DNA of 64,000 nt from Halopenitus persicus (GCF_002355635.1 NZ_AP017558.1:1674001-1738000); one strand, 5' to 3'. Positions 1 through 64,000 are shown, numbered from the stretch's first letter. Notes: generated by a model from the letters alone, not told the origin. Numbers and translations: made by a program.

Positions 1-443
1 CGGAGAACACGACTGACGTCGAGATGCGGCCGATCGTGTACGACTCCGGCTCCGGAACGACCATCGCGTACACCAGCGGCGCGCTGATTCGTCAGGACGG
101 CGAGCATTCGGTGATGATCCGGGAGCCGAACGTGGTGCTGACGGACGAGCTGGTACTCCTCCCCGTCGTCGCCACGTCGCCGAACGATGCCGGTCCCGTC
201 GGCGGCACGTCCGCCGTCGACGTCCGGACGCGGAGCGCGGGAACCGAGGTGGTCGCCGCGGACGACGGCGCGACCACCGTCGACGTCGAGGTGACCTCGC
301 CGCGCGTCGAGTCGTGGTACCGGTTCCTCGATGGCGAAACGGACGCCGACTGCGAGGCTCCCGTCGACGAGACGGTAACCTGCACGATCGAAACCCAGCG
401 CGTCTACGTGACGGTCGAGCACGTCGACGTGCGGTTCCGGTGA
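1..443 (+). CDS. Secreted/envelope protein, 3' part (DUF7289-like)
   Basis: The reading frame is open from the left window edge, so the gene begins outside; codons start at base 3 and run to the stop at 441-443. The visible ~146 residues are acidic and Thr/Val-rich with no membrane segment, and contain a Tyr-Thr-x-Gly-Ala-Leu segment followed by a beta-rich stretch. This resembles the C-terminal half of haloarchaeal pilin-like proteins classed as DUF7289, which have an N-terminal hydrophobic pilin-type segment (not visible here). Nearby pilin-like genes fit an envelope role. Function is unknown. The internal Met at base 24 is not needed as a start. Confidence 0.7.
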   Translation, partial: ENTTDVEMRPIVYDSGSGTTIAYTSGALIRQDGEHSVMIREPNVVLTDELVLLPVVATSPNDAGPVGGTSAVDVRTRSAGTEVVAADDGATTVDVEVTSPRVESWYRFLDGETDADCEAPVDETVTCTIETQRVYVTVEHVDVRFR

Positions 444-667
444 GGACGTCCGAACCGCGCCGCCCGCTTCGACCACGGTTAAACGGGTCCGGCCGTTAAA
501 AACTCGACTTCACGCCATGGAGAACCCGCCTCACGCCGCGGAGAACCCGGCCCGCGCCGTTGTGAACGGAAAACGAAACGGTGCACGTCCGGTGTGACGA
601 CCGTCAGTACACACCGGACGTATCGGGATCGTCTTCGGATGACGAACGGACATCACTCCGCGAGCAG

Positions 668-1345
668 TCAGGCGATCTTCCGGCTCACGTCGATGGTGAC
701 GTCCGAGGTCAGATCGAGCTCGATCGTGTTCGGGAGCGACTCGCCGCCGCGGAACTTGGGAAGCGAGAGACGGTTCTCGACGCTCCCGCCGCGCAGTTTC
801 GTGACGAGGTCGAAGATGACGTCGGCGTGGTACTCGGTGCGGTCGCGCTGGGCCGGCACGTCGCGCCCGTCGAGACAGTGAAGCAGGGCGATCCCCCCGG
901 TTTCGACCGTTCGCGTCTTGAGGTCGTTCAGGAACGCACGGTACACGTCGTCGTCCGCCGTCTCCAGTGCGTTGATGGGGTCGACGATCAGCATGGACTC
1001 GTCGGTGAGTCCCTCCAGTGCCGACCGCGCGCTGCCGACCGGATCGTCGTCGAGCCGGCGGACGTCGACCGCGTCCGGTGAGGTCCCCGCCCGTTCGAGC
1101 TCGAGTTCGACCTCCGCCGTCGTCCGTTCGGTCGTCAGGTACACCGTCTCTCGGGCGGCGGCCATCTCGTAGAGGAACAGTTCGGACTGGCACGCCGGCG
1201 ACGCCAGCAGCGCGATCGTCCGGCCGGCGGGAATGCCGCCGTCGAGCTTCCGGTCGAGGATGTCGATCCCCGTCGACAGCGTCTCAACCGTCGACTCCTC
1301 CGTCTCCGATTCCTCGTCCTCGAACATGTGGTGCGCTTCGGTCAT
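668..1345 (-). CDS. RecA/KaiC-fold ATPase-like regulator with degenerate Walker A
   Basis: 225 residues. Residues ~22-40 (TGIDILDRKLDGGIPAGR) match the opening of Rad55/KaiC-like domains, and a Walker B-like strand (SMLIVDPIN) lies near residue 118. The P-loop position reads ASPACQSELF instead of GxxGxGKS/T, so ATP binding is doubtful. Haloarchaea carry many such single-domain proteins (DUF7504/HTR-like), often linked to signalling. It stands alone on the minus strand. An AT-rich element at about 1374-1384 (gataactatcc on the minus strand) lies ~33 bp upstream of the chosen start; Met7 is an alternative start. Confidence 0.75.
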   Translation of the reverse strand: MTEAHHMFEDEESETEESTVETLSTGIDILDRKLDGGIPAGRTIALLASPACQSELFLYEMAAARETVYLTTERTTAEVELELERAGTSPDAVDVRRLDDDPVGSARSALEGLTDESMLIVDPINALETADDDVYRAFLNDLKTRTVETGGIALLHCLDGRDVPAQRDRTEYHADVIFDLVTKLRGGSVENRLSLPKFRGGESLPNTIELDLTSDVTIDVSRKIA

Positions 1346-1483
1346 CGCTCGCTCGAAAGACGTCCGTCTCGGGGATAGTTATCCATCGGCTGTTCGGCGG
1401 TCACCGGATGGGGAATGCGTTGCCATCACCGCCTCACTCCGTATAGTTGATGGTTTACGGGACGACAGGCACCGGCATCCGGC

Positions 1484-1508
1484 TCATATAATTCTATTTA
1501 CAAACATA
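1484..1508 (+). promoter_or_regulatory. AT-rich candidate promoter of the pilin gene
   Basis: A marked AT-rich island (TATAATTCTATTTACAAA) sits in otherwise GC-rich DNA between the RecA-like gene and the pilin. If it is a TATA/BRE element, transcription would start near 1525 and leave a leader of about 110 nt before the pilin ATG. No other promoter-like element is visible in this 290-bp gap. Confidence 0.35.
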
Positions 1509-1635
1509 CTGCGGATTCTGGTGGCAAGTAACACCGACTGATGGTCGGTCGTCCGGCGCGGGCCGGTCGTCGTGGCGACGCGCGGCCCGTGTGTCCGGAC
1601 GAACCCGATCACGTCAGGCGGTGTACCAACAACGT

Positions 1636-2034
1636 ATGAACGTACACAAACTCTGGACGGACGATCGCGCCGTGTCGCCGGTGGTCGGCGTCGCGCTGCT
1701 GATCGCCATTACGGTGATCCTCGCGGCCGTCATCGGCGGCGTGGTGCTCGGGCTCGGAACGAGCTCGGCGGACGCACCGCAAGCATCGCTTCAGTTTGAA
1801 TACGACGACGGGACCGATACTATAACGATTTATCACAACGGTGGCGACCCTCTCGGGGATAACGTAGAGGTGAGGGGTAGTGCCCTTGATACTACTCCCC
1901 AGACGATTACGGTCTCGGCTGGTGGGAGTGCCGACGTTAATACTTCTGATGGTACGACCGGCGAAATCGCCGTCGTTTGGATGGATCCGAATAGTGACGA
2001 TGAATCCGTGATCGCCAAATACGACGTCGAATAA
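1636..2034 (+). CDS. Type IV pilin (archaeal pilin/flagellin-like N-terminus)
   Basis: 132 residues from ATG 1636; an in-frame ATG at 1591 would add 15 basic residues unlike pilin leaders. The N-terminus MNVHKLWTDDR is followed by AVSPVVGVALLIAITVIL, the archaeal pilin signature: a short charged leader, a prepilin-peptidase (PibD) site after Arg11, and a hydrophobic helix used for polymer packing and membrane anchoring. The rest is a small acidic beta-rich head. Likely a structural subunit or minor pilin of an adhesion or surface-motility pilus. A decayed paralogous fragment lies just downstream (2087-2239). AT content is visibly higher in the second half of the gene and downstream than in neighbours. 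Confidence 0.88.
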   Translation: MNVHKLWTDDRAVSPVVGVALLIAITVILAAVIGGVVLGLGTSSADAPQASLQFEYDDGTDTITIYHNGGDPLGDNVEVRGSALDTTPQTITVSAGGSADVNTSDGTTGEIAVVWMDPNSDDESVIAKYDVE

Positions 2035-2086
2035 TCCGACATTCGGAATTCCCTTTTTATTTACGGTTGCTAACTTCTGACCGTCC

Positions 2087-2239
2087 ATTACGGCGAGCTT
2101 CGCAACCATCAGCGGCGTGGTGCTCGGATTCGACACGAGCCTCAAGCAGATCAGTTCCACGTATCGCTCCAATCAGTCACGTGCCGACCAGACCTTCAGC
2201 AATGAGGAAGCTTCCCAGCAGGAGTCCCGCTGTCGGTAG
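2087..2239 (+). pseudogene. Decayed pilin fragment
   Basis: In frame 2, this stretch reads ITASFATISGVVLGFDTSLK and continues to a stop at 2237. It aligns with the hydrophobic helix of the intact pilin upstream (ITVILAAVIGGVVLGLGTSS) at both protein and DNA level; the DNA shares the block cggcggcgtggtgctcgg with small differences and one 3-bp gap. The leader peptide and the AVSPVVG segment are absent and there is no start codon. It is most simply the remnant of a tandem pilin duplication. Confidence 0.7.
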
Positions 2240-2375
2240 GGTCCTCCGATCATCGGTCGGTGAGGTTCGACTCCGCGTTTGGCTCCGTCTCCCCGGCGAG
2301 GCCGACGGAAACTGGATCTTTGCCGACTATGCCAAGGATTATCGTTGAGTCCCACGAACGTGCAGGGGACGAGCT

Positions 2376-2744
2376 ATGGTCGACACCGCTACCGACGTGG
2401 AGCTGGACGTCCGGCAGTGGTGGGTCCTGTTCGGCATCGCCCTCTTCCTGCTGGTCCCGCTCGACCTGCTCACGACGCTGATCGCGGTGGCGACGTACGG
2501 TCTCTCGGTCGAGGCGAACCCGGTGATGCGGTGGCACCTCCAGCGGGGACTGCTCGTGACGACGGTGGTGAACCTCGTCGTCGTCGGCGTCTCGGTCGCC
2601 ATGTTCCACCTCGCCATCGAACGGATCCGGGACGTTCCGCCGGGCGAGCGCCGCGTCATCGACGTCGGCGTCACCGTCTGGCTCACCGTTCTGATCGGCG
2701 GCGGCGTCGTCCTCGTCTTCAACAACCTTCTCGTAATCGTCTGA
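2376..2744 (+). CDS. Small membrane protein, DUF5658-like
   Basis: 122 residues with three or four predicted membrane helices (about residues 14-40, 60-80, 98-120). Residues 29-52 contain a D-LLTTLIAV-ATYGLSVEANPVMR pattern (an Asp and a Thr pair in the first helix followed by an E-x-NP turn), typical of the haloarchaeal/bacterial DUF5658 membrane family of unknown function. ATG 2376 begins just before the acidic N-tail. It is monocistronic, with no functional clue from neighbours. Confidence 0.8.
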   Translation: MVDTATDVELDVRQWWVLFGIALFLLVPLDLLTTLIAVATYGLSVEANPVMRWHLQRGLLVTTVVNLVVVGVSVAMFHLAIERIRDVPPGERRVIDVGVTVWLTVLIGGGVVLVFNNLLVIV

Positions 2745-2795
2745 GGGAGCGTTCGCGGGGTTGACCAACGAGCTCCTGATCGCCCGACCGATGGA

Positions 2796-3056
2796 TCAGG
2801 GCGGATCTCGGGAGTCGCGGTACGGGCGCCCGCCGACCAGTGCGAGCGCGTTCAGAACGAGGAGCGCGAAGAACAGCAAACCCGTATCGATGCCCCCGTA
2901 GTCGACGCTGAGAACCACTAGATTGACCCCGGGGAGAACGATCGCCAGCCAGAACGAGAGCGCCGAGAACGCCATCTTGATCCGGTGGCCGTAGTCGAGA
3001 TGACCGAGTCTGTCCACCACCGTGGACGAGAACTCGAATGCTTCCTTGCGGCTCAT
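2796..3056 (-). CDS. Hypothetical two-helix membrane protein
   Basis: 86 residues from ATG 3056 (MSRKEAFEFSSTV). The same frame is open much further upstream, but that extension is Arg/Gly-rich, unlike halophilic proteins. Two hydrophobic helices lie at about residues 27-50 and 56-76, with a short Asp-containing loop between them and a basic C-terminal tail. No family recognised. It faces DUF5658-like gene 2376-2744 convergently. Confidence 0.6.
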   Translation of the reverse strand: MSRKEAFEFSSTVVDRLGHLDYGHRIKMAFSALSFWLAIVLPGVNLVVLSVDYGGIDTGLLFFALLVLNALALVGGRPYRDSRDPP

Positions 3057-3215
3057 TGGCGACTCGTCGGTACGATGGTCCGACAGCGGCTTGGTAAACC
3101 GGACGCTATTCGGTTCCCGACCGGCATCCGGCACGCGGACGGACTGGAACATCGTCCCGGTACCCGAACAGGCACGGGTTTCCAAAGCCCGTGTACGCCG
3201 ATACGTTCGGTGACC

Positions 3216-3833
3216 ATGTCCGACGATACCCGATATTACATCGGCGACCCGCCCCGCCACAGCGACGAGACGACGATGACGGAGTACCGCCTCCGATGGC
3301 CCGAAACCGGCGGGATCAAGACCCTGCTCGAGGTGGCGCTGGTGTACCACCTCGTCACGGTCGCGACGCCGGTCCTGCGTGCCCAGGCCGAGCTACTGAA
3401 CCCGGCGATCGTTCCGGATCCGTTCACGACCGTCCTGTACGCGCTGCTGTGGATCGGGATCGTGGCCGTCGTCGTGTGGCTGTTCCGGTCGGAGTCGCTC
3501 GTCAGTACGCACCGGTTCTACGAGTACGACTCCGTCAGGAGGGACCTCGAGAGCGACCTGCCGGATCGCGGCTGGGTTCGGCGAAACGTCGGGCTCGCCG
3601 TCCTCGGTGGTGGCCTCGCGGGGATGACCTACGAGCGGTTCGTGGCTGCGTTCCTGCACGTGATCGACCTGTTGGTCATCGTTCTCGACGAGTTCCAGTG
3701 GGCACTCACGCTCACCGACGGGCTGTTCGTCGCCGGCTTTCTCGGCGGCTTCACCCTGTTCACGATCGGGGTCGACCGGCTGGTCGTGGGCGCCCTCCGC
3801 AGATACGTTCTCCGCTCTCAGACCCCCTCGTGA
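3216..3833 (+). CDS. Hypothetical multi-pass membrane protein
   Basis: 205 residues from ATG 3216 (MSDDTRYYIGDPPRHS); the longer open frame upstream lacks halophilic composition and is rejected. About four membrane helices are visible (residues ~37-60, ~72-92, ~128-165, ~170-192) flanking an acidic/basic cytosolic segment around 95-125 (STHRFYEYDSVRRDLESD). No family recognised. The stop is followed at once by a C/T-rich tandem repeat. Confidence 0.65.
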   Translation: MSDDTRYYIGDPPRHSDETTMTEYRLRWPETGGIKTLLEVALVYHLVTVATPVLRAQAELLNPAIVPDPFTTVLYALLWIGIVAVVVWLFRSESLVSTHRFYEYDSVRRDLESDLPDRGWVRRNVGLAVLGGGLAGMTYERFVAAFLHVIDLLVIVLDEFQWALTLTDGLFVAGFLGGFTLFTIGVDRLVVGALRRYVLRSQTPS

Positions 3834-3860
3834 ACGCCGTATCCTCTCCCCTCCTTTCCT

Positions 3861-3950
3861 CTCCTTCCCCACCCTATTCTCCCCTTCCCCACCCTATTCT
3901 CCCCTTCCCCACCCTATTCTCCCCTACCCTATTCTCCCCTACCCTATTCT
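3861..3950 (+). repeat. C/T-rich tandem repeat (20 bp x3, then 15 bp x2)
   Basis: Three copies of a 20-bp unit (ccccttccccaccctattct; the first copy has ct for cc) at 3861-3920 are followed by two copies of its shortened 15-bp form (cccctaccctattct) at 3921-3950. The strand is purely pyrimidine-rich with regularly spaced accctattct. It lies between the 3' ends of two convergent genes, so it could affect transcript 3' ends, but it may simply be a slippage-prone minisatellite. Confidence 0.9.
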
Positions 3951-4031
3951 CCCCTGCTCGCTCACGGTCGACGCCGTTCGATCCTTGGAGGTAGGGAGTT
4001 CACGTCCGTCGGTGTGCCCGACGTCGTGGAT

Positions 4032-6146
4032 CTAGCGCTGACTCTTCGCGAAAAGCGGTACGAGCAACAGCAATCCCAAGATCGGTGAGACGACGATGGA
4101 TGACGTACTCGTCCCGTCGGTCTCTCCGGTACCGTCCGTTCCGTCGACGTCAGCGTCGTTCTCATCGGCGTTGGGTTCACCGTCGTCGGCTTCGTCCGCG
4201 TCGTCCTCGCTTCCGTCCGTGTCAGTATCGCCGTCGCCGGCGTCGGATCCGTCCGGTCCGGAGTCGCCGCTCTCGCCTCCGGTGTCTTCGTCGGCGCCGT
4301 CCTCGTTTCCGTCCGTGTTAACGCTGCCGCCGCCGGCGGTGGATCCGCCCTGAGCGAGGTCACCGTTCTCGCCGCCGGTGCCGTCGTCTTCAGTGTCGCC
4401 GTCGTTGGCGGACCCGTCCGGATTGGAGCCCCCGGTCTCGTCCCCGCTGTCGTCACCGTCAGCGTTGGACCCGTCCGGGTCAGAGCCGCCGCTTCCGCCT
4501 TCGTTGTCGGCGTCCTGATCATCGGCGTCTTGATCGTCGTCGTTGTCGGAGCCATCCTGGTTGGAGTCGCCGCTCTCGCCGCCGGTGTCGTCGTCGGCAT
4601 CGTCTTCGTCCTCGCCGTCGTCATCGTTGTCGGACCCGTCTGGGTCGGTGTCGCCGCTCCCGTCTTCGTCGTCTTCGCCGTCCGAATCGTCGTCTCCGTC
4701 GGCGTCGTCTTTGTCTCCGCCGTCTTCGTTGTCACCGTCAGTGTCGGATCCGTCCTGGCCGGAGTCGTCGGAATCGGCCGCCTTGACGGTGAGCGTGTCG
4801 GCGTCGGTTTCGTTCCCGAACGCGGCTTCGATCTCGGTCGTTCCGTTGCTCTCGGCCGTCACCGTTCCGTCGTCGGCGACCGTGGCCACGTCCGTATCGA
4901 GCGCGGTGAGGGTCGCGTTTTCGGTCACGTCTCGCGTCGATGCGTCCGTAAACGTCGCCACGACGGTGATCACCGTTTCCTCGCCCGTTTCGATCTCCGA
5001 CGCATCGAGCGTCGCGTCGATCGATTCGACGGCCGGCTGGCCGACCGTCACGGCGGCGGTATCCGTCTCGTTTTCACTCCGAACCGTGACGGTACCCGTC
5101 CCCACGTCGGTGCTCTCGGTCGCCCAGGCCAGGGATACGGCGGTCGATCCGTTGGCTGAGAGCGTCACCGGCCCGGTGGTGTCGACTGTTTTTCCGTCGA
5201 AATCCGCCAGCGTGACGTTCTGCGTTCCGGCGCGGTCGCCGACGTTCTCGACACGAGCGGTGACGTCGACCGTCTCACCGGCGGCCACCTCGGCCGACGC
5301 GTTCTCGATCGACACCGCGAAGAACGCGGGGTCGGGCTCCGTGACGGTCACCGTCCGTCCGTCGCTCTCGTCGTCGCTCGCTACGGCGATCTCGATCGCC
5401 GGAACGTCGTCGTCGTCGGTTTCGTAGACGAACGAGAGCTCCTCGCTCCGGTTGGCGGACAGCGTCAGGTTCTCCACGTCGTCGACCTGCTCGCCGTCGA
5501 CCAGGAACCGGACGTCTTGGGTCGCTTCGATCTCGCCCACGTTCTCGACCGTCGCCGTCAGGGTGACGTTCTCGGTCGCCGTCACGTTTTCGTCGTAGCG
5601 GTCGATCGACACCGCGAACGTCCCGCCGTCAGCGTCCGACCCACAGCTCACCTCCCTCCGAACGTCCGGTTCGGTCATCGTCCCGGATTCGGTCTCCGTC
5701 TCGTCGTCGCCGGACGCGAACGCCCGGACTTCGTCGATCCGGTTGCAGTGCCCCACGGGAACTTTGAGCCGAAGCGTCCCGGCGGTGAGGTCATCGACGA
5801 CGACGTCGGAACTGCCGTTCCGGTCGTCCGCCGCCGTGACGTCGAACGGATTCGGAACGTCGGTATCGGTCGGCTTGAACAGGTTGATCGTGTCGTTGGT
5901 ATCGCCGGTGAATGCGATCCGGATCCGGTCCACGTCCGTTGTGTCGTCGGTCAGGTTCCAGCTGATGACGACGTCCTTTGGCGCTTCGGGTTCTGTGGGC
6001 TTGATTTCCACGTCGAAGGACTCGAACGCCCCACTCCGGCCAGTTTCGTTCGTCGCTCCCGACAACGGCACGGCCGCCGCCGAGAGCAGTATTAGCGACG
6101 ACAGGAGGATGACCAGACTCCCGTTACGCGGCGTGATTACGGACAC
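4032..6146 (-). CDS. Secreted surface protein: CARDB repeats, Big-2-like domain, Asp/Gly/Ser stalk, C-terminal anchor
   Basis: About 704 residues from GTG 6146, chosen because GGAGG lies 8 nt upstream and the resulting N-terminus (SVITPRNG then a hydrophobic stretch ending AAAVPLSG) is a normal signal peptide. The ATG at 6242 would give a ~40-residue n-region and lies upstream of the likely transcription start. After the signal come a beta-rich domain, two CARDB-type domains (FAVSIDRYDENVTATENV; FAVSIENASAEVAAGETV), a Big-2-like domain (VESIDATLDASEIETG), then ~200 residues of Asp/Gly/Ser repeats with recurring PDGS blocks, and a C-terminal helix SSIVVSPILGLLLLVPLF followed by AKSQR. Many N-glycosylation sequons. 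A cell-surface adhesin or S-layer-associated protein is likely; no PGF-CTERM motif is seen. Confidence 0.8.
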   Translation of the reverse strand: MSVITPRNGSLVILLSSLILLSAAAVPLSGATNETGRSGAFESFDVEIKPTEPEAPKDVVISWNLTDDTTDVDRIRIAFTGDTNDTINLFKPTDTDVPNPFDVTAADDRNGSSDVVVDDLTAGTLRLKVPVGHCNRIDEVRAFASGDDETETESGTMTEPDVRREVSCGSDADGGTFAVSIDRYDENVTATENVTLTATVENVGEIEATQDVRFLVDGEQVDDVENLTLSANRSEELSFVYETDDDDVPAIEIAVASDDESDGRTVTVTEPDPAFFAVSIENASAEVAAGETVDVTARVENVGDRAGTQNVTLADFDGKTVDTTGPVTLSANGSTAVSLAWATESTDVGTGTVTVRSENETDTAAVTVGQPAVESIDATLDASEIETGEETVITVVATFTDASTRDVTENATLTALDTDVATVADDGTVTAESNGTTEIEAAFGNETDADTLTVKAADSDDSGQDGSDTDGDNEDGGDKDDADGDDDSDGEDDEDGSGDTDPDGSDNDDDGEDEDDADDDTGGESGDSNQDGSDNDDDQDADDQDADNEGGSGGSDPDGSNADGDDSGDETGGSNPDGSANDGDTEDDGTGGENGDLAQGGSTAGGGSVNTDGNEDGADEDTGGESGDSGPDGSDAGDGDTDTDGSEDDADEADDGEPNADENDADVDGTDGTGETDGTSTSSIVVSPILGLLLLVPLFAKSQR

Positions 6147-6245
6147 GGATCGACCCTCCGGTGGGAACCCACCGCGTCCTGTTCGGACCGGTTGCCACGA
6201 GGCCGGGCGGTGTCCCCGGAACGAACGCACGAACCGATCCATATC

Positions 6246-6255
6246 ATAGATATTA
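6246..6255 (-). promoter_or_regulatory. TATA-like element of the surface-protein gene
   Basis: On the minus strand this reads taatatctat. Initiation ~25 bp downstream would fall near 6225, inside the longest possible reading frame. This argues for translation from GTG 6146, which has a Shine-Dalgarno sequence and would have a leader of about 80 nt. Confidence 0.45.
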
Positions 6256-6601
6256 CTAGAAAGAAGAACGGGTTAGTAATCCGGCATATGTTCAGCTGTA
6301 GCGCCCGGTTAACCGAACCAGTTGTGCTCTCACACCGAATTACGCCGGATTACGCCGGATTACGATTTCACCTTCGATTCCCCAACCGCGCTGGGTCAGG
6401 ACGTTATGTCTCCATTTACCAAAATTATTATAATTAAATACAGGACGTCCGGAACGGCGCACAACCCCACGCCCGATCGAACGGTTCCTCAGGGTCACCA
6501 AGTCGATCGTCCAGCGCGTCCATCAGCCCCTATGGAAGTCCGGTCACTTGCGGATCTGGGTGTCAAACGGGGGTCGAGCTGCCATTCTTAACGGGATCGC
6601 G
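6256..6601. other. Gene-free stretch with iterated ccggattac motifs and an orphan AT-rich island
   Basis: No credible gene. Three near-tandem copies of attacgccgg/attacg lie at about 6339-6364, and an inverted copy (gtaatccggc) at 6276-6285 is closer to the surface-protein promoter. The set looks like a cluster of protein-binding sites. A second AT-rich island (attattataattaaat, about 6424-6439) is not placed for either flanking gene: the surface gene starts to its left and the HhH gene ends to its right. Confidence 0.5.
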
Positions 6602-7132
6602 TTACCAATCCCCGACCTCGTTCTCGACCCGATATCTCTGGTAGTAGGCTTTCTCCACCGTCCGAAGGTCGAAGTCGCCGGGGTTCCGCTCGCGGAGCTC
6701 CGCGAGGATCTTCGGATAGTCGGTGACTCGCATTCCCCGGTCCTCCCCGAAGAACTCGTGAACGATGTAGCGGTCGCCGATCGCGTAGGCCTCGGGGTCG
6801 GAGAACATCAATACGACCGTTGCCGTCGCGCCGCCGATCCCCGGAATCGACTGCAGCGTCTTCAGTTGGAGCGTCGGATCGTCGACAAGAAACGCCGCCT
6901 CGCTGACGCGCCGGATGAACGCGTCGGGAACGGCGTTCACCTTCTCGACGTTCAGATCCCGTCGTCCCTGCTGACCGTTTAGTTTCCACCGAACCACGTC
7001 CTCGAGCTGCTCGCGGGTGATGTAGCCTTGTTCAGGGAGGACGTCGTTGAGCCGGTCTTCGATCGCTTGCAGGTCCTCGTCGTAGACCTCGTCGTATCGG
7101 TCGCTCCACTCTCGGATCTCGTCAGCGTCCAT
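6602..7132 (-). CDS. Helix-hairpin-helix protein, DNA-glycosylase-like fold
   Basis: 176 residues. The centre holds a helix-hairpin-helix element (LQSIPGIGGATATVVLMF, ~93-110) followed by DPEAYAIGDRYIVHEFFG, the arrangement seen in HhH-GPD base-excision glycosylases, where the HhH is followed by a strand bearing the catalytic Asp. The N-terminal ~80 residues are charged and helical. It lacks a 4Fe-4S cysteine cluster and is shorter than typical glycosylases. It probably binds DNA non-specifically; a repair role is inferred, not shown. Confidence 0.7.
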   Translation of the reverse strand: MDADEIREWSDRYDEVYDEDLQAIEDRLNDVLPEQGYITREQLEDVVRWKLNGQQGRRDLNVEKVNAVPDAFIRRVSEAAFLVDDPTLQLKTLQSIPGIGGATATVVLMFSDPEAYAIGDRYIVHEFFGEDRGMRVTDYPKILAELRERNPGDFDLRTVEKAYYQRYRVENEVGDW

Positions 7133-7224
7133 ACCTATGCAGCGATCGCGCGGGTAATAGACCTCCCGGACCCGAATCGCGCTGAACGTCGTTACGAGCC
7201 GGATTCCGGCTGCTGCACTGGTGG

Positions 7225-7470
7225 ATGCCCCCCTTCTACGAGCTCCGCCCCTCGCCGCTGCTGGCGATCGTCCCGCTCGTCGGGATCTACCTCGCCTATC
7301 GCATCGGGTCGAGCGCCGCCGTCGAGACGGGATCGAACGGCGGTTCGGAGCGGAGCCGTGAGGTGACCCATACCGGATCCGGGTCCGACGGGCGGTCGGA
7401 GGGGTTCGACGCGAGCGATGGGTCCCCGACTGGCTCGGGGTCGAGCCGTGATCGGGGCGTTCGGGAGTAG
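7225..7470 (+). CDS. Small hypothetical protein with one membrane helix
   Basis: 81 residues from ATG 7225. Residues ~8-30 (RPSPLLAIVPLVGIYLAYRI) form one hydrophobic helix; the remainder is a hydrophilic Gly/Ser/Asp tail. No family recognised. The tail ends just before a 21-bp minisatellite. The coding call rests on the helix and the acid-rich composition only. Confidence 0.45.
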   Translation: MPPFYELRPSPLLAIVPLVGIYLAYRIGSSAAVETGSNGGSERSREVTHTGSGSDGRSEGFDASDGSPTGSGSSRDRGVRE

Positions 7471-7481
7471 TTGACCTCGTG

Positions 7482-7628
7482 AGTTCGGGAGGGGCTGGCG
7501 CGAGTTCGGGAGGGGCTGGCGCGAGTTCGGGAGGGGCTGGCGCGAGTTCGGGAGAGGCAGGCGCGAGTTCGGGAGAGGCAGGCGCGAGTTCGGGAGAGGC
7601 AGGCGCGAGTTCGGGAGAGGCAGGCGCC
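7482..7628 (+). repeat. 21-bp minisatellite, seven copies in two sub-types
   Basis: Three copies of agttcgggaggggctggcgc(g) are followed by four of agttcgggagaggcaggcgc(g), the last ending in c: exactly 7 x 21 bp. The two blocks differ at the same two positions, so each block expanded after the variant arose. The 21-bp length keeps an open frame (SSGGAGA repeats) that has no credible start and is not called a gene. It lies 68 bp upstream of the channel-USP gene. Confidence 0.95.
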
Positions 7629-7696
7629 GTGATCCCACGATCGGCGCCTCGACGAGACGGTGACCTTCAAGTCGGCGGGCCCTCAGGGATCGGATA

Positions 7697-9580
7697 ATGG
7701 CCGACCCGGAACACACGGATCTCGCGAACCACTCCGATGCCGGTCCGCCCGACCGAAACGGGCAGGCCGAGTCGGACGAGGACCCGAAGCCGAGCGATCT
7801 CGACGAGTCGGTCCGCCAGGCGGTCGAACGCTCGCGGATGGGTGCGCCCGCGGTCGGCGAGGCGGTCCGCGACCGGTTCTCGGCCGACGAGGTCTTCCAG
7901 CGGATCGTCGCCGCGGCCGACGAGGAGGTCACCTCCTCGGGCCGGGAACTGTTCTTCAGCGGCATCGCGGCCGGGTTCGCGATCAGCATCACCTTCCTGC
8001 TGTACGCGTCCCTCTCGGCGTCGACGGACCACCCCGTGCTCGGCGTCCTGCTGTACCCGCTCGGGTTCATCTACATCATCATCGGCGGCTACCAGCTGTA
8101 CACCGAGAACACCCTGCCGCCGGTGGCGTTGACCCTCGAGCGGATCGCCAGCCTCCCCGCCCTGCTTCGCCACTGGAGCATCGTCCTGCTCGGGAACTTC
8201 ACCGGCGGCGCGATCGGGACCCTGGTGCTCGTCTACGGCGACGTCTTCGACCCCGCCGCCGCCGAGAAGGCGATGGAGCTGGGCCGGCACGGGGTCGAAA
8301 CGTCGGGGTGGGCGCTGTTCTCCAAGGCCGTCTTCGCCGGACTCATCGTCGCCGGCGTCGTCTGGGTCGGCTTCAGCGCGCGGGACACGATCTCCCGGGT
8401 CGTCGTGACCTATCTGGCCTTCCTCGCGGTTCCCCTGGGCGGGCTCTTCCACGTCGTCGTCTCCTTCGCGGAGGCGTTCTACCTCTTCGTCCACGGCGAA
8501 CTCGGGGTCCTCGCCGGCCTCACCGGGTTCGTCCTGCCGGTCCTGATCGGCAACACCGTCGGCGGCGTCGCGCTCGTCACCCTCGTGAACTACTTCCAGA
8601 CCAGCGAGGACCGCCTGGAGTCGGCCCGGTTCGAGGGGATCGAACGCCGGCTCACCCCGCGTGAGTGGCTGTTCGGCCGGCTCGCCGGCCGGTCGTACGT
8701 TCCGATGCTCGACCCCTCCGAGCAGGGGCTCTCGAGCGAGGGCACCTATCGGGTCATGGTGCCGATCGCGAACCCGCGGACCGAGTCGCGGCTGATCGAG
8801 TTGGCCTGCACCATCGCGAGCGCCCGCGAGGGGGCGATCGTCCACGCCGTCCACGTGATCCAGACGCCGGGCCGCCGCTCCGCGGACCCGAGCTACGGGC
8901 AGCGCCAGCGCGTGATGGAGGAGTCGGACCGTCTGATGGAGCCGCTTCGGGACGTCGCGGACGACTACGACGCGGGCCTGGAGACGTCGATGGTCATCAC
9001 CAACCGCTCGTTCGAGGAGGTGTTCAACGCCGCCCGCCGGACGGAACCCGACCTCGTGTTGATGGGCTGGGGCGAGGACCGGCTCTGGACGGACGCGCGC
9101 GCCGAGCGCCCGCTCACCGAGCTGACCAACCGGCTGCCGAGCGACTTCCTGATCGCCAAGGACCGCGGACTCGACGTCTCCCGGATCCTCGTTCCGACCG
9201 CCGGCGGAACGAACTCGGCTTTGGGCGCGGAGGTCGCGGAGATGATCGCCGCGGTCGCCGACGCCGAGGTCTCCCTGCTCCACGTCGTGGATGGCCCCGA
9301 CGAGCGCGAGGCCGGCGAGGAGTTCCTCTCCGAGTGGGCCCTCGACCACGGGTTGACGGACGCCGAGACGATCGTCGACGACTCCGGCGACGTCGAGGCT
9401 GCCATCGAGCGCGAGGCGGGCGACAGTACCCTCCTGTTCATCGGCGCGACCGAGAAGGGGATCCTCTCGCGGCTGTTGACCGACTCGCTACATATGGACG
9501 TGATCCACCGCGTCGACTGCTCCGTGCTGTTGGCCGAACGTCCCGGCGATCGGTCGATCCTCGAGCGGCTGTTCGGCTGA
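7697..9580 (+). CDS. Formate/nitrite-family channel fused to two universal stress domains
   Basis: 627 residues. After an acidic N-tail (~1-65), residues ~70-310 form a FNT-type transporter with six or so helices; signature segments are LLGNFTGGAIG and LIGNTVGGVALVTLVNY. These proteins pass small monovalent anions (formate, nitrite, acetate, hydrosulfide). Residues ~350-490 and ~495-625 are two universal-stress-protein domains (YRVMVPIANP; ILVPTAGGTNSALG ending with SVLLAERP). USP domains bind nucleotide in other transporters and can gate them, so regulated anion flux is a reasonable inference. The substrate cannot be read from sequence. Confidence 0.88.
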   Translation: MADPEHTDLANHSDAGPPDRNGQAESDEDPKPSDLDESVRQAVERSRMGAPAVGEAVRDRFSADEVFQRIVAAADEEVTSSGRELFFSGIAAGFAISITFLLYASLSASTDHPVLGVLLYPLGFIYIIIGGYQLYTENTLPPVALTLERIASLPALLRHWSIVLLGNFTGGAIGTLVLVYGDVFDPAAAEKAMELGRHGVETSGWALFSKAVFAGLIVAGVVWVGFSARDTISRVVVTYLAFLAVPLGGLFHVVVSFAEAFYLFVHGELGVLAGLTGFVLPVLIGNTVGGVALVTLVNYFQTSEDRLESARFEGIERRLTPREWLFGRLAGRSYVPMLDPSEQGLSSEGTYRVMVPIANPRTESRLIELACTIASAREGAIVHAVHVIQTPGRRSADPSYGQRQRVMEESDRLMEPLRDVADDYDAGLETSMVITNRSFEEVFNAARRTEPDLVLMGWGEDRLWTDARAERPLTELTNRLPSDFLIAKDRGLDVSRILVPTAGGTNSALGAEVAEMIAAVADAEVSLLHVVDGPDEREAGEEFLSEWALDHGLTDAETIVDDSGDVEAAIEREAGDSTLLFIGATEKGILSRLLTDSLHMDVIHRVDCSVLLAERPGDRSILERLFG

Positions 9581-9713
9581 CCGCGAGCCGACGTCCGGGT
9601 GACTGCAAGCGGCCGTTCGGTTGACCGAGAGCAGTTCGCGAGCACACCGTCCACGCTGCCCGCGCATTGAAGTGGTCGGGGCGTCTGCGTACACCATCGG
9701 CCGACGGTAACCC

Positions 9714-11279
9714 ATGGACCTCCCGACCTGGATCCGGTATCGTGGCTTCGTCGTTGCGCTGCTCGGGTTCGCGATCACTCGGTTCTTCGTCGCCGAGGCG
9801 CTCGTGGTCGACCGCTCCGACCTCTTCCTGGTCGTCGGGCTGCTGCCGCTCGTCGCTGGGCTCTCGTTGACCGTCTACGGCGTGGCGCTCGCCGTCGGCG
9901 TGTTCTCCCGGGATTACGTCGCGACCGTCGCCCGGTGGTGTCTGCTCGGAACGGGCGGTATGGCCGTCGTCGTTGCGATCACCCTCGTCGGGGCCGGCGA
10001 TATGGGAACGATCTCCCCGTCAACCGCACCTGCACTCGTGGCGAACGTCCTCATCAGCGGCGCGGTCGCCGGAGTGGTCGTCGGGGATCGGTCGGCGAGA
10101 CACCGACGCGAACGGGAGCGGAATCGACGCCAGGCGAACCGGGCGCTGTTCGTGATCCGGATCCTCCGACACGAGGTGATAAACGCGGCGGCGATCGTCG
10201 ACGGGCACGCCGATCTCCTGGATGGGACGGCCGATCCGCGACCGCGGTCACTGCGGGCGATCGACGCCGCCGCCGCCCGGATCCGGGCGACGGTCGAGGA
10301 GGTCGCGTCGGTCGCGCAGCCGTTCGAGACGACCCGGCGGGTGGACCTCGAGGCGACCGTCACGGACGCCCTCGCCGCGTTCGAAGGCGACCATCCGGAC
10401 GTGACCGTGCGGGCTGATCTGGAGACGACCGGGGGAGACACCGAGGTCGTGGGCGACGATCGGATCCGCCTCGCCATCGATGAACTGCTCGAGAACGCCC
10501 TCGAACACGGGACGACGGACCGTATCGCGGTCGGGATCCGCGAGGCGCCCGGCACGGTGGAGGTGTCGGTCAGCGACGACGGACCGGGACTGTCCGCCGA
10601 CCAGCGTGACCTGTTGACCGCGGGGGAGTTCCCGGAGTACGACGACCCCTCGACGGGATTCGGTCTCCAGATCGTTCACCTGATCGTCACCCGGTACGGC
10701 GGCGAGGTCCGCGTCACCGCCGACGGGATCGACGGGGACGGAACGACGATCACGCTCGTGTTTCCCCGACACTCCCTCCCGAACCCCCTCGTTGAATCCG
10801 TCTCCGTGACGTTCCCGAACCTCCGCCGGGCCGTCGTGGCGAGCCTCGTCGCCGGACTGGCGATGGGCCTGTTCTTTCAGGCCGCAAGCGGCCTGCTTCC
10901 CGTGATCGGCGCGCTCTACGGCGTCGAGCGTCCGCTGGTGGGGTGGATCACCCATCTGTTCCACAGCGTCGTCTTCGGACTCCTCTTCGCCGCGGGATGC
11001 TCGTGGTCGCGACTCCGTCGACACGCCCGAAACCCGGTCTCGGTCGGAACCGTCGGGGTGCTCTGGGGCATCGTCCTCTGGCTGGTCGCCGCCGGCCTGA
11101 TCATGCCCGTTTGGCTCTCGCTGGTCGGGCTCCCGAGCGCACTCCCGAACCTCTCGGCGCTCGGGTTCGTCGGGCACGTCCTCTGGGGGACCGTTCTCGG
11201 AACGACCTTCTGGTGGCTCGGAACTCGATCGCTCGGCGAGTTCGATCGTCACGAGCAGCCGGTCGAGCGCCTCCGATGA
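9714..11279 (+). CDS. Membrane sensor histidine kinase with an extra C-terminal membrane domain
   Basis: 521 residues. Four N-terminal helices (~10-125) are followed by a basic linker, a HisKA-like helix with H-box RILRHEVINA (His153) and a HATPase domain with N-box DELLENALEHG, G1 VSDDGPGLS and G2 TGFGLQIVH. The domain ends near 355 (TITLVFPRH), where most histidine kinases stop. Here ~165 further residues form four helices with two related halves (GWITHLFHSVVFGLLFA and GFVGHVLWGTVLGTTFW). No receiver-domain gene is adjacent. The ligand is unknown. Confidence 0.85.
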   Translation: MDLPTWIRYRGFVVALLGFAITRFFVAEALVVDRSDLFLVVGLLPLVAGLSLTVYGVALAVGVFSRDYVATVARWCLLGTGGMAVVVAITLVGAGDMGTISPSTAPALVANVLISGAVAGVVVGDRSARHRRERERNRRQANRALFVIRILRHEVINAAAIVDGHADLLDGTADPRPRSLRAIDAAAARIRATVEEVASVAQPFETTRRVDLEATVTDALAAFEGDHPDVTVRADLETTGGDTEVVGDDRIRLAIDELLENALEHGTTDRIAVGIREAPGTVEVSVSDDGPGLSADQRDLLTAGEFPEYDDPSTGFGLQIVHLIVTRYGGEVRVTADGIDGDGTTITLVFPRHSLPNPLVESVSVTFPNLRRAVVASLVAGLAMGLFFQAASGLLPVIGALYGVERPLVGWITHLFHSVVFGLLFAAGCSWSRLRRHARNPVSVGTVGVLWGIVLWLVAAGLIMPVWLSLVGLPSALPNLSALGFVGHVLWGTVLGTTFWWLGTRSLGEFDRHEQPVERLR

Positions 11280-11407
11280 CGCCGCCCACCGTCCGACTGC
11301 CCTTCCGTTGCTGGCGTGGTGAGACGTCGCCCGTTCCAACTCGACAGCCACTCTCGACCGGTTTTCCGGAGGGAATCGTTATGCCGGATGCGACCCAACG
11401 ATCCGGT

Positions 11408-11839
11408 ATGTCCGACCCGTCCTCACCCGACGATCCACCCGATTCGGACGACGGCAATGATCACGGCGTCGATCAGGACGTCGGTTCGGTCGACCCCGTC
11501 GAACGCCTGGAGGTCTGGTGTGCCGGCGAGGATTGGTGCCCGGTCACCACCACCGCGACGCTCATCGGCAAGAAGTGGCACCCGGTCATCATCCACCGGC
11601 TCCTCGAGCACGGTCCGAGCGGATTTAACGAACTCCAGGACGCCGTCGACGGGATCTCGAGCAAGGTGCTTTCCGACAGCCTCGAGGACCTCCAGGAGAA
11701 CCGACTCGTCGAGCGCGAGATAATCAGCGAGAAGCCGTTTCGCGTACGGTACTCGCTGACCGACCACGGCCGATCCCTCGAACCGGTGATCTATTCGATG
11801 CGGGATTGGGGCGTCCAGCATTTGGCTTCCCCCGACTAG
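11408..11839 (+). CDS. HxlR-family winged-helix transcriptional regulator
   Basis: 143 residues from ATG 11408; an in-frame ATG at 11381 would add nine residues. After an acidic tail, Cys residues in EVWCAGEDWCPVTTT are followed by the HxlR core LIGKKWHPVIIHRLLEHGPS, helix-turn-helix (FNELQDAVDGISSKVLSDSL) and wing (LVEREIISEKPFRVRYSLT). HxlR proteins are dimeric repressors or activators, often responding to thiol-reactive compounds or aldehydes; the two cysteines are candidate sensors. It is probably not co-transcribed with the kinase, 128 bp upstream. Confidence 0.88.
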   Translation: MSDPSSPDDPPDSDDGNDHGVDQDVGSVDPVERLEVWCAGEDWCPVTTTATLIGKKWHPVIIHRLLEHGPSGFNELQDAVDGISSKVLSDSLEDLQENRLVEREIISEKPFRVRYSLTDHGRSLEPVIYSMRDWGVQHLASPD

Positions 11840-12038
11840 TCGCGACCTGCGACCCCGGTTCGACCGATTCACGTCGTCAGTCGAGCGTCGTTCCACCGCG
11901 TTCCACCGCGTTCCACCTCGTCCCACGTCGTTCACCGAGCGTCGTTCGTCAAGCGCCATTCCACGTCGATATCGTCGAGAACCGCGGTTACGTCCGGGTT
12001 AGGACGTCCTTTTGTCTATAGATGGTGTATGATAACGT

Positions 12039-13175
12039 ATGGCTAGGGACGTAACCCGTCGGGCGGCGCTCGTCGGCGCCGGTGCCGCAGCGCTCTCCGG
12101 CTGTCTCGCCGATCGAGGGATCGGGAGCGCCGGCTCCGCTTCACGGACCGACTCCCCAAGCGAGGGGGACGGGTCGTCCGATCGGTCGGCCGCTGACCGG
12201 TCCGGTCCGCCAACGCGGGACGACACGCTGCCGCTTCCGATGGACCCCTCGTCGCTCCGGGACCGTGCGATATCCGGCGGGCCGCCAAAGGACGGGATCC
12301 CCGCGATCGAGGACCCGCAGTTCGTCCCCGCGGGGGCGGCCGCGGAGCGGCTGAACCCCGGCGATCCCGTGTTCGGGCTCGCCAGAGGGGACGCGGTCAA
12401 GGCCTACCCGCAGTCGATACTCGTCTCCCACGAGATCTGCAACGACGTCGTCGACGGCGTTCCGGTCAGCGTCACCTACTGTCCGTTGACCGGGACCGCG
12501 ATGGGGTTCGAACGCGGCGACACGACCTTCGGCGTCTCCGGCCGCCTGGTGAACAACAACCTGATCATGTACGACCGGGCCACCGAGACGTGGTGGCCGC
12601 AGGTGCTCGCGACCGCGATCCCAGGGCCGTGGAACGAATCGCCGGCGACGCGGTCGCTCCGGGAGTTCCGGGTGGTCTGGACGACGTGGGAACGATGGGT
12701 GGACCGGTACCCCGACACGCGGGTTCTCTCCCGCGAGACGGGCTTCGCGCGAAACTACGATGCGGACCCGTACGGGACGTACAATCCACGCCTCGGGTAT
12801 TACGAACCCGAATCCTCGCCGATGTTTCCGCCCCTCGCCACGGACGAGCGCCTCGAGCCCAAACGCGTCGTCATCGGCGCACGGACGACTGCGGGCGCGT
12901 TCGCCGTCGAGAAGAACCACCTCCGGGACGCGAAGCTCGTCCGCGGGGAGATCGGCGGGACCCCCGTGGTGGCGACCTACGACCCGACCCTGGATACTGG
13001 CTACGTGTTTGTAAACCCCGACGCCCGCCCGTTCGACTACCGACGCGGACGGGTCCACGGAGCGGACGGCGAAACGCATCCGCCGGCGGACCTCCCGCTC
13101 GAACGGCTCCACGCGTTCGACGCGATGTGGTTCGCCTGGCGCGGCTTCTACCCCGAGACGACCCTGTATGACTGA
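12039..13175 (+). CDS. DUF3179 lipoprotein, Tat-type signal
   Basis: 378 residues. The N-terminus RDVTRRAALVGAGAAALSGC has a twin Arg, a short hydrophobic core and a lipobox Cys, so export by Tat and lipid anchoring are expected. A Ser/Asp-rich linker (~24-65) leads to a DUF3179 domain: ISGGPPKDGIPAIEDPQF, SHEICND, SVTYCPLTGTAMGF, FGVSGRLVNNNLIMYDRAT and a C-terminal AMWFAWRGFYP. The two conserved Cys (EICND, TYCPL) are typical. The family's function is unknown. The stop overlaps the next gene by 8 bp, indicating co-translation. Confidence 0.9.
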   Translation: MARDVTRRAALVGAGAAALSGCLADRGIGSAGSASRTDSPSEGDGSSDRSAADRSGPPTRDDTLPLPMDPSSLRDRAISGGPPKDGIPAIEDPQFVPAGAAAERLNPGDPVFGLARGDAVKAYPQSILVSHEICNDVVDGVPVSVTYCPLTGTAMGFERGDTTFGVSGRLVNNNLIMYDRATETWWPQVLATAIPGPWNESPATRSLREFRVVWTTWERWVDRYPDTRVLSRETGFARNYDADPYGTYNPRLGYYEPESSPMFPPLATDERLEPKRVVIGARTTAGAFAVEKNHLRDAKLVRGEIGGTPVVATYDPTLDTGYVFVNPDARPFDYRRGRVHGADGETHPPADLPLERLHAFDAMWFAWRGFYPETTLYD

Positions 13176-13773
13176 GTCCCATCCGTCGGCCGCCAGCCCC
13201 GCCGACGCCGGCGTCCTCGCTCGGACTCGCGTCGCCCTCGCGGTCGCTCTCGGACGACGGGACACCAGGGTCCTCCTCCTCGGCGTGACCGTCGGGTATC
13301 TCTGCCTGTATCTCGTCACCGTCGGCGACCTCTCGCTGGCAAGCCAAGGAACCGGAACGGTCTCGATCCGGACCGCGGCGGACCTCTCGCGAGCGGTCGC
13401 TCGTCTCGGATTCCTTCGGTTCGGCGCGGTCGCCGTCGTTTCGGCCGGCCCGGTCACGTACCTGTTCGCCCCGCTCAACGTGCTGGTCGGGACGGTCCTC
13501 GCGCTCCTGGTCGGCGCGAACGCCGCGCTCACGTATCTCGGCGTGGTCCAACCGCAAGCCTGCGGGCTCGAGTCCTCGACCGGGATCATCGCCGGCGTCC
13601 CGGCGCTGTTGTCCGGGGCCGCCTGCTGCGGACCGACGATCCTGTTCGTCGTCGGGATCCAGGCGAGCGCGGCGCTCGTCGCGGCGTTCCAGCTGTTGGT
13701 GCCGGTCGCGGTCGTGTTGCTCGTCGCCGGACTCCTCCTCGTCGGCCGCCGGATCGATCCCGCGCTGGTGTGA
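13168..13773 (+). CDS. Membrane protein with a Cys-Cys motif in a helix
   Basis: 201 residues, start overlapping the DUF3179 gene by 8 bp. About five helices (~34-55, ~84-104, ~104-127, ~137-165, ~166-192). Cys132 (QPQACGLE) and the pair Cys153-Cys154 (LLSGAACCGPTILFVVG) lie at or in membrane segments. An adjacent Cys pair followed by Gly-Pro recalls MerT-type metal transporters, but overall similarity is not clear enough to call that family. Together with a Cys-lipoprotein partner, membrane thiol or metal chemistry is a plausible inference. Confidence 0.8.
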   Translation: MTESHPSAASPADAGVLARTRVALAVALGRRDTRVLLLGVTVGYLCLYLVTVGDLSLASQGTGTVSIRTAADLSRAVARLGFLRFGAVAVVSAGPVTYLFAPLNVLVGTVLALLVGANAALTYLGVVQPQACGLESSTGIIAGVPALLSGAACCGPTILFVVGIQASAALVAAFQLLVPVAVVLLVAGLLLVGRRIDPALV

Positions 13774-13786
13774 CCGACCCGTCTCG

Positions 13787-13882
13787 CGGTCGTCTCCGCT
13801 CGTCCACCGGCGGTCGTCTCCGCTCGTCCACCGGCGGTCGTCTCCGCTCGTCCACCGGCGGTCGTCTCCGCTCGTCCACCGG
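13787..13882 (+). repeat. 24-bp minisatellite, four copies
   Basis: Four perfect copies of cggtcgtctccgctcgtcca(ccgg), with a partial fifth (cggtcgcctacgtctcgtcc) that carries the stop codon and last codons of the convergent HAD gene. The array fills the gap between two convergent genes and seems to have grown from the HAD gene's 3' end. Confidence 0.95.
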
Positions 13883-13889
13883 CGGTCGC

Positions 13890-14576
13890 CTACGTCTCGT
13901 CCAACGCGTCGGCCAGCCCGTGGAGCGATTCCACGATCAGGTCCGGGTCGGAGCCGAACGGCTCCCACGGCGCCCCCTTCCGGTCGACCCAGACGCCCTG
14001 CATACCGGCGTGTTTGGCCCCCTGGACGTCGAACCAGCCGGCCGTCACGTGGGCGATCTCGTCGATCGGGGTCCCCGTTCGCGCCGCCGCGTGGCGGTAG
14101 ATCTCGGCGGCGGGCTTGAACGTCCGGACCTCGTCGGCGCTGATCGTGTCCAGCACGAGGTCGCCGATGTCGGCGTGGTCGACCATCGAGGCCAGCATCT
14201 CCGGGTTTCCGTTGGAGACGACGTAACAGTCGTAGCCCGCCTCCCGGAGCCGCTCGATCCCCTCGCGCACGTCCGCAAAGACGTCGAGTTCGTGGTACAC
14301 CGCGAGGATCTCGTCGCGTTCCTCCCGCGGGAGGTCGACGCCGTGAGCGTCGAGGGCGTACTGGAGCGCGTCCCGATTCATCTCATAAAAGGGCTGGTAG
14401 GCGTCGAGGTGGTTCGCGACGAAGGTGTACTCGATCGATCGCGCCCGCCAGAGCTTCGAGACCGGCTCCGGGTCGGCGACGCGATTCGCGAGGGCGGATT
14501 CAGCCGCGTCCACGTCGACGAGCGTACTGTACGAGTCGAAGGTCACCGTTCGCACGCGCTCGGGGTCGAAGCTCAT
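13890..14576 (-). CDS. Haloacid dehalogenase type II-like hydrolase
   Basis: 228 residues from ATG 14576 (MSFDPERVRTVTFDSYSTLVD); the ATG four codons upstream is less likely. HAD motif I is FDSYSTLVD (nucleophile Asp), motif II is VVSNGNPEM, motif III the Lys in RTFKPAAEIY, and the final motif HVTAGWFDVQGAKHAG resembles the HV(A)xxxxDxxGAxxAG block of L-2-haloacid dehalogenases. The expected product is removal of halide or phosphate from a small acid; the exact substrate is not predictable. Monocistronic with its own TATA box. Confidence 0.85.
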   Translation of the reverse strand: MSFDPERVRTVTFDSYSTLVDVDAAESALANRVADPEPVSKLWRARSIEYTFVANHLDAYQPFYEMNRDALQYALDAHGVDLPREERDEILAVYHELDVFADVREGIERLREAGYDCYVVSNGNPEMLASMVDHADIGDLVLDTISADEVRTFKPAAEIYRHAAARTGTPIDEIAHVTAGWFDVQGAKHAGMQGVWVDRKGAPWEPFGSDPDLIVESLHGLADALDET

Positions 14577-14613
14577 CACCGTTCCCACGGGTTCAGGGGT
14601 GATAATCCTCCGG

Positions 14614-14622
14614 CTTTTTAAG
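14614..14622 (-). promoter_or_regulatory. TATA box of the HAD gene
   Basis: On the minus strand this reads cttaaaaag, an AT block in GC-rich DNA, centred ~42 bp upstream of ATG 14576. A leader of about 15 nt would follow. Confidence 0.5.
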
Positions 14623-14700
14623 TGCTCAGCCGGACCGCGGGTGTCGTGACGGGTCCCCGGTCACCCGTGTTTCTATACGGTTCGTCCCGTATCCACGGGT

Positions 14701-15174
14701 ATGGTCTCGAACACGCGCCTGTACGGCGCGGCCATCGCGGTCACGTCCGGCCTGTACTCCGTCGCGAGCGCCACCACGGGCTCACGAATGGGGATCGGCG
14801 GTTGGATCATGGGTCTGCTCGGCGTCGTCGTGATCGTCCACGGCGTCGTCCTGCTCACGGACGCAGCCACCCGGCTCGGCGGCGTCAGCGGACCGTTGAT
14901 GGTCGGCTACGCTGTCGTGATGCTCCTCCTCCAGGTCCTGTACGGTGCCGGCTTGCTGGTCGGCGGGGGCGGAAGCGGAATGTGGGGAAGCGGGATGACT
15001 GACGGGATGGCCGGCGGCGGAATGGCTGGTGACGGAATGGCCGGCGGAGCCGGGATGGGGATGACCGCCGGAATGGGATGGGATGCGGGGATGGTCGCTC
15101 TGGCCTTGTTGATGCTCGTCAGCGGGCTCGTTATGGCGCGGGATCGGCCGACTGAATCGGACCGGCGAATGTAA
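14701..15174 (+). CDS. Membrane protein with Met/Gly-rich loop
   Basis: 157 residues with helices at ~5-25, ~30-53, ~63-88 and ~130-148. Between the last two helices, residues 90-131 are almost only Gly, Met, Ala and Ser, with nine methionines spaced every 2-6 residues (SGMTDGMAGGGMAGDGMAGG). Such Met-rich segments in secreted or membrane proteins often bind Cu(I), but a flexible linker is an equally simple reading. No named family recognised. It lies between genes with cysteine-rich or metal-domain products. Confidence 0.75.
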   Translation: MVSNTRLYGAAIAVTSGLYSVASATTGSRMGIGGWIMGLLGVVVIVHGVVLLTDAATRLGGVSGPLMVGYAVVMLLLQVLYGAGLLVGGGGSGMWGSGMTDGMAGGGMAGDGMAGGAGMGMTAGMGWDAGMVALALLMLVSGLVMARDRPTESDRRM

Positions 15175-15245
15175 CGTGAGCCGTGACGACACGATCGACG
15201 GTACTCGTCTCGTCCGTCTCGGCCGAACCGCTTGTCCCCGTCGAG

Positions 15246-16694
15246 TCACTCGGCGTCGGAGAGCCTGCCGTTCAACACCTTCGCCGCGACCAGGACCGGG
15301 TCCCAGACCGGACTGAACGGCGGCGCGTAGGCGAGATCGAGCCGTTCGAGCTCCGGGACGGTGCGGTCGGACTCGAGCGCCGTCGCGAGCGTGTCGATCC
15401 GGATCGCGGCCCGGTCGGTCCCCACGATGCTGCCGCCCAACAGCCGCCCGGTTTCGCGGTCGGCGGTGAGCGTCACCGTCGTCTCCGCGGCGCCGGGGTA
15501 GTACCCCGACCGCGATCCGGCCGTGACGGTCTCGGAGACGGGATCGAAGCCCGCCGCGCGTGCCCGCCCGTGGTCGATGATCCCCGTCCGGCCGCACTCC
15601 TGCTCGAAGGCCTTCACGGCTGCCGTGCCGGCGATCTCGCCGACCGGGGTCGGCGTCCCGGCGACCGTCTGCCCGACCGCCCGCCCGGCCCGGTTGGCCG
15701 TCAGCCCGAGCGGCACCCAGTCGGACTCGCCGGTCACCGTATGCCGGGCTTCCGCGCAGTCGCCCGCGGCGAACACCCGGTCCGCGGTCGTTCGGCCGTA
15801 CTCGTCGGTCGCGATCGCGCCCGACGCGCCGCGTTCGATCGGGGTGTCGTCGACGATCCCCGCGTTCGGCCGCACGCCGATTCCGATCAGCGCGAGATCG
15901 ACCGGCACTCGCTCGTCGGCCGTCACGACCGCGGTGACCCGGTCCGTTCCGGCCAGTCGCTCGACCTCGGTCCCGGTGCGGACGTCGACCCCGTGGTCGG
16001 CGAGCGTCGCCGCGACCGTCTCGCCGACCGCCTCGCCGAACTCCGGCAGCAGCCGGTCGGGCCGCTGGAAGAGATGGACGTCGAGGTCGTGTGCGCCGAA
16101 CGCCTCGGCCATCTCGACGCCGACGTACCCGCCGCCGACGATCGCCGCGCTCGTCGGCGGCTCCATCGCGGCGTACCGCTCGACCCGCTCGGCGTCGACG
16201 TACTCGACGTCCGGAGCCGTGACTCCGTCGCCCGAATCGACCCCACCGTCGCCCGGCGGCGTCAGAAACGCCCGCAGCGCCGCGGCGGCGTCCATGCTGT
16301 GCATCGTGAACGCGCCGGTCAGATCGGCCCCCGCGATGGGGTCCGCGACCGCGTGGGCGCCGGTCGCCACGAGGAGGTCGCCGTACGACCGTTCGAACCG
16401 GCCCGACTCGCCCTCGACGCTCACGGTTCGGTCCGCGACGTTCACCGCCACGACCTCGTGGCGCCGCCGGAGGTCGATCCCGCGGTCGGCGATCTCCTCG
16501 GGGGTCAACGAGAGGAGGTCACGGAGGGACCCGATCTCGCCTTTCACGTAGTACGGCATTCCACACTGGGCGTAGGACACCCACGACCCCTTCTCGAAGA
16601 CGATCACGTCCCGGTCCGGCCGCTCCCGCTTCAGCTTGCTCGCGGCGCTCAGCCCCGCGGCGTCGCCGCCGATGACGACGAATGGGTCCGTCAT
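15246..16694 (-). CDS. FAD-dependent pyridine nucleotide-disulfide oxidoreductase, CoA-disulfide reductase/NADH oxidase type
   Basis: 482 residues. N-terminal FAD motif VIGGDAAGLSAASKLK, redox Cys44 in SYAQCGMPYY (the single-Cys signature of CoA-disulfide reductases and Nox/NPSH enzymes), NADH motif AAIVGGGYVGVEMAEAF (~183-199), FAD-binding RVFAAGDCAEA, and a C-terminal dimerisation domain. An acidic insert of ~25 residues lies before the NADH domain (PPGDGGVDSGDGV). It likely uses NAD(P)H to reduce CoA or persulfide disulfides, or oxygen; haloarchaea use such systems besides gamma-glutamylcysteine. Gene faces its neighbours on both sides. Confidence 0.88.
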   Translation of the reverse strand: MTDPFVVIGGDAAGLSAASKLKRERPDRDVIVFEKGSWVSYAQCGMPYYVKGEIGSLRDLLSLTPEEIADRGIDLRRRHEVVAVNVADRTVSVEGESGRFERSYGDLLVATGAHAVADPIAGADLTGAFTMHSMDAAAALRAFLTPPGDGGVDSGDGVTAPDVEYVDAERVERYAAMEPPTSAAIVGGGYVGVEMAEAFGAHDLDVHLFQRPDRLLPEFGEAVGETVAATLADHGVDVRTGTEVERLAGTDRVTAVVTADERVPVDLALIGIGVRPNAGIVDDTPIERGASGAIATDEYGRTTADRVFAAGDCAEARHTVTGESDWVPLGLTANRAGRAVGQTVAGTPTPVGEIAGTAAVKAFEQECGRTGIIDHGRARAAGFDPVSETVTAGSRSGYYPGAAETTVTLTADRETGRLLGGSIVGTDRAAIRIDTLATALESDRTVPELERLDLAYAPPFSPVWDPVLVAAKVLNGRLSDAE

Positions 16695-16861
16695 ACCCGA
16701 TCCCTCTCGACGGACCCCGATAAGTCCCTACGTGACCTCGAGGTAGCCTAGGTAGCCCGACCGATCCCGGGGCTCCGCCGGCTCGAGGATTCACGGGACG
16801 CTGCCGTCCCGGGCGATCCGATGCCCCGACCCGGGCTCGGTTCCGGTCTCCGGCTTCAAGC

Positions 16862-17317
16862 TCAGTCCCGATCTTCCCCTGTCCCGGCCTCGCGCCGTTC
16901 GAACAGCAGCAGCGGTCGCATCCGTAACACCGGATCGTCGTCCCCGTGGACCGTCGCGTCGAACTCGACCAGCCCGGTCCGCGGGGACCGCTCCTCGGTC
17001 CGGGCGACCCGCGTTTCGACCGCGAGCGTCTCGCCGGGCCGCACCGGCGCGGGCCACCGAAGCTCGTCGATCCCCACCGCGCCGACGAACGCGGCGTCGG
17101 CGGTGAGGTGCTCGGTCATCAGCCGGATCGTCACCGCGAAGGTGTGGAGCCCGCTCGCGATGAGCCCGCCGTAGCGTGATTCACGCGCCCGCTCGGCGTC
17201 GGTGTGGAACGGTTGCGGATCGTAGGTCTCGGCGAACTCGACGATCTCCGACCGCGTCAGCGTGCGGCTCCCGCACGCGGTCGTCTCTCCGACGGCGAAG
17301 TCCTCGAAATGGCGCAT
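16862..17317 (-). CDS. MaoC-like (R)-specific enoyl-CoA hydratase family protein
   Basis: 151 residues from ATG 17317 (MRHFEDFAVGE); the frame is open further upstream, and an ATG at 17350 is a possible alternative. The hotdog-fold hydratase motif FAETYDPQPFHTDAERA supplies the Asp and His of the catalytic pair, followed by GLIASGLHTFAVTIRL. C-terminal strands match the rest of a single-hotdog MaoC domain. Expected to hydrate short enoyl-CoA thioesters; substrate unknown. Divergent from the HMA gene across a shared AT-rich promoter region. Confidence 0.88.
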   Translation of the reverse strand: MRHFEDFAVGETTACGSRTLTRSEIVEFAETYDPQPFHTDAERARESRYGGLIASGLHTFAVTIRLMTEHLTADAAFVGAVGIDELRWPAPVRPGETLAVETRVARTEERSPRTGLVEFDATVHGDDDPVLRMRPLLLFERREAGTGEDRD

Positions 17318-17366
17318 CGACGATGTCCCCGATCCGGCCGCTCGCCACATACGTGTTCCGCCGCTC

Positions 17367-17388
17367 GATTTTATTTCTCTCATATATC
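17367..17388. promoter_or_regulatory. Divergent promoter region, maoC-like / HMA gene
   Basis: An AT-rich island holds two TATA-like elements: gaaataaaat on the minus strand (about 17367-17377), ~55 bp upstream of the MaoC start, and atatat on the plus strand (17382-17387), 26 bp upstream of ATG 17411. The plus-strand spacing is what a leaderless haloarchaeal transcript would have and decides the HMA start. Confidence 0.55.
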
Positions 17389-17410
17389 TGTGAATTCTAT
17401 CGGTGGATTG

Positions 17411-18448
17411 ATGATCGCGGGCGGTCGATTTCGGATAGAGGCCGGGATCACGATGTCCACCACGACGCAGGCACCTTCGACGCAGGAATCCTCGAGACAG
17501 GAATCCTCGAGGCAGAAAACCCCGAGACGAGGACGCCACGAGAACCGCTGCCGACGCTGCAGTGACGGGTCGGACCCGGCGGACGCCGTCGGCCCGTCCG
17601 CCCCCTCGAGAACCTATGTCCCCGAGGGCGCGGCCCACGTCGTCTTCGAGGTCGACGGGTTCGACTGCCTCGACTGCCCCGACCGGATCGAGGCAGCCCT
17701 CGACCGGCTGGACGGCGTTCACGGCGCGACCGCGAGCTACGGCACCGAGACGGTGGGCGTCTATTACGACCCGGACGTCCGCGAGCCGGCCGACTTCGTC
17801 GATCGACTGACCGACGTCGGTCGGACGGTCGAGAGCCGCGACGACGCCTTTCGAAACCGCCGGGCGCGGCAGTGGGCCGGCGCGCGGTTCGCCGCCGGCG
17901 TGCTGGCCGGGCTGATGGCGCTCGTGCCGTACGCGAGCGTGGTCTATCCGATACGGTTCGAGTGGCTGCTCAGTCCCGAGATCGCCGCGCTCCTGCGGTC
18001 AGGGTTGGCGACGACCGGCGGCTTCAACTTCTATCTGAACGTCGCCGTCCTCTCCGGGATCGTGTTGCGGTTCGCCGGCAAGCCGATGCTCGACCGCGCC
18101 CGCGCGGCGCTGTCCGCCGGGACCGTGACCCCCTCGCTCGTCGCGACGTCCGTCGCCGTCCCGGCGTATCTCTACAGTGCGGCGGTCGTGCTCGTCGGGA
18201 TCACCGCCGCCGTCGACCTCTCGACGACGCAGGTCCACTTCGACGTCGTCGTCCTGATCGTCCTCGCGTGGCTGGCGGTCCAGCACGGGCTCGGACTGGA
18301 GACGCCGACCGACACGACCGACCCCGATCGACGGTCCACGTCCCGCGTCGACGCGTCCGCGGCCGCGCCCGGTGGCTCACTCGAGGACGGGACGGCTTTC
18401 GAGGACGGCGCCGCGCTCGACGACGGCGTCGCCTTCGAGAACGACTGA
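17411..18448 (+). CDS. HMA-domain membrane protein: N-terminal third of a P1B-type ATPase without catalytic domains
   Basis: 345 residues from ATG 17411 (26 bp after a TATA box); ATG 17453 is the alternative. A Cys pair CRRC (47-50) precedes an HMA domain with metal site GFDCLDCPDRIE (Cys86, Cys89). Four helices follow and match P1B ATPase helices MA, MB, 1 and 2: AGKPMLDRARAALSAGTVTP corresponds to the conserved linker before helix 1, and the frame reaches VQHGLGLE, where the actuator domain normally begins. The actuator, the CPC helix, the DKTG site and the nucleotide-binding domain are all absent. The tail is an acidic repeat (EDGTAFEDGAALDDGVAFE). Transition-metal binding is likely; ATP-driven transport is not possible with this protein alone. 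Confidence 0.85.
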   Translation: MIAGGRFRIEAGITMSTTTQAPSTQESSRQESSRQKTPRRGRHENRCRRCSDGSDPADAVGPSAPSRTYVPEGAAHVVFEVDGFDCLDCPDRIEAALDRLDGVHGATASYGTETVGVYYDPDVREPADFVDRLTDVGRTVESRDDAFRNRRARQWAGARFAAGVLAGLMALVPYASVVYPIRFEWLLSPEIAALLRSGLATTGGFNFYLNVAVLSGIVLRFAGKPMLDRARAALSAGTVTPSLVATSVAVPAYLYSAAVVLVGITAAVDLSTTQVHFDVVVLIVLAWLAVQHGLGLETPTDTTDPDRRSTSRVDASAAAPGGSLEDGTAFEDGAALDDGVAFEND

Positions 18449-18547
18449 GAACCGGTCTCCGGCCGCTGGGCTTTTCGGCCGTCCGATCCCGGACGTTTGT
18501 GCCCTTCGGCCGTCAGATTCCTTCGGGTCCCGGGCCGTTCCCCTTTT

Positions 18548-19120
18548 TCACGGGGTGCCAAGCGTTTCGTGACGCCGGTAGAGATAGACCGCGCCCGCGA
18601 CCATGCCGACGAACCAGATCGCAAGCACCAGCACCCAGACGGCCGTGTTCGGGTCCCAGTCGCCGTTGGCACGGACGTACTGCATGTCGAAGTACGCCGA
18701 CGCTGGGAGCCCGATCCACGCCACGAGCACCAACAGTCCGCCGAGCGCCCCGAGCGAGCCGTTCACGCCCGACAACACGAGCAGTACCGCCCATAGCGCG
18801 GTCGCCCCCGCGACGCCGTACCACCACGTGTCGGAGACCGTGGTTCCGCCCGTCGCGCTCGCACCCGCCGTCCCGGCTCGGCTCGACGCTGATCCGGTTG
18901 TCGCGGTCCCGGCTGCTGTGCCACCGGTCGATCCGGCCGCGCTGCGACCGGTCCGGCCGCCGGCACTCCCGGAGCGCCCGCCGCCCGCCACCTCGTTGCG
19001 GACGCCGCAGTTGGGACACAGCTCGGCCTCCCGTTTGATCGCCTCGCCGCAGCTGGTGCAGTACACCTCGTCGGCCCGCAGCGACCGATCCGGCGGCCCG
19101 CGGTTCGAGCGTCGCGACAT
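18548..19120 (-). CDS. Zinc-ribbon membrane protein
   Basis: 190 residues. A zinc ribbon (CTSCGEAIKREAELCPNCG, residues 21-39) is followed by a ~60-residue Gly/Thr/Ser/Ala linker and three helices (~99-120, ~122-142, ~160-183). This architecture (ribbon, flexible linker, membrane part) is common in haloarchaea and shares its ribbon pattern with the TM2 protein at 52854-53486. Function unknown; the ribbon probably mediates protein contacts at the cytosolic face. Confidence 0.85.
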   Translation of the reverse strand: MSRRSNRGPPDRSLRADEVYCTSCGEAIKREAELCPNCGVRNEVAGGGRSGSAGGRTGRSAAGSTGGTAAGTATTGSASSRAGTAGASATGGTTVSDTWWYGVAGATALWAVLLVLSGVNGSLGALGGLLVLVAWIGLPASAYFDMQYVRANGDWDPNTAVWVLVLAIWFVGMVAGAVYLYRRHETLGTP

Positions 19121-19140
19121 ATCCGTTCGTTACGGACGGC

Positions 19141-19150
19141 TCTTTATAAG
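19141..19150 (-). promoter_or_regulatory. TATA box of the zinc-ribbon gene
   Basis: cttataaaga on the minus strand, centred 26 bp upstream of ATG 19120. The spacing predicts a leaderless transcript and confirms that start codon. Confidence 0.7.
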
Positions 19151-19199
19151 CGTGTTCGGCGATCGAACCATGGGCCGCCGAACGATCCCGACTGCCGGA

Positions 19200-19523
19200 T
19201 TAAAAGTGGTCGGCGGCGTCGGTCTCGTGTTGCAACTCCCCGCCACGGCCGCCCTCGACGGTCGCGGCGCCTTGGTCGCCCGTGGAGGGAACCCGGACGG
19301 TGACGTCGGTGACCTCCTCGAAGTCGGCGAGCAGGTCGCGCTTGATGTTCGTCGCGGTCACGTTGGAGATTCCGCAGCCCGAGCAGGTCCCGCCGAGCTC
19401 GACGACGACCTCGCCGGTCTCGGGGTTCGCCTCGCGGACGACGCTCGTGCCGCCGTGCATCCGGATGATCGGCATCTGCCCGACCATCCACGTCTCGATC
19501 CGGTCCGCCAGGGAGTCGCTCAT
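19200..19523 (-). CDS. NifU C-terminal-domain Fe-S scaffold/carrier
   Basis: 107 residues from ATG 19523 ([16 protein letters not shown]). The single NifU/Nfu domain carries the Fe-S ligand pair in [20 protein letters not shown], with the preceding HGGTSVVRE and VVVELGG strands typical of the family. Stand-alone Nfu proteins hold a 4Fe-4S cluster between two subunits and pass it to apo-enzymes. A hydrophilic tail of ~25 residues follows the domain. The 5' flank contains a 25-bp direct repeat. Confidence 0.92.
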
Positions 19524-19588
19524 CACCCGCCCTTCGGGCCCGAGCCTTTGGAACCTTGCGGTCGATCCGGGTTCTCTCCGCTTCTGGT

Positions 19589-19638
19589 CGGCACTCGAAG
19601 CGCCGTCTCGAACCGGCACTCGAAGCGCCGTCTCGAAC
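19589..19638 (+). repeat. 25-bp tandem duplication
   Basis: Two perfect copies of cggcactcgaagcgccgtct(cgaac), followed by the start of a third (cggcac). It lies between the stop of the USP gene and the start of the NifU-domain gene, both on the minus strand. Confidence 0.9.
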
Positions 19639-19672
19639 CGGCACCCGACCCGCGTTCACGCCGGGGAGGATG

Positions 19673-20131
19673 TCATCGCGTGTCCTCGCGGACGAACGTC
19701 ACCGGACACGGCGAGGAGAGCATCACCGTCTGGGCCACGCTTCCGAAGACGGCCTTCCCGGTCGGGGACCGTTTTCGTCCACCCACGACCACCCGGTCGG
19801 CGGTCACCTCCTCGGCGAGGTCCGCGATCGCCTGACCGTGTTCGCCGACCGCGCCGCGAACGCGGTACTCAACGCCGGCTTCCTCCATCACGTCGGCCAG
19901 CTCGCGTATCGTCGCGTGACGTTTCGCGACCCCGTCCGGCATCGCGTCCTCGCTTCCCGGCTCGACGTTTAGCCGCTTCCGGCTTTCCTTGATGGCCTCC
20001 TCGGTGAAGACGTGGGCCAACACGACTTCGGCCTCACACGGTCCCGCGACGTCGACCGTCTCCTCCGCCAGCCGACGCACCTGTTCCTCGCCGTCAGTTC
20101 CGACGCCCAGCAGGATCGTATCGATGCTCAC
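19673..20131 (-). CDS. Universal stress protein, ATP-binding type
   Basis: 152 residues from GTG 20131 (VSIDTILLGVGTDGEEQ), which matches where haloarchaeal USPs usually begin; ATG 20155 would add eight residues. The core ends with VVGGRKRSPTGKAVFGSVAQTVM and PCPVTFVRED, fitting the G-2x-G-9x-G-S ATP-binding signature. USPs are stress-linked nucleotide-binding regulators without a single known reaction. It lies 24 bp downstream of the kinase-like gene on the same strand, so the two are probably one transcript. Confidence 0.88.
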   Translation of the reverse strand: MSIDTILLGVGTDGEEQVRRLAEETVDVAGPCEAEVVLAHVFTEEAIKESRKRLNVEPGSEDAMPDGVAKRHATIRELADVMEEAGVEYRVRGAVGEHGQAIADLAEEVTADRVVVGGRKRSPTGKAVFGSVAQTVMLSSPCPVTFVREDTR

Positions 20132-20155
20132 GAGTCCTATTATCACCTTATCCAC

Positions 20156-20917
20156 CTAAAATCGGTCGGCTCCGGATTCCGGACGATCCTCGGACGGCCG
20201 TCCGTAATCGAGGAGCCACTCCCGACCGTTCCAGTGACCGACGTTCTCGGGCTTCAGCTCGTCGAAGTGTACGCGGTCGGCGTACGGCGCCAGTGCGGTT
20301 CGGACCGACTCCAGAGCCCGCTCGGTTTCCGGATCGTCCGCGTCCAGCACGCGAGCCCGCGGCATCACGACCCAATCGCCGTCGGGGTCCCCACGGAGCA
20401 CCGGCAGGAAGGGGTGGTCGCCGATCGCGGCCGAGAGCTCCCGCTCCAGGCGGTTCTGCCGCCGGCCGTCGCCCATCTCCGCGCTCGGCCCGTATCGAGC
20501 CAGCTTGATCGCTCGACCGCCGTCCCGGACCGCGGCGTCCTCGGTACCTCCATCGGCGATCGTGCCGCCTTCGGCCCCTCCATCGGCGATCGTGCCGCCT
20601 TCGGCCCCTCCATCGTCGGCCGGGCCGTCCATGAACGCCCCGGTGAGCACGACGCGCCCCGTTCCAACTCCGAGCCGGGAGAGCCCGAACCGCTCCTCCA
20701 GCGCCGAGAGGGCCGCCTCCTCGCCCTCACACAGTTCGAAGAAGTACGGCAGCTCCTCCCCGCCCGGCCAGTCCCACGTCCGGCCGTCGTACTCCCACCG
20801 TCGACTCTCCGTGGGATACGCCGCGAGCGCCTCCCGCCGTGCCGTCCGCAGCTTCCTGACGGTGGCGGCGATCGCCTCCCGAAGGGTGTCCGGCAACGGC
20901 TCGTCGCTCGCCGACAT
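20156..20917 (-). CDS. Divergent protein-kinase-like (phosphotransferase-fold) protein
   Basis: 253 residues of no family I can name, but the order of motifs resembles a kinase fold: a glycine-rich turn RLGVGTGRVVLTG (81-93), a candidate beta-3 lysine in GRAIKLARYG (Lys138), a helix with Glu160, a hinge-like DWVVMPRARV (~181-190), a catalytic-loop-like VHFDELKPENVG (216-227, Lys222 and Asn225) and a metal-site-like LLDYG (Asp237). Between glycine loop and lysine is a repeat expansion (GGAEGGTIAD twice, residues 103-122). The catalytic Asp is displaced by one residue or replaced by Glu220, so activity is uncertain. Located directly upstream of a USP gene. Confidence 0.6.
   Translation of the reverse strand: MSASDEPLPDTLREAIAATVRKLRTARREALAAYPTESRRWEYDGRTWDWPGGEELPYFFELCEGEEAALSALEERFGLSRLGVGTGRVVLTGAFMDGPADDGGAEGGTIADGGAEGGTIADGGTEDAAVRDGGRAIKLARYGPSAEMGDGRRQNRLERELSAAIGDHPFLPVLRGDPDGDWVVMPRARVLDADDPETERALESVRTALAPYADRVHFDELKPENVGHWNGREWLLDYGRPSEDRPESGADRF
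20551..20610 (-). repeat. 30-bp in-frame tandem duplication inside the kinase-like gene
   Basis: Two perfect 30-bp copies (plus-strand catcggcgatcgtgccgcct and ten more bases), with a diverged third beginning at 20611 (catcgtcggc) and another at 20541 (cggtacctcc). Each encodes ten residues (GGAEGGTIAD), so it changes only the length of the loop before Lys138. Confidence 0.95.
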
Positions 20918-21064
20918 CGTTCGGCGTCGCTAGACGCCCGGCCGACAATAACGTGTCGTGATCCCATCGTTCGTCGGGTTTCCACCTCCACCTCCACCTC
21001 CACCTCCCTCCCCGTCCCGCAACGAGGGAGAACCCCTTTAGCCACGATCCGCCAACGCCCATCC

Positions 21065-21688
21065 GTGTCCGAGATACTGCTCGTTCGTCACGGCGAGACC
21101 GCCTGGAACGCTGCCGACCGCGTGCAGGGCTGGGCGCCGGTCGGCCTGAACGCCACGGGCCGGCGACAGGCCGATCGTCTCGCCGACCACCTCTCGAACG
21201 AGCTTGCGGCGGCCGACGCGGCCCTCGTTACCTCCGACCTCGCCCGTGCTCGCGAGACGGCCGCGCCGATCGCCGACGCGCTCGACGTCGATCCGACGAC
21301 CGACCCGCGCCTCCGCGAGCGGGACTTCGGTCGCTATCAGGGGATCGACGCCGAGGAACTCTTCGAGCGGTTTCCGGAGCTCGACCTCCTCGCGGAGGGA
21401 TCCGACGCAACGACCTACACCCCCGACAGCGGCGAGAGCTGGATCGACGTCCGCGAGCGCGTCGGCGCCGCGTTCGCCGACCTTCGCGAGCGCACGCTGA
21501 CGACCGACGTCCCGATCGTCGTCGTGACCCACCACAACCCAATCCGGCTGGTCTGTGGCCGGGTCAGGGGGCTCGACGTCGTCCCCGCACTCACCGACCA
21601 GTCGTTCGCGAACGGGTCGGTCACCCGGATCCGAGACGGTCGGATCGATCGTGCCGGGTGCGTGCCGGACGACCCTGACGCGGCGTGA
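21065..21688 (+). CDS. Histidine phosphatase family protein (phosphoglycerate-mutase-like)
   Basis: 207 residues from GTG 21065 (VSEILLVRHGETAWNAADRV); the frame is open far upstream but only this start puts the catalytic strand at the N-terminus. Motifs: LVRHGET with the phosphorylated His, RxRERDFGRYQG, and VTHHNPIR with the second catalytic His. Cofactor-independent small phosphatases of this type act on sugar phosphates or nucleotide-loop precursors (e.g. CobC-like). The substrate is not predictable. A CCACCT microsatellite (about 20981-21005) lies upstream. Confidence 0.85.
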   Translation: MSEILLVRHGETAWNAADRVQGWAPVGLNATGRRQADRLADHLSNELAAADAALVTSDLARARETAAPIADALDVDPTTDPRLRERDFGRYQGIDAEELFERFPELDLLAEGSDATTYTPDSGESWIDVRERVGAAFADLRERTLTTDVPIVVVTHHNPIRLVCGRVRGLDVVPALTDQSFANGSVTRIRDGRIDRAGCVPDDPDAA

Positions 21689-21730
21689 CTCCAGGCTTCG
21701 GCCGACCGACCGACCCCGAGCCGCCTGTCG

Positions 21731-21790
21731 CCGGCCCCTATTCCTCCCGGAGCACCGACGCCGGCCCCTATTCCTCCCGGAGCACCGACG
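21731..21790 (-). repeat. 30-bp tandem duplication of the folA 3' end
   Basis: Two perfect copies (plus strand ccggcccctattcctcccgg plus ten bases). The right copy contains the last codons and stop of the DHFR gene (stop at 21768-21770); the left copy repeats these with the stop at 21738-21740. The gene's 3' end has therefore been duplicated without changing the protein. Confidence 0.95.
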
Positions 21791-22271
21791 CCGATTCCGG
21801 GTTCCGGTTCCGGTACCGAAGGAGGGAGAACCGGTCGTACGCGACCGTCTCCGTCACCTCCCAGCCCGCCCCGAGATACGGGAAGTGTGCGTCGCCGCCG
21901 CTCCGCTCGGGGATCTCGGAGACGTACGCGCCGGTGGCGTAGGGGACGTATAGCCGGTAGATCGCCTCGCCGCCGTTGACGAAGACCCGACCGGCGTCGG
22001 CCGTCTCGGCACGCTCGATCGCCGCGGCCGGATCGGTGACGAAGTCGACTCCCGGATCCGCCGTCTCGCGGGACGCGTCCCGCGTCAACACGATCACCGG
22101 ATCGCCCGGCGGGTCGCTCATCTGGTCGAACGTCCGTCTGCCCATGATCGTCGGTCGGTCGCCGATCCGGGCGCGATACTGCGTGACGTCCTCGGGATAG
22201 TCCCAGGGGACGTCCTCGCCGGTTCCGATCGCGCCGTCGCGGTCGACCGCCGCGATGAGGTCGATCTCCAT
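21768..22271 (-). CDS. folA: Dihydrofolate reductase
   Basis: 167 residues. Standard DHFR layout: MEIDLIAAVDRDGAIGTGEDVPWDYPED (N-terminal strand, Met20-type loop with W-D, where Asp is the catalytic acid), RPTIMGRRTFDQM, VIVLTRD, and FVNGGEAIYRLYVPYATGAYVSEI (NADPH site and C-terminal strands). Reduces dihydrofolate to tetrahydrofolate with NADPH for thymidylate and purine synthesis. It follows nusA by 61 bp on the same strand and may be read through from the RNA polymerase operon. Confidence 0.95.
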   Translation of the reverse strand: MEIDLIAAVDRDGAIGTGEDVPWDYPEDVTQYRARIGDRPTIMGRRTFDQMSDPPGDPVIVLTRDASRETADPGVDFVTDPAAAIERAETADAGRVFVNGGEAIYRLYVPYATGAYVSEIPERSGGDAHFPYLGAGWEVTETVAYDRFSLLRYRNRNPESASVLREE

Positions 22272-22332
22272 GCCGACGGCTAGCCGCTCGAACGTGGAAT
22301 AGTCGTCGCCGATGGCGGACCGCGGGCGTCAG

Positions 22333-22752
22333 TCAGGTCAGTTGGACGTCGTCGACGTCGAAGTGGCGCTTCGCGAGCGTCCGCGCGGTCTCGATCGTCG
22401 CCCCGTCCTCGCCGATCGCCACGCCGCGGTCGGCCTCCGCGACCTCGACGTAGGCGACGCGGTCGTTTTGCTCGGAGATGGTCACCGCCCGGACCGCCGC
22501 CGGCGCGAGCGCGCTCGCGACGAACGCCGCCGCGGTGTCGGCGTCCTCGACGAGCTCGATCGACCTGCCGATCCGCTCCTCGGCGCGCGTGACCGTCTCG
22601 CCGCCCTGGCCGATCGCGGCCGCCATCTCCCCGGCGGGAACCACGAACACCAGCCGGTCGCCCTCCACGAGGCAGTCCGTCGGCGTCACGCCGGTCACCT
22701 CGTCGAACCGGGCGATGTACCGGCGCGCCTCGTCGGAGAGCTCCACCCGCAT
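22333..22752 (-). CDS. nusA: NusA-like transcription factor (two KH domains)
   Basis: 139 residues. Archaeal NusA is only the KH1-KH2 part of the bacterial protein. First KH-type loop: PAGEMAAAIGQGGETVTRAEE; second: EADRGVAIGEDGATIETARTLAK (GxxG motifs AIGQGG and AIGEDG). Binds RNA during transcription elongation or termination. Its start codon overlaps the stop of rpoA2 (TGATG-type junction at 22752), so it is the distal member of the RNA polymerase operon. Confidence 0.93.
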   Translation of the reverse strand: MRVELSDEARRYIARFDEVTGVTPTDCLVEGDRLVFVVPAGEMAAAIGQGGETVTRAEERIGRSIELVEDADTAAAFVASALAPAAVRAVTISEQNDRVAYVEVAEADRGVAIGEDGATIETARTLAKRHFDVDDVQLT

Positions 22753-25457
22753 CAGTCGTCGGCCGGGCCGGAGCCGCTCGCTCGTGAGCCCATCCGGAGG
22801 TCGACGTCGCCGGTGCCGATCGAGACCGGCTTGCCGGCGATGACGTTCTCGATGACGCCGTCGAGCTCGTCGTACTCGCCGTGGACCGCCGCGTCCAGCA
22901 GGTGGTTGACCGTCACCTCGAAGGCCGCCCGCGCGAGCACCGAGTCCTTGGAGCCGGAGATGCCGTGGCGACCGATCGACTCGATCTCGCCGTTGTTCGT
23001 CATGATGTCGGCGACCAACATCAGGTGACGGATGTTCACGTCGTCGAGGCCCTGCTCCTCGAGGGTGTTCATCGTCTCGTCGATGATCGCCTCCCGGGCC
23101 GCCTCGACGCCGAGGTTGCGGTAGATCTCGTGGATGTTGTTACACGTGGTTCGGGTGTCGTCGACGCCCTCGATCGAGAGCACGTCGCCGAAGGCCGACC
23201 CCTCCGTGTAGAGGACGAACTCCTCGCCGTCGTCGAGCTGCTCCTTCCGGATGACGACGCGCTCGACCTCCTCGATGCCCTTGAAGACGACGTCCCGAAG
23301 CTGCTCGACGAGCTGAAGCAGCTCGCGGTAGCTCGGCTGGTTCGGCCCGAACTCGATGACGGTCCCGGCCTGCCGGGTGTCGACGCCGAGCGCGTCCTCG
23401 ATCGTCTCGCTGATGATCCCCGCCACTTCGGTCGGGTCCGAGTGGGTCGGCCACCGCTCCAGCAGCGTCTCGTCGTTCAGGTCGATCCGGACGAGCATGT
23501 CCGCCACGTTCGTCGAGACGTCCCCGAGCGCGAGGATCCTCGTCGACTCGATCGACCAGACGACCTCGTGGGCCTTCTCGCGGTCGGTCGCGTACTCGCC
23601 CTCGAGGTGGACCGTCATCATCGGCGTGTCCGGCGTCTTCCGGGCGTCCACCAGCTCGATGAGCCGGGGGAGCCCCTGCGTGACGTCGATCTCGGCGACG
23701 CCCGCGTAGTGGAAGGTGTTCATCGTGTTGTGTGTCACGACGCCTTCCGCGGTGGTGAACGTCTCGAGGCCTTCGACCGAGAAGTCGTAGACGTACTCGT
23801 AGTCGCTGTCCACGGTCTCAATGGACTCGATGCGATCCCAGACGACATCACCGTCGACGGCAGTCTGAAGATCGTCGACCGCCTCGATATTAACGTCCTC
23901 CTCCTCCGCTGTCTCGAGGAGACTCTCAAGGCGCGTTCGGCCGATCCGTTGTCGATTTGATGCGGCGTTTATTTGTCGACTCGGAATCCCTGCCTCGGAG
24001 GCAACCTCTCGGAGTGCGTCTCCGAAATTCGGTATCTGGTCGGTTGCATCCGGGCCGCCCGTATCGACATCCGCTGCGAGTGAACGTAGCTCTTCGCCTC
24101 GTTCCCCGACCATTCCGATCTCGTCGGTGAATTGAACGACGTATTTCTTCGGGATGCGGAGGGTCCGAGACTCGTCCTGTTCTCCGAAGGTCGTATTGAT
24201 ACCCACGCGTGCGAGTAGGAGCCCGACCCCTGCAGTCAGACGGTGACTCACCGAACTGGATCGGATCGAGTTCCGTCCAACGTTTCCGTCGCCACTGAAG
24301 TATCCACGGAGCAACCCGTCGACGAACGTCCTCGTCGCGCCGAACGCGAACCCGGGAACGACCTTCTCTTCGTCTTCCGTACAGGTCTCACGAAGGAAAT
24401 CGGAAAGGATCGTTCCGCTCACGCGAATGTCGTAACTCTTTGCGAACCCGCTCGTGTTCTCGTATTCGTTCGTCGTCAGATCGAACCGGTTCGCGAACGC
24501 TCGTATTCGGTCTTGGAACTCCGGATCGACGTTCGAAATTGAAACGTAGTGATCCGTCAGGGATCCCTCCGCGAGCCACGCACCAACGAAGAATCCGGTC
24601 TCCTCGTCGAGCGGGAAGCGTTCCGGTAGTGAAACCGTTCCACCAACCGGGTAGATCGATTCGTCATCGATCGTTCCTTCTTCCAGGGCAGTACGTTTAT
24701 TTCGGAGTTGATCGGCACCGCCAGGTACTGATTCAACACCGCCGTCAGTCACTGCGGAGGTATGCCAATACTCGTCATTCGGGAGTATCTTTCGGAGATC
24801 GATCGAGTCGACCTCGTCCGAGTCAAATCGGCTCACTGTCGGGAGCCAGTCTCCTTCCTCCAGCTCGTCACCGGCGATCGGAACGATGTCGTTGTTCCGT
24901 CGAGTTACGAAGGAGTGTGCCTTCGTCGCTCGGATCGTTCGTCCGGATTCGAGTTCGAATCGAAGGAGCTCCTCGGGCGTCTCGTGTCGACTGATCTCCT
25001 CGACCGGCTTCCAGGAAACTGTCTCGTCAGTTTCCAGGCTCAGCGTTTCGAGACCCTCGGGTGCGAGGGCGACCTCGTGTCCGTCGATCTCGCGCGTCTC
25101 GTGTGTGTCGATGAGATCGTCGACGAGTGAGCCGATCTCGACGACGTCCGTCCGTCCGTTCCGACGAACAATGACGCGTTCGTCGTAGGGGACGCTCATC
25201 TGCGTTCCGGGCTCACCGATCGACTGCGCCGAGACGGTGCCGACGGGGTCGAGCGGCTCGATCCGGGTGTCGAGGTATCGGCTCTCGACGCCGGTGATGA
25301 TGTCGGCGGCCTGCTCGGTCGTGATCCCGCCGTGTTCGGCGGCCTTCTCGTCGATCGTCTCGTAGACGCGCTCCTTCAGCCGCCGCGAGAGCTCGGCGTC
25401 CTCGATCAGCGCCGCGATGTCGTCGGTGACGTGGTCGTATGCGTCGGTCTCAGTCAT
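22752..25457 (-). CDS. rpoA2: RNA polymerase subunit A'' with an intein
   Basis: 901 residues before splicing. The mature subunit (1-87 joined to 578-901; 411 residues) forms the C-terminal part of the largest subunit, including the jaw and part of the bridge/trigger region. The intein interrupts the near-invariant sequence [11 protein letters not shown] / [12 protein letters not shown], which lies at the active-centre trigger loop, so splicing is essential for viability. The start codon overlaps rpoA1 by 8 bp and the stop overlaps nusA. The host gene is GC-rich; the insert is visibly less so. Confidence 0.95.
23727..25196 (-). mobile_element. Intein with LAGLIDADG homing endonuclease in rpoA2
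   Basis: 490 residues (Ser88 to Asn577 of the precursor). It begins with Ser1 ([14 protein letters not shown]) after GEPGTQM and ends VVTHN before Thr+1 (TMNTF), giving all splice residues: Ser1, His-Asn at the C-terminus, Thr+1. Two LAGLIDADG helices are visible: [11 protein letters not shown] (~res 289-301) and [11 protein letters not shown] (~381-392), each with its acidic residue (Glu, Asp). Both splicing and homing activities therefore look intact. Lower GC than rpoA2 exteins suggests acquisition by transfer. Confidence 0.93.
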
Positions 25458-28386
25458 CGGAGTCCACCCCCAGCCCCTGCGCCTTGTTCAGGCCGGGACC
25501 GGCGTGTTCGGAGATGTTCGTCGGGCGCTGCTTGCGGCCGAGGAACTCCTTCTTCTCGGTCTCGTCCTCGAACTCGGCGGTGAGCACGCGGTCGGCGATC
25601 CGGTCGACCTCGATGTCGTTGTCCTCCGAGGAGGAGACCTTGATCGGGGAGGTGCCGTCCTCACCGAACTCGAACTGGACGACCGTCCCGGAGGTGTCCC
25701 GGACGGAGCCGTCGTACTGCGCCTCCAGTTCCGACAGCGCGTTGATGAGCCGGCGCTGGAGGTAGCCGGACTTGGAGGTCCGGACCGCCGTGTCGACGAG
25801 CCCCTCGCGACCGCCCATCGCGTGGAAGAAGAACTCACGCGGCGTCAGGCCGGCGCGATAGGAGTTCTCCACGAAGCCGTGTGCCTCCGCCGAGAGGTCG
25901 TTCGGCTGGTAGTGTGACAGCGTCCGGTCCTCGTAGCCGCGGTTGATCCGCTCGCCGCGAACCGCCTGTTGGCCGACGCAGCCGGCCATCTGCGTGAGGT
26001 TCAGCATCGACCCACGCGCGCCCGAGCGGGCCATCACGACCGCCGGGTTGTCGTCGCCGAAGTGCTGGTCGGCGATCTCGCCGGCCGAGTCCCGGGCCTT
26101 CCCGAGCGTCTGCATGATCTTCATCTCGAGGGTCTCGTCGACCGTGCGGCCGGGGAGACTCTCAAGTTCGCCCGCTTCGTAGGTCTCGATCAGCTCCTCG
26201 ATGCGGTCGTAGGCGTTGTCGATCGCCTCGTCGACCTGCTCTTCGGCCTCGGGCGGGATCGACTCGTCGTCGATCCCGATCGAGAAGCCGAAATGCATGA
26301 TCGCCCGCATCGCCAGCGCCGCGACCTCGTTGATGAACACGCGGGCGCGCGTCTCGCTGTAGACCTTGGTGATCGTGTCGACGACGTCGCCGCCGAAGGC
26401 GCCGACGGCGTCCTCGTCGATCGTTCCCTCCACGAGCTGGCCGTTCTCGATGACGACGTCGTCGCCCGTCGAGGAGGTGAACTCGAGCTCGAGGTCGTCG
26501 GGGAGCAGCTCCGAGAACAGCGACCGGCCGGTCCAGTACTCCTCGCCGGTCTCGTCCGTCCCGTCCGGCTCGGGCAGCTCGTCGACCCGCGTCGCTCGGA
26601 GCAGGTCGAGCGCCTGCGTCTCGGTGAACTCGGGGTCGGTGTGGGTGAGCAGGTAGGTCCCGGAGATGTGGTCCTGGATGGCGCCGATGATGTTCTCGCC
26701 GAACCGCGGCGAGAGGATCTGCTCTTGTACGCGCATCAGCACGCGCGCCTCCGCCCGCGCCTCCTCGTTCTGGAGGGCGTGCATGTTCATCTCGTCGCCG
26801 TCGAAGTCGGCGTTGTACGGCGGACAGACCGTGGTGTTCAGCCGGAACGTCTTGTACGGCATCACCACGACCTCGTGGGCCATGATGGACATCCGGTGCA
26901 GCGACGGCTGCCGGTTGAAGATCACGATGTCGCCGTCGATCAGGTGACGGTTGACCTCCCAACCCTCCTCGACCTTCTCGGCGAGCTCCTCGCAGTTCTT
27001 CTCGGTCACCTTGAGTCGGCGGCCGTCCGGCCGGCGCACGTAGTTCGCGCCGGGATGCGCCTCCGGACCGTTGTGGACGTACTGGCGCGCCTCCTCGACG
27101 TTGCGTTCGGTGACGTTCAGCGTCTGGGTCATCTCGGTGGCGACCCGGTCGGGGACGCCGACCTCGTTGAGCGAGAGCGTCGGGTCCGGCGAGATGACCG
27201 TCCGGGCCGAGAAGTTCACGCGCTTGCCGGACAGCGAGCCACGGAAGCGTCCTTCCTTGCCCTTCAACCGCTGTGAGAGCGTCTTCAGCGGCCGTCCGGA
27301 ACGGTGTCGAGCCGGCGGCGTTCCGGAGATCTCGTTGTCGATGAACGTCGTGACGTGGTACTGCAACAGCTCCCAGAGATCCTCGATGATGAGCTGTGGC
27401 GCGCCCGCCTCGCGGTTCTCCATGAACCGCTGGTTGATGCGGATGATGTCCACGAGCTTGTGGGTGAGGTCGTCCTCCGACCGCTGGCCGTTATCGAGGG
27501 TGATCGACGGCCGGGTGGTCACCGGCGGAACCGGGAGCACGGTCAGGATCATCCACTCCGGGCGGGAGTTCTCGGCGTCGATCCCGAGCACCTCCAGGTC
27601 CTCGTCGGGGATGTCCTCGAACCAGTCGCGGACGTCGGAGGGCATGAGCTTGTTCATGTCCTCCTCGGTGAGGTCGACGTCGAGCGCACGCTCGATCGCC
27701 CGCCGGTCCTCGTCGCGGGGTCGGAACTCGCCGGCCAGGATGTCGTTGATCCGGTCGAGCGCGATCCCCGTCTCGTCGGCCAGCTCCGAGGGTGCCGTTC
27801 CCGTGTCATCCTCCTCGTCGGGGTCCGGCTGCATCGCCTCGGCGATGCGCTCGGAGTACTCCCCGGAGAGGACGTCCTGGACCTCGTAGTAGGTCGTCGG
27901 CTTCTCGTGTTTGATGTCCGCCTGCGGCTCCCCGCAGAAGGGACACGTCGAGGCCTTTCGGGCCTGCCGGACGGCCGCCTTCAGCACGTCCGTCTGGTCG
28001 TCGCCGAGCTCGCGCGCCCGCTCGTAGCGGTCGCTGAACTCCTCGCGTTCGTGTTCCTCGAGCGCGAGCCGGCCGCACTCCCGGCACGTCGACCGGAGCA
28101 GCCGCCGGATGAGCTTCGTGAAGCCGACGTGGATGACCGGCGCCGCCAGCTCGATGTGGCCGAAGTGGCCGTTACACGACCCCGAGTGGGAGCCGCAGGT
28201 GCGACACTCAAGCCCCGGATCGATGACGCCGAGACGGGGGTCCATCAGCCCCATGTCGATCGGGTAGCCGTCGTCGTCGTAGGTGTCCGCCGTGATGACC
28301 TTCGTGGCGGACATGTCCCGATACGTCTCCGGGTCCATCAGCCCGAAGGAGATACCGCCGAGTTGTTTCGGTGTTTGCATTGACAT
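25450..28386 (-). CDS. rpoA1: RNA polymerase subunit A'
   Basis: 978 residues. Catalytic magnesium loop [12 protein letters not shown] at 525-536. N-terminal clamp zinc sites are intact: [17 protein letters not shown] (Cys61, 64, 71, His74), then CRECG and [17 protein letters not shown]-like [10 protein letters not shown] and [16 protein letters not shown] also match the family. Starts 12 bp after rpoB1 and overlaps rpoA2 by 8 bp, so translation is probably coupled. An acidic insert ([18 protein letters not shown], ~190) is lineage-specific. Confidence 0.97.
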
Positions 28387-28398
28387 GTGTGTCGTCTC

Positions 28399-30228
28399 CT
28401 AGACCGCGTCCTCCAGTTCGAGCTTCGGGCGAATGCCGAGCGCGATCATCTCGTCGAGCAGGAGCTTGAAGGCGTAGCTGACCTCCAGCTCGTGGATGTC
28501 GTCCTCGTCGCCGGTGACCGGGTCGTACACGCGGCGCTGCTCGCGGTCCTCGACCGCGACGAGTCCCGTCTCCGCCGAGATGTACACCTGTTCGGCGTCC
28601 GAGGACTCGAGCAGCCGTTCGTTGAGCACCATCGCAGCGCCGTGACCGATGACGGTGTCCCGCTCCATCTCGCCGACACGAAGGCCGCCCTCGCGGGCGC
28701 GCCCCTCGGTCGGCTGGCGGGTGAGCACCTGCACGGGGCCGCGCGAGCGGGCGTGCAGCTTGTTCGACACCATGTGGTAGAGCTTGTGGTAGAAGATGGT
28801 GCCGACGAATATCTCCGCCTCGATCTTCTCTCCGGTGACGCCGGAGTACATGACCTCCTTGCCGGAGGACTTGAAGCCGTTCTCCTCCAACGACCCGCGG
28901 AGCTCCTCCTCGTCCTCGCCCTGGAACGGCGTCCCGTCGACGCGCTCGCCGCGCAGCGACCCGACCTTGCCGCCGAGCATCTCCAGCACGTGGCCCACGG
29001 TCATCCGCGAGGGAAGCGCGTGGGGGTTCAACACGAGGTCCGGAACGAGCCCCTCCTCGGTGAAGGGCATGTCCTCCTGGGGCGCCAGGTGGCCGACGAC
29101 GCCCTTCTGGCCGTGTCGGGACGCGAACTTGTCGCCCAGTTCCGGGATCCGCTGGTCGCGAACCTTCACCTTCGAGAGCTTGGAGCCGTCCTCGCCCTCC
29201 ATCAGGGTGACCGTGTCGACGACGCCGTCCTCGCCGGACCGCATCGTGACGGACGTCTCGCGCCGCTTCTGCGGGGAGAGGCCGCCCATGTCGTCCGGCT
29301 CCTCGAGGAACCGGGGCGGACTCGTCTTGCCGAGCAGGACCGAGGACTCGTCGACCTTAGTCTCGGGGTTGACGAGGCCGTCCTCGTCGAGGTGCGTGTA
29401 CGCGTCCTCGCCGCGCGCGCCGCGGACGTCCTGGCTCGGGATCTCGAAGCGGTCCTCCTGGCCGCCGGGGTACCGACGCTCCTCGCCCTCGTAGGTCCGG
29501 AAGAAGTGTGACCGGGCCAGCGCGCGGTCGACCGACCCCTGGTTCATCACGAGCGCGTCCTCGATGTTGAACCCCTCATAGGACATCACGGCGACGACGA
29601 AGTTCTGTGCCGCCGGCCGGTCGTCGAAGTTGATCTGCTCGGTCGTCTGGGTCTTCACCATCGACAGCTGCGGGTAATGCATCAGGTGCTGCCGGGTGTC
29701 CGGGCGGATCCGGTAGTTCGCGGAGGGCAGCCCGAGCGACTGCTTCATCATCCCCGCGCCCATCGTGATCCGGGGGCTGGCGTTGTGTTCGGGATACGGG
29801 ATCATTCCCGCGCCGATCCCGAAGATGAGCTGCGGATCGATCTCGAGGTGCGTGTGGTCCTCGGAGACCTCGTCCTCGTCGACGGCGACGTAGACGTCCT
29901 CCTCCTCCTCGGCGTCGATGAACTCGACGTAGCCGCGGTCGACGAGGTCCTTGAAATCGAGGTCCTCCTGCTCGAGCGCGTCGATATCCTCGTCGGACAG
30001 CAGCGGCTCGCCGTCCTCGACGACGATCAGCGGCCGGCGGGCCCGTCCCGCGTCCGCGTTCACGATCACTTCCCGCGTGCGATCCTTCACCGAGACGTTG
30101 ACCATCTCGGAGACGTCGCCGCGGCGCCGTGCCTCTCGGATCTGTTCGGCGAGCTCGTCCGGGTCCGGATGCGTCCCGACGAGGCTCCCGTTGACGTAGA
30201 CTTTCGCTTCGCGTTCTGATGATGCCAT
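28399..30228 (-). CDS. rpoB1: RNA polymerase subunit B' lacking zinc-ribbon cysteines
   Basis: 609 residues from ATG 30228 ([15 protein letters not shown]), one base after the rpoB2 stop. Family blocks: [39 protein letters not shown] (with active-centre lysines), [13 protein letters not shown] and [10 protein letters not shown]. At residues ~548-573, where archaeal B' and eukaryotic Rpb2 carry a four-cysteine zinc ribbon, this protein reads [14 protein letters not shown] then [12 protein letters not shown]: none of the cysteines is present. The fold may be stabilised by acid residues instead. Confidence 0.96.
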
Positions 30229-30229
30229 A

Positions 30230-31795
30230 TCAATCGTCCGCCGTCGTTCGGTCGACGCCCTCGATGCCGGGGATCCCCTCGACACCCATCGACGCCAGTT
30301 CGCGTTTGAGTCCCTGTTCGTCCTCGATGTCCTGTGACAGCTCCATCGCCTGCGCGAAGTTCTTCACGAGCCCACAGTTGGGCCCTTCCGGCGTCTCGGA
30401 GGGACAGATGCGGCCCCACTGGGTCGCGTGCAGGTCCCGCGCCTCGAAGTGCGGCTGCGAGCGCGACAGCGGCGACCGGAGGCGGCGCAGGTGCGAGAGC
30501 ACGCCCATGTAGTCCGTCCGGTCGACGAGCTGGGAGACGCCGGACCGGCCGCCGACCCAGTTGCCCGTCGCGATCGGATGTTCGAGTCGTTCGGTCAACA
30601 CGTCCGAGCGGACGACCGTGTTGACGGTGAGCTCGCGGTTCCGCATGTTCGCCCGCTCGAGCTGGTATTTCACGTCGCGCGCCAGCTTGTTCAGCGCCGT
30701 CCGGAAGAGGTCCTTCATCAGGTCGCCGGAGACCTTGAGCCGCTTGTTCGCGTAGTGGTCCTTGTCGTCGGACTCGCGGCGACCCAGCGCCAGCTCGAAG
30801 CACGCCTCCGCCATCCGGCAGAGGTAGTAGGCCTTGTTGATCCGGACGTCCTCCTCCTCGACGCCCTCCTCGTGGAGGTGCGGCAGGAGGTAGCGGTCGA
30901 TCACGTAGTTGGCCCGCTTCAGCTGGTAGTTCTTCCCCTGGCCGCTGGCGACGCGCTTGCCGAGCGCCTCGATGGCCTCCTCCTCGGTCTGGACGGACGC
31001 CTCCTCGAGGTTCTCGAGCATGTACTTCACGATCTCCGGGTCGTCGGAGACGCGGTGGACGATCTCCTCGTCCGACTCGAGCCCGAGCGCGCGCACGAGC
31101 GTGACGAAGTCGATGGACCCCGAGACGGACGGGAACGAGACCTCGAGCAGCCCCTCGCGGTTGCGCTCACACAGCACCAGCGCACGGTACCCGCGTCGCT
31201 GGGAGAAGGTCTTGGCGACCTGGATCTCGTCGCCGTATTTCGTGTCGTACTCCGCGAGGATCTTGTTCGGCGCCAGGTCCTCCGAGGTCATCAGCACGCG
31301 CTCGGAGCCGTTGACGATGAAGTAGCCGCCGGGGTCGACCGGGTCCTCGCCGATGTCGATCAGTTCCTCGTCGGAGAAGCCGGCCATGTTGCACTTCTCG
31401 GAGCCGACCATGATCGGCATCCGTCCGACCTTCGTCTCCGTGGAGTCGACGACCGTCTCCGGCTCCTCCTCGCCGCCGCGGACGATCGACATCTCCATGA
31501 AGACCGGCGCGGAGTAGGTGATGTTCCGAAGGCGAGCCTCCTGGGGATACAGCAGTTCCTCGGAGCCGTCCGCCTCGCGGACGCGCGGGGTGACCATTCG
31601 AACGTCGCCGAGCTCGACGTAGACGGGCTCTTGGCCCTCCTTGTCGCCGATGTCGGTCTCGATCGTCTCCTTCTCGTCGACGACGTCCTGCATCCCGCGA
31701 TTCAGGAAGTTGTTGAACGAGCGGAAGTGGTGTTCTGCGAGCCGTTCATCCGAGAAGTATTCGCGTGAAACCACGCGTCGGTCTTCCCTGTTCAT
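30230..31795 (-). CDS. rpoB2: RNA polymerase subunit B''
   Basis: 521 residues. It corresponds to the N-terminal half of the second-largest subunit (protrusion, lobe, fork): [71 protein letters not shown] and the ending [22 protein letters not shown]. The split from B' falls at the usual haloarchaeal/methanogen site. ATGA overlap with rpoH upstream and 1-bp spacing to rpoB1 downstream show tight operon packing. Confidence 0.97.
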
Positions 31796-32022
31796 GAGAT
31801 CACGAGTCGATAGACGGTCGCCTGGTCCGTCGTCCGCGACTCCCGGACGATCTTGACGACGTCGCCCGGCTCCGCCTCGTCGGGCAGCGCCGGGTCGGTG
31901 CGTTTGATCCGCGGCAGGTCGGTTTTCGATACGTTATACTCCGCGAGCACCTCCTCGACCGCCTCCGGGTCGTCGAGGAGCTCGTGGTTCGGAACGAGTT
32001 CGTGGTCAGTTACGTTTACCAT
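31792..32022 (-). CDS. rpoH: RNA polymerase subunit H (Rpb5 C-terminal-like)
   Basis: 76 residues: [54 protein letters not shown] and the C-terminal YRLVIS. This is the archaeal Rpb5-like assembly domain at the downstream DNA jaw. First gene of the RNA polymerase operon; its stop overlaps the start of rpoB2 by 4 bp. Confidence 0.96.
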
Positions 32023-32321
32023 GGGTGATGGGGGAAGAAGCTATCACGAGATACTACAGGTCGTTATTCTCCCCATGCTCATAAGAGTTGCCAACCGAGC
32101 CGGGAAGCGCCGCTCTCGGCGGCGGGCGGGTGATACGCGAAGACACGGCCGGTCGGCATAAAAGAGTGACGCCGGTTCCGGTCGCCGCGGCAGTCCGGGG
32201 CCTTCCTGTCGCGGTCCGGCCGTCGACCGATCAGTTTGGCCGGTCGAATGGGACCGATCGACACGCCTGCGCCGGATGACAAGCCTTATTTGTGCTACTC
32301 GGCTATCCGAGAGTGCAGCAG
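32023..32321. other. Intergenic region between rpoH and tRNA-Asp (divergent promoters)
   Basis: No gene. Candidate rpoH promoter elements on the minus strand are gagaataac (about 32062-32070) and cttatgag (about 32080-32087), giving a leader of roughly 15-35 nt. A further tttatgcc on the minus strand lies near 32156-32163. The tRNA promoter is at the right end. Confidence 0.4.
32284..32290 (+). promoter_or_regulatory. TATA box of the tRNA-Asp pair
   Basis: ccttatt within an AT-rich stretch, ~35 bp upstream of the first tRNA-Asp. Both tRNAs are probably processed from one precursor, since only 31 bp separate them and no second promoter is visible. Confidence 0.5.
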
Positions 32322-32394
32322 GCCCGGATGGTGTAGTGGCCCATCATACGACCCTGTCACGGTCGTGACGCGGGTTCAAATCCCGCTCCGGGCG
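32322..32394 (+). tRNA. tRNA-Asp (GTC), copy 1
   Basis: 73 nt folding as a full cloverleaf: acceptor gcccgga/tccgggc, D-arm with gtgtagtggcccatcatac, anticodon stem accct-GTC-acggt with GTC at 32356-32358, T-arm cgggttcaaatcccg, discriminator g. CCA is not encoded. No intron. Confidence 0.97.
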
Positions 32395-32425
32395 CTCCCG
32401 CTGCAACCGACGCGAACCACCGGCT

Positions 32426-32498
32426 GCCCGGATGGTGTAGTGGCCCATCATACGACCCTGTCACGGTCGTGACGCGGGTTCAAATCCCGCTCCGGGCG
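32426..32498 (+). tRNA. tRNA-Asp (GTC), copy 2
   Basis: Identical in all 73 positions to copy 1 (anticodon GTC at 32460-32462). The 31-bp spacer (ctcccgctgcaaccgacgcg and so on) is not shared with other flanks. Identity implies recent duplication or gene conversion. Confidence 0.97.
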
Positions 32499-32599
32499 TT
32501 TTCGACGAACAACACGGCGAGCGAAGCGAGCCGCTCGTCGAAGGCGGATGCGAGGGAATGTGAATCTGAGGACGATCGATCGGAGCGAGTGGAGCCCTC

Positions 32600-32623
32600 C
32601 GGGTTCAGATCTCGCTCCGGGCG
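32600..32623 (+). pseudogene. 3' remnant of tRNA-Asp (T-arm and acceptor end)
   Basis: cgggttcagatctcgctccg then ggcg matches the last 24 nt of both tRNA-Asp genes except for two changes (a to g, c to t) that still leave a T-arm-like shape; the following gttt also matches the flank of copy 2. No 5' half is present. About 100 bp of unrelated sequence lies between copy 2 and this remnant, including an imperfect inverted repeat ttcgacgaac / gctcgtcgaa (32502-32541). Confidence 0.8.
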
Positions 32624-32739
32624 TTTCTCCCGTCGCAACGACGAGTGAGAAGTGCACCCCGTGACACCCTACGGGATCGGTTCCCGTTCTGACGATCGTC
32701 GCTCGACCTCGAGCGAGATGCACTTCTCCTCGAGAGGCG

Positions 32740-33003
32740 TCACTCCTCCTCGAGGAGCCCCATATCGCGAGCGACCAGGTCCGCCAGCCGGTCGGCGATG
32801 CCCGGCGCGACCTCGGCGATCTCCTCGCCGCCGTGGCGGTTTCGGTTATGGCGGTCGATCGCGTCGGCCAGCGACGACAGCGGGACGCGCGTCGTCGTCT
32901 CGCAGGCCGAACACCGGATCGGAACGGTCGGCTCGTCCCCGTCCGTCGCCGTCAGCGACTCGTTTCCGCCGTTCGAGTCGTCAGCCTCGCTGGTGTCGCT
33001 CAT
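32740..33003 (-). CDS. Small CxxC protein
   Basis: 87 residues from ATG 33003 (MSDTSEADDSNGGNE). An acidic Ser/Asn-rich N-tail precedes a half zinc-finger-like motif (VPIRCSACETTTRVPLSSLADAIDRHNRNRHGG) whose His pair could complete a C2H2-like site. Ends in a helical ARDMGLLEEE. No named family; probable nucleic-acid or protein-binding factor in the large set of small haloarchaeal zinc proteins. Confidence 0.75.
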   Translation of the reverse strand: MSDTSEADDSNGGNESLTATDGDEPTVPIRCSACETTTRVPLSSLADAIDRHNRNRHGGEEIAEVAPGIADRLADLVARDMGLLEEE

Positions 33004-33179
33004 TGACGATTCGGTCGCCCGCGGCCGATATAAACACGTTGAACCGGTCGCTTCCGCCGCCCCGGTCGTCCCGTCGAACCGGTCGCTCCCGCCGAATCGG
33101 GCGTCCCGTCGAATCGGGCGTCCTCGCCGCCGCGATGAAGGGGAATCCTTATCGTTCCGATCCGCGATACCGTTGCACG

Positions 33180-33908
33180 ATGCGCACCGCACGTTTCCGC
33201 GATCCGGCCGGCACCGTTCGAACCGGCGAATGGACCGACGACGGCCTCCACGCCGCGGGCGAGACCTACGATCCCGACGCGGTCGAGGTGCTGCCGCCCG
33301 TCTCCCCGAGCAAGATCGTCTGCGTCGGGTTGAACTACACCGACCACGCGGCCGAGTCCGGCAAGGACGTGCCCGATCGACCGCTGCTGTTCTTGAAACC
33401 GCCGAACACGCTGTCGGCGCACGGCGACACGGTCACGCTCCCGACGGCCCCGGACCGGATCGACCACGAGGCCGAGTTGGGCGTCGTGATCGGCGAGCAG
33501 TGTCGCAACGTCGACGCGGCGGACGCCGCGGACGTTATCGCGGGCTACACCTGCGTGAACGACCTCTCGAACCGCGACGATCAGCGGCAGGAGCAGAACT
33601 GGGTCCGCGGCAAGGCGTTCGACAACGCCGCCCCGATCGGCCCGGTCGTGGCCGATCCCGAGCTGGTTCCCGACGACGCGACCATCGAGTGCCGCGTGAA
33701 CGGAGAGACCCGGCAGTCCTCCAGCATCGACGCCCTCAGTTTCTCGCCAGCGGAGCTGATCGCGGAGATCACCGACCTGATCACCCTCGAGCCCGGGGAC
33801 GTGATCGCGACCGGAACCCCCGCCGGCGTCAGCCCGCTGGCGGACGGCGACGAGGTGGTCGTCGAGATCGAGGGGATCGGCGCGCTCGAGACGACCGTTC
33901 GACGGTGA
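33180..33908 (+). CDS. Fumarylacetoacetate hydrolase-family protein
   Basis: 242 residues from ATG 33180, 29 bp after a ccttatcg element. FAH/HpaG fold: KIVCVGLNYTDHAAE, PLLFLKPPNTL, DHEAELGVVIG (metal ligands Glu-x-Glu plus Asp further on), GYTCVNDLSNRDDQ, KAFDNAAPIGP and the C-terminal ATGTPAGVSPL. Members hydrolyse or decarboxylate acyl-pyruvates and 2-oxo acids (e.g. oxaloacetate, 5-oxopent-3-ene-tricarboxylate). The specific substrate is not evident; no aromatic-degradation genes adjoin it. Confidence 0.92.
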   Translation: MRTARFRDPAGTVRTGEWTDDGLHAAGETYDPDAVEVLPPVSPSKIVCVGLNYTDHAAESGKDVPDRPLLFLKPPNTLSAHGDTVTLPTAPDRIDHEAELGVVIGEQCRNVDAADAADVIAGYTCVNDLSNRDDQRQEQNWVRGKAFDNAAPIGPVVADPELVPDDATIECRVNGETRQSSSIDALSFSPAELIAEITDLITLEPGDVIATGTPAGVSPLADGDEVVVEIEGIGALETTVRR

Positions 33909-33990
33909 AGCTGGCTCGCTGACGCGAATCCGCTCGCTCGTTTTTACAACCACACCGCTTATTCGCTCCCCCGTCCAACCCCGGGTCACG

Positions 33991-35148
33991 ATGGACTCGC
34001 TGCACGCGCGGTACCCGTTCTTCGAGGCGGCTCGCGAGGCCGTCGCGGCGGCCGACGTCTCGTTGCCTGCCCTCGTCGCCGCGGACGCGCCGGCGGTCGA
34101 GCGCGGCCACGAGCGCGTGGAGCGAGCGCTCCGATCGGGCACGACCGCGAGCGAGACGCCCGATGCCTACGACGTGAAGGCGGAACTCCTCTCGTACCCG
34201 ATCGCTCGCATTCTCGTTTCTCTCCTCGAGTCGACCCCCGCCGTCGAGAAGTACGCGAGCGCCGAGGCCGCCACCGCCGCCGACCGGATCCGTGCGGACC
34301 TCGACCGGGAGGACACCCTCCGGTCGACCGACGCGGTCTCGCTCGAACTCTCGGACGTCCTTCGGGAGTTCGATCTCGACGACGCGGTTCGACCCGACGT
34401 TCAGGTGGCGGGTCGCGGGTCGAGCGATGGTGGGCCGGTGCCGACCGGTCCGCGCGCGTCGCGACCCGTCACCCGGGATCCGGAGTGGTTCCGGGTCGAC
34501 GTCGGCCCCTACCTGCAGCTGTCCGACCCGGACTGGGGCGACCGGTGGCGGCTCGTCAACCGCGAGCTCCGTGACGGCGCGGTCCGGATCGACCGATCGG
34601 ATCTCGAACGGTGTCTCGAACGGGCGGTTCGATCGCGGGTTCTGGAGGGGCTTCCCTTCGAGTTCGCGGCCGACGACGGGATCGGCAGCGACCTCGAGGC
34701 ACACGTCGCCGACCTCCGGCGGCTCCTCGACGAGCGGGCGACCGTCGGCGGGTTCGACGTCGTCGTCCCCGAGCTGTTCCCGCCGTGTATGCGAAACCTG
34801 ATCGACAAGGCCGAACGGGAGGCGGCGCTGTCGCCGCCGGAGAGCCTCGCGCTGATGGCCTTCCTGACGGCGATCGGGATGTCGCCCGACGAGATCGTCG
34901 CCTTCTGTGCCGACACAAGCCTCGACGCCGAGGGGATCCGCTATCAGACCGAGTACCTCCGTGACGACGCCGGCGCCCAGTATCCCCCGCCGACCTGCGA
35001 GACGCTCTCCGCGTACGGGATCTGTCACAACGAGGAGGACCACTGGCAGGTCGCCGGCGACCCGCTGGCCTACTACGAGGCTCGGCTGGAGACTGCCGAG
35101 GACGTGGTCGACTGGCGGGACCGGAACGACGTCGCCGAGGCGGCGTGA
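33991..35148 (+). CDS. priL: DNA primase large subunit
   Basis: 385 residues. The C-terminal domain carries the four cysteines of the 4Fe-4S cluster: Cys266 (LFPPCMRNL), Cys306 (AFCADTS), Cys336 (PPTCETLS) and Cys345 (YGICHNEEDH). N-terminal helical part ~1-220 contacts PriS. Works with the small catalytic subunit to make RNA primers; PriS is not in the window. A TATA-like cgcttattcg 30 bp upstream supports the start. Confidence 0.95.
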   Translation: MDSLHARYPFFEAAREAVAAADVSLPALVAADAPAVERGHERVERALRSGTTASETPDAYDVKAELLSYPIARILVSLLESTPAVEKYASAEAATAADRIRADLDREDTLRSTDAVSLELSDVLREFDLDDAVRPDVQVAGRGSSDGGPVPTGPRASRPVTRDPEWFRVDVGPYLQLSDPDWGDRWRLVNRELRDGAVRIDRSDLERCLERAVRSRVLEGLPFEFAADDGIGSDLEAHVADLRRLLDERATVGGFDVVVPELFPPCMRNLIDKAEREAALSPPESLALMAFLTAIGMSPDEIVAFCADTSLDAEGIRYQTEYLRDDAGAQYPPPTCETLSAYGICHNEEDHWQVAGDPLAYYEARLETAEDVVDWRDRNDVAEAA

Positions 35149-35224
35149 GCGGCGAACGGCCGATCGTCCGGCGTCGGCGTACGGCGTGCGATGCTCTTCC
35201 CGCCTGTTCTCCTGCCCGCGTGTC

Positions 35225-35467
35225 TCAGAATGAGCCGTCGGTTCCGTTCGCTCGCATCAGATAGACGCCGACCAGCGCCATCAGCAGCACGAACCCGCCG
35301 AGGAGGCCGACGAGCGCGACCCCGCCCGCGGGCGCCAACGAGACCTCCCCCGAGGGGCCGGCTCCGGTCCCGAACCGGCTCCCGACCGCGATGAGGCCGA
35401 CCACGAAGACGAGGACCGCGGCGAGGGAGACGACGATCTGGCGACGAAGCTCCGCGTCGATGTCCAT
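35225..35467 (-). CDS. Small two-helix membrane protein
   Basis: 80 residues from ATG 35467 (MDIDAELRRQIVVSLAAV). Helices at ~10-30 and ~45-70 with a Gly/Pro-rich loop. The start sequence recurs in haloarchaeal small membrane proteins of unknown function, but I do not recognise a named family with certainty. Faces priL convergently. Confidence 0.7.
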   Translation of the reverse strand: MDIDAELRRQIVVSLAAVLVFVVGLIAVGSRFGTGAGPSGEVSLAPAGGVALVGLLGGFVLLMALVGVYLMRANGTDGSF

Positions 35468-35547
35468 ACGTCCGGTTCCGGACGGCCGGGCCAAAAGCAT
35501 GTCGAACCGGCCCTCAGCGAATGGTACCCCGTGATCGGGTGCCGACG

Positions 35548-35970
35548 TTAGAGGTCGTCGAGGGTCGTCCGCTTTGAGTCGCCGACGAACTCCGTGAAGT
35601 CCGTTCCGTCCGCGATCGCGGTCTCCTTTTTCACCCGGTAGTTGCCGCCGTCGGTCGTGTAGAGGTCGCCCGGGTGGAAGAAATACCAGTCCTCGCGGTC
35701 GAACCGGACGGCGATGCGGGCCTTCGCGCCGAAGTTCCGCGAGAAGAACAGCAGCGCCTCCACCTCCTCGCCGTCGAGGTAGATCGGGTCGCCGGCGCTG
35801 GATTTGGCCTCGATCGCGTAGAACCGTTCGCCGTTGCCCGCGAGCACGTCCGGCAGCTCGCGCTCCGTCGCGCTCCCGCTTGCGGGCGCGCGCATCACCG
35901 CGAACCCGGCCTCGTCGAGGGCGTTGACGAGCTCGCGCTCGCGGCGGTCGCCCTTTCGGTTAGCGGACAT
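35548..35970 (-). CDS. hjc: Holliday junction resolvase Hjc
   Basis: 140 residues: [19 protein letters not shown] (catalytic Glu near the N-terminus), [23 protein letters not shown] (active-site Ser/Asp), [18 protein letters not shown] (Glu-x-Lys). This is the type II restriction-like nuclease fold that cuts four-way junctions symmetrically in archaeal recombination. Length is normal for the family. Confidence 0.95.
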
Positions 35971-36097
35971 CGATCGTCCCCGGTACGGCGGGTCGGTCGT
36001 GGTCGCGTGCGTCGGTCATACGACTCGTTTCGTGCTCGCCGGTAAAAACGCGACGCCCGGCGTCGGTTCGGGATCGACCCGTGGTCGATCGGCCGGA

Positions 36098-37384
36098 TCA
36101 GGTTCCGTGCTCCCAACTGTCCATGTACTCGCGCTGCTCGGACGACAGCGAGTCGTACTCGACGCCCTCGGCGGCGAGCTTGATCTCGGCGACCTCCCGG
36201 TCGAGCTCGTCGGGGACGTCGTGGACCCCGGCCTCGTAGTCGTCGCCGTTCTCGACGAGCTCGCGCACGCAAACCGCCTGGATCCCGAAGCTCTGGTCCA
36301 TCACCTCGACCGGATGCCCCAGCGCGATGGGCGCGGCGAGGTTGACGAGTCGTCCCTCGGCGATCACGTTCAGCTCGCGCCCGTCGGGCAGCTCGTAGGC
36401 CTCGACGCCCTCGCGGGCCTCGAACCGGTCGACGGCGAGTTCGTCCAGGTCCTCCAGGTTCACCTCGACGTCGAAGTGGCCGGCGTTCGCCAGCAGCACG
36501 CCGTCCTTCATGTTCTCGAAGTGTTCCTTCGTGATCACGTCGCGGTTGCCGGTGGTCGTGATGAAGACGTCGCCCTTCGCGGCGGCCTCCTCCATCGGCA
36601 GCACGTCGTAACCCTCCATGTGCGCCTCCAGAGCGCGGCGTGGTTCGACCTCGGTCACGATGACGTTCGCGTTCTGGCCGGCCGCCTTCTTCGCGACGCC
36701 CTGTCCGCAGTAGCCGTAGCCGCCGACCACGACGTTCTTGCCGGCGAACGAGAGGTTCGTCGTCATCGCGATGGTCGCCAACGAGGACTCGCCGGTGCCG
36801 TGGACGTTGTCGAACAGCCGCTTCATCGGCGTGTCGTTGACCGCGAAGACCGGATAGCGGAGCTCGCCGTCCGCGTCCATCGCCCGCAGACGGTGCACGC
36901 CCGTCGTCGTCTCCTCGGCCCCGCCGACGATCGAGTCGATCAGCTCGGGGTACTCCTCGTGGACGAGCTTCACCATGTCCATCCCGTCGTCGACGGTGAT
37001 CGTCGGATCGTGGGCGACGACCGCGTGCATCGCGTCGTAGTACGCCTCGTCGTCGACGCCGCGGACCGCGTAGGAGGTGATGTTCTCGTGTGCGTTCAGC
37101 GCGGCCGAGACGTCGTCGTGGGTCGAGAGCGGATTACAGCCGGTGATCGCGACCTCCGCGCCGCCGTCCGCCAGCAGCTCGACGAGGTTCGCGGTCTTCG
37201 CCTCCACGTGCATCGCCATCGCGATGACCTCGCCCTCGAGAGGCCGGTCCGTGACGAAGGACTCGCGCAGCTCCGAGAGGATCGGCATGTGTTGGAGGGC
37301 CCAGTCCATCTTCCGGCGTCCCTCCTCGCGTGCCGTCTCCGGCTCCGCGAGGTGCTCGACGACCGGTGAGTAATGGTCGCTCAT
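36098..37384 (-). CDS. ahcY: Adenosylhomocysteinase (or S-inosylhomocysteine hydrolase)
   Basis: 428 residues. NAD-dependent hydrolase motifs: ITGCNPLSTHDDVSAAL, TVDDGMDMVK, VGGAEETTTGVHRL, GYGYCGQGVAKKAAG (NAD loop), TTGNRDVITKEHF and NAGHFDVEVN. Splits S-adenosylhomocysteine into adenosine and homocysteine, relieving inhibition of methyltransferases. The C-terminus lacks the KPDHYRY tail of eukaryotic forms, as is usual in archaea. The next gene upstream on the same strand is an SAH/MTA deaminase, which raises the alternative that the real substrate is the inosyl form. Confidence 0.95.
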   Translation of the reverse strand: MSDHYSPVVEHLAEPETAREEGRRKMDWALQHMPILSELRESFVTDRPLEGEVIAMAMHVEAKTANLVELLADGGAEVAITGCNPLSTHDDVSAALNAHENITSYAVRGVDDEAYYDAMHAVVAHDPTITVDDGMDMVKLVHEEYPELIDSIVGGAEETTTGVHRLRAMDADGELRYPVFAVNDTPMKRLFDNVHGTGESSLATIAMTTNLSFAGKNVVVGGYGYCGQGVAKKAAGQNANVIVTEVEPRRALEAHMEGYDVLPMEEAAAKGDVFITTTGNRDVITKEHFENMKDGVLLANAGHFDVEVNLEDLDELAVDRFEAREGVEAYELPDGRELNVIAEGRLVNLAAPIALGHPVEVMDQSFGIQAVCVRELVENGDDYEAGVHDVPDELDREVAEIKLAAEGVEYDSLSSEQREYMDSWEHGT

Positions 37385-37804
37385 GGCGAATACTGGTCGA
37401 GCCCGCTAGAAAACCCTACCGACACGCTGCGCTGCCGAGCAGTTCCATCGACACGCTGCGCTGCCGAGCGGTCGAGTCAACGGACGACGATGGTGGGTGA
37501 TCGGGGACGGCAGTGGTGGTGAGTGTGGGTGGTGGGTGGTGGTGGGGGACCCCCACGGTGAAGTGGTGAGTGGTGAGTGGTGTGGGTGTCCATCCGAACG
37601 GATGGGTCGTGGGAAACCCCCCATCGTGTGCCTCTCCCCGCGTCGCCCGCACTCGACCCGAAGGGGGTCAACCGAATAAATCCCCCTCGCCGTTCGAACC
37701 GTGAAAACCGTTTATCACCGTTTATACTCCGGGATCTCGCGTAAACGGTCGAAACGATCGGGATCGATCCTGCGCAACCGACCGGGATCGATCCCGGCGT
37801 CGGT
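37385..37804 (-). promoter_or_regulatory. 420-bp gene-free region upstream of ahcY: repeats, G-rich tract, TATA-like pair
   Basis: No credible gene. From ahcY outward: two 21-bp copies of cgacacgctgcgctgccgagc (37420-37440, 37449-37469); a G/T-rich tract with GGG runs at 37503, 37527, 37534 and 37544-37548 and a perfect small hairpin gtggggg-a-cccccac (37542-37556); minus-strand TATA-like elements gtgataaacgg/gtataaacgg at about 37709-37727 and gatttattcgg near 37675-37684; and a 16-bp palindrome ccgggatcgatcccgg (37782-37797) just after the deaminase stop. If those TATA boxes serve ahcY, its leader is about 270-310 nt, unusually long for this genome. Confidence 0.5.
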
Positions 37805-39109
37805 TCACTCCTCGGCGCGTGCGACCAGCGCCGCCGCGTGGTCGGCCGCCCGGTCCATCACGGCCCCGGCGTCGAGGGTCGTGACCTCCCGGTCGCGCAT
37901 CAGGACCGTCCCGTCACAGACCGTGTGGCGGACGTCCGAACCACGGACCGCGTACGCGAGGTGTGACACGACGTCGTGGGCGGGCGTCAGATGTGGTGCC
38001 TCGAGGTCGACCACGATCAGGTCCGCGGCGGCGCCCGCCTCGATCCGGCCCCCGGGAAGGCCGATCGCGTCGGCGCCGTCGCTCGTCGCCATCTCCACGA
38101 CCGCCGCGGCCGGCACCGCCGACGCGTCGTCGGCGCCGATCTTGCCGACCATCGCGGCGTCGCGCAGCTCGTCGAAGAGGTCGAGGTCGTTGTTCGAGGC
38201 GGCGCCGTCGGTGCCGATCCCGACGGTGACGCCCGCCTCCCGAAGGCGCTGGACCGGTGCGATCCCGGACGCGAGCTTCATGTTCGAGGCGGGACAGTGG
38301 ATCACCGACGTGTCCGTCTCCGCGAGCAGCTCCGTCTCGGTCCCGTCGACGTGCACGCCGTGTGCGAGGAACCGGTTCGGCCCGAGCGCGCCCCGGTCGG
38401 CCGCGTACTCCAGCGGGCGGACGCCGTGGTCCTCGACGATCGGCTCCACCTCGCCCGTCGTCTCGTTGGCGTGGAGATGGACCCACAGGCCGTCCTCGTC
38501 GGCGAGCTCGATCCCCTCCGCCAGCAGGTCCCCCGGAACCGTCGTCAGCGAGTGGGGCATGAACGCGGTCCGGATCCGACCGTCCGCGGCCCCGTCGTAG
38601 GTCCGCGCGAACTCCAGGCTGCCCTCGAGGTCCGCGCGCGCGTCCGCCTCGTCCTTGCCGACGGCGACGACGCCCCGGCCGAGCCGGGCGCGGACCCCGG
38701 CCCGCTCGACGACCTCGGCGACGCGGTCCATCGAGAAGTACATGTCCGCGAACGCGGTCGTACCCGACCGGATCATCTCGAGAATGCCCAGCTCCGCGCC
38801 GACCGCGATGTCGTCGTCGGTGAGCTCGGCTTCGACCGGCCAGATGTCCTCCCGCAGCCACGACTCCAGCGGCTTGTCGTCGGCGTAACCCCGCAACAGC
38901 GTCATCGAGACGTGCGTGTGACCGTTGACGAGCCCCGGCATCACGAGCCCGCCCTCGGCGTCGAGCGTCCGGGCGATCTCTCGGTCCGCGGTGACGTCCT
39001 CGCCGACCGCCTCGATCCGGCCCGCGTCCGCGTCGATCAGTACGTCCGCCTCGCTCACGCGGCCGTCGGGGTGGAGCACCCGACCGCCGGTGACGGCAAG
39101 CGCATTCAT
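37805..39109 (-). CDS. S-adenosylhomocysteine/5'-methylthioadenosine deaminase family amidohydrolase
   Basis: 434 residues. Metal-dependent amidohydrolase: GLVNGHTHVSMTLLRGYADD (His-x-His), LHANETTGEVE, LAHGVHVD, CPASNMKLASGIAPV and GIGTDGAASNNDLDLFDELR (final metal Asp). This block order matches MtaD/DadD deaminases, which convert SAH, MTA, 5'-deoxyadenosine or adenosine to inosine derivatives. Upstream of ahcY on the same strand. It may feed an S-inosylhomocysteine route known from methanogens. Confidence 0.9.
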   Translation of the reverse strand: MNALAVTGGRVLHPDGRVSEADVLIDADAGRIEAVGEDVTADREIARTLDAEGGLVMPGLVNGHTHVSMTLLRGYADDKPLESWLREDIWPVEAELTDDDIAVGAELGILEMIRSGTTAFADMYFSMDRVAEVVERAGVRARLGRGVVAVGKDEADARADLEGSLEFARTYDGAADGRIRTAFMPHSLTTVPGDLLAEGIELADEDGLWVHLHANETTGEVEPIVEDHGVRPLEYAADRGALGPNRFLAHGVHVDGTETELLAETDTSVIHCPASNMKLASGIAPVQRLREAGVTVGIGTDGAASNNDLDLFDELRDAAMVGKIGADDASAVPAAAVVEMATSDGADAIGLPGGRIEAGAAADLIVVDLEAPHLTPAHDVVSHLAYAVRGSDVRHTVCDGTVLMRDREVTTLDAGAVMDRAADHAAALVARAEE

Positions 39110-39194
39110 GCGCGACCGTTCGCTCAGCGACGGCGTAACTCCACCGGAAACGGTCGGACCGTGACGTCCCGTCGACCGTGGCCGTCACCGCCCG

Positions 39195-39854
39195 CTACCT
39201 GTCCGCGCAGTACTCCACGAAGTTCCGCAGGATCCGCAGCCCGGTTTCCCCGCTCTTTTCGGGGTGGAACTGCGTGCCGAACACGTTGCCCGCCTCGTTG
39301 GCGACGATCGCCGGGAACTCGACGCCGTGGCGGCTGGTGGCGACCACCGCGTCCGGATCCTCCGGCTCGGCGTAATAGGAGTGGACGAAGTAGGCGTACT
39401 TCCCGTCCACGCCGGCGGAGATGGGATGCTCCCGGTCGACGGCGAGGTCGTTCCACCCCATGTGCGGGACCTTCTCGTCGACGTCGAACCGGACGTTTGT
39501 CCCCGGGATCAGGTCGAGGCCGCGAACCTCGCCCTGGCCGGCGTGGTCGGCCTCCTCGCTGGAGGTCAGCAGCATCTGCATCCCGAGACAGATGCCGAAC
39601 AGCGGGCGACCCGCCTCGGCGTGTTCGACGAGCGCGTCCCGGTACGGCCCCGCGTTCTCCATCCCCTCGCGAAACGCACCGACGCCGGGGAGGACGACGC
39701 CGTCGGCGTCGGCGAACGTCTCGGGGTCGTCCGTGATCGTCACGGACGCGCCGGCGCGTTCGAGTCCGCGAGTGGCCGACCGCAGGTTCCCGAGCCCGTA
39801 ATCGACGATCGCGACCTCGGCCAGCGCCTCGTCCGGCGGCTCCGGTATGCTCAT
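39195..39854 (-). CDS. hisH: Imidazole glycerol phosphate synthase glutaminase subunit
   Basis: 219 residues from ATG 39854. Class I glutamine amidotransferase triad: Cys in FGICLGMQML, His and Glu in GTQFHPEKSG. IVDYGLGNLRS and VLPGVGAFREGM are typical of HisH. Supplies ammonia to HisF for histidine and AICAR formation. No other his genes adjoin; haloarchaeal his genes are usually scattered. Confidence 0.95.
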   Translation of the reverse strand: MSIPEPPDEALAEVAIVDYGLGNLRSATRGLERAGASVTITDDPETFADADGVVLPGVGAFREGMENAGPYRDALVEHAEAGRPLFGICLGMQMLLTSSEEADHAGQGEVRGLDLIPGTNVRFDVDEKVPHMGWNDLAVDREHPISAGVDGKYAYFVHSYYAEPEDPDAVVATSRHGVEFPAIVANEAGNVFGTQFHPEKSGETGLRILRNFVEYCADR

Positions 39855-39921
39855 ACTCCCCCTCCGCGGGCCGTCGTCAAGTCGGTTTCCCTCGTCCCCT
39901 GCAGCCTCGAAGCCGAACCGT

Positions 39922-40587
39922 TCAGAACTCGCCGAGTCGGGACTGGCCGCCGCCGTTGCTTCCGCCGTCGGTGCCGGTTTCCGCATCGTTTCCGCCGCCG
40001 ATCCCCGCGATCCGGGCCGCCTCGGCGATCGCCTCGAAGAATCCCTCGCGTTGGCTCCGGTCGTACAGCGTCGCGGCCGGGTGGACCGACAGGAGCACGC
40101 GTCGCGACGACTCGCCGATCCGCGCGTCGACGACCGACCCGGCCTCCGCGGTGATCGCGACGTCCCGATCGAGGACGTGCTGGCTCGGGACCTTCCCGAG
40201 CGTGACGAGCAGCTCGGGATCGACCCGGTCAAGCTCCGCCGCCAGATAGCCGCGACAGTTCGACAGCTCCTCGGCGGTCGGGTCCCGATTTTCCGGCGGT
40301 CGACACCGGATGCAGTTCGTGATCCGAACGTCGGACCGGACCAGTCCAGCCGCCTGCAGCGCCTCGTCGAGCACGTCGCCCGATCGTCCGACGAACGGCT
40401 CACCCCGTTCGTCCTCGTCGGCGCCCGGTGCCTCCCCGAGAAACACTAGATCTGCGTCCGTCGGCCCGACCCCGTTCACGATCCGGGACCGCGAGTCGAC
40501 CAGCGCCGGGCACCGCTCACAGTCGGTCACCTGAAGGTCGTCATCGAGCACCGCGGTCGACCCCCGAGATCCGTCGTCGCCGTTCAT
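39922..40587 (-). CDS. Uracil-DNA glycosylase, family 4 (4Fe-4S)
   Basis: 221 residues. Active-site motif GEAPGADEDERGEPFVGRSG and SVHPAATL; cysteines CERC (~23-26), NCIRC and NCRGY fit the 4Fe-4S cluster of family 4 enzymes. Removes uracil from deaminated DNA at high temperature or high salt. The C-terminal Gly/Asn/Thr-rich tail (~196-221) is variable. An oligo-T stretch precedes the start on the minus strand. Confidence 0.93.
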   Translation of the reverse strand: MNGDDGSRGSTAVLDDDLQVTDCERCPALVDSRSRIVNGVGPTDADLVFLGEAPGADEDERGEPFVGRSGDVLDEALQAAGLVRSDVRITNCIRCRPPENRDPTAEELSNCRGYLAAELDRVDPELLVTLGKVPSQHVLDRDVAITAEAGSVVDARIGESSRRVLLSVHPAATLYDRSQREGFFEAIAEAARIAGIGGGNDAETGTDGGSNGGGQSRLGEF

Positions 40588-40679
40588 ACCGATCGGGCGA
40601 CCGGGAGGGTCAAAAACCCGATCGGGTTCGATCGGATTCGATCACGTCCGGATCCATTCCGCTGATCCGACGTCGGCTT

Positions 40680-41228
40680 TTATCTCGTCCGGGTCTGGAA
40701 CTCTCGAAACGCCCGCGCCGCTTGCTTCGCCACGCGGACCGGTTCCGGTCGGTCGTCGTCGATCGTCAGCTCACGGACGATCTCGACGGCGCGATCGGGA
40801 TCGACGCCGACCGCGCGCACGAACGGCGCGGTCGATCCGTGTCGGTCCGGCAGCGAGCGGTACGTTTCGAGCCGGTTCTCCAGCGCGTCGCCGTCGAACT
40901 GCTCCCGCAGGGTCGGTTCCAATCCCGGACTCGCCTCGAAGGAGACCGCGATGACGGGGCGGTCGACCGCCTCGTGGACCGTCTCGATATCGATCAGGTT
41001 GAACCACGCGGGCGCGATCCCGGCGATCACGATCCGGCGCGCGTCCTCGCGGCCGAGTCGCTCCACGAGTTCGACCACTGCGGCCGTCGCGTCCGTGCCG
41101 CCGACGGTGCACGTGCCGCCGACGAGGTCGTCCACGCGCCCGTTCGTCCGGACGAGCGCGCCGGCAACCCAGCTCCGATCGTCCCCGTCGGAGAAGGCGA
41201 TCCCCAGCGACCGGCTGCCTGGCTTCAC
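40680..41228 (-). CDS. DUF99 family protein (endonuclease V-like fold)
   Basis: 182 residues: SRSLGIAFSDG, GGTCTVGGTDATAAVVELV, RIVIAGIAPAWFNLIDI and PVIAVSFEASPGLE fit the DUF99 family, which is structurally related to endonuclease V. Direct activity is unproven in archaea; the Asp in LGIAFSD and a glutamate later could bind metal. It is 10 bp upstream of the DUF5786 gene's stop and both lie on the minus strand, so they are probably one transcript with DUF5786 first. Confidence 0.88.
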   Translation of the reverse strand: MKPGSRSLGIAFSDGDDRSWVAGALVRTNGRVDDLVGGTCTVGGTDATAAVVELVERLGREDARRIVIAGIAPAWFNLIDIETVHEAVDRPVIAVSFEASPGLEPTLREQFDGDALENRLETYRSLPDRHGSTAPFVRAVGVDPDRAVEIVRELTIDDDRPEPVRVAKQAARAFREFQTRTR

Positions 41229-41237
41229 GGGCTCCCG

Positions 41238-41417
41238 CTACTCGCCCTGGCTTTTGATGTCCTGGAGTCGGTCCAACAGCTCGTCGCTGGAGGCGCCGAT
41301 CTCGTATTCCACCCGTCCCTGGTGGTCGTTCTCGGCGGTGCGAACCCCGTCGTCGTCGAAGTCGGCGTCCAGGTCCTGGTTCTCCTGTTCGGACTCGTCG
41401 TAGCTTCCGAAACCCAT
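41238..41417 (-). CDS. DUF5786 small acidic protein
   Basis: 59 residues from ATG 41417. MGFGSYDESEQENQDLDADF followed by VEYEIGASSDELLDRLQDIK is the conserved pattern of a haloarchaeal-only small protein family of unknown function. A T-rich run precedes the start on the minus strand. Likely co-transcribed with the DUF99 gene. Confidence 0.85.
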   Translation of the reverse strand: MGFGSYDESEQENQDLDADFDDDGVRTAENDHQGRVEYEIGASSDELLDRLQDIKSQGE

Positions 41418-41448
41418 ACACGTTGACGTTAGCGATCGACCGGCAAAA

Positions 41449-41510
41449 AACCACTGCCGCGATCGCCGATCCGCCCCGAAACCACCGCCGCGATCGCCGA
41501 TCCGCTCCGG
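41449..41510 (+). repeat. 31-bp tandem duplication
   Basis: Two copies of aaccac(t/c)gccgcgatcgccgatccgc(c/t)ccg(a/g), with three substitutions between them, in the gap between the FAD oxidoreductase stop and the DUF5786 start. Confidence 0.9.
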
Positions 41511-41526
41511 ATTGAACGGGCGAGCG

Positions 41527-42774
41527 TCAGTTTCCGGCGCTGATCGAGAAGAACTCGAAGTCGGCCGACCGGTCGTCGAACCGGTCGAGCAGGAACGGCT
41601 CACGCGGGAACGGCGGTTCGCTCCCCTCGAGGAGACAGCGGATGAGCGTCGCGGCGACCGGCGAGGTCATGATCCCGCGACCGTGGAAGCCGCTCGCGAC
41701 GATCAGGCCGTCGGGGGCGTCGTCGGGCGCGTCGATGATCGGCCGCGTGTCGGGCGTCGCGCCGTCGACCCCGGCCCAGCCGTCGACGAGTCGCATCGGC
41801 CCGGGGGAATCGACGAACCGCGGCACGAGGGCGGCGACGTGGTCGCGGAACGCCTCGTCGGCGGACCGGCTCGCGCCGTCGGGGTCGTCCTCGGCGAACG
41901 ACCAGCCGCCGACGAGCAGATCGCCGTTCGCCTCCGGCCGGAAGTAGACGTGCTCGCCGGGGATCCACCCCATCGGGAACGACGACGGGAGGTCCTCGGG
42001 CGGCCGCAGGACGAGACACTGCGTCCGGTAGGGCCGGATCGGGAGCTGGAGGTGATCGGCGAGCAGGTCCCGCGTCCGCCACCCCGCCGCCGCGACGACG
42101 TGGTCGCACTCGATGGTCCCGTGGTCGTCGGTCCCGACGCCGACGATCGCTGCGTCCCCGGTCCCCGCCGCGCCGTCGACCACGAGCCCGTTCACGGTCA
42201 CGTCGGTCTCGAACCGCGCGCCCGCCTCGGTCGCCTCGGACTGGACCGTGGTCGCCAGCGTGTACGGATCCACGTGGCCGGTGCCACCGTATCGGGCGAC
42301 CCCGACGAACTCGTCCATGTCGATCCCCGGCCATCGGTCCCGGGCGTCCGCGGCCTCGAGGAAGGCCACGTCGACGCCGTTCCCGCGCTGTCGCTCGACG
42401 CGGGCACGGACGGTCTCCTCGCGCTCGGGCGTCACCAGCTCCACGCTCGGGATCTCGGCGAACTCGAAGGCGCCGGTTCCGTCGTAGGCCCGGAAGAAGT
42501 CGAGCCCGTGGGTCGCGATCGACGGGTAGTCCGGATAGGAGGGGACCATCGTGATCTCGCCGGCCGCCCGCGCGGTCGCGCCCTGGGCGATCCCGTCCCG
42601 TTCGAGGACGAGCACGCGATGCGTGTCCGCGAGCTCCCGGGCGACCATACAGCCGATGATGCCGCCGCCGATGACGACGACGCGGGGCTCGTCGCTTTCC
42701 GTGCCGTCCTCGCTTTCCGCTCCGTCGCCGTCGAACCCGATCGACGCGTTCGTCCCGTCGCGTTCGGCTCCCAT
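41527..42774 (-). CDS. FAD-dependent oxidoreductase (D-amino-acid/glycine oxidase family)
   Basis: 415 residues. After an acidic 28-residue tail, VVVIGGGIIGCMVARELAD binds FAD; GATARAAGEI, GHVDPYTLATTV, GWRTRDLL, PYRTQCLVLRPP, HVYFRPEANGDLLVGGWSF and GFHGRGIMTSPV match DAO-family oxidases/dehydrogenases. Likely oxidises a secondary amine or amino acid (sarcosine, glycine, or polyamine-related). First of several nitrogen-catabolism genes on this strand. Confidence 0.88.
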   Translation of the reverse strand: MGAERDGTNASIGFDGDGAESEDGTESDEPRVVVIGGGIIGCMVARELADTHRVLVLERDGIAQGATARAAGEITMVPSYPDYPSIATHGLDFFRAYDGTGAFEFAEIPSVELVTPEREETVRARVERQRGNGVDVAFLEAADARDRWPGIDMDEFVGVARYGGTGHVDPYTLATTVQSEATEAGARFETDVTVNGLVVDGAAGTGDAAIVGVGTDDHGTIECDHVVAAAGWRTRDLLADHLQLPIRPYRTQCLVLRPPEDLPSSFPMGWIPGEHVYFRPEANGDLLVGGWSFAEDDPDGASRSADEAFRDHVAALVPRFVDSPGPMRLVDGWAGVDGATPDTRPIIDAPDDAPDGLIVASGFHGRGIMTSPVAATLIRCLLEGSEPPFPREPFLLDRFDDRSADFEFFSISAGN

Positions 42775-42825
42775 CGTTAGTGCGCCCCCGTCGTTCGCGT
42801 CATCGTTCGTCCTCGTGCGTCATCG

Positions 42826-44208
42826 TTAGTACTCGTGATCGACCGCGCGGAAGGCGTCCTCGGCGACCTCGAGCGCGTCGTCGATCTGCTCGTCGGTGTG
42901 GCTGTAGGTGGTGAAGAACCGCTCGCCCTGCATCGGGTTCCCGAAGAGGACGCCGTCGGCGGCCGCCTCGAGCCACCAGTCGGCGAACCGGTCCTCGTTC
43001 GCGTGCCAGGTGTCGCGGTAGGACGCGATCTCGTGGTCGGTCATGTACACCTGTCCCATCGACCCGATGTGCTGGACGTTCACCGGCAGGCCGACGTCGT
43101 CGGCCACCTCCTGGAGCCCGGTGAACAGCCGGTCGCCGAGCCGGTCGATGTGTTCGTAGACGTCACGGCCATCCAGGATCTCGAGCGTCTTGAGCCCCGC
43201 CGCGGCCGCGACGGGATGCCCGTTGTACGTGCCGCCGTGGAACGCCGAGGAGTTCCACTTCGAGGCCTCCTCCTTGCGTGGCGGAATGATCTCCTCCATG
43301 ATGTCGGCGCGACCCCCGAACCCGGCGACCTGGTAGCCGCCGCCCGCGGCCTTCGCGAACGTCGTCATGTCCGGCGTGATCCCGAACCGTCCCTGTGCGG
43401 AACCCGGACCGAGCCGGAAGCCGGTCATCACCTCGTCCCAGATCAGGACGATGCCGAGCTCCTCGGTGAGGTCCCGGAGGAACTCGTGGTAGCCGTCACG
43501 GGGCTTCAGACAGCCACACGAGAACATCACCGGTTCGATGATCACGGCGGCCATGTCGTCGGCGTGCTTGCGCAGGATCCGCTCGGTCGCCTCCTTGTCG
43601 TTGAACGGGATGGCGACCATCATTTCGCTGACCGCGTCCGGGATCCCGGTCCCGTAGGGGACGGTGTTCGGCTCCTCGGCCGGCCCGAGCGCCTCCTCGC
43701 TGGCGTAGACGCTCTGGAGCGCGTAGTCGTGTGCGCCCGCGTATCCGCCCTCCGGCTTCGCGACCTTCTCCTTGCCCGTGTACGAGCGGGCGACGCGCAT
43801 CGCGTGCATCGTCGCCTCGGTGCCGCTGTTGGCCATCCGGACGCGCTCGATCGACGGGGTCATCTCCGTCACCTTCTCCATGAACTCGATCGCGACGGGC
43901 TGTGGCGTCGCGGTCAGGTCGCTCGCGTCGACCTGCCGTTTCACCGCCTCACGGACCTCCGGATGGCCGTGGCCGAGGATGATCGGGCCGAGCGCGAGCA
44001 GGAAGTCGAGGTACTCGTTCCCGTCCATGTCCGTGACGTAGGAGCCGTCCGTTTCCTCGACGTAGAACGGGTACGGGTCGAACGACCGGACGTTCGACTC
44101 GACGCCCAGCGGCGTTACCGACGACGCGCGCTCGTGAAACGACCGGCTGTTCGAGGTCCGTTCGCGTAACCGCTTCGCGTGATCGTGCTCGTTGTCTCCG
44201 AGACTCAT
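42826..44208 (-). CDS. Class III aminotransferase (glutamate-1-semialdehyde aminomutase-like)
   Basis: 460 residues from ATG 44208, 28 bp after a TATA box; an ATG three codons upstream is less likely. PLP enzyme: MANSGTEATMHAMR, GYAGAHDYAL, IIEPVMFSCGC, LIWDEVMTGFRLGPG and the Schiff-base Lys in TTFAKAAGGGYQVAGFGG. Similar to GSA aminomutase but the position and long tail fit catabolic omega- or beta-amino-acid transaminases. Neighbours (amine oxidase, guanidino-enzyme homolog, aldehyde dehydrogenase) favour polyamine or omega-amino-acid breakdown. Confidence 0.9.
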   Translation of the reverse strand: MSLGDNEHDHAKRLRERTSNSRSFHERASSVTPLGVESNVRSFDPYPFYVEETDGSYVTDMDGNEYLDFLLALGPIILGHGHPEVREAVKRQVDASDLTATPQPVAIEFMEKVTEMTPSIERVRMANSGTEATMHAMRVARSYTGKEKVAKPEGGYAGAHDYALQSVYASEEALGPAEEPNTVPYGTGIPDAVSEMMVAIPFNDKEATERILRKHADDMAAVIIEPVMFSCGCLKPRDGYHEFLRDLTEELGIVLIWDEVMTGFRLGPGSAQGRFGITPDMTTFAKAAGGGYQVAGFGGRADIMEEIIPPRKEEASKWNSSAFHGGTYNGHPVAAAAGLKTLEILDGRDVYEHIDRLGDRLFTGLQEVADDVGLPVNVQHIGSMGQVYMTDHEIASYRDTWHANEDRFADWWLEAAADGVLFGNPMQGERFFTTYSHTDEQIDDALEVAEDAFRAVDHEY

Positions 44209-44230
44209 TGTCACCACCGATGGCAGGAGA

Positions 44231-44240
44231 TGAAATAAAT
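44231..44240 (-). promoter_or_regulatory. TATA box of the class III aminotransferase gene
   Basis: atttatttca on the minus strand, centred 28 bp upstream of ATG 44208. It predicts a leaderless transcript that is separate from the lrp operon, whose 3' hairpin lies ~90 bp further upstream. Confidence 0.65.
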
Positions 44241-44323
44241 CTTTGCCAAAATTGTCCTATATCCGAAATTCGTACGGAAATAAATGCGACAAAACGTTAA
44301 CAGTTCGAAACCCCCGGTCAAAA

Positions 44324-44381
44324 CCGCTCGAACGAACCCCGATCGGGCGGCTCACTCCCCGATCGGGGTTCGTTCGAGCGG
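44324..44381 (-). terminator. 24-bp perfect inverted repeat spanning the end of the guanidino-enzyme gene
   Basis: Arms ccgctcgaacgaaccccgat(cggg) (44324-44347) and its exact complement (44358-44381) are separated by ten bases that contain the stop codon. On the minus strand, a TTTT run follows the hairpin. The right arm encodes the last residues of the protein (LERTPIG), so the left arm looks like an inverted copy of the gene's own 3' end. A terminator role between this operon and the aminotransferase gene is plausible. Confidence 0.8.
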
Positions 44382-45242
44382 CAGGACGAGCCCCTTCGGG
44401 CCGCCCCCGGCCTTCCGGATCTCCTGCATCGTCAGCTCGATGACCTCGAATCCGCGTGCCTCGAGGGCCCTCCGCACCTCGTGGTTGCCCGAGGAGATCA
44501 CGATCGTTCCCGGCTCGATGACGATCGTGCTCGTTGCCCGGTTCCGCTGTTCGCGCATCGGGACGGGGATCGTGTCGATCCCGCGGTCGTGGAGCGTGTC
44601 GAGGAACTCCGGCGGGACGGCCTCGGAGTAGACGAGCGCCAGATCCGGCGCGACCATGCTGAACACCAGCGCCAAATGCGTCTGTCCGGTGCTTTCGGTG
44701 CTGCCGAAGATCGGAACCTCGATGACGTCGATCCCGAACGTCTCGAGCACCGTCCGGACCTGCCGGATCCCGGCCGCGTTCGTCGTTCGTGATCGACCGA
44801 TAGCGACGGTCTCCTCGTCGATCCACACCATGTTTCCGGCCTCGAATCCCCCGTCGCCGTGGACGCTGTGGTAGATCGGCGCCCCGAGCTCGATCACCCG
44901 TTCGCTGAGCCGCCGTTCCTCGCCGTGGCGCGTCTCCTCGACCATCTTGCCGACCACGATCCCGCCCCCGATCGCGAAGCCGACGTCCCGGACGAACAGC
45001 GACTCCGCGAGGTGGTCGAACGCCTCCGTCAGGTGATGGATCTCGACGCCGTGATCCTCGAGGACCTCGACGAGCGCTCGGTGTTCCTTGGCGGCTCGCT
45101 CCTGGCGTGGCAGGCCGTCCCAGTTCCACGCGTCAGGGTCGACGACGGTGTTGAACTCCGCGCCGGGTTCGTGGACGAGCACGCGTTCGAGCCGGCCGTA
45201 CTCCGAGCGCACCGACGGTTCCAGATCCCAGACGTCGCTCAT
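44352..45242 (-). CDS. Arginine deiminase/amidinotransferase-fold protein lacking the catalytic cysteine
   Basis: 296 residues. The pentein-fold order is clear: GRLERVLVHEPG, ESLFVRDVGFAIGGGIVVGK, GDGGFEAGNMVWIDEETVAIGRSRTTN, QTHLALVFSMVAPD (family His kept in THLA) and a C-terminal GGGPKGLVLPLERTP. In active arginine deiminases, DDAH and agmatine deiminases this last block has the nucleophilic Cys (pattern GGG-x-x-C-x-x-x-P). Here that position is Gly284. It starts by ATGA overlap with the lrp gene. Either a non-catalytic regulator or an enzyme with altered chemistry. Confidence 0.85.
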   Translation of the reverse strand: MSDVWDLEPSVRSEYGRLERVLVHEPGAEFNTVVDPDAWNWDGLPRQERAAKEHRALVEVLEDHGVEIHHLTEAFDHLAESLFVRDVGFAIGGGIVVGKMVEETRHGEERRLSERVIELGAPIYHSVHGDGGFEAGNMVWIDEETVAIGRSRTTNAAGIRQVRTVLETFGIDVIEVPIFGSTESTGQTHLALVFSMVAPDLALVYSEAVPPEFLDTLHDRGIDTIPVPMREQRNRATSTIVIEPGTIVISSGNHEVRRALEARGFEVIELTMQEIRKAGGGPKGLVLPLERTPIGE

Positions 45243-45697
45243 TCGTGATCGTTGACCCGGAGGGTGTGTTCCTCCTTCACGCTGCGTAACGCGACGTCGG
45301 TCGACGTGTCCTCGACGCCGTCGTACTGGCCGATCTTCCGGAGGAGTTCGGTGAGCTCCTTCCGGTCGGCGACCCGGACCTTCAAGAGGAGGTCGGCGTC
45401 CCCGGTCAGCTCGTGGATCTCCTGAATGGCCGTGACCTCGACGAGCCGCTCGGCGACCTCCGAGGAGCGGCCGGCGATCGTGTTCACCCGCACGAACCCG
45501 ACCTCGTTGCGGCCGAGCAGGTCGGGATCCAGCACTGCGCGGTACTCGCGGATGTATCCCTCCTCCTCCAGCGCGTTCGTTCGTTCGTGGATCGTCGCCG
45601 TCCCCATATCGAGCCGTCTGGCGATCTCCGAGAGCGCAGCGCGGCCGTCAGCCTGCAGGATGGCGAGGATCTTTCGATCGACCTCGTCGAGGTCCAT
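45239..45697 (-). CDS. Lrp/AsnC-family transcriptional regulator
   Basis: 152 residues from ATG 45697 (MDLDEVDRKILAILQADGR); the frame is open for 51 more codons but lacks halophilic composition and Lrp homology. HTH: ALSEIARRLDMGTATIHERTNALEEEGYI. RAM effector domain: GFVRVNTIAGRSSEVAERL, IHELTGDADLLLKVRV. Binds an amino acid and controls the linked gene or local catabolic genes. 4-bp overlap with the next gene. Leader ~58 nt; the promoter is flanked by an inverted repeat. Confidence 0.93.
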   Translation of the reverse strand: MDLDEVDRKILAILQADGRAALSEIARRLDMGTATIHERTNALEEEGYIREYRAVLDPDLLGRNEVGFVRVNTIAGRSSEVAERLVEVTAIQEIHELTGDADLLLKVRVADRKELTELLRKIGQYDGVEDTSTDVALRSVKEEHTLRVNDHE

Positions 45698-45763
45698 ATG
45701 GACCGGTGCAGTCGCGTCCCCCCTAGGTGTTTTGTTTGACGCCACGGTATCCGTTCGGATCAA

Positions 45764-45801
45764 TGACCCCTGGGAACATAATATTTCCTTAAATGGGGTC
45801 A
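45764..45801 (-). promoter_or_regulatory. Promoter and inverted-repeat operator of the lrp operon
   Basis: TGACCCC (45764-45770) and GGGGTCA (45795-45801) are exact complements flanking an AT-rich core that reads ggaaatattatgttccc on the minus strand and includes the TATA box. A dimeric regulator bound here would cover the promoter; autoregulation by the Lrp protein is the obvious candidate. AT-rich DNA continues to about 45858 (tgatatactcgttgtatac). Confidence 0.6.
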
Positions 45802-45877
45802 TCGTCGTAGATCTATCTGATATACTCGTTGTATACAAAAGGTATTTCACACACTATCCGGTATACCCCACGAGACA

Positions 45878-46138
45878 ATGGGACGTGATACCACTCGGAA
45901 GGCGTCGGGAGTCGACGTCACCCACGATCAGGAGGGGGTGCTGACGATGAGCGACCGGATTGCCGTGATGCACGACGGGCGAATCGAACGGCTCGGCACG
46001 GCGACGGAGATCTACGAGGAGCCGGCGACGGAGTTCGTCGCCGACTTCATCGGCGAAACGAACCAGATCCGCGGCACGTACGGCGAGACCGTCCGCCTCG
46101 GTTGGGCGGCCGACAACTGCGTCGTCCTCTCCGAGTGA
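45878..46138 (+). pseudogene. Remnant of a PotA-type ABC transporter ATPase
   Basis: The frame reads [20 protein letters not shown] and [20 protein letters not shown] then [17 protein letters not shown], which is the H-loop and D-loop region of spermidine/putrescine- or iron-type ABC ATPases followed by the start of the TOBE domain. It then jumps to [14 protein letters not shown], which looks like the TOBE end. The Walker A, signature and Walker B regions (~230 residues) and the middle of TOBE are missing. The ATG at 45878 is fortuitous. Most likely a deletion scar of a transporter operon next to the aldehyde dehydrogenase. Confidence 0.8.
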
Positions 46139-46208
46139 GACCGCGACCCTCCCCTCGACGAACCGATATGGAACCGATTCGACGGCCGCGACACACGACA
46201 CGATACGG

Positions 46209-47708
46209 ATGCACTACACAGGCACGCTACGGGAGACGCACGCACAGGCACGCGAGGACATCGACCGCGAGTTCGGCGCCGTCATCGACGGCGAAACACG
46301 GTCTGCGGCGTCCGGCGAGACGTTCGAGCCGACCGACCCCGCGGTAAACGAACCGATCACGACGGTCGCCAGCTGCGACGAGGCCGACGTGAACGCCGCG
46401 GTCGAGGCCGCCGACGCGGCGGCCGCGGACTGGGGTGCTATGGACGCGACCGACCGCGGCGACCTGCTCCGCGAGTGGGTCGCCGCGATGCGTGACCACC
46501 TCGACGAGTTCGCCCTCCTCGGCGCCCTCGAGGTGGGGAAGCCGCTCGAGTTCGCCCGCGCGGACGTCGAGAACGGGCTCGATTTCTTCGAGTACTACGC
46601 CAGCGTCGCGGTCGCCGAGACGGGCGAGCACGTCCGGACCGGCGACGACTCCCACGCCTACGTCCGCCACGAGCCGTACGGCGTCACCGGACAGATCCTG
46701 CCGTGGAACTATCCGATCCTCCTGATGGGCTGGAAGGTCGGCGCCGCACTCGCGGCCGGCAACACGGCGGTCGTGAAGCCGCCCAGCCCGGCACCGCTCT
46801 CGGTCATCCTCGCCGGACAGCTTGCCGCCGAGACCCTCCCGGACGGCGTAGTGAACGTCGTCCCCGGGTCGGGATCCGCCGTCGGCGATCCGCTCATCGA
46901 CCATCCGCGAGTCGGGAAGATTTCCTTCACCGGGTCGGTCCCGGTCGGCCAGGAGATCATGCGGACCGCGGCGGACACGGTGACGCCGGTGACCCTCGAG
47001 CTCGGCGGGAAGAACCCCTTCATCGTCTTCCCCGACGCCGACGTCGAAGAGGCGGCGGCGACGGTCGCGACCGGCGGGATGTACAACGCCGGCCAGTCGT
47101 GTGACTCCGCGACCCGGATCCTGGTCCACGAGGACGTCGAGGAGGCGTTCCGCGAGGCCTACCTCGACGAACTCGACGGCTGGGAGCCCGGCGATCCCCT
47201 CGCGGAGGGCACGACGATGGGGCCGCTCGCGTACGCGGGCCACGCCGAGAGCGTCGACGACTACGTCGACCTCGGCCGCGAGGAGGGGGCGACGCTGCTC
47301 CGCGGCGGCCCCCTCGAGGACGGGGAGTACGCCGAGGGCGCCTATTACCGGCCGACGGTGTTCGACGACGTCGATCCGGAAATGCGGATCGCCCAGGAGG
47401 AGGTGTTCGGACCGGTTCAGTTCCTCTTCACCTTCTCCGAGTACGAGGAGGCGATCGAGATCGCGAACGACGTCGAGTACGGACTCACCGCCGGCGTCGC
47501 GACCGGAAATCCCTCGGTTGCCCACCGTGCGGCCGCCGACGTGGAGGCCGGCAGCGTCTGGGTGAACCGCTACTTCGGGACCATCCCCGGCACGCCCTTC
47601 GGCGGGTTCAAACAGTCCGGCTTCGGCCGCGAGTGTGCCGCACAGGCCATCGAGGAACACCAGCGCGCGAAGTCGGTCAATATGGCGATCGACGACCCCC
47701 CGTACTAG
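46209..47708 (+). CDS. NAD(P)-dependent aldehyde dehydrogenase
   Basis: 499 residues. GVTGQILPWNYPILLMGWK (cofactor/active site Asn), VKPPSPAPLSV, FTGSVPVGQEI, catalytic Glu264 (TLELGGKNPF) and nucleophile Cys298 (NAGQSCDSATR), EEVFGPV, and the C-terminal GGFKQSGFGRE. Normal length for the superfamily. Similar to betaine-, gamma-aminobutyraldehyde- and succinate-semialdehyde dehydrogenases. The context (PotA remnant, transaminase, Lrp) favours oxidation of an aldehyde from amine breakdown. Confidence 0.93.
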   Translation: MHYTGTLRETHAQAREDIDREFGAVIDGETRSAASGETFEPTDPAVNEPITTVASCDEADVNAAVEAADAAAADWGAMDATDRGDLLREWVAAMRDHLDEFALLGALEVGKPLEFARADVENGLDFFEYYASVAVAETGEHVRTGDDSHAYVRHEPYGVTGQILPWNYPILLMGWKVGAALAAGNTAVVKPPSPAPLSVILAGQLAAETLPDGVVNVVPGSGSAVGDPLIDHPRVGKISFTGSVPVGQEIMRTAADTVTPVTLELGGKNPFIVFPDADVEEAAATVATGGMYNAGQSCDSATRILVHEDVEEAFREAYLDELDGWEPGDPLAEGTTMGPLAYAGHAESVDDYVDLGREEGATLLRGGPLEDGEYAEGAYYRPTVFDDVDPEMRIAQEEVFGPVQFLFTFSEYEEAIEIANDVEYGLTAGVATGNPSVAHRAAADVEAGSVWVNRYFGTIPGTPFGGFKQSGFGRECAAQAIEEHQRAKSVNMAIDDPPY

Positions 47709-47724
47709 CGAATATTCTTCGCTA
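47706..47724 (+). terminator. Stem-loop overlapping the aldehyde dehydrogenase stop codon
   Basis: TAGCGAA-tattc-TTCGCTA is a perfect 7-bp stem with 5-nt loop that includes the TAG stop. An A-rich then AT-rich tract follows (ccaaaaaacgaaatatattc). Could form in the RNA 3' end; archaeal termination usually depends on T-runs, so its role is uncertain. Confidence 0.5.
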
Positions 47725-47807
47725 ACTGGGCCAAAAAACGAAATATATTCGTCCCCCGTCGGTGTGGGACGATTCGGCGAGCGCTCGGCACCCCGCGACC
47801 GGACTGT

Positions 47808-48263
47808 CTATTCGACGTCGATCCGGTGGCCGTCAGCGTCGGCGTCGGTCTTCGGAAGCTCGACGGTCAACACGCCGTTGGTGTACGTCGCCTCGGCGGC
47901 CGTCTCGTCGACGTCGATCGGGAGCCGGATCCGTCGGGAGACGGACCGGCGTCGCCGCTCACGCCGGTGATACTCGATGGCGTCCTCCTCGGCGTCGCTC
48001 TCGGCCGACTCCTCCCGTTCAGCCGTGATCGTGAGCGTTCGGTCCGAGGCCGTGACCTCGATGTCGTCGCGGTCGTATCCGGGGAGATCCGCGGTGACGG
48101 TGACCGCCGACTCGTCCTCGGCGACGTCGACGGTGATCCCCCGTCCGAGGCCCGACTCGAGGTCGCCGAACCCGGCCTCGAGGTCGCCGCCGATCCGTTC
48201 GAACTCGCGGCTCATCCGTTCGAACAGCCGTTCCATCTCCTCGAAGGGGTCTCGTCGCGTCAT
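47808..48263 (-). CDS. Hsp20/alpha-crystallin chaperone
   Basis: 151 residues from ATG 48263 (MTRRDPFEEMERLFERM, a usual haloarchaeal sHSP start). Alpha-crystallin domain ~50-145: ADLPGYDRDDIEVTASDRTL, RRIRLPIDVDETAAEATYTN, GVLTVELPK (A-x-x-x-n-GVL motif). An acidic/basic insert EESAESDAEEDAIEYHRRER lies mid-domain. ATP-independent holdase for unfolding proteins. A tatata element lies only ~8 bp upstream of the ATG; if used, translation might begin at Met9 instead. Confidence 0.9.
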   Translation of the reverse strand: MTRRDPFEEMERLFERMSREFERIGGDLEAGFGDLESGLGRGITVDVAEDESAVTVTADLPGYDRDDIEVTASDRTLTITAEREESAESDAEEDAIEYHRRERRRRSVSRRIRLPIDVDETAAEATYTNGVLTVELPKTDADADGHRIDVE

Positions 48264-48345
48264 ACCTGTATATAGGCTGCCGATCGCCTTGAACGTTGCC
48301 GGCCGTCGGCGGTGGTCCGTCCGCCGCGGAGCCGGTTTGCCGGTG

Positions 48346-48393
48346 CCGGTCACGCCACGTGCGTCGTGTCCGGTCACACCACGTGCGTCGTGT
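48346..48393 (-). repeat. 24-bp tandem duplication of the pheA 3' end
   Basis: Two copies of ccggtcac(g/a)ccacgtgcgtcgtgt differ at one base. The right copy holds the last pheA codons and stop (48374-48376); the left copy repeats them, with its own stop at 48350-48352. Same arrangement as at folA. Confidence 0.92.
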
Positions 48394-49195
48394 CGTAGGA
48401 CCCGAGCACGCGCACCCAGCCGTCGGCCGCGATCCCCTCGAGCGTCTCGAGGGCGTCCTTCGTGCGCGGCTCGTAGAGGCCGGCCTCGACGTCGAAATGG
48501 AAGAGGTAATCGCCGAGTCGGTTTCCGCTCGGGCGCGACTCCACCCGCGAGAGGTTCACGTCCCGGTCGGCGAACGCCTCCAGCATCTCCAGCAGCAGCC
48601 CGGGATAGTTCGCGTCGGGATAGACGATGAGGGTCGTCTTGCCGCCGGCCTCGCTGCGGGCCGACTCGGGGGCGACGACGAGGAACCGGGTCGCGTTCGA
48701 GGAGCGGTCCTGGATGTCCTCGGCGAGGATCCGGAGGCTCGTCCCCTCGCCGTCGAGCGGCTCGGCGTTGTCCGGGTGGCCGATACCGGCGACGCGGGCG
48801 TCATCGCGGGCGCGCTCGACCCCCCGGGCCGTCGAGGCGACCGCCTCCCGGTCGACGTCGGGGTATTCCCGCTCGAGGTAGGAGCGACACTGTGCCAGCG
48901 CCTGCGAGTGGCTCGCGACCACGTCGAAGTCCTCCGCCTGCGCCAACAGCGCGTGCCGGATCGGCGTCACGATCTCCTGGACGACCGCGACCTCCTCGTC
49001 AGCCAGCGCGTCGAGGCTCTCCGTGACGGACCCCTCGATGCTGTTCTCGATGGGGACGACGCCACGGTCGAAGGACCCATCCGAGACGGACTCGACGATC
49101 GCCGTGACCGACTCGCGGAACGACACGTCGTCTGCGACTGCCCGTGCGGCGCGATGCGAGTAGGTGCCGGCGGGGCCCAGCGTGACAACGTTCAT
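48374..49195 (-). CDS. pheA: Prephenate dehydratase with ACT domain
   Basis: 273 residues. Catalytic part ~1-175: LGPAGTYSHRAAR, GVVPIENSIEGSV, HALLAQAE, HSQALAQCRSYLE, ASTARGVERA and the Thr-Arg-Phe (NATRFLVV). ACT domain ~185-270 with NLSRVESRPS and YLFHFDVE, the phenylalanine-sensing fold that gives feedback control. Converts prephenate to phenylpyruvate. Stands alone, without chorismate mutase fusion, as in other archaea. Confidence 0.95.
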   Translation of the reverse strand: MNVVTLGPAGTYSHRAARAVADDVSFRESVTAIVESVSDGSFDRGVVPIENSIEGSVTESLDALADEEVAVVQEIVTPIRHALLAQAEDFDVVASHSQALAQCRSYLEREYPDVDREAVASTARGVERARDDARVAGIGHPDNAEPLDGEGTSLRILAEDIQDRSSNATRFLVVAPESARSEAGGKTTLIVYPDANYPGLLLEMLEAFADRDVNLSRVESRPSGNRLGDYLFHFDVEAGLYEPRTKDALETLEGIAADGWVRVLGSYDTTHVV

Positions 49196-49301
49196 CGTTC
49201 GCAGTAGCCGGGCGGGGTGGAAAAACGTGCCGAAGGCGGGTGATCGCGATCCCCGCGACTCCGGGCGCGCGGTGTTCTCAGCGCCGTTCGACCCGCCGTT
49301 C

Positions 49302-52100
49302 TCACTCCTCGATGTCGATCGCCGGTCGCCCGGGTTCCGCGTTTCGCGCGACGTCGTCGGTCGCTTCCTCGGCGCGGACCACCCGGACCGGCGCGTCGAA
49401 CTCCCGCTCGATCAGCCAGGCCGCGGCCCGCAGCGCCTCGTACTCAGCGTCGCCGCGAAGCGTCATCGAGAGCGCCTCGCGCTCGGCCTGCAGGTCCTGA
49501 CCGTAGGCGGCCGCCGCGTCGCCCTGCTCGCGAATGTGGTCCTCGCCCATCAGCTCGCCGATCAGGTTGTCGGCGTCGCTGTCGATCGCGATCTCGAGGG
49601 CGTCGTACTTCCAGTCGGGGGCCACCACGACGTCGATCGACTCCGGATCCTCGATGCCCGCGACGTCGACGATCTGTCGGACGTCCTCGCGGGTGTTCTC
49701 CACGAGCCGTCGGCGCTTCCGGACGGTCTCGCGGTCGACCGACGCCTCGGGCCACGCGGCGGCGAGTACGATCCCCTCCGTGACGACCGTCTCCGCGTCG
49801 GCGTCGCCGCTCGGATCTATGCCCTGCAGCCGCGCGTACAGCTCCTCGGCGAGGTGCGGCGTCACGGGCGCCAGCAGCCGGACCGCCGCGGAGAGGCCAC
49901 GTCCGAGGACTGCCGGATCCGGATCCTCGACGTAGTCGGCGTAGCTCCGGAGCGTGCGGGCGAGTTCCTGCGCCTCCCGCAGCGCGACGTTGAACGTGAG
50001 GTCGTCGTACTCCGCGGTCGCGATCGCGACCGCAGCGTCGATCTCGTCGGTCACGTACGCGGCGATCGGGTCATCCTCGGGATCCGGCGCGATGGCGGCG
50101 TCCGCGTCCGCTTCCGCCAGTTCTGCCGCTTCCGCTTCCGTCGCGTCCGCTTCCGCCGCTTCCGCCGCCACGATCGCGTCGGCGTGGTCCTCGACCAGCG
50201 ACTGCAGCCGGCCCAAAAAGCGGTTCGTCGAGCGGACGCCCTCCTCGGACCAGTCGAAGTCCCGCTCGGGCTGGGCCGCCTGCATCATGAACAGCCGGGC
50301 CGTGTCGGCGCCGTACTCCTCGACGATCCGTTGGGGGGAGACGACGTTGCCCTTCGATTTCGACATCTTCTCGCCCTCGAGCTGGACCATCCCTTGCGCG
50401 AGCAGGTTCTCGAACGGCTCGCGGTGTTCGAGCCCCTCGTGGTCGGCCAGCACCTTGGTGAAGAACCGGGAGTACAGCAGGTGCATCACCGCGTGTTCGA
50501 TCCCGCCGACGTACTGGTCGACCGGCATCCAGTCGTTCGCCCGCTCGAGGTCGAAGGGCGCGTCATCGAGGTCGGGGGAGACGTACCGCAGCGGGTACCA
50601 CGAGGAGTCGACGAAGGTGTCCATCGTGTCGGTCTCCCGCTCGGCGGGGCCGCCACACTCCGGACAGGTCGTCTCCTTCCACTCCTCGGCGGCGTCGAGC
50701 GGGTTGCCGGTGGTGTTGATGAACTCGGGGAGCTCGACGGGGAGGTCCGCCTCGGGGACCATCACCGGACCGCAGTCGTCACAGTGGACGACCGGGATCG
50801 GGGTCCCCCAGTAGCGCTGGCGGGAGATCCCCCAGTCGCGCAGCTGGTACTGGGTCGCCTCCGATGCCCCCTCGATGTCCTTCGTCAGGCGCTCACGGGC
50901 CGTTTCACTGTCGAGCCCGTCGTACTCGCCGGAGTTCACGAGCACGCCGTCCTCGGTGAACGCCGCGTCCTCGACGTCGGGGATCGTCGGATCCGTCCCC
51001 TCCGCGTCCGCCGCGTCCGCCGAGTCCGAATCGGGGGCGATCACCGGCCGGATCTCGATGCCCTTCTTCTCCGCGAAGGCGTGGTCGCGCTCGTCGTGGG
51101 CCGGGACGGCCATCAGCGCACCGGTGCCGACGTCCGAGAGGACGAAGTCGGCGACGTAGACCGGGATCGACTCGCCCGTCACGGGATTTTCGGCGGTCAG
51201 CCCCGTCTCCACGCCGTTCGGCTCGTCGCCGTCCGGATCGGCCTCCTCCTCGATGAACCGCCGGACGTCCGCGTCCGTCTCGGCGAGCTCCTCGCTGATC
51301 GGGTGGTCCGGCGCGAGCGCGAAGAAGGTCGCGCCGTGGATCGTGTCGACACGGGTGGTGAACGCCTCGACGTCGCCGTGCCCCTCGATCTCGAAGGACA
51401 GCTCCGTCCCGTCCTGACGGCCGATCCAGTTGCGCTGCATCTGTCGGACCGAGTTGGGCCATCCCTCCAGATCGTCGATGTACTCGAGGAGCTCGTCGGC
51501 GTACTCGGTGATCCGGAGGAACCATTGCTCGAGCTCGCGCGTTTCGACCGGCGTGTCACACCGCCAGCACAACTCCGCCTCGCCCTCGACCTGCTCGTCG
51601 GCGAGGACGGTCTCACAGGAGGGACACCAGTTCACCTCGGCGTCCCGCCGTTCGACCAACCCCTCCTCGTGGAAGCGGGTGAACAGCCACTGGTTCCATC
51701 GATAGTAGTCGGGCGTACAGGTCGTGATCTCCCGGTCCCAGTCGTAGCCGAACCCCATCGACTTCATCTGGCCCTTCATCGTCTCGATGCAGTCGAACGT
51801 CCAGTCGCGCGGGTTCGTGTCCCGCTCCTTGGCGGCGTTCTCGGCGGGCAGCCCGAACGCGTCCCACCCCATCGGGTGGAGGACGTCGTCGCCGCGCAGC
51901 CGGCGGTAGCGCGCGTACGCGTCCGTGATGGTGTAGTTCCGGACGTGCCCCATATGTAGCTTCCCCGAGGGGTACGGGTACATCCCGAGCACGTACGTCG
52001 GGTCCGCGACGTCGTCGGGCGTCCGATACGCGTTCGCCGCCTCCCACGCGTCCTGCCACCGGCGCTCGATCGCCGCGTGGTCGTATCCCTCGTCGGTCAT
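49302..52100 (-). CDS. leuS: Leucyl-tRNA synthetase, bacterial type
   Basis: 932 residues from ATG 52100; the frame is open 15 codons more. HIGH motif HMGH at 49-52 in YPYPSGKLHMGHVRNYT, zinc sites CPSC/CWRC (~155-180), an editing domain with TRVDTIHGATFFALAPDHP and VPAHDERDHAFA, KMSKS at 578-582, and an acidic Ala-rich insert (DATEAEAAELAEADADAA). Sequence order and editing-domain position are bacterial; haloarchaea are known to have replaced the archaeal enzyme by this type with an altered tRNA-binding C-terminus. Confidence 0.96.
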   Translation of the reverse strand: MTDEGYDHAAIERRWQDAWEAANAYRTPDDVADPTYVLGMYPYPSGKLHMGHVRNYTITDAYARYRRLRGDDVLHPMGWDAFGLPAENAAKERDTNPRDWTFDCIETMKGQMKSMGFGYDWDREITTCTPDYYRWNQWLFTRFHEEGLVERRDAEVNWCPSCETVLADEQVEGEAELCWRCDTPVETRELEQWFLRITEYADELLEYIDDLEGWPNSVRQMQRNWIGRQDGTELSFEIEGHGDVEAFTTRVDTIHGATFFALAPDHPISEELAETDADVRRFIEEEADPDGDEPNGVETGLTAENPVTGESIPVYVADFVLSDVGTGALMAVPAHDERDHAFAEKKGIEIRPVIAPDSDSADAADAEGTDPTIPDVEDAAFTEDGVLVNSGEYDGLDSETARERLTKDIEGASEATQYQLRDWGISRQRYWGTPIPVVHCDDCGPVMVPEADLPVELPEFINTTGNPLDAAEEWKETTCPECGGPAERETDTMDTFVDSSWYPLRYVSPDLDDAPFDLERANDWMPVDQYVGGIEHAVMHLLYSRFFTKVLADHEGLEHREPFENLLAQGMVQLEGEKMSKSKGNVVSPQRIVEEYGADTARLFMMQAAQPERDFDWSEEGVRSTNRFLGRLQSLVEDHADAIVAAEAAEADATEAEAAELAEADADAAIAPDPEDDPIAAYVTDEIDAAVAIATAEYDDLTFNVALREAQELARTLRSYADYVEDPDPAVLGRGLSAAVRLLAPVTPHLAEELYARLQGIDPSGDADAETVVTEGIVLAAAWPEASVDRETVRKRRRLVENTREDVRQIVDVAGIEDPESIDVVVAPDWKYDALEIAIDSDADNLIGELMGEDHIREQGDAAAAYGQDLQAEREALSMTLRGDAEYEALRAAAWLIEREFDAPVRVVRAEEATDDVARNAEPGRPAIDIEE

Positions 52101-52161
52101 CTGTTTATAGACGCGTGGTGGCGTCTCCGTCGTATACCTTTCCATCCGCGGGGATGAGGCC

Positions 52162-52248
52162 TTGCCACCGTACCCGATCGTCCGTAGCCTTTGTCACCGT
52201 ACCCGATCGTCCGTAGCCTTTGCCACCGTACCCGATCGTCCGTAGCCT
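52162..52248 (+). repeat. 29-bp minisatellite, three copies, between leuS and a divergent gene
   Basis: Copies at 52162-52190, 52191-52219 and 52220-52248 of ttg(c/t)caccgtacccgatcgt(ccgtagcct), the only difference being one C/T. It lies upstream of both divergent genes (leuS start 52100; DUF2085 start ~52277), where it could add or space promoter elements. Confidence 0.95.
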
Positions 52249-52276
52249 TTTGCCGGTCGCCGCCGTCGATCCCGAC

Positions 52277-52741
52277 GTGGATCGCGACGTCCTTGGACGT
52301 GAACTGCGCGCCGGGCTCGCCGAGACGCGTCGCTATCTCCTGTCACACCACGAGCCCGCCGAGTACGACCGCTGTCACCGACTTCGTGTCGGGTCCCGGA
52401 CGATCCATCTGTGCGCACGCTGTTCCGGCGTCTATCCCGGAATCGTGGTCGGGAGCGTCCTGGGCATCGGCGGGTGGCTCCCGGGGTCCCTCGGACTCGC
52501 CGCGATCGCCGTCCTCCCGCTCGCCGCACTCGTCGATTGGTCGCTCACCGCGGGCCGGCCCGACGCGGGATCGAATCGGGTCCGAACCGCGACGGGGCTC
52601 CTGCTGGGCATCGCCTACGGGCTCGGACTCCATCGGCTCCTCCTCGGCGACGACCGTCGCGTCCTCCTGATCGGGGTCGGATACGCCGCGGTCGTCGCCG
52701 TCGCGCTGTGGTTCCATCGCGGCTCGCCCGTCGGATCCTGA
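52277..52741 (+). CDS. DUF2085 membrane protein
   Basis: About 154 residues from GTG 52277 (VDRDVLGRELRAGLAETRRY). TTG codons at 52220 and 52250 are in frame but sit in or by the repeat. The signature YDRCHRLRVGSRTIHLCARCSGVYPGIV (four Cys/His in a short loop) is followed by four helices. DUF2085 proteins are small integral membrane proteins of unknown function; the Cys pattern may bind a metal. Confidence 0.8.
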   Translation: MDRDVLGRELRAGLAETRRYLLSHHEPAEYDRCHRLRVGSRTIHLCARCSGVYPGIVVGSVLGIGGWLPGSLGLAAIAVLPLAALVDWSLTAGRPDAGSNRVRTATGLLLGIAYGLGLHRLLLGDDRRVLLIGVGYAAVVAVALWFHRGSPVGS

Positions 52742-52820
52742 CGTCGCTCGACCGCGGCCACCGCCGGCTCCGCCACCGGCTGCCGCTACGGACGCGGCTC
52801 GAATCGCCGCTCGGCCACAT

Positions 52821-52830
52821 AATTATAAAT
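52821..52830 (+). promoter_or_regulatory. TATA box of the TM2 protein gene
   Basis: aattataaat, 28 bp before ATG 52854. Predicts a leaderless transcript. Confidence 0.75.
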
Positions 52831-52853
52831 ACTCCCGGAAACACCTCGGAACT

Positions 52854-53486
52854 ATGGCAGGTCCCACCGACGACGACACCGACCGTGACCGACGGTCACG
52901 TTCCGAGGAATCGGCCGACGACGATCGCCCCTCCACGAGCACCGGCGGCTCCGCCGATGACGACGGTTGGGAGGAGTCCGACGACCGTGTCGGCGAACCG
53001 ACCGACGCTGGCGGGACGGGTGCCGGCGAATCGGCTGGTGCCCCAGCTGGTGCCGGTGGAGCTGCCGGCGAGGCGGGAGCCGGCGGAGCGGCGCCGGATC
53101 GGAACGGTGGACAGGGTCCGGGCCCCAACGAGCAGTTCTGTTCGAGCTGCGGAGCGATCATCAAGAAACAGGCCGAGATCTGTCCGGAATGTGGCGTCCG
53201 ACAGGGCGGCGGGGTCGCCGCGGGCGGTGCTGCCGGCGGCGCCGCCGCAGGCGGCGCGGGAGCCGGGGCAGCCGCCAGCAGCAAGGACCGTTCGACGGCG
53301 GGCATCCTCGCGATCCTCCTGGGAGGGATCGGGGCACACAAGTTCTATCTCGGGGAGACCGGGATGGGGCTGTTGTACCTCTGTTTCTCCTGGACGTTCA
53401 TCCCGGCCATCATCGGCCTGATCGAGGGGATCCTCTATCTCACCAAGTCGGACGAGGAATTCCAGCGCCAGTACGTCAACAACTAG
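52854..53486 (+). CDS. Zinc-ribbon TM2-domain membrane protein
   Basis: 210 residues. A long acidic Gly/Ala/Ser tail (1-92) precedes a zinc ribbon (CSSCGAIIKKQAEICPECG, ~96-114), a Gly/Ala linker, and a TM2 domain: TAGILAILLGGIGAHKFYLG, then GLLYLCFSWTFIPAIIGLIE, two helices with the D/HxFY turn. TM2 proteins are widespread, of unknown biochemical role. The ribbon resembles that at 18548-19120, suggesting a shared family of ribbon-tethered membrane proteins. Confidence 0.88.
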   Translation: MAGPTDDDTDRDRRSRSEESADDDRPSTSTGGSADDDGWEESDDRVGEPTDAGGTGAGESAGAPAGAGGAAGEAGAGGAAPDRNGGQGPGPNEQFCSSCGAIIKKQAEICPECGVRQGGGVAAGGAAGGAAAGGAGAGAAASSKDRSTAGILAILLGGIGAHKFYLGETGMGLLYLCFSWTFIPAIIGLIEGILYLTKSDEEFQRQYVNN

Positions 53487-53623
53487 CGATCCGACGTGCT
53501 GTGCCGTCAGGCACCCTGATACGTCCGACGCGCTGCGCCGCCGAGACGCCCCATCACGCCCGTTCCGGCGTCGACGCCGAATGCACAATCCTTATGTCGG
53601 ATACCGTCCTCCGTACGGGTGCA

Positions 53624-53818
53624 ATGTCTACCGGAACGGTCGACTTCTTCAACGACACTGGCGGTTACGGCTTCATCTCGACTGAGGACGCGGACGACGA
53701 CGTCTTCTTCCACATGGAGGACATCGGCGGCCCCGATCTCGAGGAGGGACAGGAGGTCGAATTCGAGATCGAGGACGCCCCCAAGGGCCCGCGCGCGACG
53801 AACCTTACCCGACTGTAA
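53624..53818 (+). CDS. cspA: Cold-shock-domain protein
   Basis: 64 residues from ATG 53624: MSTGTVDFFNDTGGYGFIST (RNP1-like GYGFI), DDVFFHMEDI (RNP2-like VFFH) and EGQEVEFEIEDAPKGPRATN. Single OB-fold that binds single-stranded RNA/DNA and melts RNA structure. A tccttatgt element lies ~31 bp upstream, supporting a short or absent leader. Confidence 0.95.
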   Translation: MSTGTVDFFNDTGGYGFISTEDADDDVFFHMEDIGGPDLEEGQEVEFEIEDAPKGPRATNLTRL

Positions 53819-53923
53819 GGTCGCTCGGCGATCTCACCGACGCATCGGCACACTGCTGCGTTTTCCGTTATCTCGCCTTCATAGCCGCGGCGCCGGTCAG
53901 CTGTCCGGATCCTCCTCGAACGG

Positions 53924-54910
53924 TCACGTCCCGTCGGACCGCGCTCGCCGTCGCACAAGCTCGGCGAGCCGGTCGTAGAACGTCGGCTCGTACTTCTCGG
54001 CGGCGTCGATCGTCGGCCGCGCGTTGGTCTCGGTCACCACGAGCCGGTCGGCCGTCTCGAGCAGGTCGACGCCGAGGTAGTCGATCCCCAGCGTCGCGGC
54101 GGTGCGTTCGGCCAGCTCGCGGTGCCGATCGGGCGGATCGACCGGCACCGCCCTCGCGCCGCGATGGACGTTGTGTTTCCAGCGGCCGCCGGCGTGCTCG
54201 CAGTCACCTTCCTCGTTGCCGGCGTGTCCGCCGCCGTCCGCGTCGTCGCCGCCGTCCGCGTCGTCGCCGCCGTCCTCGGCTCCCGGCAACCGGCGTTCGA
54301 CCGCGCCGAGGCAGTCGCCGTCGACCACCATCAGGCGGTGATCGCGTGCGTTCGGCAGGAACTCCTGGATCAGGTAGGACTTGTCGCCGGTCGCGCGGAA
54401 GTCGTGAACCAGATCGAGATAGTCGATCGTCCCCGAGAGGTCGTCAGGGTCGACCGCCTTGGCGACGCCGACCCCGCGGGTCGCGGCGTTCGGCTTGACC
54501 ACGAGCGGATACGACAGCCCCGCGTCGGCGATCGTCTCGTGGACGGTCGCCTCGTCGACCGGGTTCGAGACCATCACGCTCCGCGGAACCGGGATCCCGG
54601 CCGCGTCGAGCGCGCTCGTGACGCCGCCCTTGTTGCGCGAGGTGAGGACGGCCTCGCGGTCGTTCACCCACGGCATCCCGAGGCGGGCGTCGAGCGCCGC
54701 CCCCTCCATCAGCCGCGTCGGGTAGACGAACCCGACGTCGACCGTCTCCGGGGCGGGATCGACCGGATCCGCGGGCGCGTCGGGGCCGCCGGTGAGTCGG
54801 ATCGTGCGCTCCTTCGCGCGGAGGTGAACCACCTCGATCCCGCGTTCGGCGAGGGGGTCCCGCACGCGCTCGAAGGTCTCCGACCGGGTACTCATCGCGA
54901 GCCGAAGCAT
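53924..54910 (-). CDS. RimK-like ATP-grasp ligase
   Basis: 328 residues. N-terminal Rossmann-like part: LRLAMSTRSETFERVRDPLA. ATP-grasp core: SYPLVVKPNAATRGVGVAK, YLIQEFLPNARDHRLMVVDG, YLGVDLLETADRLVVTETNARP (metal-binding Glu/Asn at the end). An Asp/Gly-rich insert (ADGGDDADGGGHAGNEEGD, ~217-240) lies within the grasp domain. The family ligates an amino acid (often Glu) to a protein or small acceptor. Substrate unknown here. Confidence 0.88.
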   Translation of the reverse strand: MLRLAMSTRSETFERVRDPLAERGIEVVHLRAKERTIRLTGGPDAPADPVDPAPETVDVGFVYPTRLMEGAALDARLGMPWVNDREAVLTSRNKGGVTSALDAAGIPVPRSVMVSNPVDEATVHETIADAGLSYPLVVKPNAATRGVGVAKAVDPDDLSGTIDYLDLVHDFRATGDKSYLIQEFLPNARDHRLMVVDGDCLGAVERRLPGAEDGGDDADGGDDADGGGHAGNEEGDCEHAGGRWKHNVHRGARAVPVDPPDRHRELAERTAATLGIDYLGVDLLETADRLVVTETNARPTIDAAEKYEPTFYDRLAELVRRRARSDGT

Positions 54911-55060
54911 CGATCCGGACGAGCGGCCCGACGGGGATAAGCCTCGCGACGGTGGCAGTGGCTGCAGGACTCACGGACGTCGTCCTCGGAGAAACGGGTC
55001 TCGGGTCGACGTCGAAACGTCGACTCGACGCCGGAACGTGTCGGAAGGGGCGGGACGGAT

Positions 55061-55591
55061 CTAGGAGACGAGCAGCTTCTCGCCGCGCTCGACCGTGATC
55101 CGGCAGGAGGGCGACATCTTGTTGTACGCGCGACGGAACGCCTCCTTGACCGCGGGGGCGTCCTCGGGGTCGCAGTAGGCGGTGAAGACGGCCTCGCCGT
55201 CCTTGATGCGTGCCGCGGTCCCGACCGGCTTACCGAACGCCTGCCGCATCCCGTCGGAGACGCGGTCCGCGCCGGCGCCGGTCGCCTGCTTGTTCTCCCG
55301 GATGACCTGGTGGGGGAACTTCCGGAGGACCATCTTGTACTCGCCCTCGCCGAGCTCCTTGAGGAGGTGGCGGTTGGCGGAGAGGCGAGCGCTCTCGAGG
55401 GATCCGTGGCGGATCTGGAGCTTCTCCTCGACGCGGAGGCTGATCTCGACCTCGTAGTCGTCGGGGTCGGCCTGGAGGTCCCCCATGTTGTGCTGTGCGA
55501 TCTTCGAACCCGGAATGCCCGTGATGTACTCGCGCCGCGTGTACGAGGGCTTGCTGATCGTCCGGTACATGGAGGCCGGTTTGTCTGACAT
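55061..55591 (-). CDS. rpl10e: Ribosomal protein L10e (uL16)
   Basis: 176 residues: [42 protein letters not shown] and [17 protein letters not shown]. Binds 23S rRNA near the P-site and 5S rRNA. A minus-strand TATA-like gtttattcgc lies ~37 bp upstream. Confidence 0.97.
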
Positions 55592-55721
55592 GGTTACTTG
55601 TCGAGTATACCCGCCGCTGCGCGAATAAACCCTTCGAAAGAACCGGCGGATATCGGCCCGTCAGGCGGCCCACGGCCGGTTCGGCGACTGCCGGGACGAC
55701 GACCGTGGCTGGCGGGACCCA

Positions 55722-56681
55722 TCACTGCTGCGAGCCGCGTTCCGCCGAGCCGGCGGGCCCCTGATCGTCGGCGTGCCGGGCCTCGTCGGGTCCTGCATCG
55801 TCGACCACGGTTGCGTCCGTGTCGTCGATCTCGGACGGGTTCGCGTCGGCCATAGACGCATCCACCGTTTCCGCCGCATCCACCGCGTCTGCTGCATCCA
55901 CCGCGTCTGCCGCATCCACCGCGTCCGGTCCCGTCTCTGTCGTTTCCGCCGCATTCGGTTCCGGAGGATCGAGCGCGACGTGTTCGAACCCGCGGTCCGC
56001 GAGCAGCTCTGCCGCGCGGTCGGTGATCGACGGCGAGACGAGGATTCCACGCACTGCCGCGTCGGGATCGCGGTCGGGTTCCTCGGCGACCGCGTCCACG
56101 TATCTGGCGAGCTGGCTCACGGCGCTGGGCCCGACTCGCCGGCGTTTCAACTCGAGCACGACGGCCGTTCCCGACGCGTCGAGGCCGAACACGTCCATCG
56201 GACCGGCGGCGCTGTCACGCTCGACCGCGATCGGCTCGAATCCGGGTTCGACGAGGTCGGGATCCTCGAGGATCCGCCGCCGGAGGTCGGCCTCGCTGCC
56301 GGTCACCTCGAGGTCGCGGCCGCCGGTCACGCTCATCGCCGAGAGCTGGTGAACCGCCGTGAACCGGACCGTGAGCGTCTCCTCGGGCGAGGTTCGCTCC
56401 GACCGGACCCGCAACCGACCCTCGCGAACGGCGGCGTGGTGCGTCGATCCGGGCGGCTGCCAGTTGACCGGCGTGCGCTTCTCGTCGGTGTGGACGAGCG
56501 CCGATCCGTCCGGCTTGAGCACGAGCAGGCGGTTCCCGAGACCCAGCGTCGAGGCCGCGCGACCCTCGTACTCGACGCTGCACTCGCCGAAGACCGTGAT
56601 GAGGTCGCCGCGGTCGAAGGCGGACTCGAGCTCCCACAGCGCCTCCCGGTGGCTGGGGGTGTGGAGGGTCGTAACGGTCAC
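55722..56681 (-). CDS. nucS: Endonuclease NucS (mismatch/flap nuclease)
   Basis: 319 residues. N-terminal ssDNA-binding half (~1-120), C-terminal RecB-like nuclease with GPMDVFGLDASGTAVVLELK (metal Asp, then Glu-x-Lys) and QLARYVDAV. In archaea, NucS/EndoMS cuts both strands at mismatches and interacts with PCNA. The C-terminal ~75 residues hold three AADAVD repeats (18-bp DNA repeats at about 55873-55926) and an acidic tail ending SAERGSQQ; no clear PIP box. Confidence 0.93.
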   Translation of the reverse strand: MTVTTLHTPSHREALWELESAFDRGDLITVFGECSVEYEGRAASTLGLGNRLLVLKPDGSALVHTDEKRTPVNWQPPGSTHHAAVREGRLRVRSERTSPEETLTVRFTAVHQLSAMSVTGGRDLEVTGSEADLRRRILEDPDLVEPGFEPIAVERDSAAGPMDVFGLDASGTAVVLELKRRRVGPSAVSQLARYVDAVAEEPDRDPDAAVRGILVSPSITDRAAELLADRGFEHVALDPPEPNAAETTETGPDAVDAADAVDAADAVDAAETVDASMADANPSEIDDTDATVVDDAGPDEARHADDQGPAGSAERGSQQ

Positions 56682-56761
56682 TGTCGCGGGTTAGGTGCCG
56701 GTTCGTGAAAAGGCCGCCGGGCGCGGGATGGGAAGTGACGAACGACGTCGCTGACCGGTGA

Positions 56762-57142
56762 CTAGGCGACGTCGATCGACGCCGAGTCGTCGGCGCGGTC
56801 GAAGGTCACTTCGAGGATGCCGTTGTTGAACGTCGCGGACGCCGATCGCTCGTCGACCCGAACCGGGAGGTCGATCCGTTCGTCGTACTCCCGGCGGTCG
56901 GAGGCGGCAGAGATCGTCAGCGTCTCGCCGTCACACTGGAGCGAGAGGTCGTCCTTCGAGACGCCGGGCAGATCCGCGACCAGTCGGACGGCGTCGTCCT
57001 CGACGTACGTGTCGACGTGCGTCTCCGTGCCGAAGCCCGCGTCGTCGGCGTGCTCGCCGTTCGCGTTGGCCATCTGGTTCATCATCCGCTCGATCTCCTC
57101 GAAGAGGTCGCCGAACGGATCGTCACGGTCGTCTCTGTCCAT
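56762..57142 (-). CDS. Small Hsp20 chaperone, second copy
   Basis: 126 residues. DRDDPFGDLFEEIERMMNQM start, then VADLPGVSKDDLSLQCDGETL, DERIDLPVRVDERSASATFN and GILEVTFDRAD: a compact alpha-crystallin domain without the insert seen in the copy at 47808-48263. Only ~40% similar by eye, so not a recent duplicate. Stress-holdase function. Confidence 0.9.
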   Translation of the reverse strand: MDRDDRDDPFGDLFEEIERMMNQMANANGEHADDAGFGTETHVDTYVEDDAVRLVADLPGVSKDDLSLQCDGETLTISAASDRREYDERIDLPVRVDERSASATFNNGILEVTFDRADDSASIDVA

Positions 57143-57294
57143 GCTCGAGGGCAGGGCTGTGACCCGGATAAGCCTTCTGTCAGACGCGGTTTCCGCCGCC
57201 GAACCGGCGACGCTATCGGCGACGACCGTGTGAACGATTCCCGATTCCGGCGCGTTTCCCCACGGCTAAGTGAGCCCTCTTCGTTCGGGCACGT

Positions 57295-58509
57295 ATGGCA
57301 CCGTTCAAGACGCTCGACGACCTGCCGGCCGACGCCCGCGTGCTGGCGCGTCTGGACCTCAACTCGCCGATCGAGGACGGACGACCGCGGGACAACCGGC
57401 GGTTCAAACGCCACGCCGCCACGGTCCGGGAGCTGGCCGATCGGGGACACCCGGTCGTCTGTCTGGCCCACCAGGGACGTCCCGGAAACGACGACTTCGT
57501 CTCCCTGAAGGGCCACGCCGAACTGCTGGCGTCCCACGTCGGTCGCGAGGTCGCCTTCGTCGCGGACACCCACGGGACGGCCGCCCACGAGGCGATCGAG
57601 GCACTCGACCCGGGCGAGATCCTCCTGCTCGAGAACGTCCGCATGTCGGACGACGAACTTCCCGAGGCTGCCCCCGAAACCAAGGCCGAAACCGAGTTCG
57701 TTCGGTCGCTCGCACCCCTCTTCGACGCATACGTCAACGACGCCTACTCCGCTGCCCACCGGGCACACGCCTCGCTCGTCGGGTTCCCTCGCGTGCTCCC
57801 CGCCTACGCCGGTCGGGTGATGGAGGCGGAGTACGAGGCCAACACGGCGATCGCGACCCGGGAGTTCGACGGGCAGGTGACGATGATAATCGGCGGCACG
57901 AAGGCGATCGACGTCATCGACGTGATGGATGCCCTCGAGGGGAAGGTCGACCGGTTCCTGCTCGGCGGGGTCGCCGGCGAGCTCTTCCTGCGCGCCGCCG
58001 GCTACCCGGTCGGCCACGACCTGAAGTGGATGGACCTGTTCGACGAGCAGTGGGAACGGACCCACGGGACCGTCGAGAGCCTGCTGGAGGAGCGCGGCGA
58101 CGAGATCGAGCTCGCGGTCGATCTCGCCTATGAGGACGAGAACGGCGAGCGGACCGAGATCGCCGTCGACGACGTCGAGAAGAAGACGACCGCCTACCTC
58201 GACGTCGGAGCGGCGACCGTCGACGCCTACGAGCCCGTCATCCGGGACTCGGCGGCGGTCTTTCTGAAGGGCGCGCTCGGCGTCTTCGAGGACGAACAGT
58301 TTGCGGACGGCACCGTCGGCGTCCTCGAGACGATCGCCGACACCGACTGTTTCTCGGTGATCGGCGGCGGCGACACCTCCCGAGCGATCGAGCTCTACGG
58401 CCTCGACGAGGACGACTTCTCCCACGTCTCCATCGCCGGCGGCGCCTACATCCGGGCACTCACCGGCGAGCCGCTGCCCGCGGTCGAGGAACTGCAACGC
58501 GAGACGTGA
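57295..58509 (+). CDS. pgk: Phosphoglycerate kinase
   Basis: 404 residues: LARLDLNSPIEDGRPRDNRRFKRH (the D-x-N-x-P/R substrate site), CLAHQGRPG, LLLENVR, VNDAYSAAHRAHASLVGFP, MEAEYEANT, MIIGGTKAIDVIDV, and the C-terminal SVIGGGDTSRAIE (nucleotide loop). Interconverts 1,3-bisphosphoglycerate and 3-phosphoglycerate. The type II gap gene lies 1 kb downstream on the other strand. Confidence 0.96.
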   Translation: MAPFKTLDDLPADARVLARLDLNSPIEDGRPRDNRRFKRHAATVRELADRGHPVVCLAHQGRPGNDDFVSLKGHAELLASHVGREVAFVADTHGTAAHEAIEALDPGEILLLENVRMSDDELPEAAPETKAETEFVRSLAPLFDAYVNDAYSAAHRAHASLVGFPRVLPAYAGRVMEAEYEANTAIATREFDGQVTMIIGGTKAIDVIDVMDALEGKVDRFLLGGVAGELFLRAAGYPVGHDLKWMDLFDEQWERTHGTVESLLEERGDEIELAVDLAYEDENGERTEIAVDDVEKKTTAYLDVGAATVDAYEPVIRDSAAVFLKGALGVFEDEQFADGTVGVLETIADTDCFSVIGGGDTSRAIELYGLDEDDFSHVSIAGGAYIRALTGEPLPAVEELQRET

Positions 58510-58587
58510 TCCGTCGGGGCTTGCCCCCGAGGCACTCGGACGCACCGCCCATAGAACGAGACTGCCCCTCCGCCTCCATTCCACCTC

Positions 58588-58641
58588 TTCGGCTGCCCTT
58601 TCGGCCTTTTCGGCTGCCCTTTCGGCCTTTTCGGCTGCCCC
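58588..58641 (+). repeat. 21-bp tandem repeat, 2.6 copies
   Basis: Two perfect copies of ttcggctgccctttcggcct(t) and a partial third (ttcggctgcccc), between the convergent 3' ends of pgk and the GNAT gene. Confidence 0.92.
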
Positions 58642-58654
58642 GTCTTCTTGCCGC

Positions 58655-59311
58655 TCACTCCGCCCGGAGCGCCGGCGGGTGCTGGACCTCGATCGCCGTC
58701 GCCGTCGACAGCGGCAGCCGCATCTCGATCTCCCGCGCCTTGCGCTCGACCACCTCGAACCCGAGCCGGCGGTAGATGTCACAGGCCACCGAGTTCGACG
58801 GCTCGACCGTCAACTCGATCGCCTCCCGACCGTTCGCCGCGCCGAGGGCGATGATCTGCTTGCACAGCTCGGTCCCGAGTCCCCGGCCGTGGTAGGCCGG
58901 CCCGACGAAGACCGCGAGCTCGGGTTCGGCGGCGTACGTCGGGGTGTACACCGCGTGGCCGGCGATCCCGTCCGGTCCGTGAGCGACGACGTTGAGCCCC
59001 CGGTCGAACAACCGGTCAAGCCACGTGTCGATCTGCCGGTCGTTGACTGGCGGGAGGCCCTGGGCCCGCTCGACCGAGGTGAACGTTCCGTACATCTCCA
59101 CGAGCCCGTCCCGATCGGCGTCGGTTGCCTCGCGGATCGTCCAGGGCGTGCCGTGTTTGTCCACGAACCGCGGACAGCGCGGCGGACAATGTGGCGTCCC
59201 CTCGCAGTCGTCGGGGGCCCAGTACGAGCAGGCGGCCTCCGAGCTGGATTCGAGGGAGGCGTCGGGGTCGGGGGAGATGTTGGGATCTGGGGAGGCGTGG
59301 GAATCAGTCAT
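58655..59311 (-). CDS. GNAT-family N-acetyltransferase with Cys-rich N-terminal segment
   Basis: 218 residues from ATG 59311 (MTDSHASPDPNISPDPDA); ATG 59362 would add 17 His/Asn-rich residues. After the acidic tail, CSYWAPDDCEGTPHCPPRCP has four Cys within 20 residues and may bind zinc. Then a GNAT domain: WTIREATDADRDGLVEMYG, LAVFVGPAYHGRGLGTELCK (acetyl-CoA pyrophosphate loop) and SNSVACDIYRRLGFEVVER. Substrate unknown. Confidence 0.87.
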   Translation of the reverse strand: MTDSHASPDPNISPDPDASLESSSEAACSYWAPDDCEGTPHCPPRCPRFVDKHGTPWTIREATDADRDGLVEMYGTFTSVERAQGLPPVNDRQIDTWLDRLFDRGLNVVAHGPDGIAGHAVYTPTYAAEPELAVFVGPAYHGRGLGTELCKQIIALGAANGREAIELTVEPSNSVACDIYRRLGFEVVERKAREIEMRLPLSTATAIEVQHPPALRAE

Positions 59312-59420
59312 GGGTTGATGGTGGTGTTCGTTCGTGGTGTGCGAGCTGTTCTCGTCGTACATCCGTCACTACGTGTAGGACGTGCTTTAACGCGACCACG
59401 AACATCTTCGGTCGACGTGA

Positions 59421-59471
59421 GAAAAAGGCGGTCGGCGTGACGAAAAGGCGGTCGGCGTGACGAAAAGGCGG
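59421..59471 (+). repeat. 20-bp tandem repeat, 2.5 copies
   Basis: Units (a/c)gaaaaaggcggtcggcgtga / cgaaaaggcggtcggcgtga and a partial third (cgaaaaggcgg), between the 3' end of the gap gene and the 5' region of the GNAT gene, both on the minus strand. Confidence 0.88.
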
Positions 59472-59524
59472 TGACGATTCGATCGGGACCTCGATGGCGG
59501 GGCTGATCTGCCTTCCGGCGCCGG

Positions 59525-60589
59525 TCAGTCGTCGACCGGGACCGCCTCGCGGTCGCCGCGGACGTCGAACAGGCTCTCGAGTCCCACGCCGAGCGCCTCG
59601 TTGGTCCGTTCGACCGACTCCGCGGCGTCCACGTCGGTCACCATCGCCCGGATCGCGTCGACGTTTTCGGGGATGACGTCCGACTCCTGGTGAACGTTCT
59701 GGAACAGGTATAGGTCCGGACCCTCCATTCCGACGGACTCGGCCCAGACGCAGTTCTCCCACAGGTCGCCGCGGGGACGCCCCGCGTCGAGGGCGTAGTC
59801 CTTCAGCTTGCCGGCGCCGTCGATGTCGGCGGTCTCCGGGATCGTGAAGATCCGGGATTCGTCGGCCAGGAGGTCCAGGATCGCGTCCTCGTCGGGCTCG
59901 GCCGCGAGCGTGACGTTGAGGCTGTGGGTGTGCATCAGCGTCGTCGGGGCCTTCAACGCGAGCGTGTCGATGTCGACGTCGGGGAAGATCGTGTTGACGT
60001 CGGGGCCGTGGTGGGAGGGGATCGAGACCGGGTCGGGAAGCACGTCGTTGACCGGTCCGCGGCCCGTCTCGGAGGGGTCGCCGCTGCGGCGTACCAGCGT
60101 CACTCGCACCTTCTCGATGCCGTACTCCTCCTCGAGCGGGGCGATGACCCGCGAGAGGGCGGTCGTGTTACACGAGACCACGCGGACGTAGTCGGCGTCG
60201 CGGGCGTCCTCGAAGTTCGACCGGGCGTTAAAGGAGACGTCGGCGACGTCGGCGCCCTCGCCGCCCTGGAAGACCGCGGGCGTGTCGTGGTCCTCGTAGA
60301 CGGGGCGGTTCTTCGCGCCGATGTCGCTCGGACAACAGTCGACGACGATGTCGCTGGCCTCGACGAGCGCGTCGAGGTCGCCGGCGATCTCCAGCCCGGC
60401 GTCGGCGAACGCGTCCGCACGCTCCTCGATCGCCGCGTAGAGGTCGTACCCGCGGCGGATCGCCGCCTCGGCCTCGTAGTTCGGCCGGGTCTTCGCGACG
60501 CCGCTGACCGTCATGTCCGGCTGGGACGCGACGGCGTCCGCGACGCGCTTTCCGATCGTTCCGTATCCGTTGACGCCCACGTGGATCAT
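59525..60589 (-). CDS. gap: Type II NAD(P)-dependent glyceraldehyde-3-phosphate dehydrogenase
   Basis: 354 residues, the archaeal form. [17 protein letters not shown] (cofactor), [21 protein letters not shown] with catalytic Cys140, [19 protein letters not shown] and [11 protein letters not shown]. Reversible oxidation of GAP to 1,3-BPG; in haloarchaea this type is mainly linked to gluconeogenesis. Own promoter with TATA 27 bp upstream; partner pgk is nearby. Confidence 0.95.
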
Positions 60590-60610
60590 GGACGAAATTC
60601 GACCGGCGAC

Positions 60611-60620
60611 GCGTATAATC
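60611..60620 (-). promoter_or_regulatory. TATA box of gap
   Basis: gattatacgc on the minus strand, centred 27 bp upstream of ATG 60589: leaderless spacing. Confidence 0.65.
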
Positions 60621-60740
60621 GTTACGAGACCGCCGAAGACGGGTGTTGTGACCCCGTCTCCCGTCCCCGTTTACCTTCGGCTATCCGGCCCGGCGTCGCG
60701 AGAGGCAAACGCTAACGGGATGGACGTGTCACCGGAACGT

Positions 60741-61706
60741 ATGTCGACCGACGTGACCGACGCCGACCTCGCGACCGCCGCCGACACCGCCGTCGGGCAG
60801 TGTCTGAACCTCGCCGCCGACGAATCGATCGTGATCGTCACCGACGACGAGCGCCGGCCGATCGGCGAGGCGCTGTATGCGGCCGCCCGCGACGTGACCG
60901 ACGACGCGACGATCCTGCAGTATCCGCCCGGCGAACAACACGGCGGCGAGCCCCCCGCGGCCGTCGCCGAGGCGATGGCGGCGACCGACGCGTTCCTCGC
61001 ACCGACGACGAAAAGCATCAGTCACACGCGTGCACGCGGCGACGCGTGCGAGGCCGGCGCGCGCGGCGCCACCCTGCCAGGGATCACCGAATCGGTGTTC
61101 GTGACCGGTCTCGACGCCGATTACGCCGCGATCGCCGACCACTGTGCGACGGTCCACGACCGGGTCGCCGGCGCCGACACGGTCCGCGTCACGACCCCCG
61201 CCGGAACCGACGTCACGTTCGAGCCGGGCGACCGCGAGTGGAACACCGACACCGGACTGGTTCACGAGCCAGGCGACTTCTCGAACCTCCCCGCCGGCGA
61301 GGTGTTCGTCTCCCCGGAGACGGCCGACGGCACCTACGTCGTCGACGGGACGATGCGGCCTCACGGACTGCTCGCGGACGACGAGCGGCTCACCTTCGAG
61401 GTCGAGGACGGCTACGTCACCGCGATCTCCGACCCCGAGATCCGCGAGCAGGTCGAGGCCGGCGCCGAGACGGTCGGACGGGACGCATACAACCTCGCCG
61501 AGCTCGGGATCGGCACCAACGTCGGCGTGACCGACCTCGTCGGGTCCGTCCTCCTCGACGAGAAGGCCGCCGGGACCGTTCACATCGCGATCGGCGACGA
61601 CGCCAGCATCGGCGGCGACACCGAGGCCCCGCTGCATCTCGACGGGATCCTTCGGAACCCCACGGTCTACGTCGACGGCGAAGCGATCGATCTTCCGTCG
61701 GCGTGA
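60741..61706 (+). CDS. Metallo-aminopeptidase-like protein (M29 type)
   Basis: 321 residues from ATG 60741 (MSTDVTDADLATAADTAVGQ); the open frame further upstream has no homology. Family features: SISHTRARGDACEAGARGATLPG, ETADGTYVVDGTM, AELGIGTNVGVTDLVGSVLLDEKAAGTVHIAIG. The Glu/His/Asp set near the end fits metal binding by thermophilic M29 aminopeptidases, though the protein is shorter (usual ~400), so activity should be treated with care. Confidence 0.85.
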   Translation: MSTDVTDADLATAADTAVGQCLNLAADESIVIVTDDERRPIGEALYAAARDVTDDATILQYPPGEQHGGEPPAAVAEAMAATDAFLAPTTKSISHTRARGDACEAGARGATLPGITESVFVTGLDADYAAIADHCATVHDRVAGADTVRVTTPAGTDVTFEPGDREWNTDTGLVHEPGDFSNLPAGEVFVSPETADGTYVVDGTMRPHGLLADDERLTFEVEDGYVTAISDPEIREQVEAGAETVGRDAYNLAELGIGTNVGVTDLVGSVLLDEKAAGTVHIAIGDDASIGGDTEAPLHLDGILRNPTVYVDGEAIDLPSA

Positions 61707-61782
61707 GCCGCCGTGCGCGAGCCGTCCACACGCGCCGCCCGACACACGCGGGTTTTTAGGCCTCGACGGGCTAGCGCCACCG

Positions 61783-62433
61783 ATGAGCGACACACGCGAG
61801 CGCGTCGGTCTCGTTTGCCCCTCCTGTTCTCCCGGCGAGCCGACGGTCCACGAGGTGCTCAGCCCCGGCGGGCAGGCCACCGTCAGATGTACCGACTGCG
61901 GTCACACGCACAAAGCCGAGATCACGGAACCGGAGACGACCGCCATCGACGTCGTCGTCTCCCAGGACGGCGAGTCGTTCACGACGACGATGGAGGTCCC
62001 CGCCGACACGTACGCCGAGATCGGCGGCGAGTTCGTCGTCGACTCCCCGGAGGCGCTGCTTCAGGCCCGGGTGACGGACATCGAGGTCGGCCCCGAGGAG
62101 CGCGTCGAGGAGGCCGACGTCGAGGCGATCGAGACGCTGTGGACCCGGGCGGTCGACAACGTTTCGGTGAAGGTGACCCTGCACCCCGCCGACGGCAACC
62201 GCGATCAAACGCGTCCCCTCACGGTCGCCGTCCCCGGCGACTACGAGTTCGAGATCGGAACCACCGAGACGTTCGGCGACGAGGAGTTCACCGTTGAGGG
62301 GGTCCAGATCCGGGAGAACGCCCCCGACTACCGGTTCGATAAGCTCGACCACGAGGGCGACGTCGCCTTCGCGAAGGACGTCAAGCGACTGTACGCACGC
62401 GACGAGACCTCGACCGCCTGGTCTGCCTGGTAG
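61783..62433 (+). CDS. HVO_0476-type zinc finger protein
   Basis: 216 residues. Zinc ribbon at the N-terminus (LVCPSC...VRCTDCGHTH, Cys pairs ~22 residues apart), then a beta-rich domain with ETLWTRAVDNVSVKVTLHPA and RFDKLDHEGDVAFAKDVKRL. Matches the haloarchaeal HVO_0476 family of unknown function. Possibly RNA- or protein-binding. Confidence 0.88.
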   Translation: MSDTRERVGLVCPSCSPGEPTVHEVLSPGGQATVRCTDCGHTHKAEITEPETTAIDVVVSQDGESFTTTMEVPADTYAEIGGEFVVDSPEALLQARVTDIEVGPEERVEEADVEAIETLWTRAVDNVSVKVTLHPADGNRDQTRPLTVAVPGDYEFEIGTTETFGDEEFTVEGVQIRENAPDYRFDKLDHEGDVAFAKDVKRLYARDETSTAWSAW

Positions 62434-62549
62434 GGCCGTCGGCTCACTGCTCCCGTTTCGCCCGCTTGGTCCTCGATCCTCATTCGTCCCATGACGCTCT
62501 CAGAGCTCTGACCACAGCTTTCAGGAGCCACCGTGATCTATGGTATCGT

Positions 62550-63191
62550 ATGTCCTCCGACGCCGCTCGCGCCCGATTGGTCGAACGTCTCCGGGAGCGG
62601 TTGGACGTCGACGAGGCCGTCCTCGCGGCGATCGGGTCGGTTCCCCGCCACGAGTTCGTTCCCGACGCGACCGTCGAGCGTGCCTACGCCGACCGTCCCC
62701 TGCCGATCGGCGCGGACCAGACGATAAGCGCCCCACATATGGTCGCGCTGATGGCGGACCTGATCGACGTCTCCGAGGGTGACCGCGTCCTGGAGATCGG
62801 AACCGGCTGTGGCTACCACGCCGCGGTCGTCGCCGAGCTCCTCGGCAAGTCGGGCGCGGTCTACAGCGTCGAGTACGTCGCCGAGCTCGCCGCTGCCGCC
62901 CGCCGCCGCCTCGACCGGTTGGGTTACGACGCCGTCCACGTTCGCGTCGGCGACGGCCGCGACGGCTGGTCCGACCACGCGCCCTACGACGCGGCGTACC
63001 TCACCTGTGCGGCCGCCGACGGGATCCCGGAGGCGATCGTCGACCAGACTCGTGTCGGCGGACGGGTCGTCGCGCCGGTCGGCCGGCGGGGTCGCCAGGA
63101 GCTCGTCCGGCTCGTCGTCCGGCGGCACGGCACCGATCGCGAGCGCCACGGCGGCGTCCGGTTCGTGCCGATGATCGACGACGAGGGGTGA
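62550..63191 (+). CDS. pcm: Protein-L-isoaspartate O-methyltransferase
   Basis: 213 residues from ATG 62550. VPRHEFVPDATVERAYADRP, QTISAPHMVALMADLIDV, SAM motif LEIGTGCGYHAAVVAELLG, VGDGRDGWSDHAPYDAAYLT. Methylates isoaspartyl residues in damaged proteins using SAM. A second, more divergent homolog follows 121 bp downstream on the same strand. Confidence 0.94.
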   Translation: MSSDAARARLVERLRERLDVDEAVLAAIGSVPRHEFVPDATVERAYADRPLPIGADQTISAPHMVALMADLIDVSEGDRVLEIGTGCGYHAAVVAELLGKSGAVYSVEYVAELAAAARRRLDRLGYDAVHVRVGDGRDGWSDHAPYDAAYLTCAAADGIPEAIVDQTRVGGRVVAPVGRRGRQELVRLVVRRHGTDRERHGGVRFVPMIDDEG

Positions 63192-63312
63192 CCGGCCGTT
63201 CCGCTCGACGACGGTTCCCTCGATCGACTGAGCTCCGCCACCCGATCGATCCTCCGGGACGAAATCCGGTCCCGAGCGTGCAGTTCATTACGCCCGGCGC
63301 CCGAGTTCGAAC

Positions 63313-64000
63313 ATGGACGAGGCGACGTTGCGGGCGGACATGATCGAGAGCCTGGAACACCGTCTCGACCGACCGCTCGAGGAACGGGTTCTCTCGGCGC
63401 TCCAGCGCGTCCCCCGCGAGACGTTCGTCTCGGAGTCCCCGTATGACGACCGCGCCGGCGAGGAGCACGGCACGCGCACGCTCGCGCCCTCGACGGTGGT
63501 TCGGATGGTCTCGGCGCTCGATCCACATCCCGGCGAGGAGACCCTCGTCGTCGGCGCCGGGGTGGGGTACACGGCGGCAGTCCTCGCTGAGATCGTCGGC
63601 GACAGACGCGTTCACGCGATCGACGTCGACCGGGACCTCGTCCGTCTGGCCCGGTCGAACCTCTCGGCGGCCGGCTACGACGCCGTGTTGGTCGATCGGC
63701 GGAACGGAACCACCGGCCTCCCCGAGTACGCCCCGTTCGACCGGATCCTTCTGGAGGCTGCCGTCGCCGAGCCGCCCCGCGCTCTGCTCGACCAGCTCGC
63801 CGTGGACGGCCGGCTCGTGCTTCCCCGCGGCACCGGGACACAGACCCTGATCGCCGTCAGCCCCGACGCCGGCGAGCACTCCGACGGGCCGGAGCGGTCC
63901 GGGACTCGCGATCGACGCTATCGCGTCCTCGATCAGGCTGGCCCCGTCAGACTCCCGCCGATGCTTGCCGACGGCGAGCGCGGCCGGATAGAGCGCAACC
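63313..64000 (+). CDS. Divergent protein-isoaspartate methyltransferase homolog (3' end outside window)
   Basis: 229 codons from ATG 63313 without a stop at the right edge. MDEATLRADMIESLEHRLDR, RVPRETFVSESPYDDRAGEE, TLAPSTVVRMVSALDPHPGE, SAM-loop-like VVGAGVGYTAAVLAEIVGD, VDRRNGTTGLPEYAPFDRIL. The conserved Q-T-I-S-x-P motif is altered to TLAPSTVV, and motif I to GAGVGY, so substrate or activity may differ from pcm next door. Probably a paralog in an operon with pcm. Confidence 0.88.
   Translation, partial: MDEATLRADMIESLEHRLDRPLEERVLSALQRVPRETFVSESPYDDRAGEEHGTRTLAPSTVVRMVSALDPHPGEETLVVGAGVGYTAAVLAEIVGDRRVHAIDVDRDLVRLARSNLSAAGYDAVLVDRRNGTTGLPEYAPFDRILLEAAVAEPPRALLDQLAVDGRLVLPRGTGTQTLIAVSPDAGEHSDGPERSGTRDRRYRVLDQAGPVRLPPMLADGERGRIERN

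Follow-up and report, generated by a model that had tools for sequence, protein, structure and literature searches.

Gene content of the Halopenitus persicus locus

The window, that is, the whole 64,000-nucleotide stretch of Halopenitus persicus DNA that was analysed, carries five genes that an earlier note had grouped as a possible copper- or thiol-handling system. All five are present with the features described there, and profile matches, cysteine and methionine counts, and coordinates confirmed the five sequence observations on which the proposal rested. A DUF3179 lipoprotein of the twin-arginine translocation (Tat) type (12039..13175, plus strand; PF11376, 1.4e-88) is followed by a membrane protein, referred to here as the CC protein (13168..13773, plus strand), whose last two helices are MerT-like and whose residues C132, C153, and C154 are invariant; the two genes overlap by 8 bases. 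Upstream of this pair, on the same strand, lie a membrane-anchored histidine kinase (9714..11279, plus strand; HATPase_c, 3e-18) and a regulator of the HxlR family that contains the motif WCAGEDWCP (11381..11839, plus strand, start codon approximate; HxlR, 1.1e-24; RrpB, 4e-19). Relatives of the histidine kinase directly precede the pair in genus g3, where the order kinase, DUF3179, CC is found at three loci (L114, L122, and L057).

The remaining members of the five are a methionine-rich membrane protein (MetR; 14701..15174, plus strand), assessed through an alignment of 30 relatives, their gene context, and a tree; a flavoprotein resembling CoA-disulfide reductase (CoADR; 15246..16694, minus strand; PF07992, 4.5e-51; TIGR03385, 354 bits); and a protein with a heavy-metal-associated domain (HMA; about 17453..18448, plus strand; PF00403, 1.8e-7). 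Interspersed among them on the opposite strand are a type II haloacid dehalogenase (HAD; 13890..14588, minus strand; TIGR01428, 2e-48) and a MaoC-like hotdog protein (16862..17317, minus strand, start approximate; PF01575, 2e-19); there is no sign that the MaoC-like gene belongs to the system. Further downstream, positions 18548-20155 hold genes for a zinc-ribbon membrane protein, a NifU-like protein, and universal-stress proteins in an order kept in the other two Halopenitus genomes, and two tandem tRNA-Asp genes lie at 32322-32499. A search of genome contigs with one query sequence returned matches only in Halopenitus malekzadehii.

Linkage of the DUF3179 and CC genes

Across a sample of 242 haloarchaeal genomes, matches to the CC protein were identified in 91 genomes from 35 genera, and matches to DUF3179 in 128. 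Every CC gene (93 of 93, including 90 outside Halopenitus in 32 genera) has a DUF3179 gene within 6 kb. At all 70 loci read in detail, which represent 35 genera, DUF3179 lies directly upstream of CC on the same strand, and the two genes overlap at 62 of them, mostly by 8, 11, or 4 bases. DUF3179 genes without a CC partner were also found, including a paralogue group in which the start as read carries no signal peptide. The two genes thus form an obligate pair from the side of the CC protein, and the reverse dependence does not hold. We regard this pair, with one invariant cysteine in DUF3179 and three in the MerT-like CC protein, as the strongest result of the analysis. Viral contigs yielded two bacterial-type DUF3179 genes and no CC relatives.

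Chance can be excluded, since dozens of genomes carry orthologues of DUF3179, CC, and the methionine-rich protein with their invariant residues.

Genomic neighbourhood across haloarchaea

Co-localisation was defined as a distance below 6 kb outside Halopenitus and was counted among the best 120-150 matches listed for each family. Among these matches, 8 DUF3179-MetR pairs were observed against 0.16 expected, 6 MetR-HAD pairs against 0.09, 11 HAD-CoADR pairs against 0.31, 5 CC-HAD pairs against 0.19, and 4 DUF3179-CoADR pairs against 0.37. As the genomes are related and not independent, the number of genera, 2 to 5 per gene combination, is the safer measure. In several genera, a type II HAD gene recurs in the vicinity of MetR, CoADR, and the DUF3179-CC pair. 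Under the same definition and among the same matches, HMA co-localised with none of the partners, and its synteny is common to Halopenitus only. The expected co-occurrence of the five families elsewhere was therefore borne out for four of them and failed for HMA, so that a single five-gene system is rejected.

Genes of thiol and redox metabolism recur around the pair. Regulators of the HxlR family, members of which, such as HypR and YodB, sense thiol stress in other prokaryotes, lie near 16 of the 70 CC loci (9 genera), with about 0.9 expected from the 2-3 such genes per genome, and in none of 20 background windows (Fisher p=0.018). In several genomes of other genera, HxlR genes also have CoADR relatives as direct neighbours. 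MerA-like reductases are found near 13 of the 70 pairs (10 genera), TrxR-like reductases near 7 (5 genera), and DsrE proteins near 7 (6 genera), with 0 of 20 background windows in each case. On a Halorarius plasmid, 20 kb hold the pair, a HAD-MetR unit, a disulfide reductase, TauE/SafE, DsrE, a thioredoxin, and a redoxin. In haloarchaeal islands that recur at loci L112, L113, L115, L116, L133, and L140, DUF3179 paralogues are accompanied by disulfide reductases and by DsrE, TauE/SafE or YeeE/YedE.

Copper-export genes show no such recurrence: a P1B-ATPase is found at 1 of the 70 loci, and CopZ, TRASH regulators, and the ArsP permease at 0 of 70. The thiol half of the suggested thiol-or-copper theme is supported, whereas copper as the common theme is rejected for the pair. 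Each neighbour beyond the pair itself occurs at a minority of loci, and the Pfam families encoded up to about 1.3 kb away are mixed, with MFS, MOSC, HxlR, and others among them. The linkage is that of one obligate pair with loosely linked neighbours and not of one fixed system.

Companion proteins

CoADR has one active-site-like cysteine, Cys44, in the sequence SYAQCGMP, and two other cysteines. It shares the fold and the SxxxC active-site region of the CoA-disulfide reductase/NADH oxidase family, but differs from CoA-disulfide reductases proper in scoring below the curated equivalog cut-off of TIGR03385 (354.1 versus 578.8 bits).

The methionine-rich protein contains 17 methionines and no cysteine, with nine of the methionines in a Gly/Met loop ahead of the last helix; Met, His47, and Gln78 are invariant across its 30 relatives. 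Copper-export markers (P1B-ATPase, CopZ, TRASH regulator, ArsP permease) accompany 9 of these 30 loci in nine genera, thiol-context markers accompany 14, and one locus shows both contexts. In Halobacterium, the copper response involves a TRASH-domain regulator and a P1B-ATPase (PMC3600143). The eight loci whose context is copper alone group together in the tree (support 98/93), and the copy in the window falls outside it, among thiol-context relatives, with no CopZ, TRASH regulator, or P1B-ATPase beside the gene at its locus. Copper bears on the window only indirectly; for the family at large it is a reasonable guess, which we do not extend to the copy in the window. Methionine-rich genes also lie within 1 kb (G078:C2:99589-101953) and 5 kb (G022:C2:428769-435516) of a true MerA.

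The HMA protein consists of a CxxC-containing HMA domain and, behind it, membrane helices of the P1B N-terminal type, the fourth of which is the last. It shares this domain and the first membrane helices with the N-terminus of P1B-type copper ATPases, but the ATPase domains are missing: in Pfam scans only HMA was detected, with no actuator, phosphorylation, or nucleotide domain (E1-E2_ATPase, Hydrolase). Halorubrum and one other genus encode relatives roughly 300 residues long; CxxC is absent from three sampled Halorubrum relatives and kept in the copies from the window and genus g20. At the three Halorubrum loci, the neighbouring genes are a conserved pair with no relation to metals, one of them CheF-like as judged by eye only. 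Together with L118-L121, the HMA protein represents a stand-alone family of four-helix fragments of P1B-ATPase origin with conserved length. A pseudogene is ruled out by dN/dS values of 0.19-0.42 and by the conservation of length in other genera, and we judge HMA to be a real gene outside the system.

Features of the DUF3179 lipoprotein

The DUF3179 protein is a full-length member of its family, scoring 297.5 bits against a gathering threshold of 27 and covering positions 1-292 of the 292 in PF11376. Its N-terminus combines a twin-arginine signal with a lipobox (TRRAALVG...LSGC), and its cysteines are found at positions 22, 134, and 148. Across 62 aligned proteins, including bacterial ones, H131, E132, N135, C148, G165, S167, G168, L170, D179, Q188, Y240, and K275 are invariant, C148 being the only invariant cysteine; the third residue after it is threonine in 50 of the 62 and cysteine in 12. 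Compared with the PF11376 family as a whole, the protein in the window belongs to a subfamily of lipoproteins whose membrane partner is obligate, and has threonine three residues past the invariant cysteine.

An ungapped internal repeat was detected between residues 105-163 and 272-330 (59 columns; hhalign probability 75%, E 3e-6), with nothing found in two control comparisons, and the second half carries aspartate at the position matching C148. We know of no description of this duplication, which is not to say that none exists. Predicted models of DUF3179 and the CC protein reached pLDDT values of 45 and 49, from 4 and 2 sequences, respectively, too low to be of use, and a search of solved structures returned no relative. 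Published selenoprotein lists include a predicted selenocysteine form of DUF3179 with the motif UxxC/T, and likewise one of the MerT family (PMC9312934, PMC13188914). The DUF3179 form suits a reactive or metal-binding role for C148.

The CC membrane protein and its likeness to MerT

The CC protein in the window has cysteines at positions 46, 132, 153, and 154. Three of these are invariant in 66 relatives: C132, within QPxACG, and C153 and C154, within ACCGP. Hydropathy suggests five likely helices, with C132 in the loop ahead of the helix that bears the C153-C154 pair.

The Pfam MerT model (PF02411) matches 45 of the 66 proteins, with a best E-value of 3.6e-5. All scores fall below the cut-off of 32.9 bits, the window protein reaching 10.3 and the best family member 27.4. 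When the model was run on 116 haloarchaeal genomes, the ten best matches were all CC genes, so the likeness is specific though weak. Residues 139-192 of the window protein align to model positions 10-65; with residue 139 at position 10, C153-C154 would fall near positions 24-25. This places them in the first model helix, the TM1 region, in which we take the vicinal cysteine pair of MerT to sit; the CC protein thus carries a vicinal pair in that helix.

Proposed function

We favour the reading that the pair acts as a surface thiol relay, in which a single-cysteine lipoprotein serves a MerT-like membrane conduit, although we hold it tentatively and at slightly below even confidence. From the sequence features we infer a location, a direction, a transfer between the partners, a class of substrate, and a mode of regulation. 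DUF3179 would be exported folded through the Tat pathway and then anchored by its lipid outside the cell, where C148 could serve as the nucleophile that binds or reacts with a soft or thiol-reactive substrate (a disulfide, sulfane sulfur, an electrophile, or a soft metal ion). The cotranslated CC protein would accept the load or electrons from DUF3179: C132, beside the membrane and facing a side at which we only guess, may receive the load, and C153-C154 in the next helix may hand it onward, much as the adjacent cysteines do in MerT. Inside the cell, thiols could be provided or regenerated by NAD(P)H-flavin disulfide reductases, whose genes often lie close by, and the adjacency of HxlR genes suggests that thiol stress could induce the set through these regulators. 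The methionine-rich and HAD proteins would be frequent, non-obligate companions, with HMA excluded.

The alternative that fares best, while still unlikely in our estimate, is a MerP-MerT-like system for a soft metal such as Hg(II), Cu(I), or Ag(I), in which DUF3179 binds the ion outside, the CC protein carries it across, and flavin reductases act inside. The MerT-like helices with their cysteine pair in register agree with such a role. In one genome (G022), a span of 7 kb covers the pair, a methionine-rich gene, and a true MerA, and a Deinococcus plasmid carries chrA together with genes for a CsoR-type regulator, a cation transporter, and a heavy-metal ATPase no more than 5 kb from DUF3179. 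However, the pair is found in 5 of 12 genomes with MerA versus 38 of 104 others (p=0.76), copper-export markers accompany just one of the 70 pairs, the nearby regulators are HxlR proteins with no recurrent MerR, ArsR, or TRASH regulator, and DUF3179 has one invariant cysteine instead of CxxC. A mercury operon in particular is rejected, as the occurrence of the pair does not follow that of true MerA.

We give a somewhat smaller chance to a role in sulfane sulfur metabolism, in which C148 would carry a persulfide and the membrane partner would move or reduce the sulfur. DsrE, TauE/SafE, TusA, and YeeE/YedE genes do adjoin DUF3179 genes, but they lie near a minority of pairs (DsrE, 7 of 70), and the clearest such cluster, in Haloferax larsenii, has a DUF3179 paralogue without a CC partner. 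The five-gene copper system proposed in the earlier note is very improbable: one methionine-rich clade does adjoin P1B-ATPase, CopZ, TRASH, and ArsP genes (9 of 30 loci), but that clade (98/93) leaves out the protein in the window, HMA co-localises with none of the other genes outside Halopenitus, and its sampled Halorubrum relatives lack CxxC.

Comparison with known systems

The proposed surface thiol relay has a parallel in the DsbD/CcdA-type thiol relays, in which membrane cysteines serve an external cysteine protein. This parallel concerns the manner of working only, and no sequence similarity to DsbD/CcdA was detected in Pfam or NCBIfam scans. Like the MerT/MerP/MerA system of bacterial mercury transport and reduction, the pair combines an extracytoplasmic cysteine protein with a membrane protein bearing a vicinal cysteine pair in a helix, and flavin disulfide reductases are encoded nearby. 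The CC protein nevertheless differs from MerT in having five predicted helices instead of three and the additional invariant C132; its partner is DUF3179, whereas that of MerT is the HMA-fold MerP; and, unlike the MerT system, the pair is not tied to MerA in its occurrence.

The obligate, overlapping CC partner and its three invariant cysteines open the function of DUF3179, a widespread family with predicted selenocysteine forms, to experimental test. As a speculation that we consider rather unlikely, the pair may represent an undescribed, widespread archaeal transmembrane thiol relay, in which a surface enzyme whose cysteine is replaceable by selenocysteine passes its substrate or electrons to a vicinal-cysteine conduit; MerT-mediated mercury transport may have branched off from such thiol relays as a specialised form. 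The likeness to MerT also points to a possible archaeal relative of a transporter family from bacterial mercury resistance.
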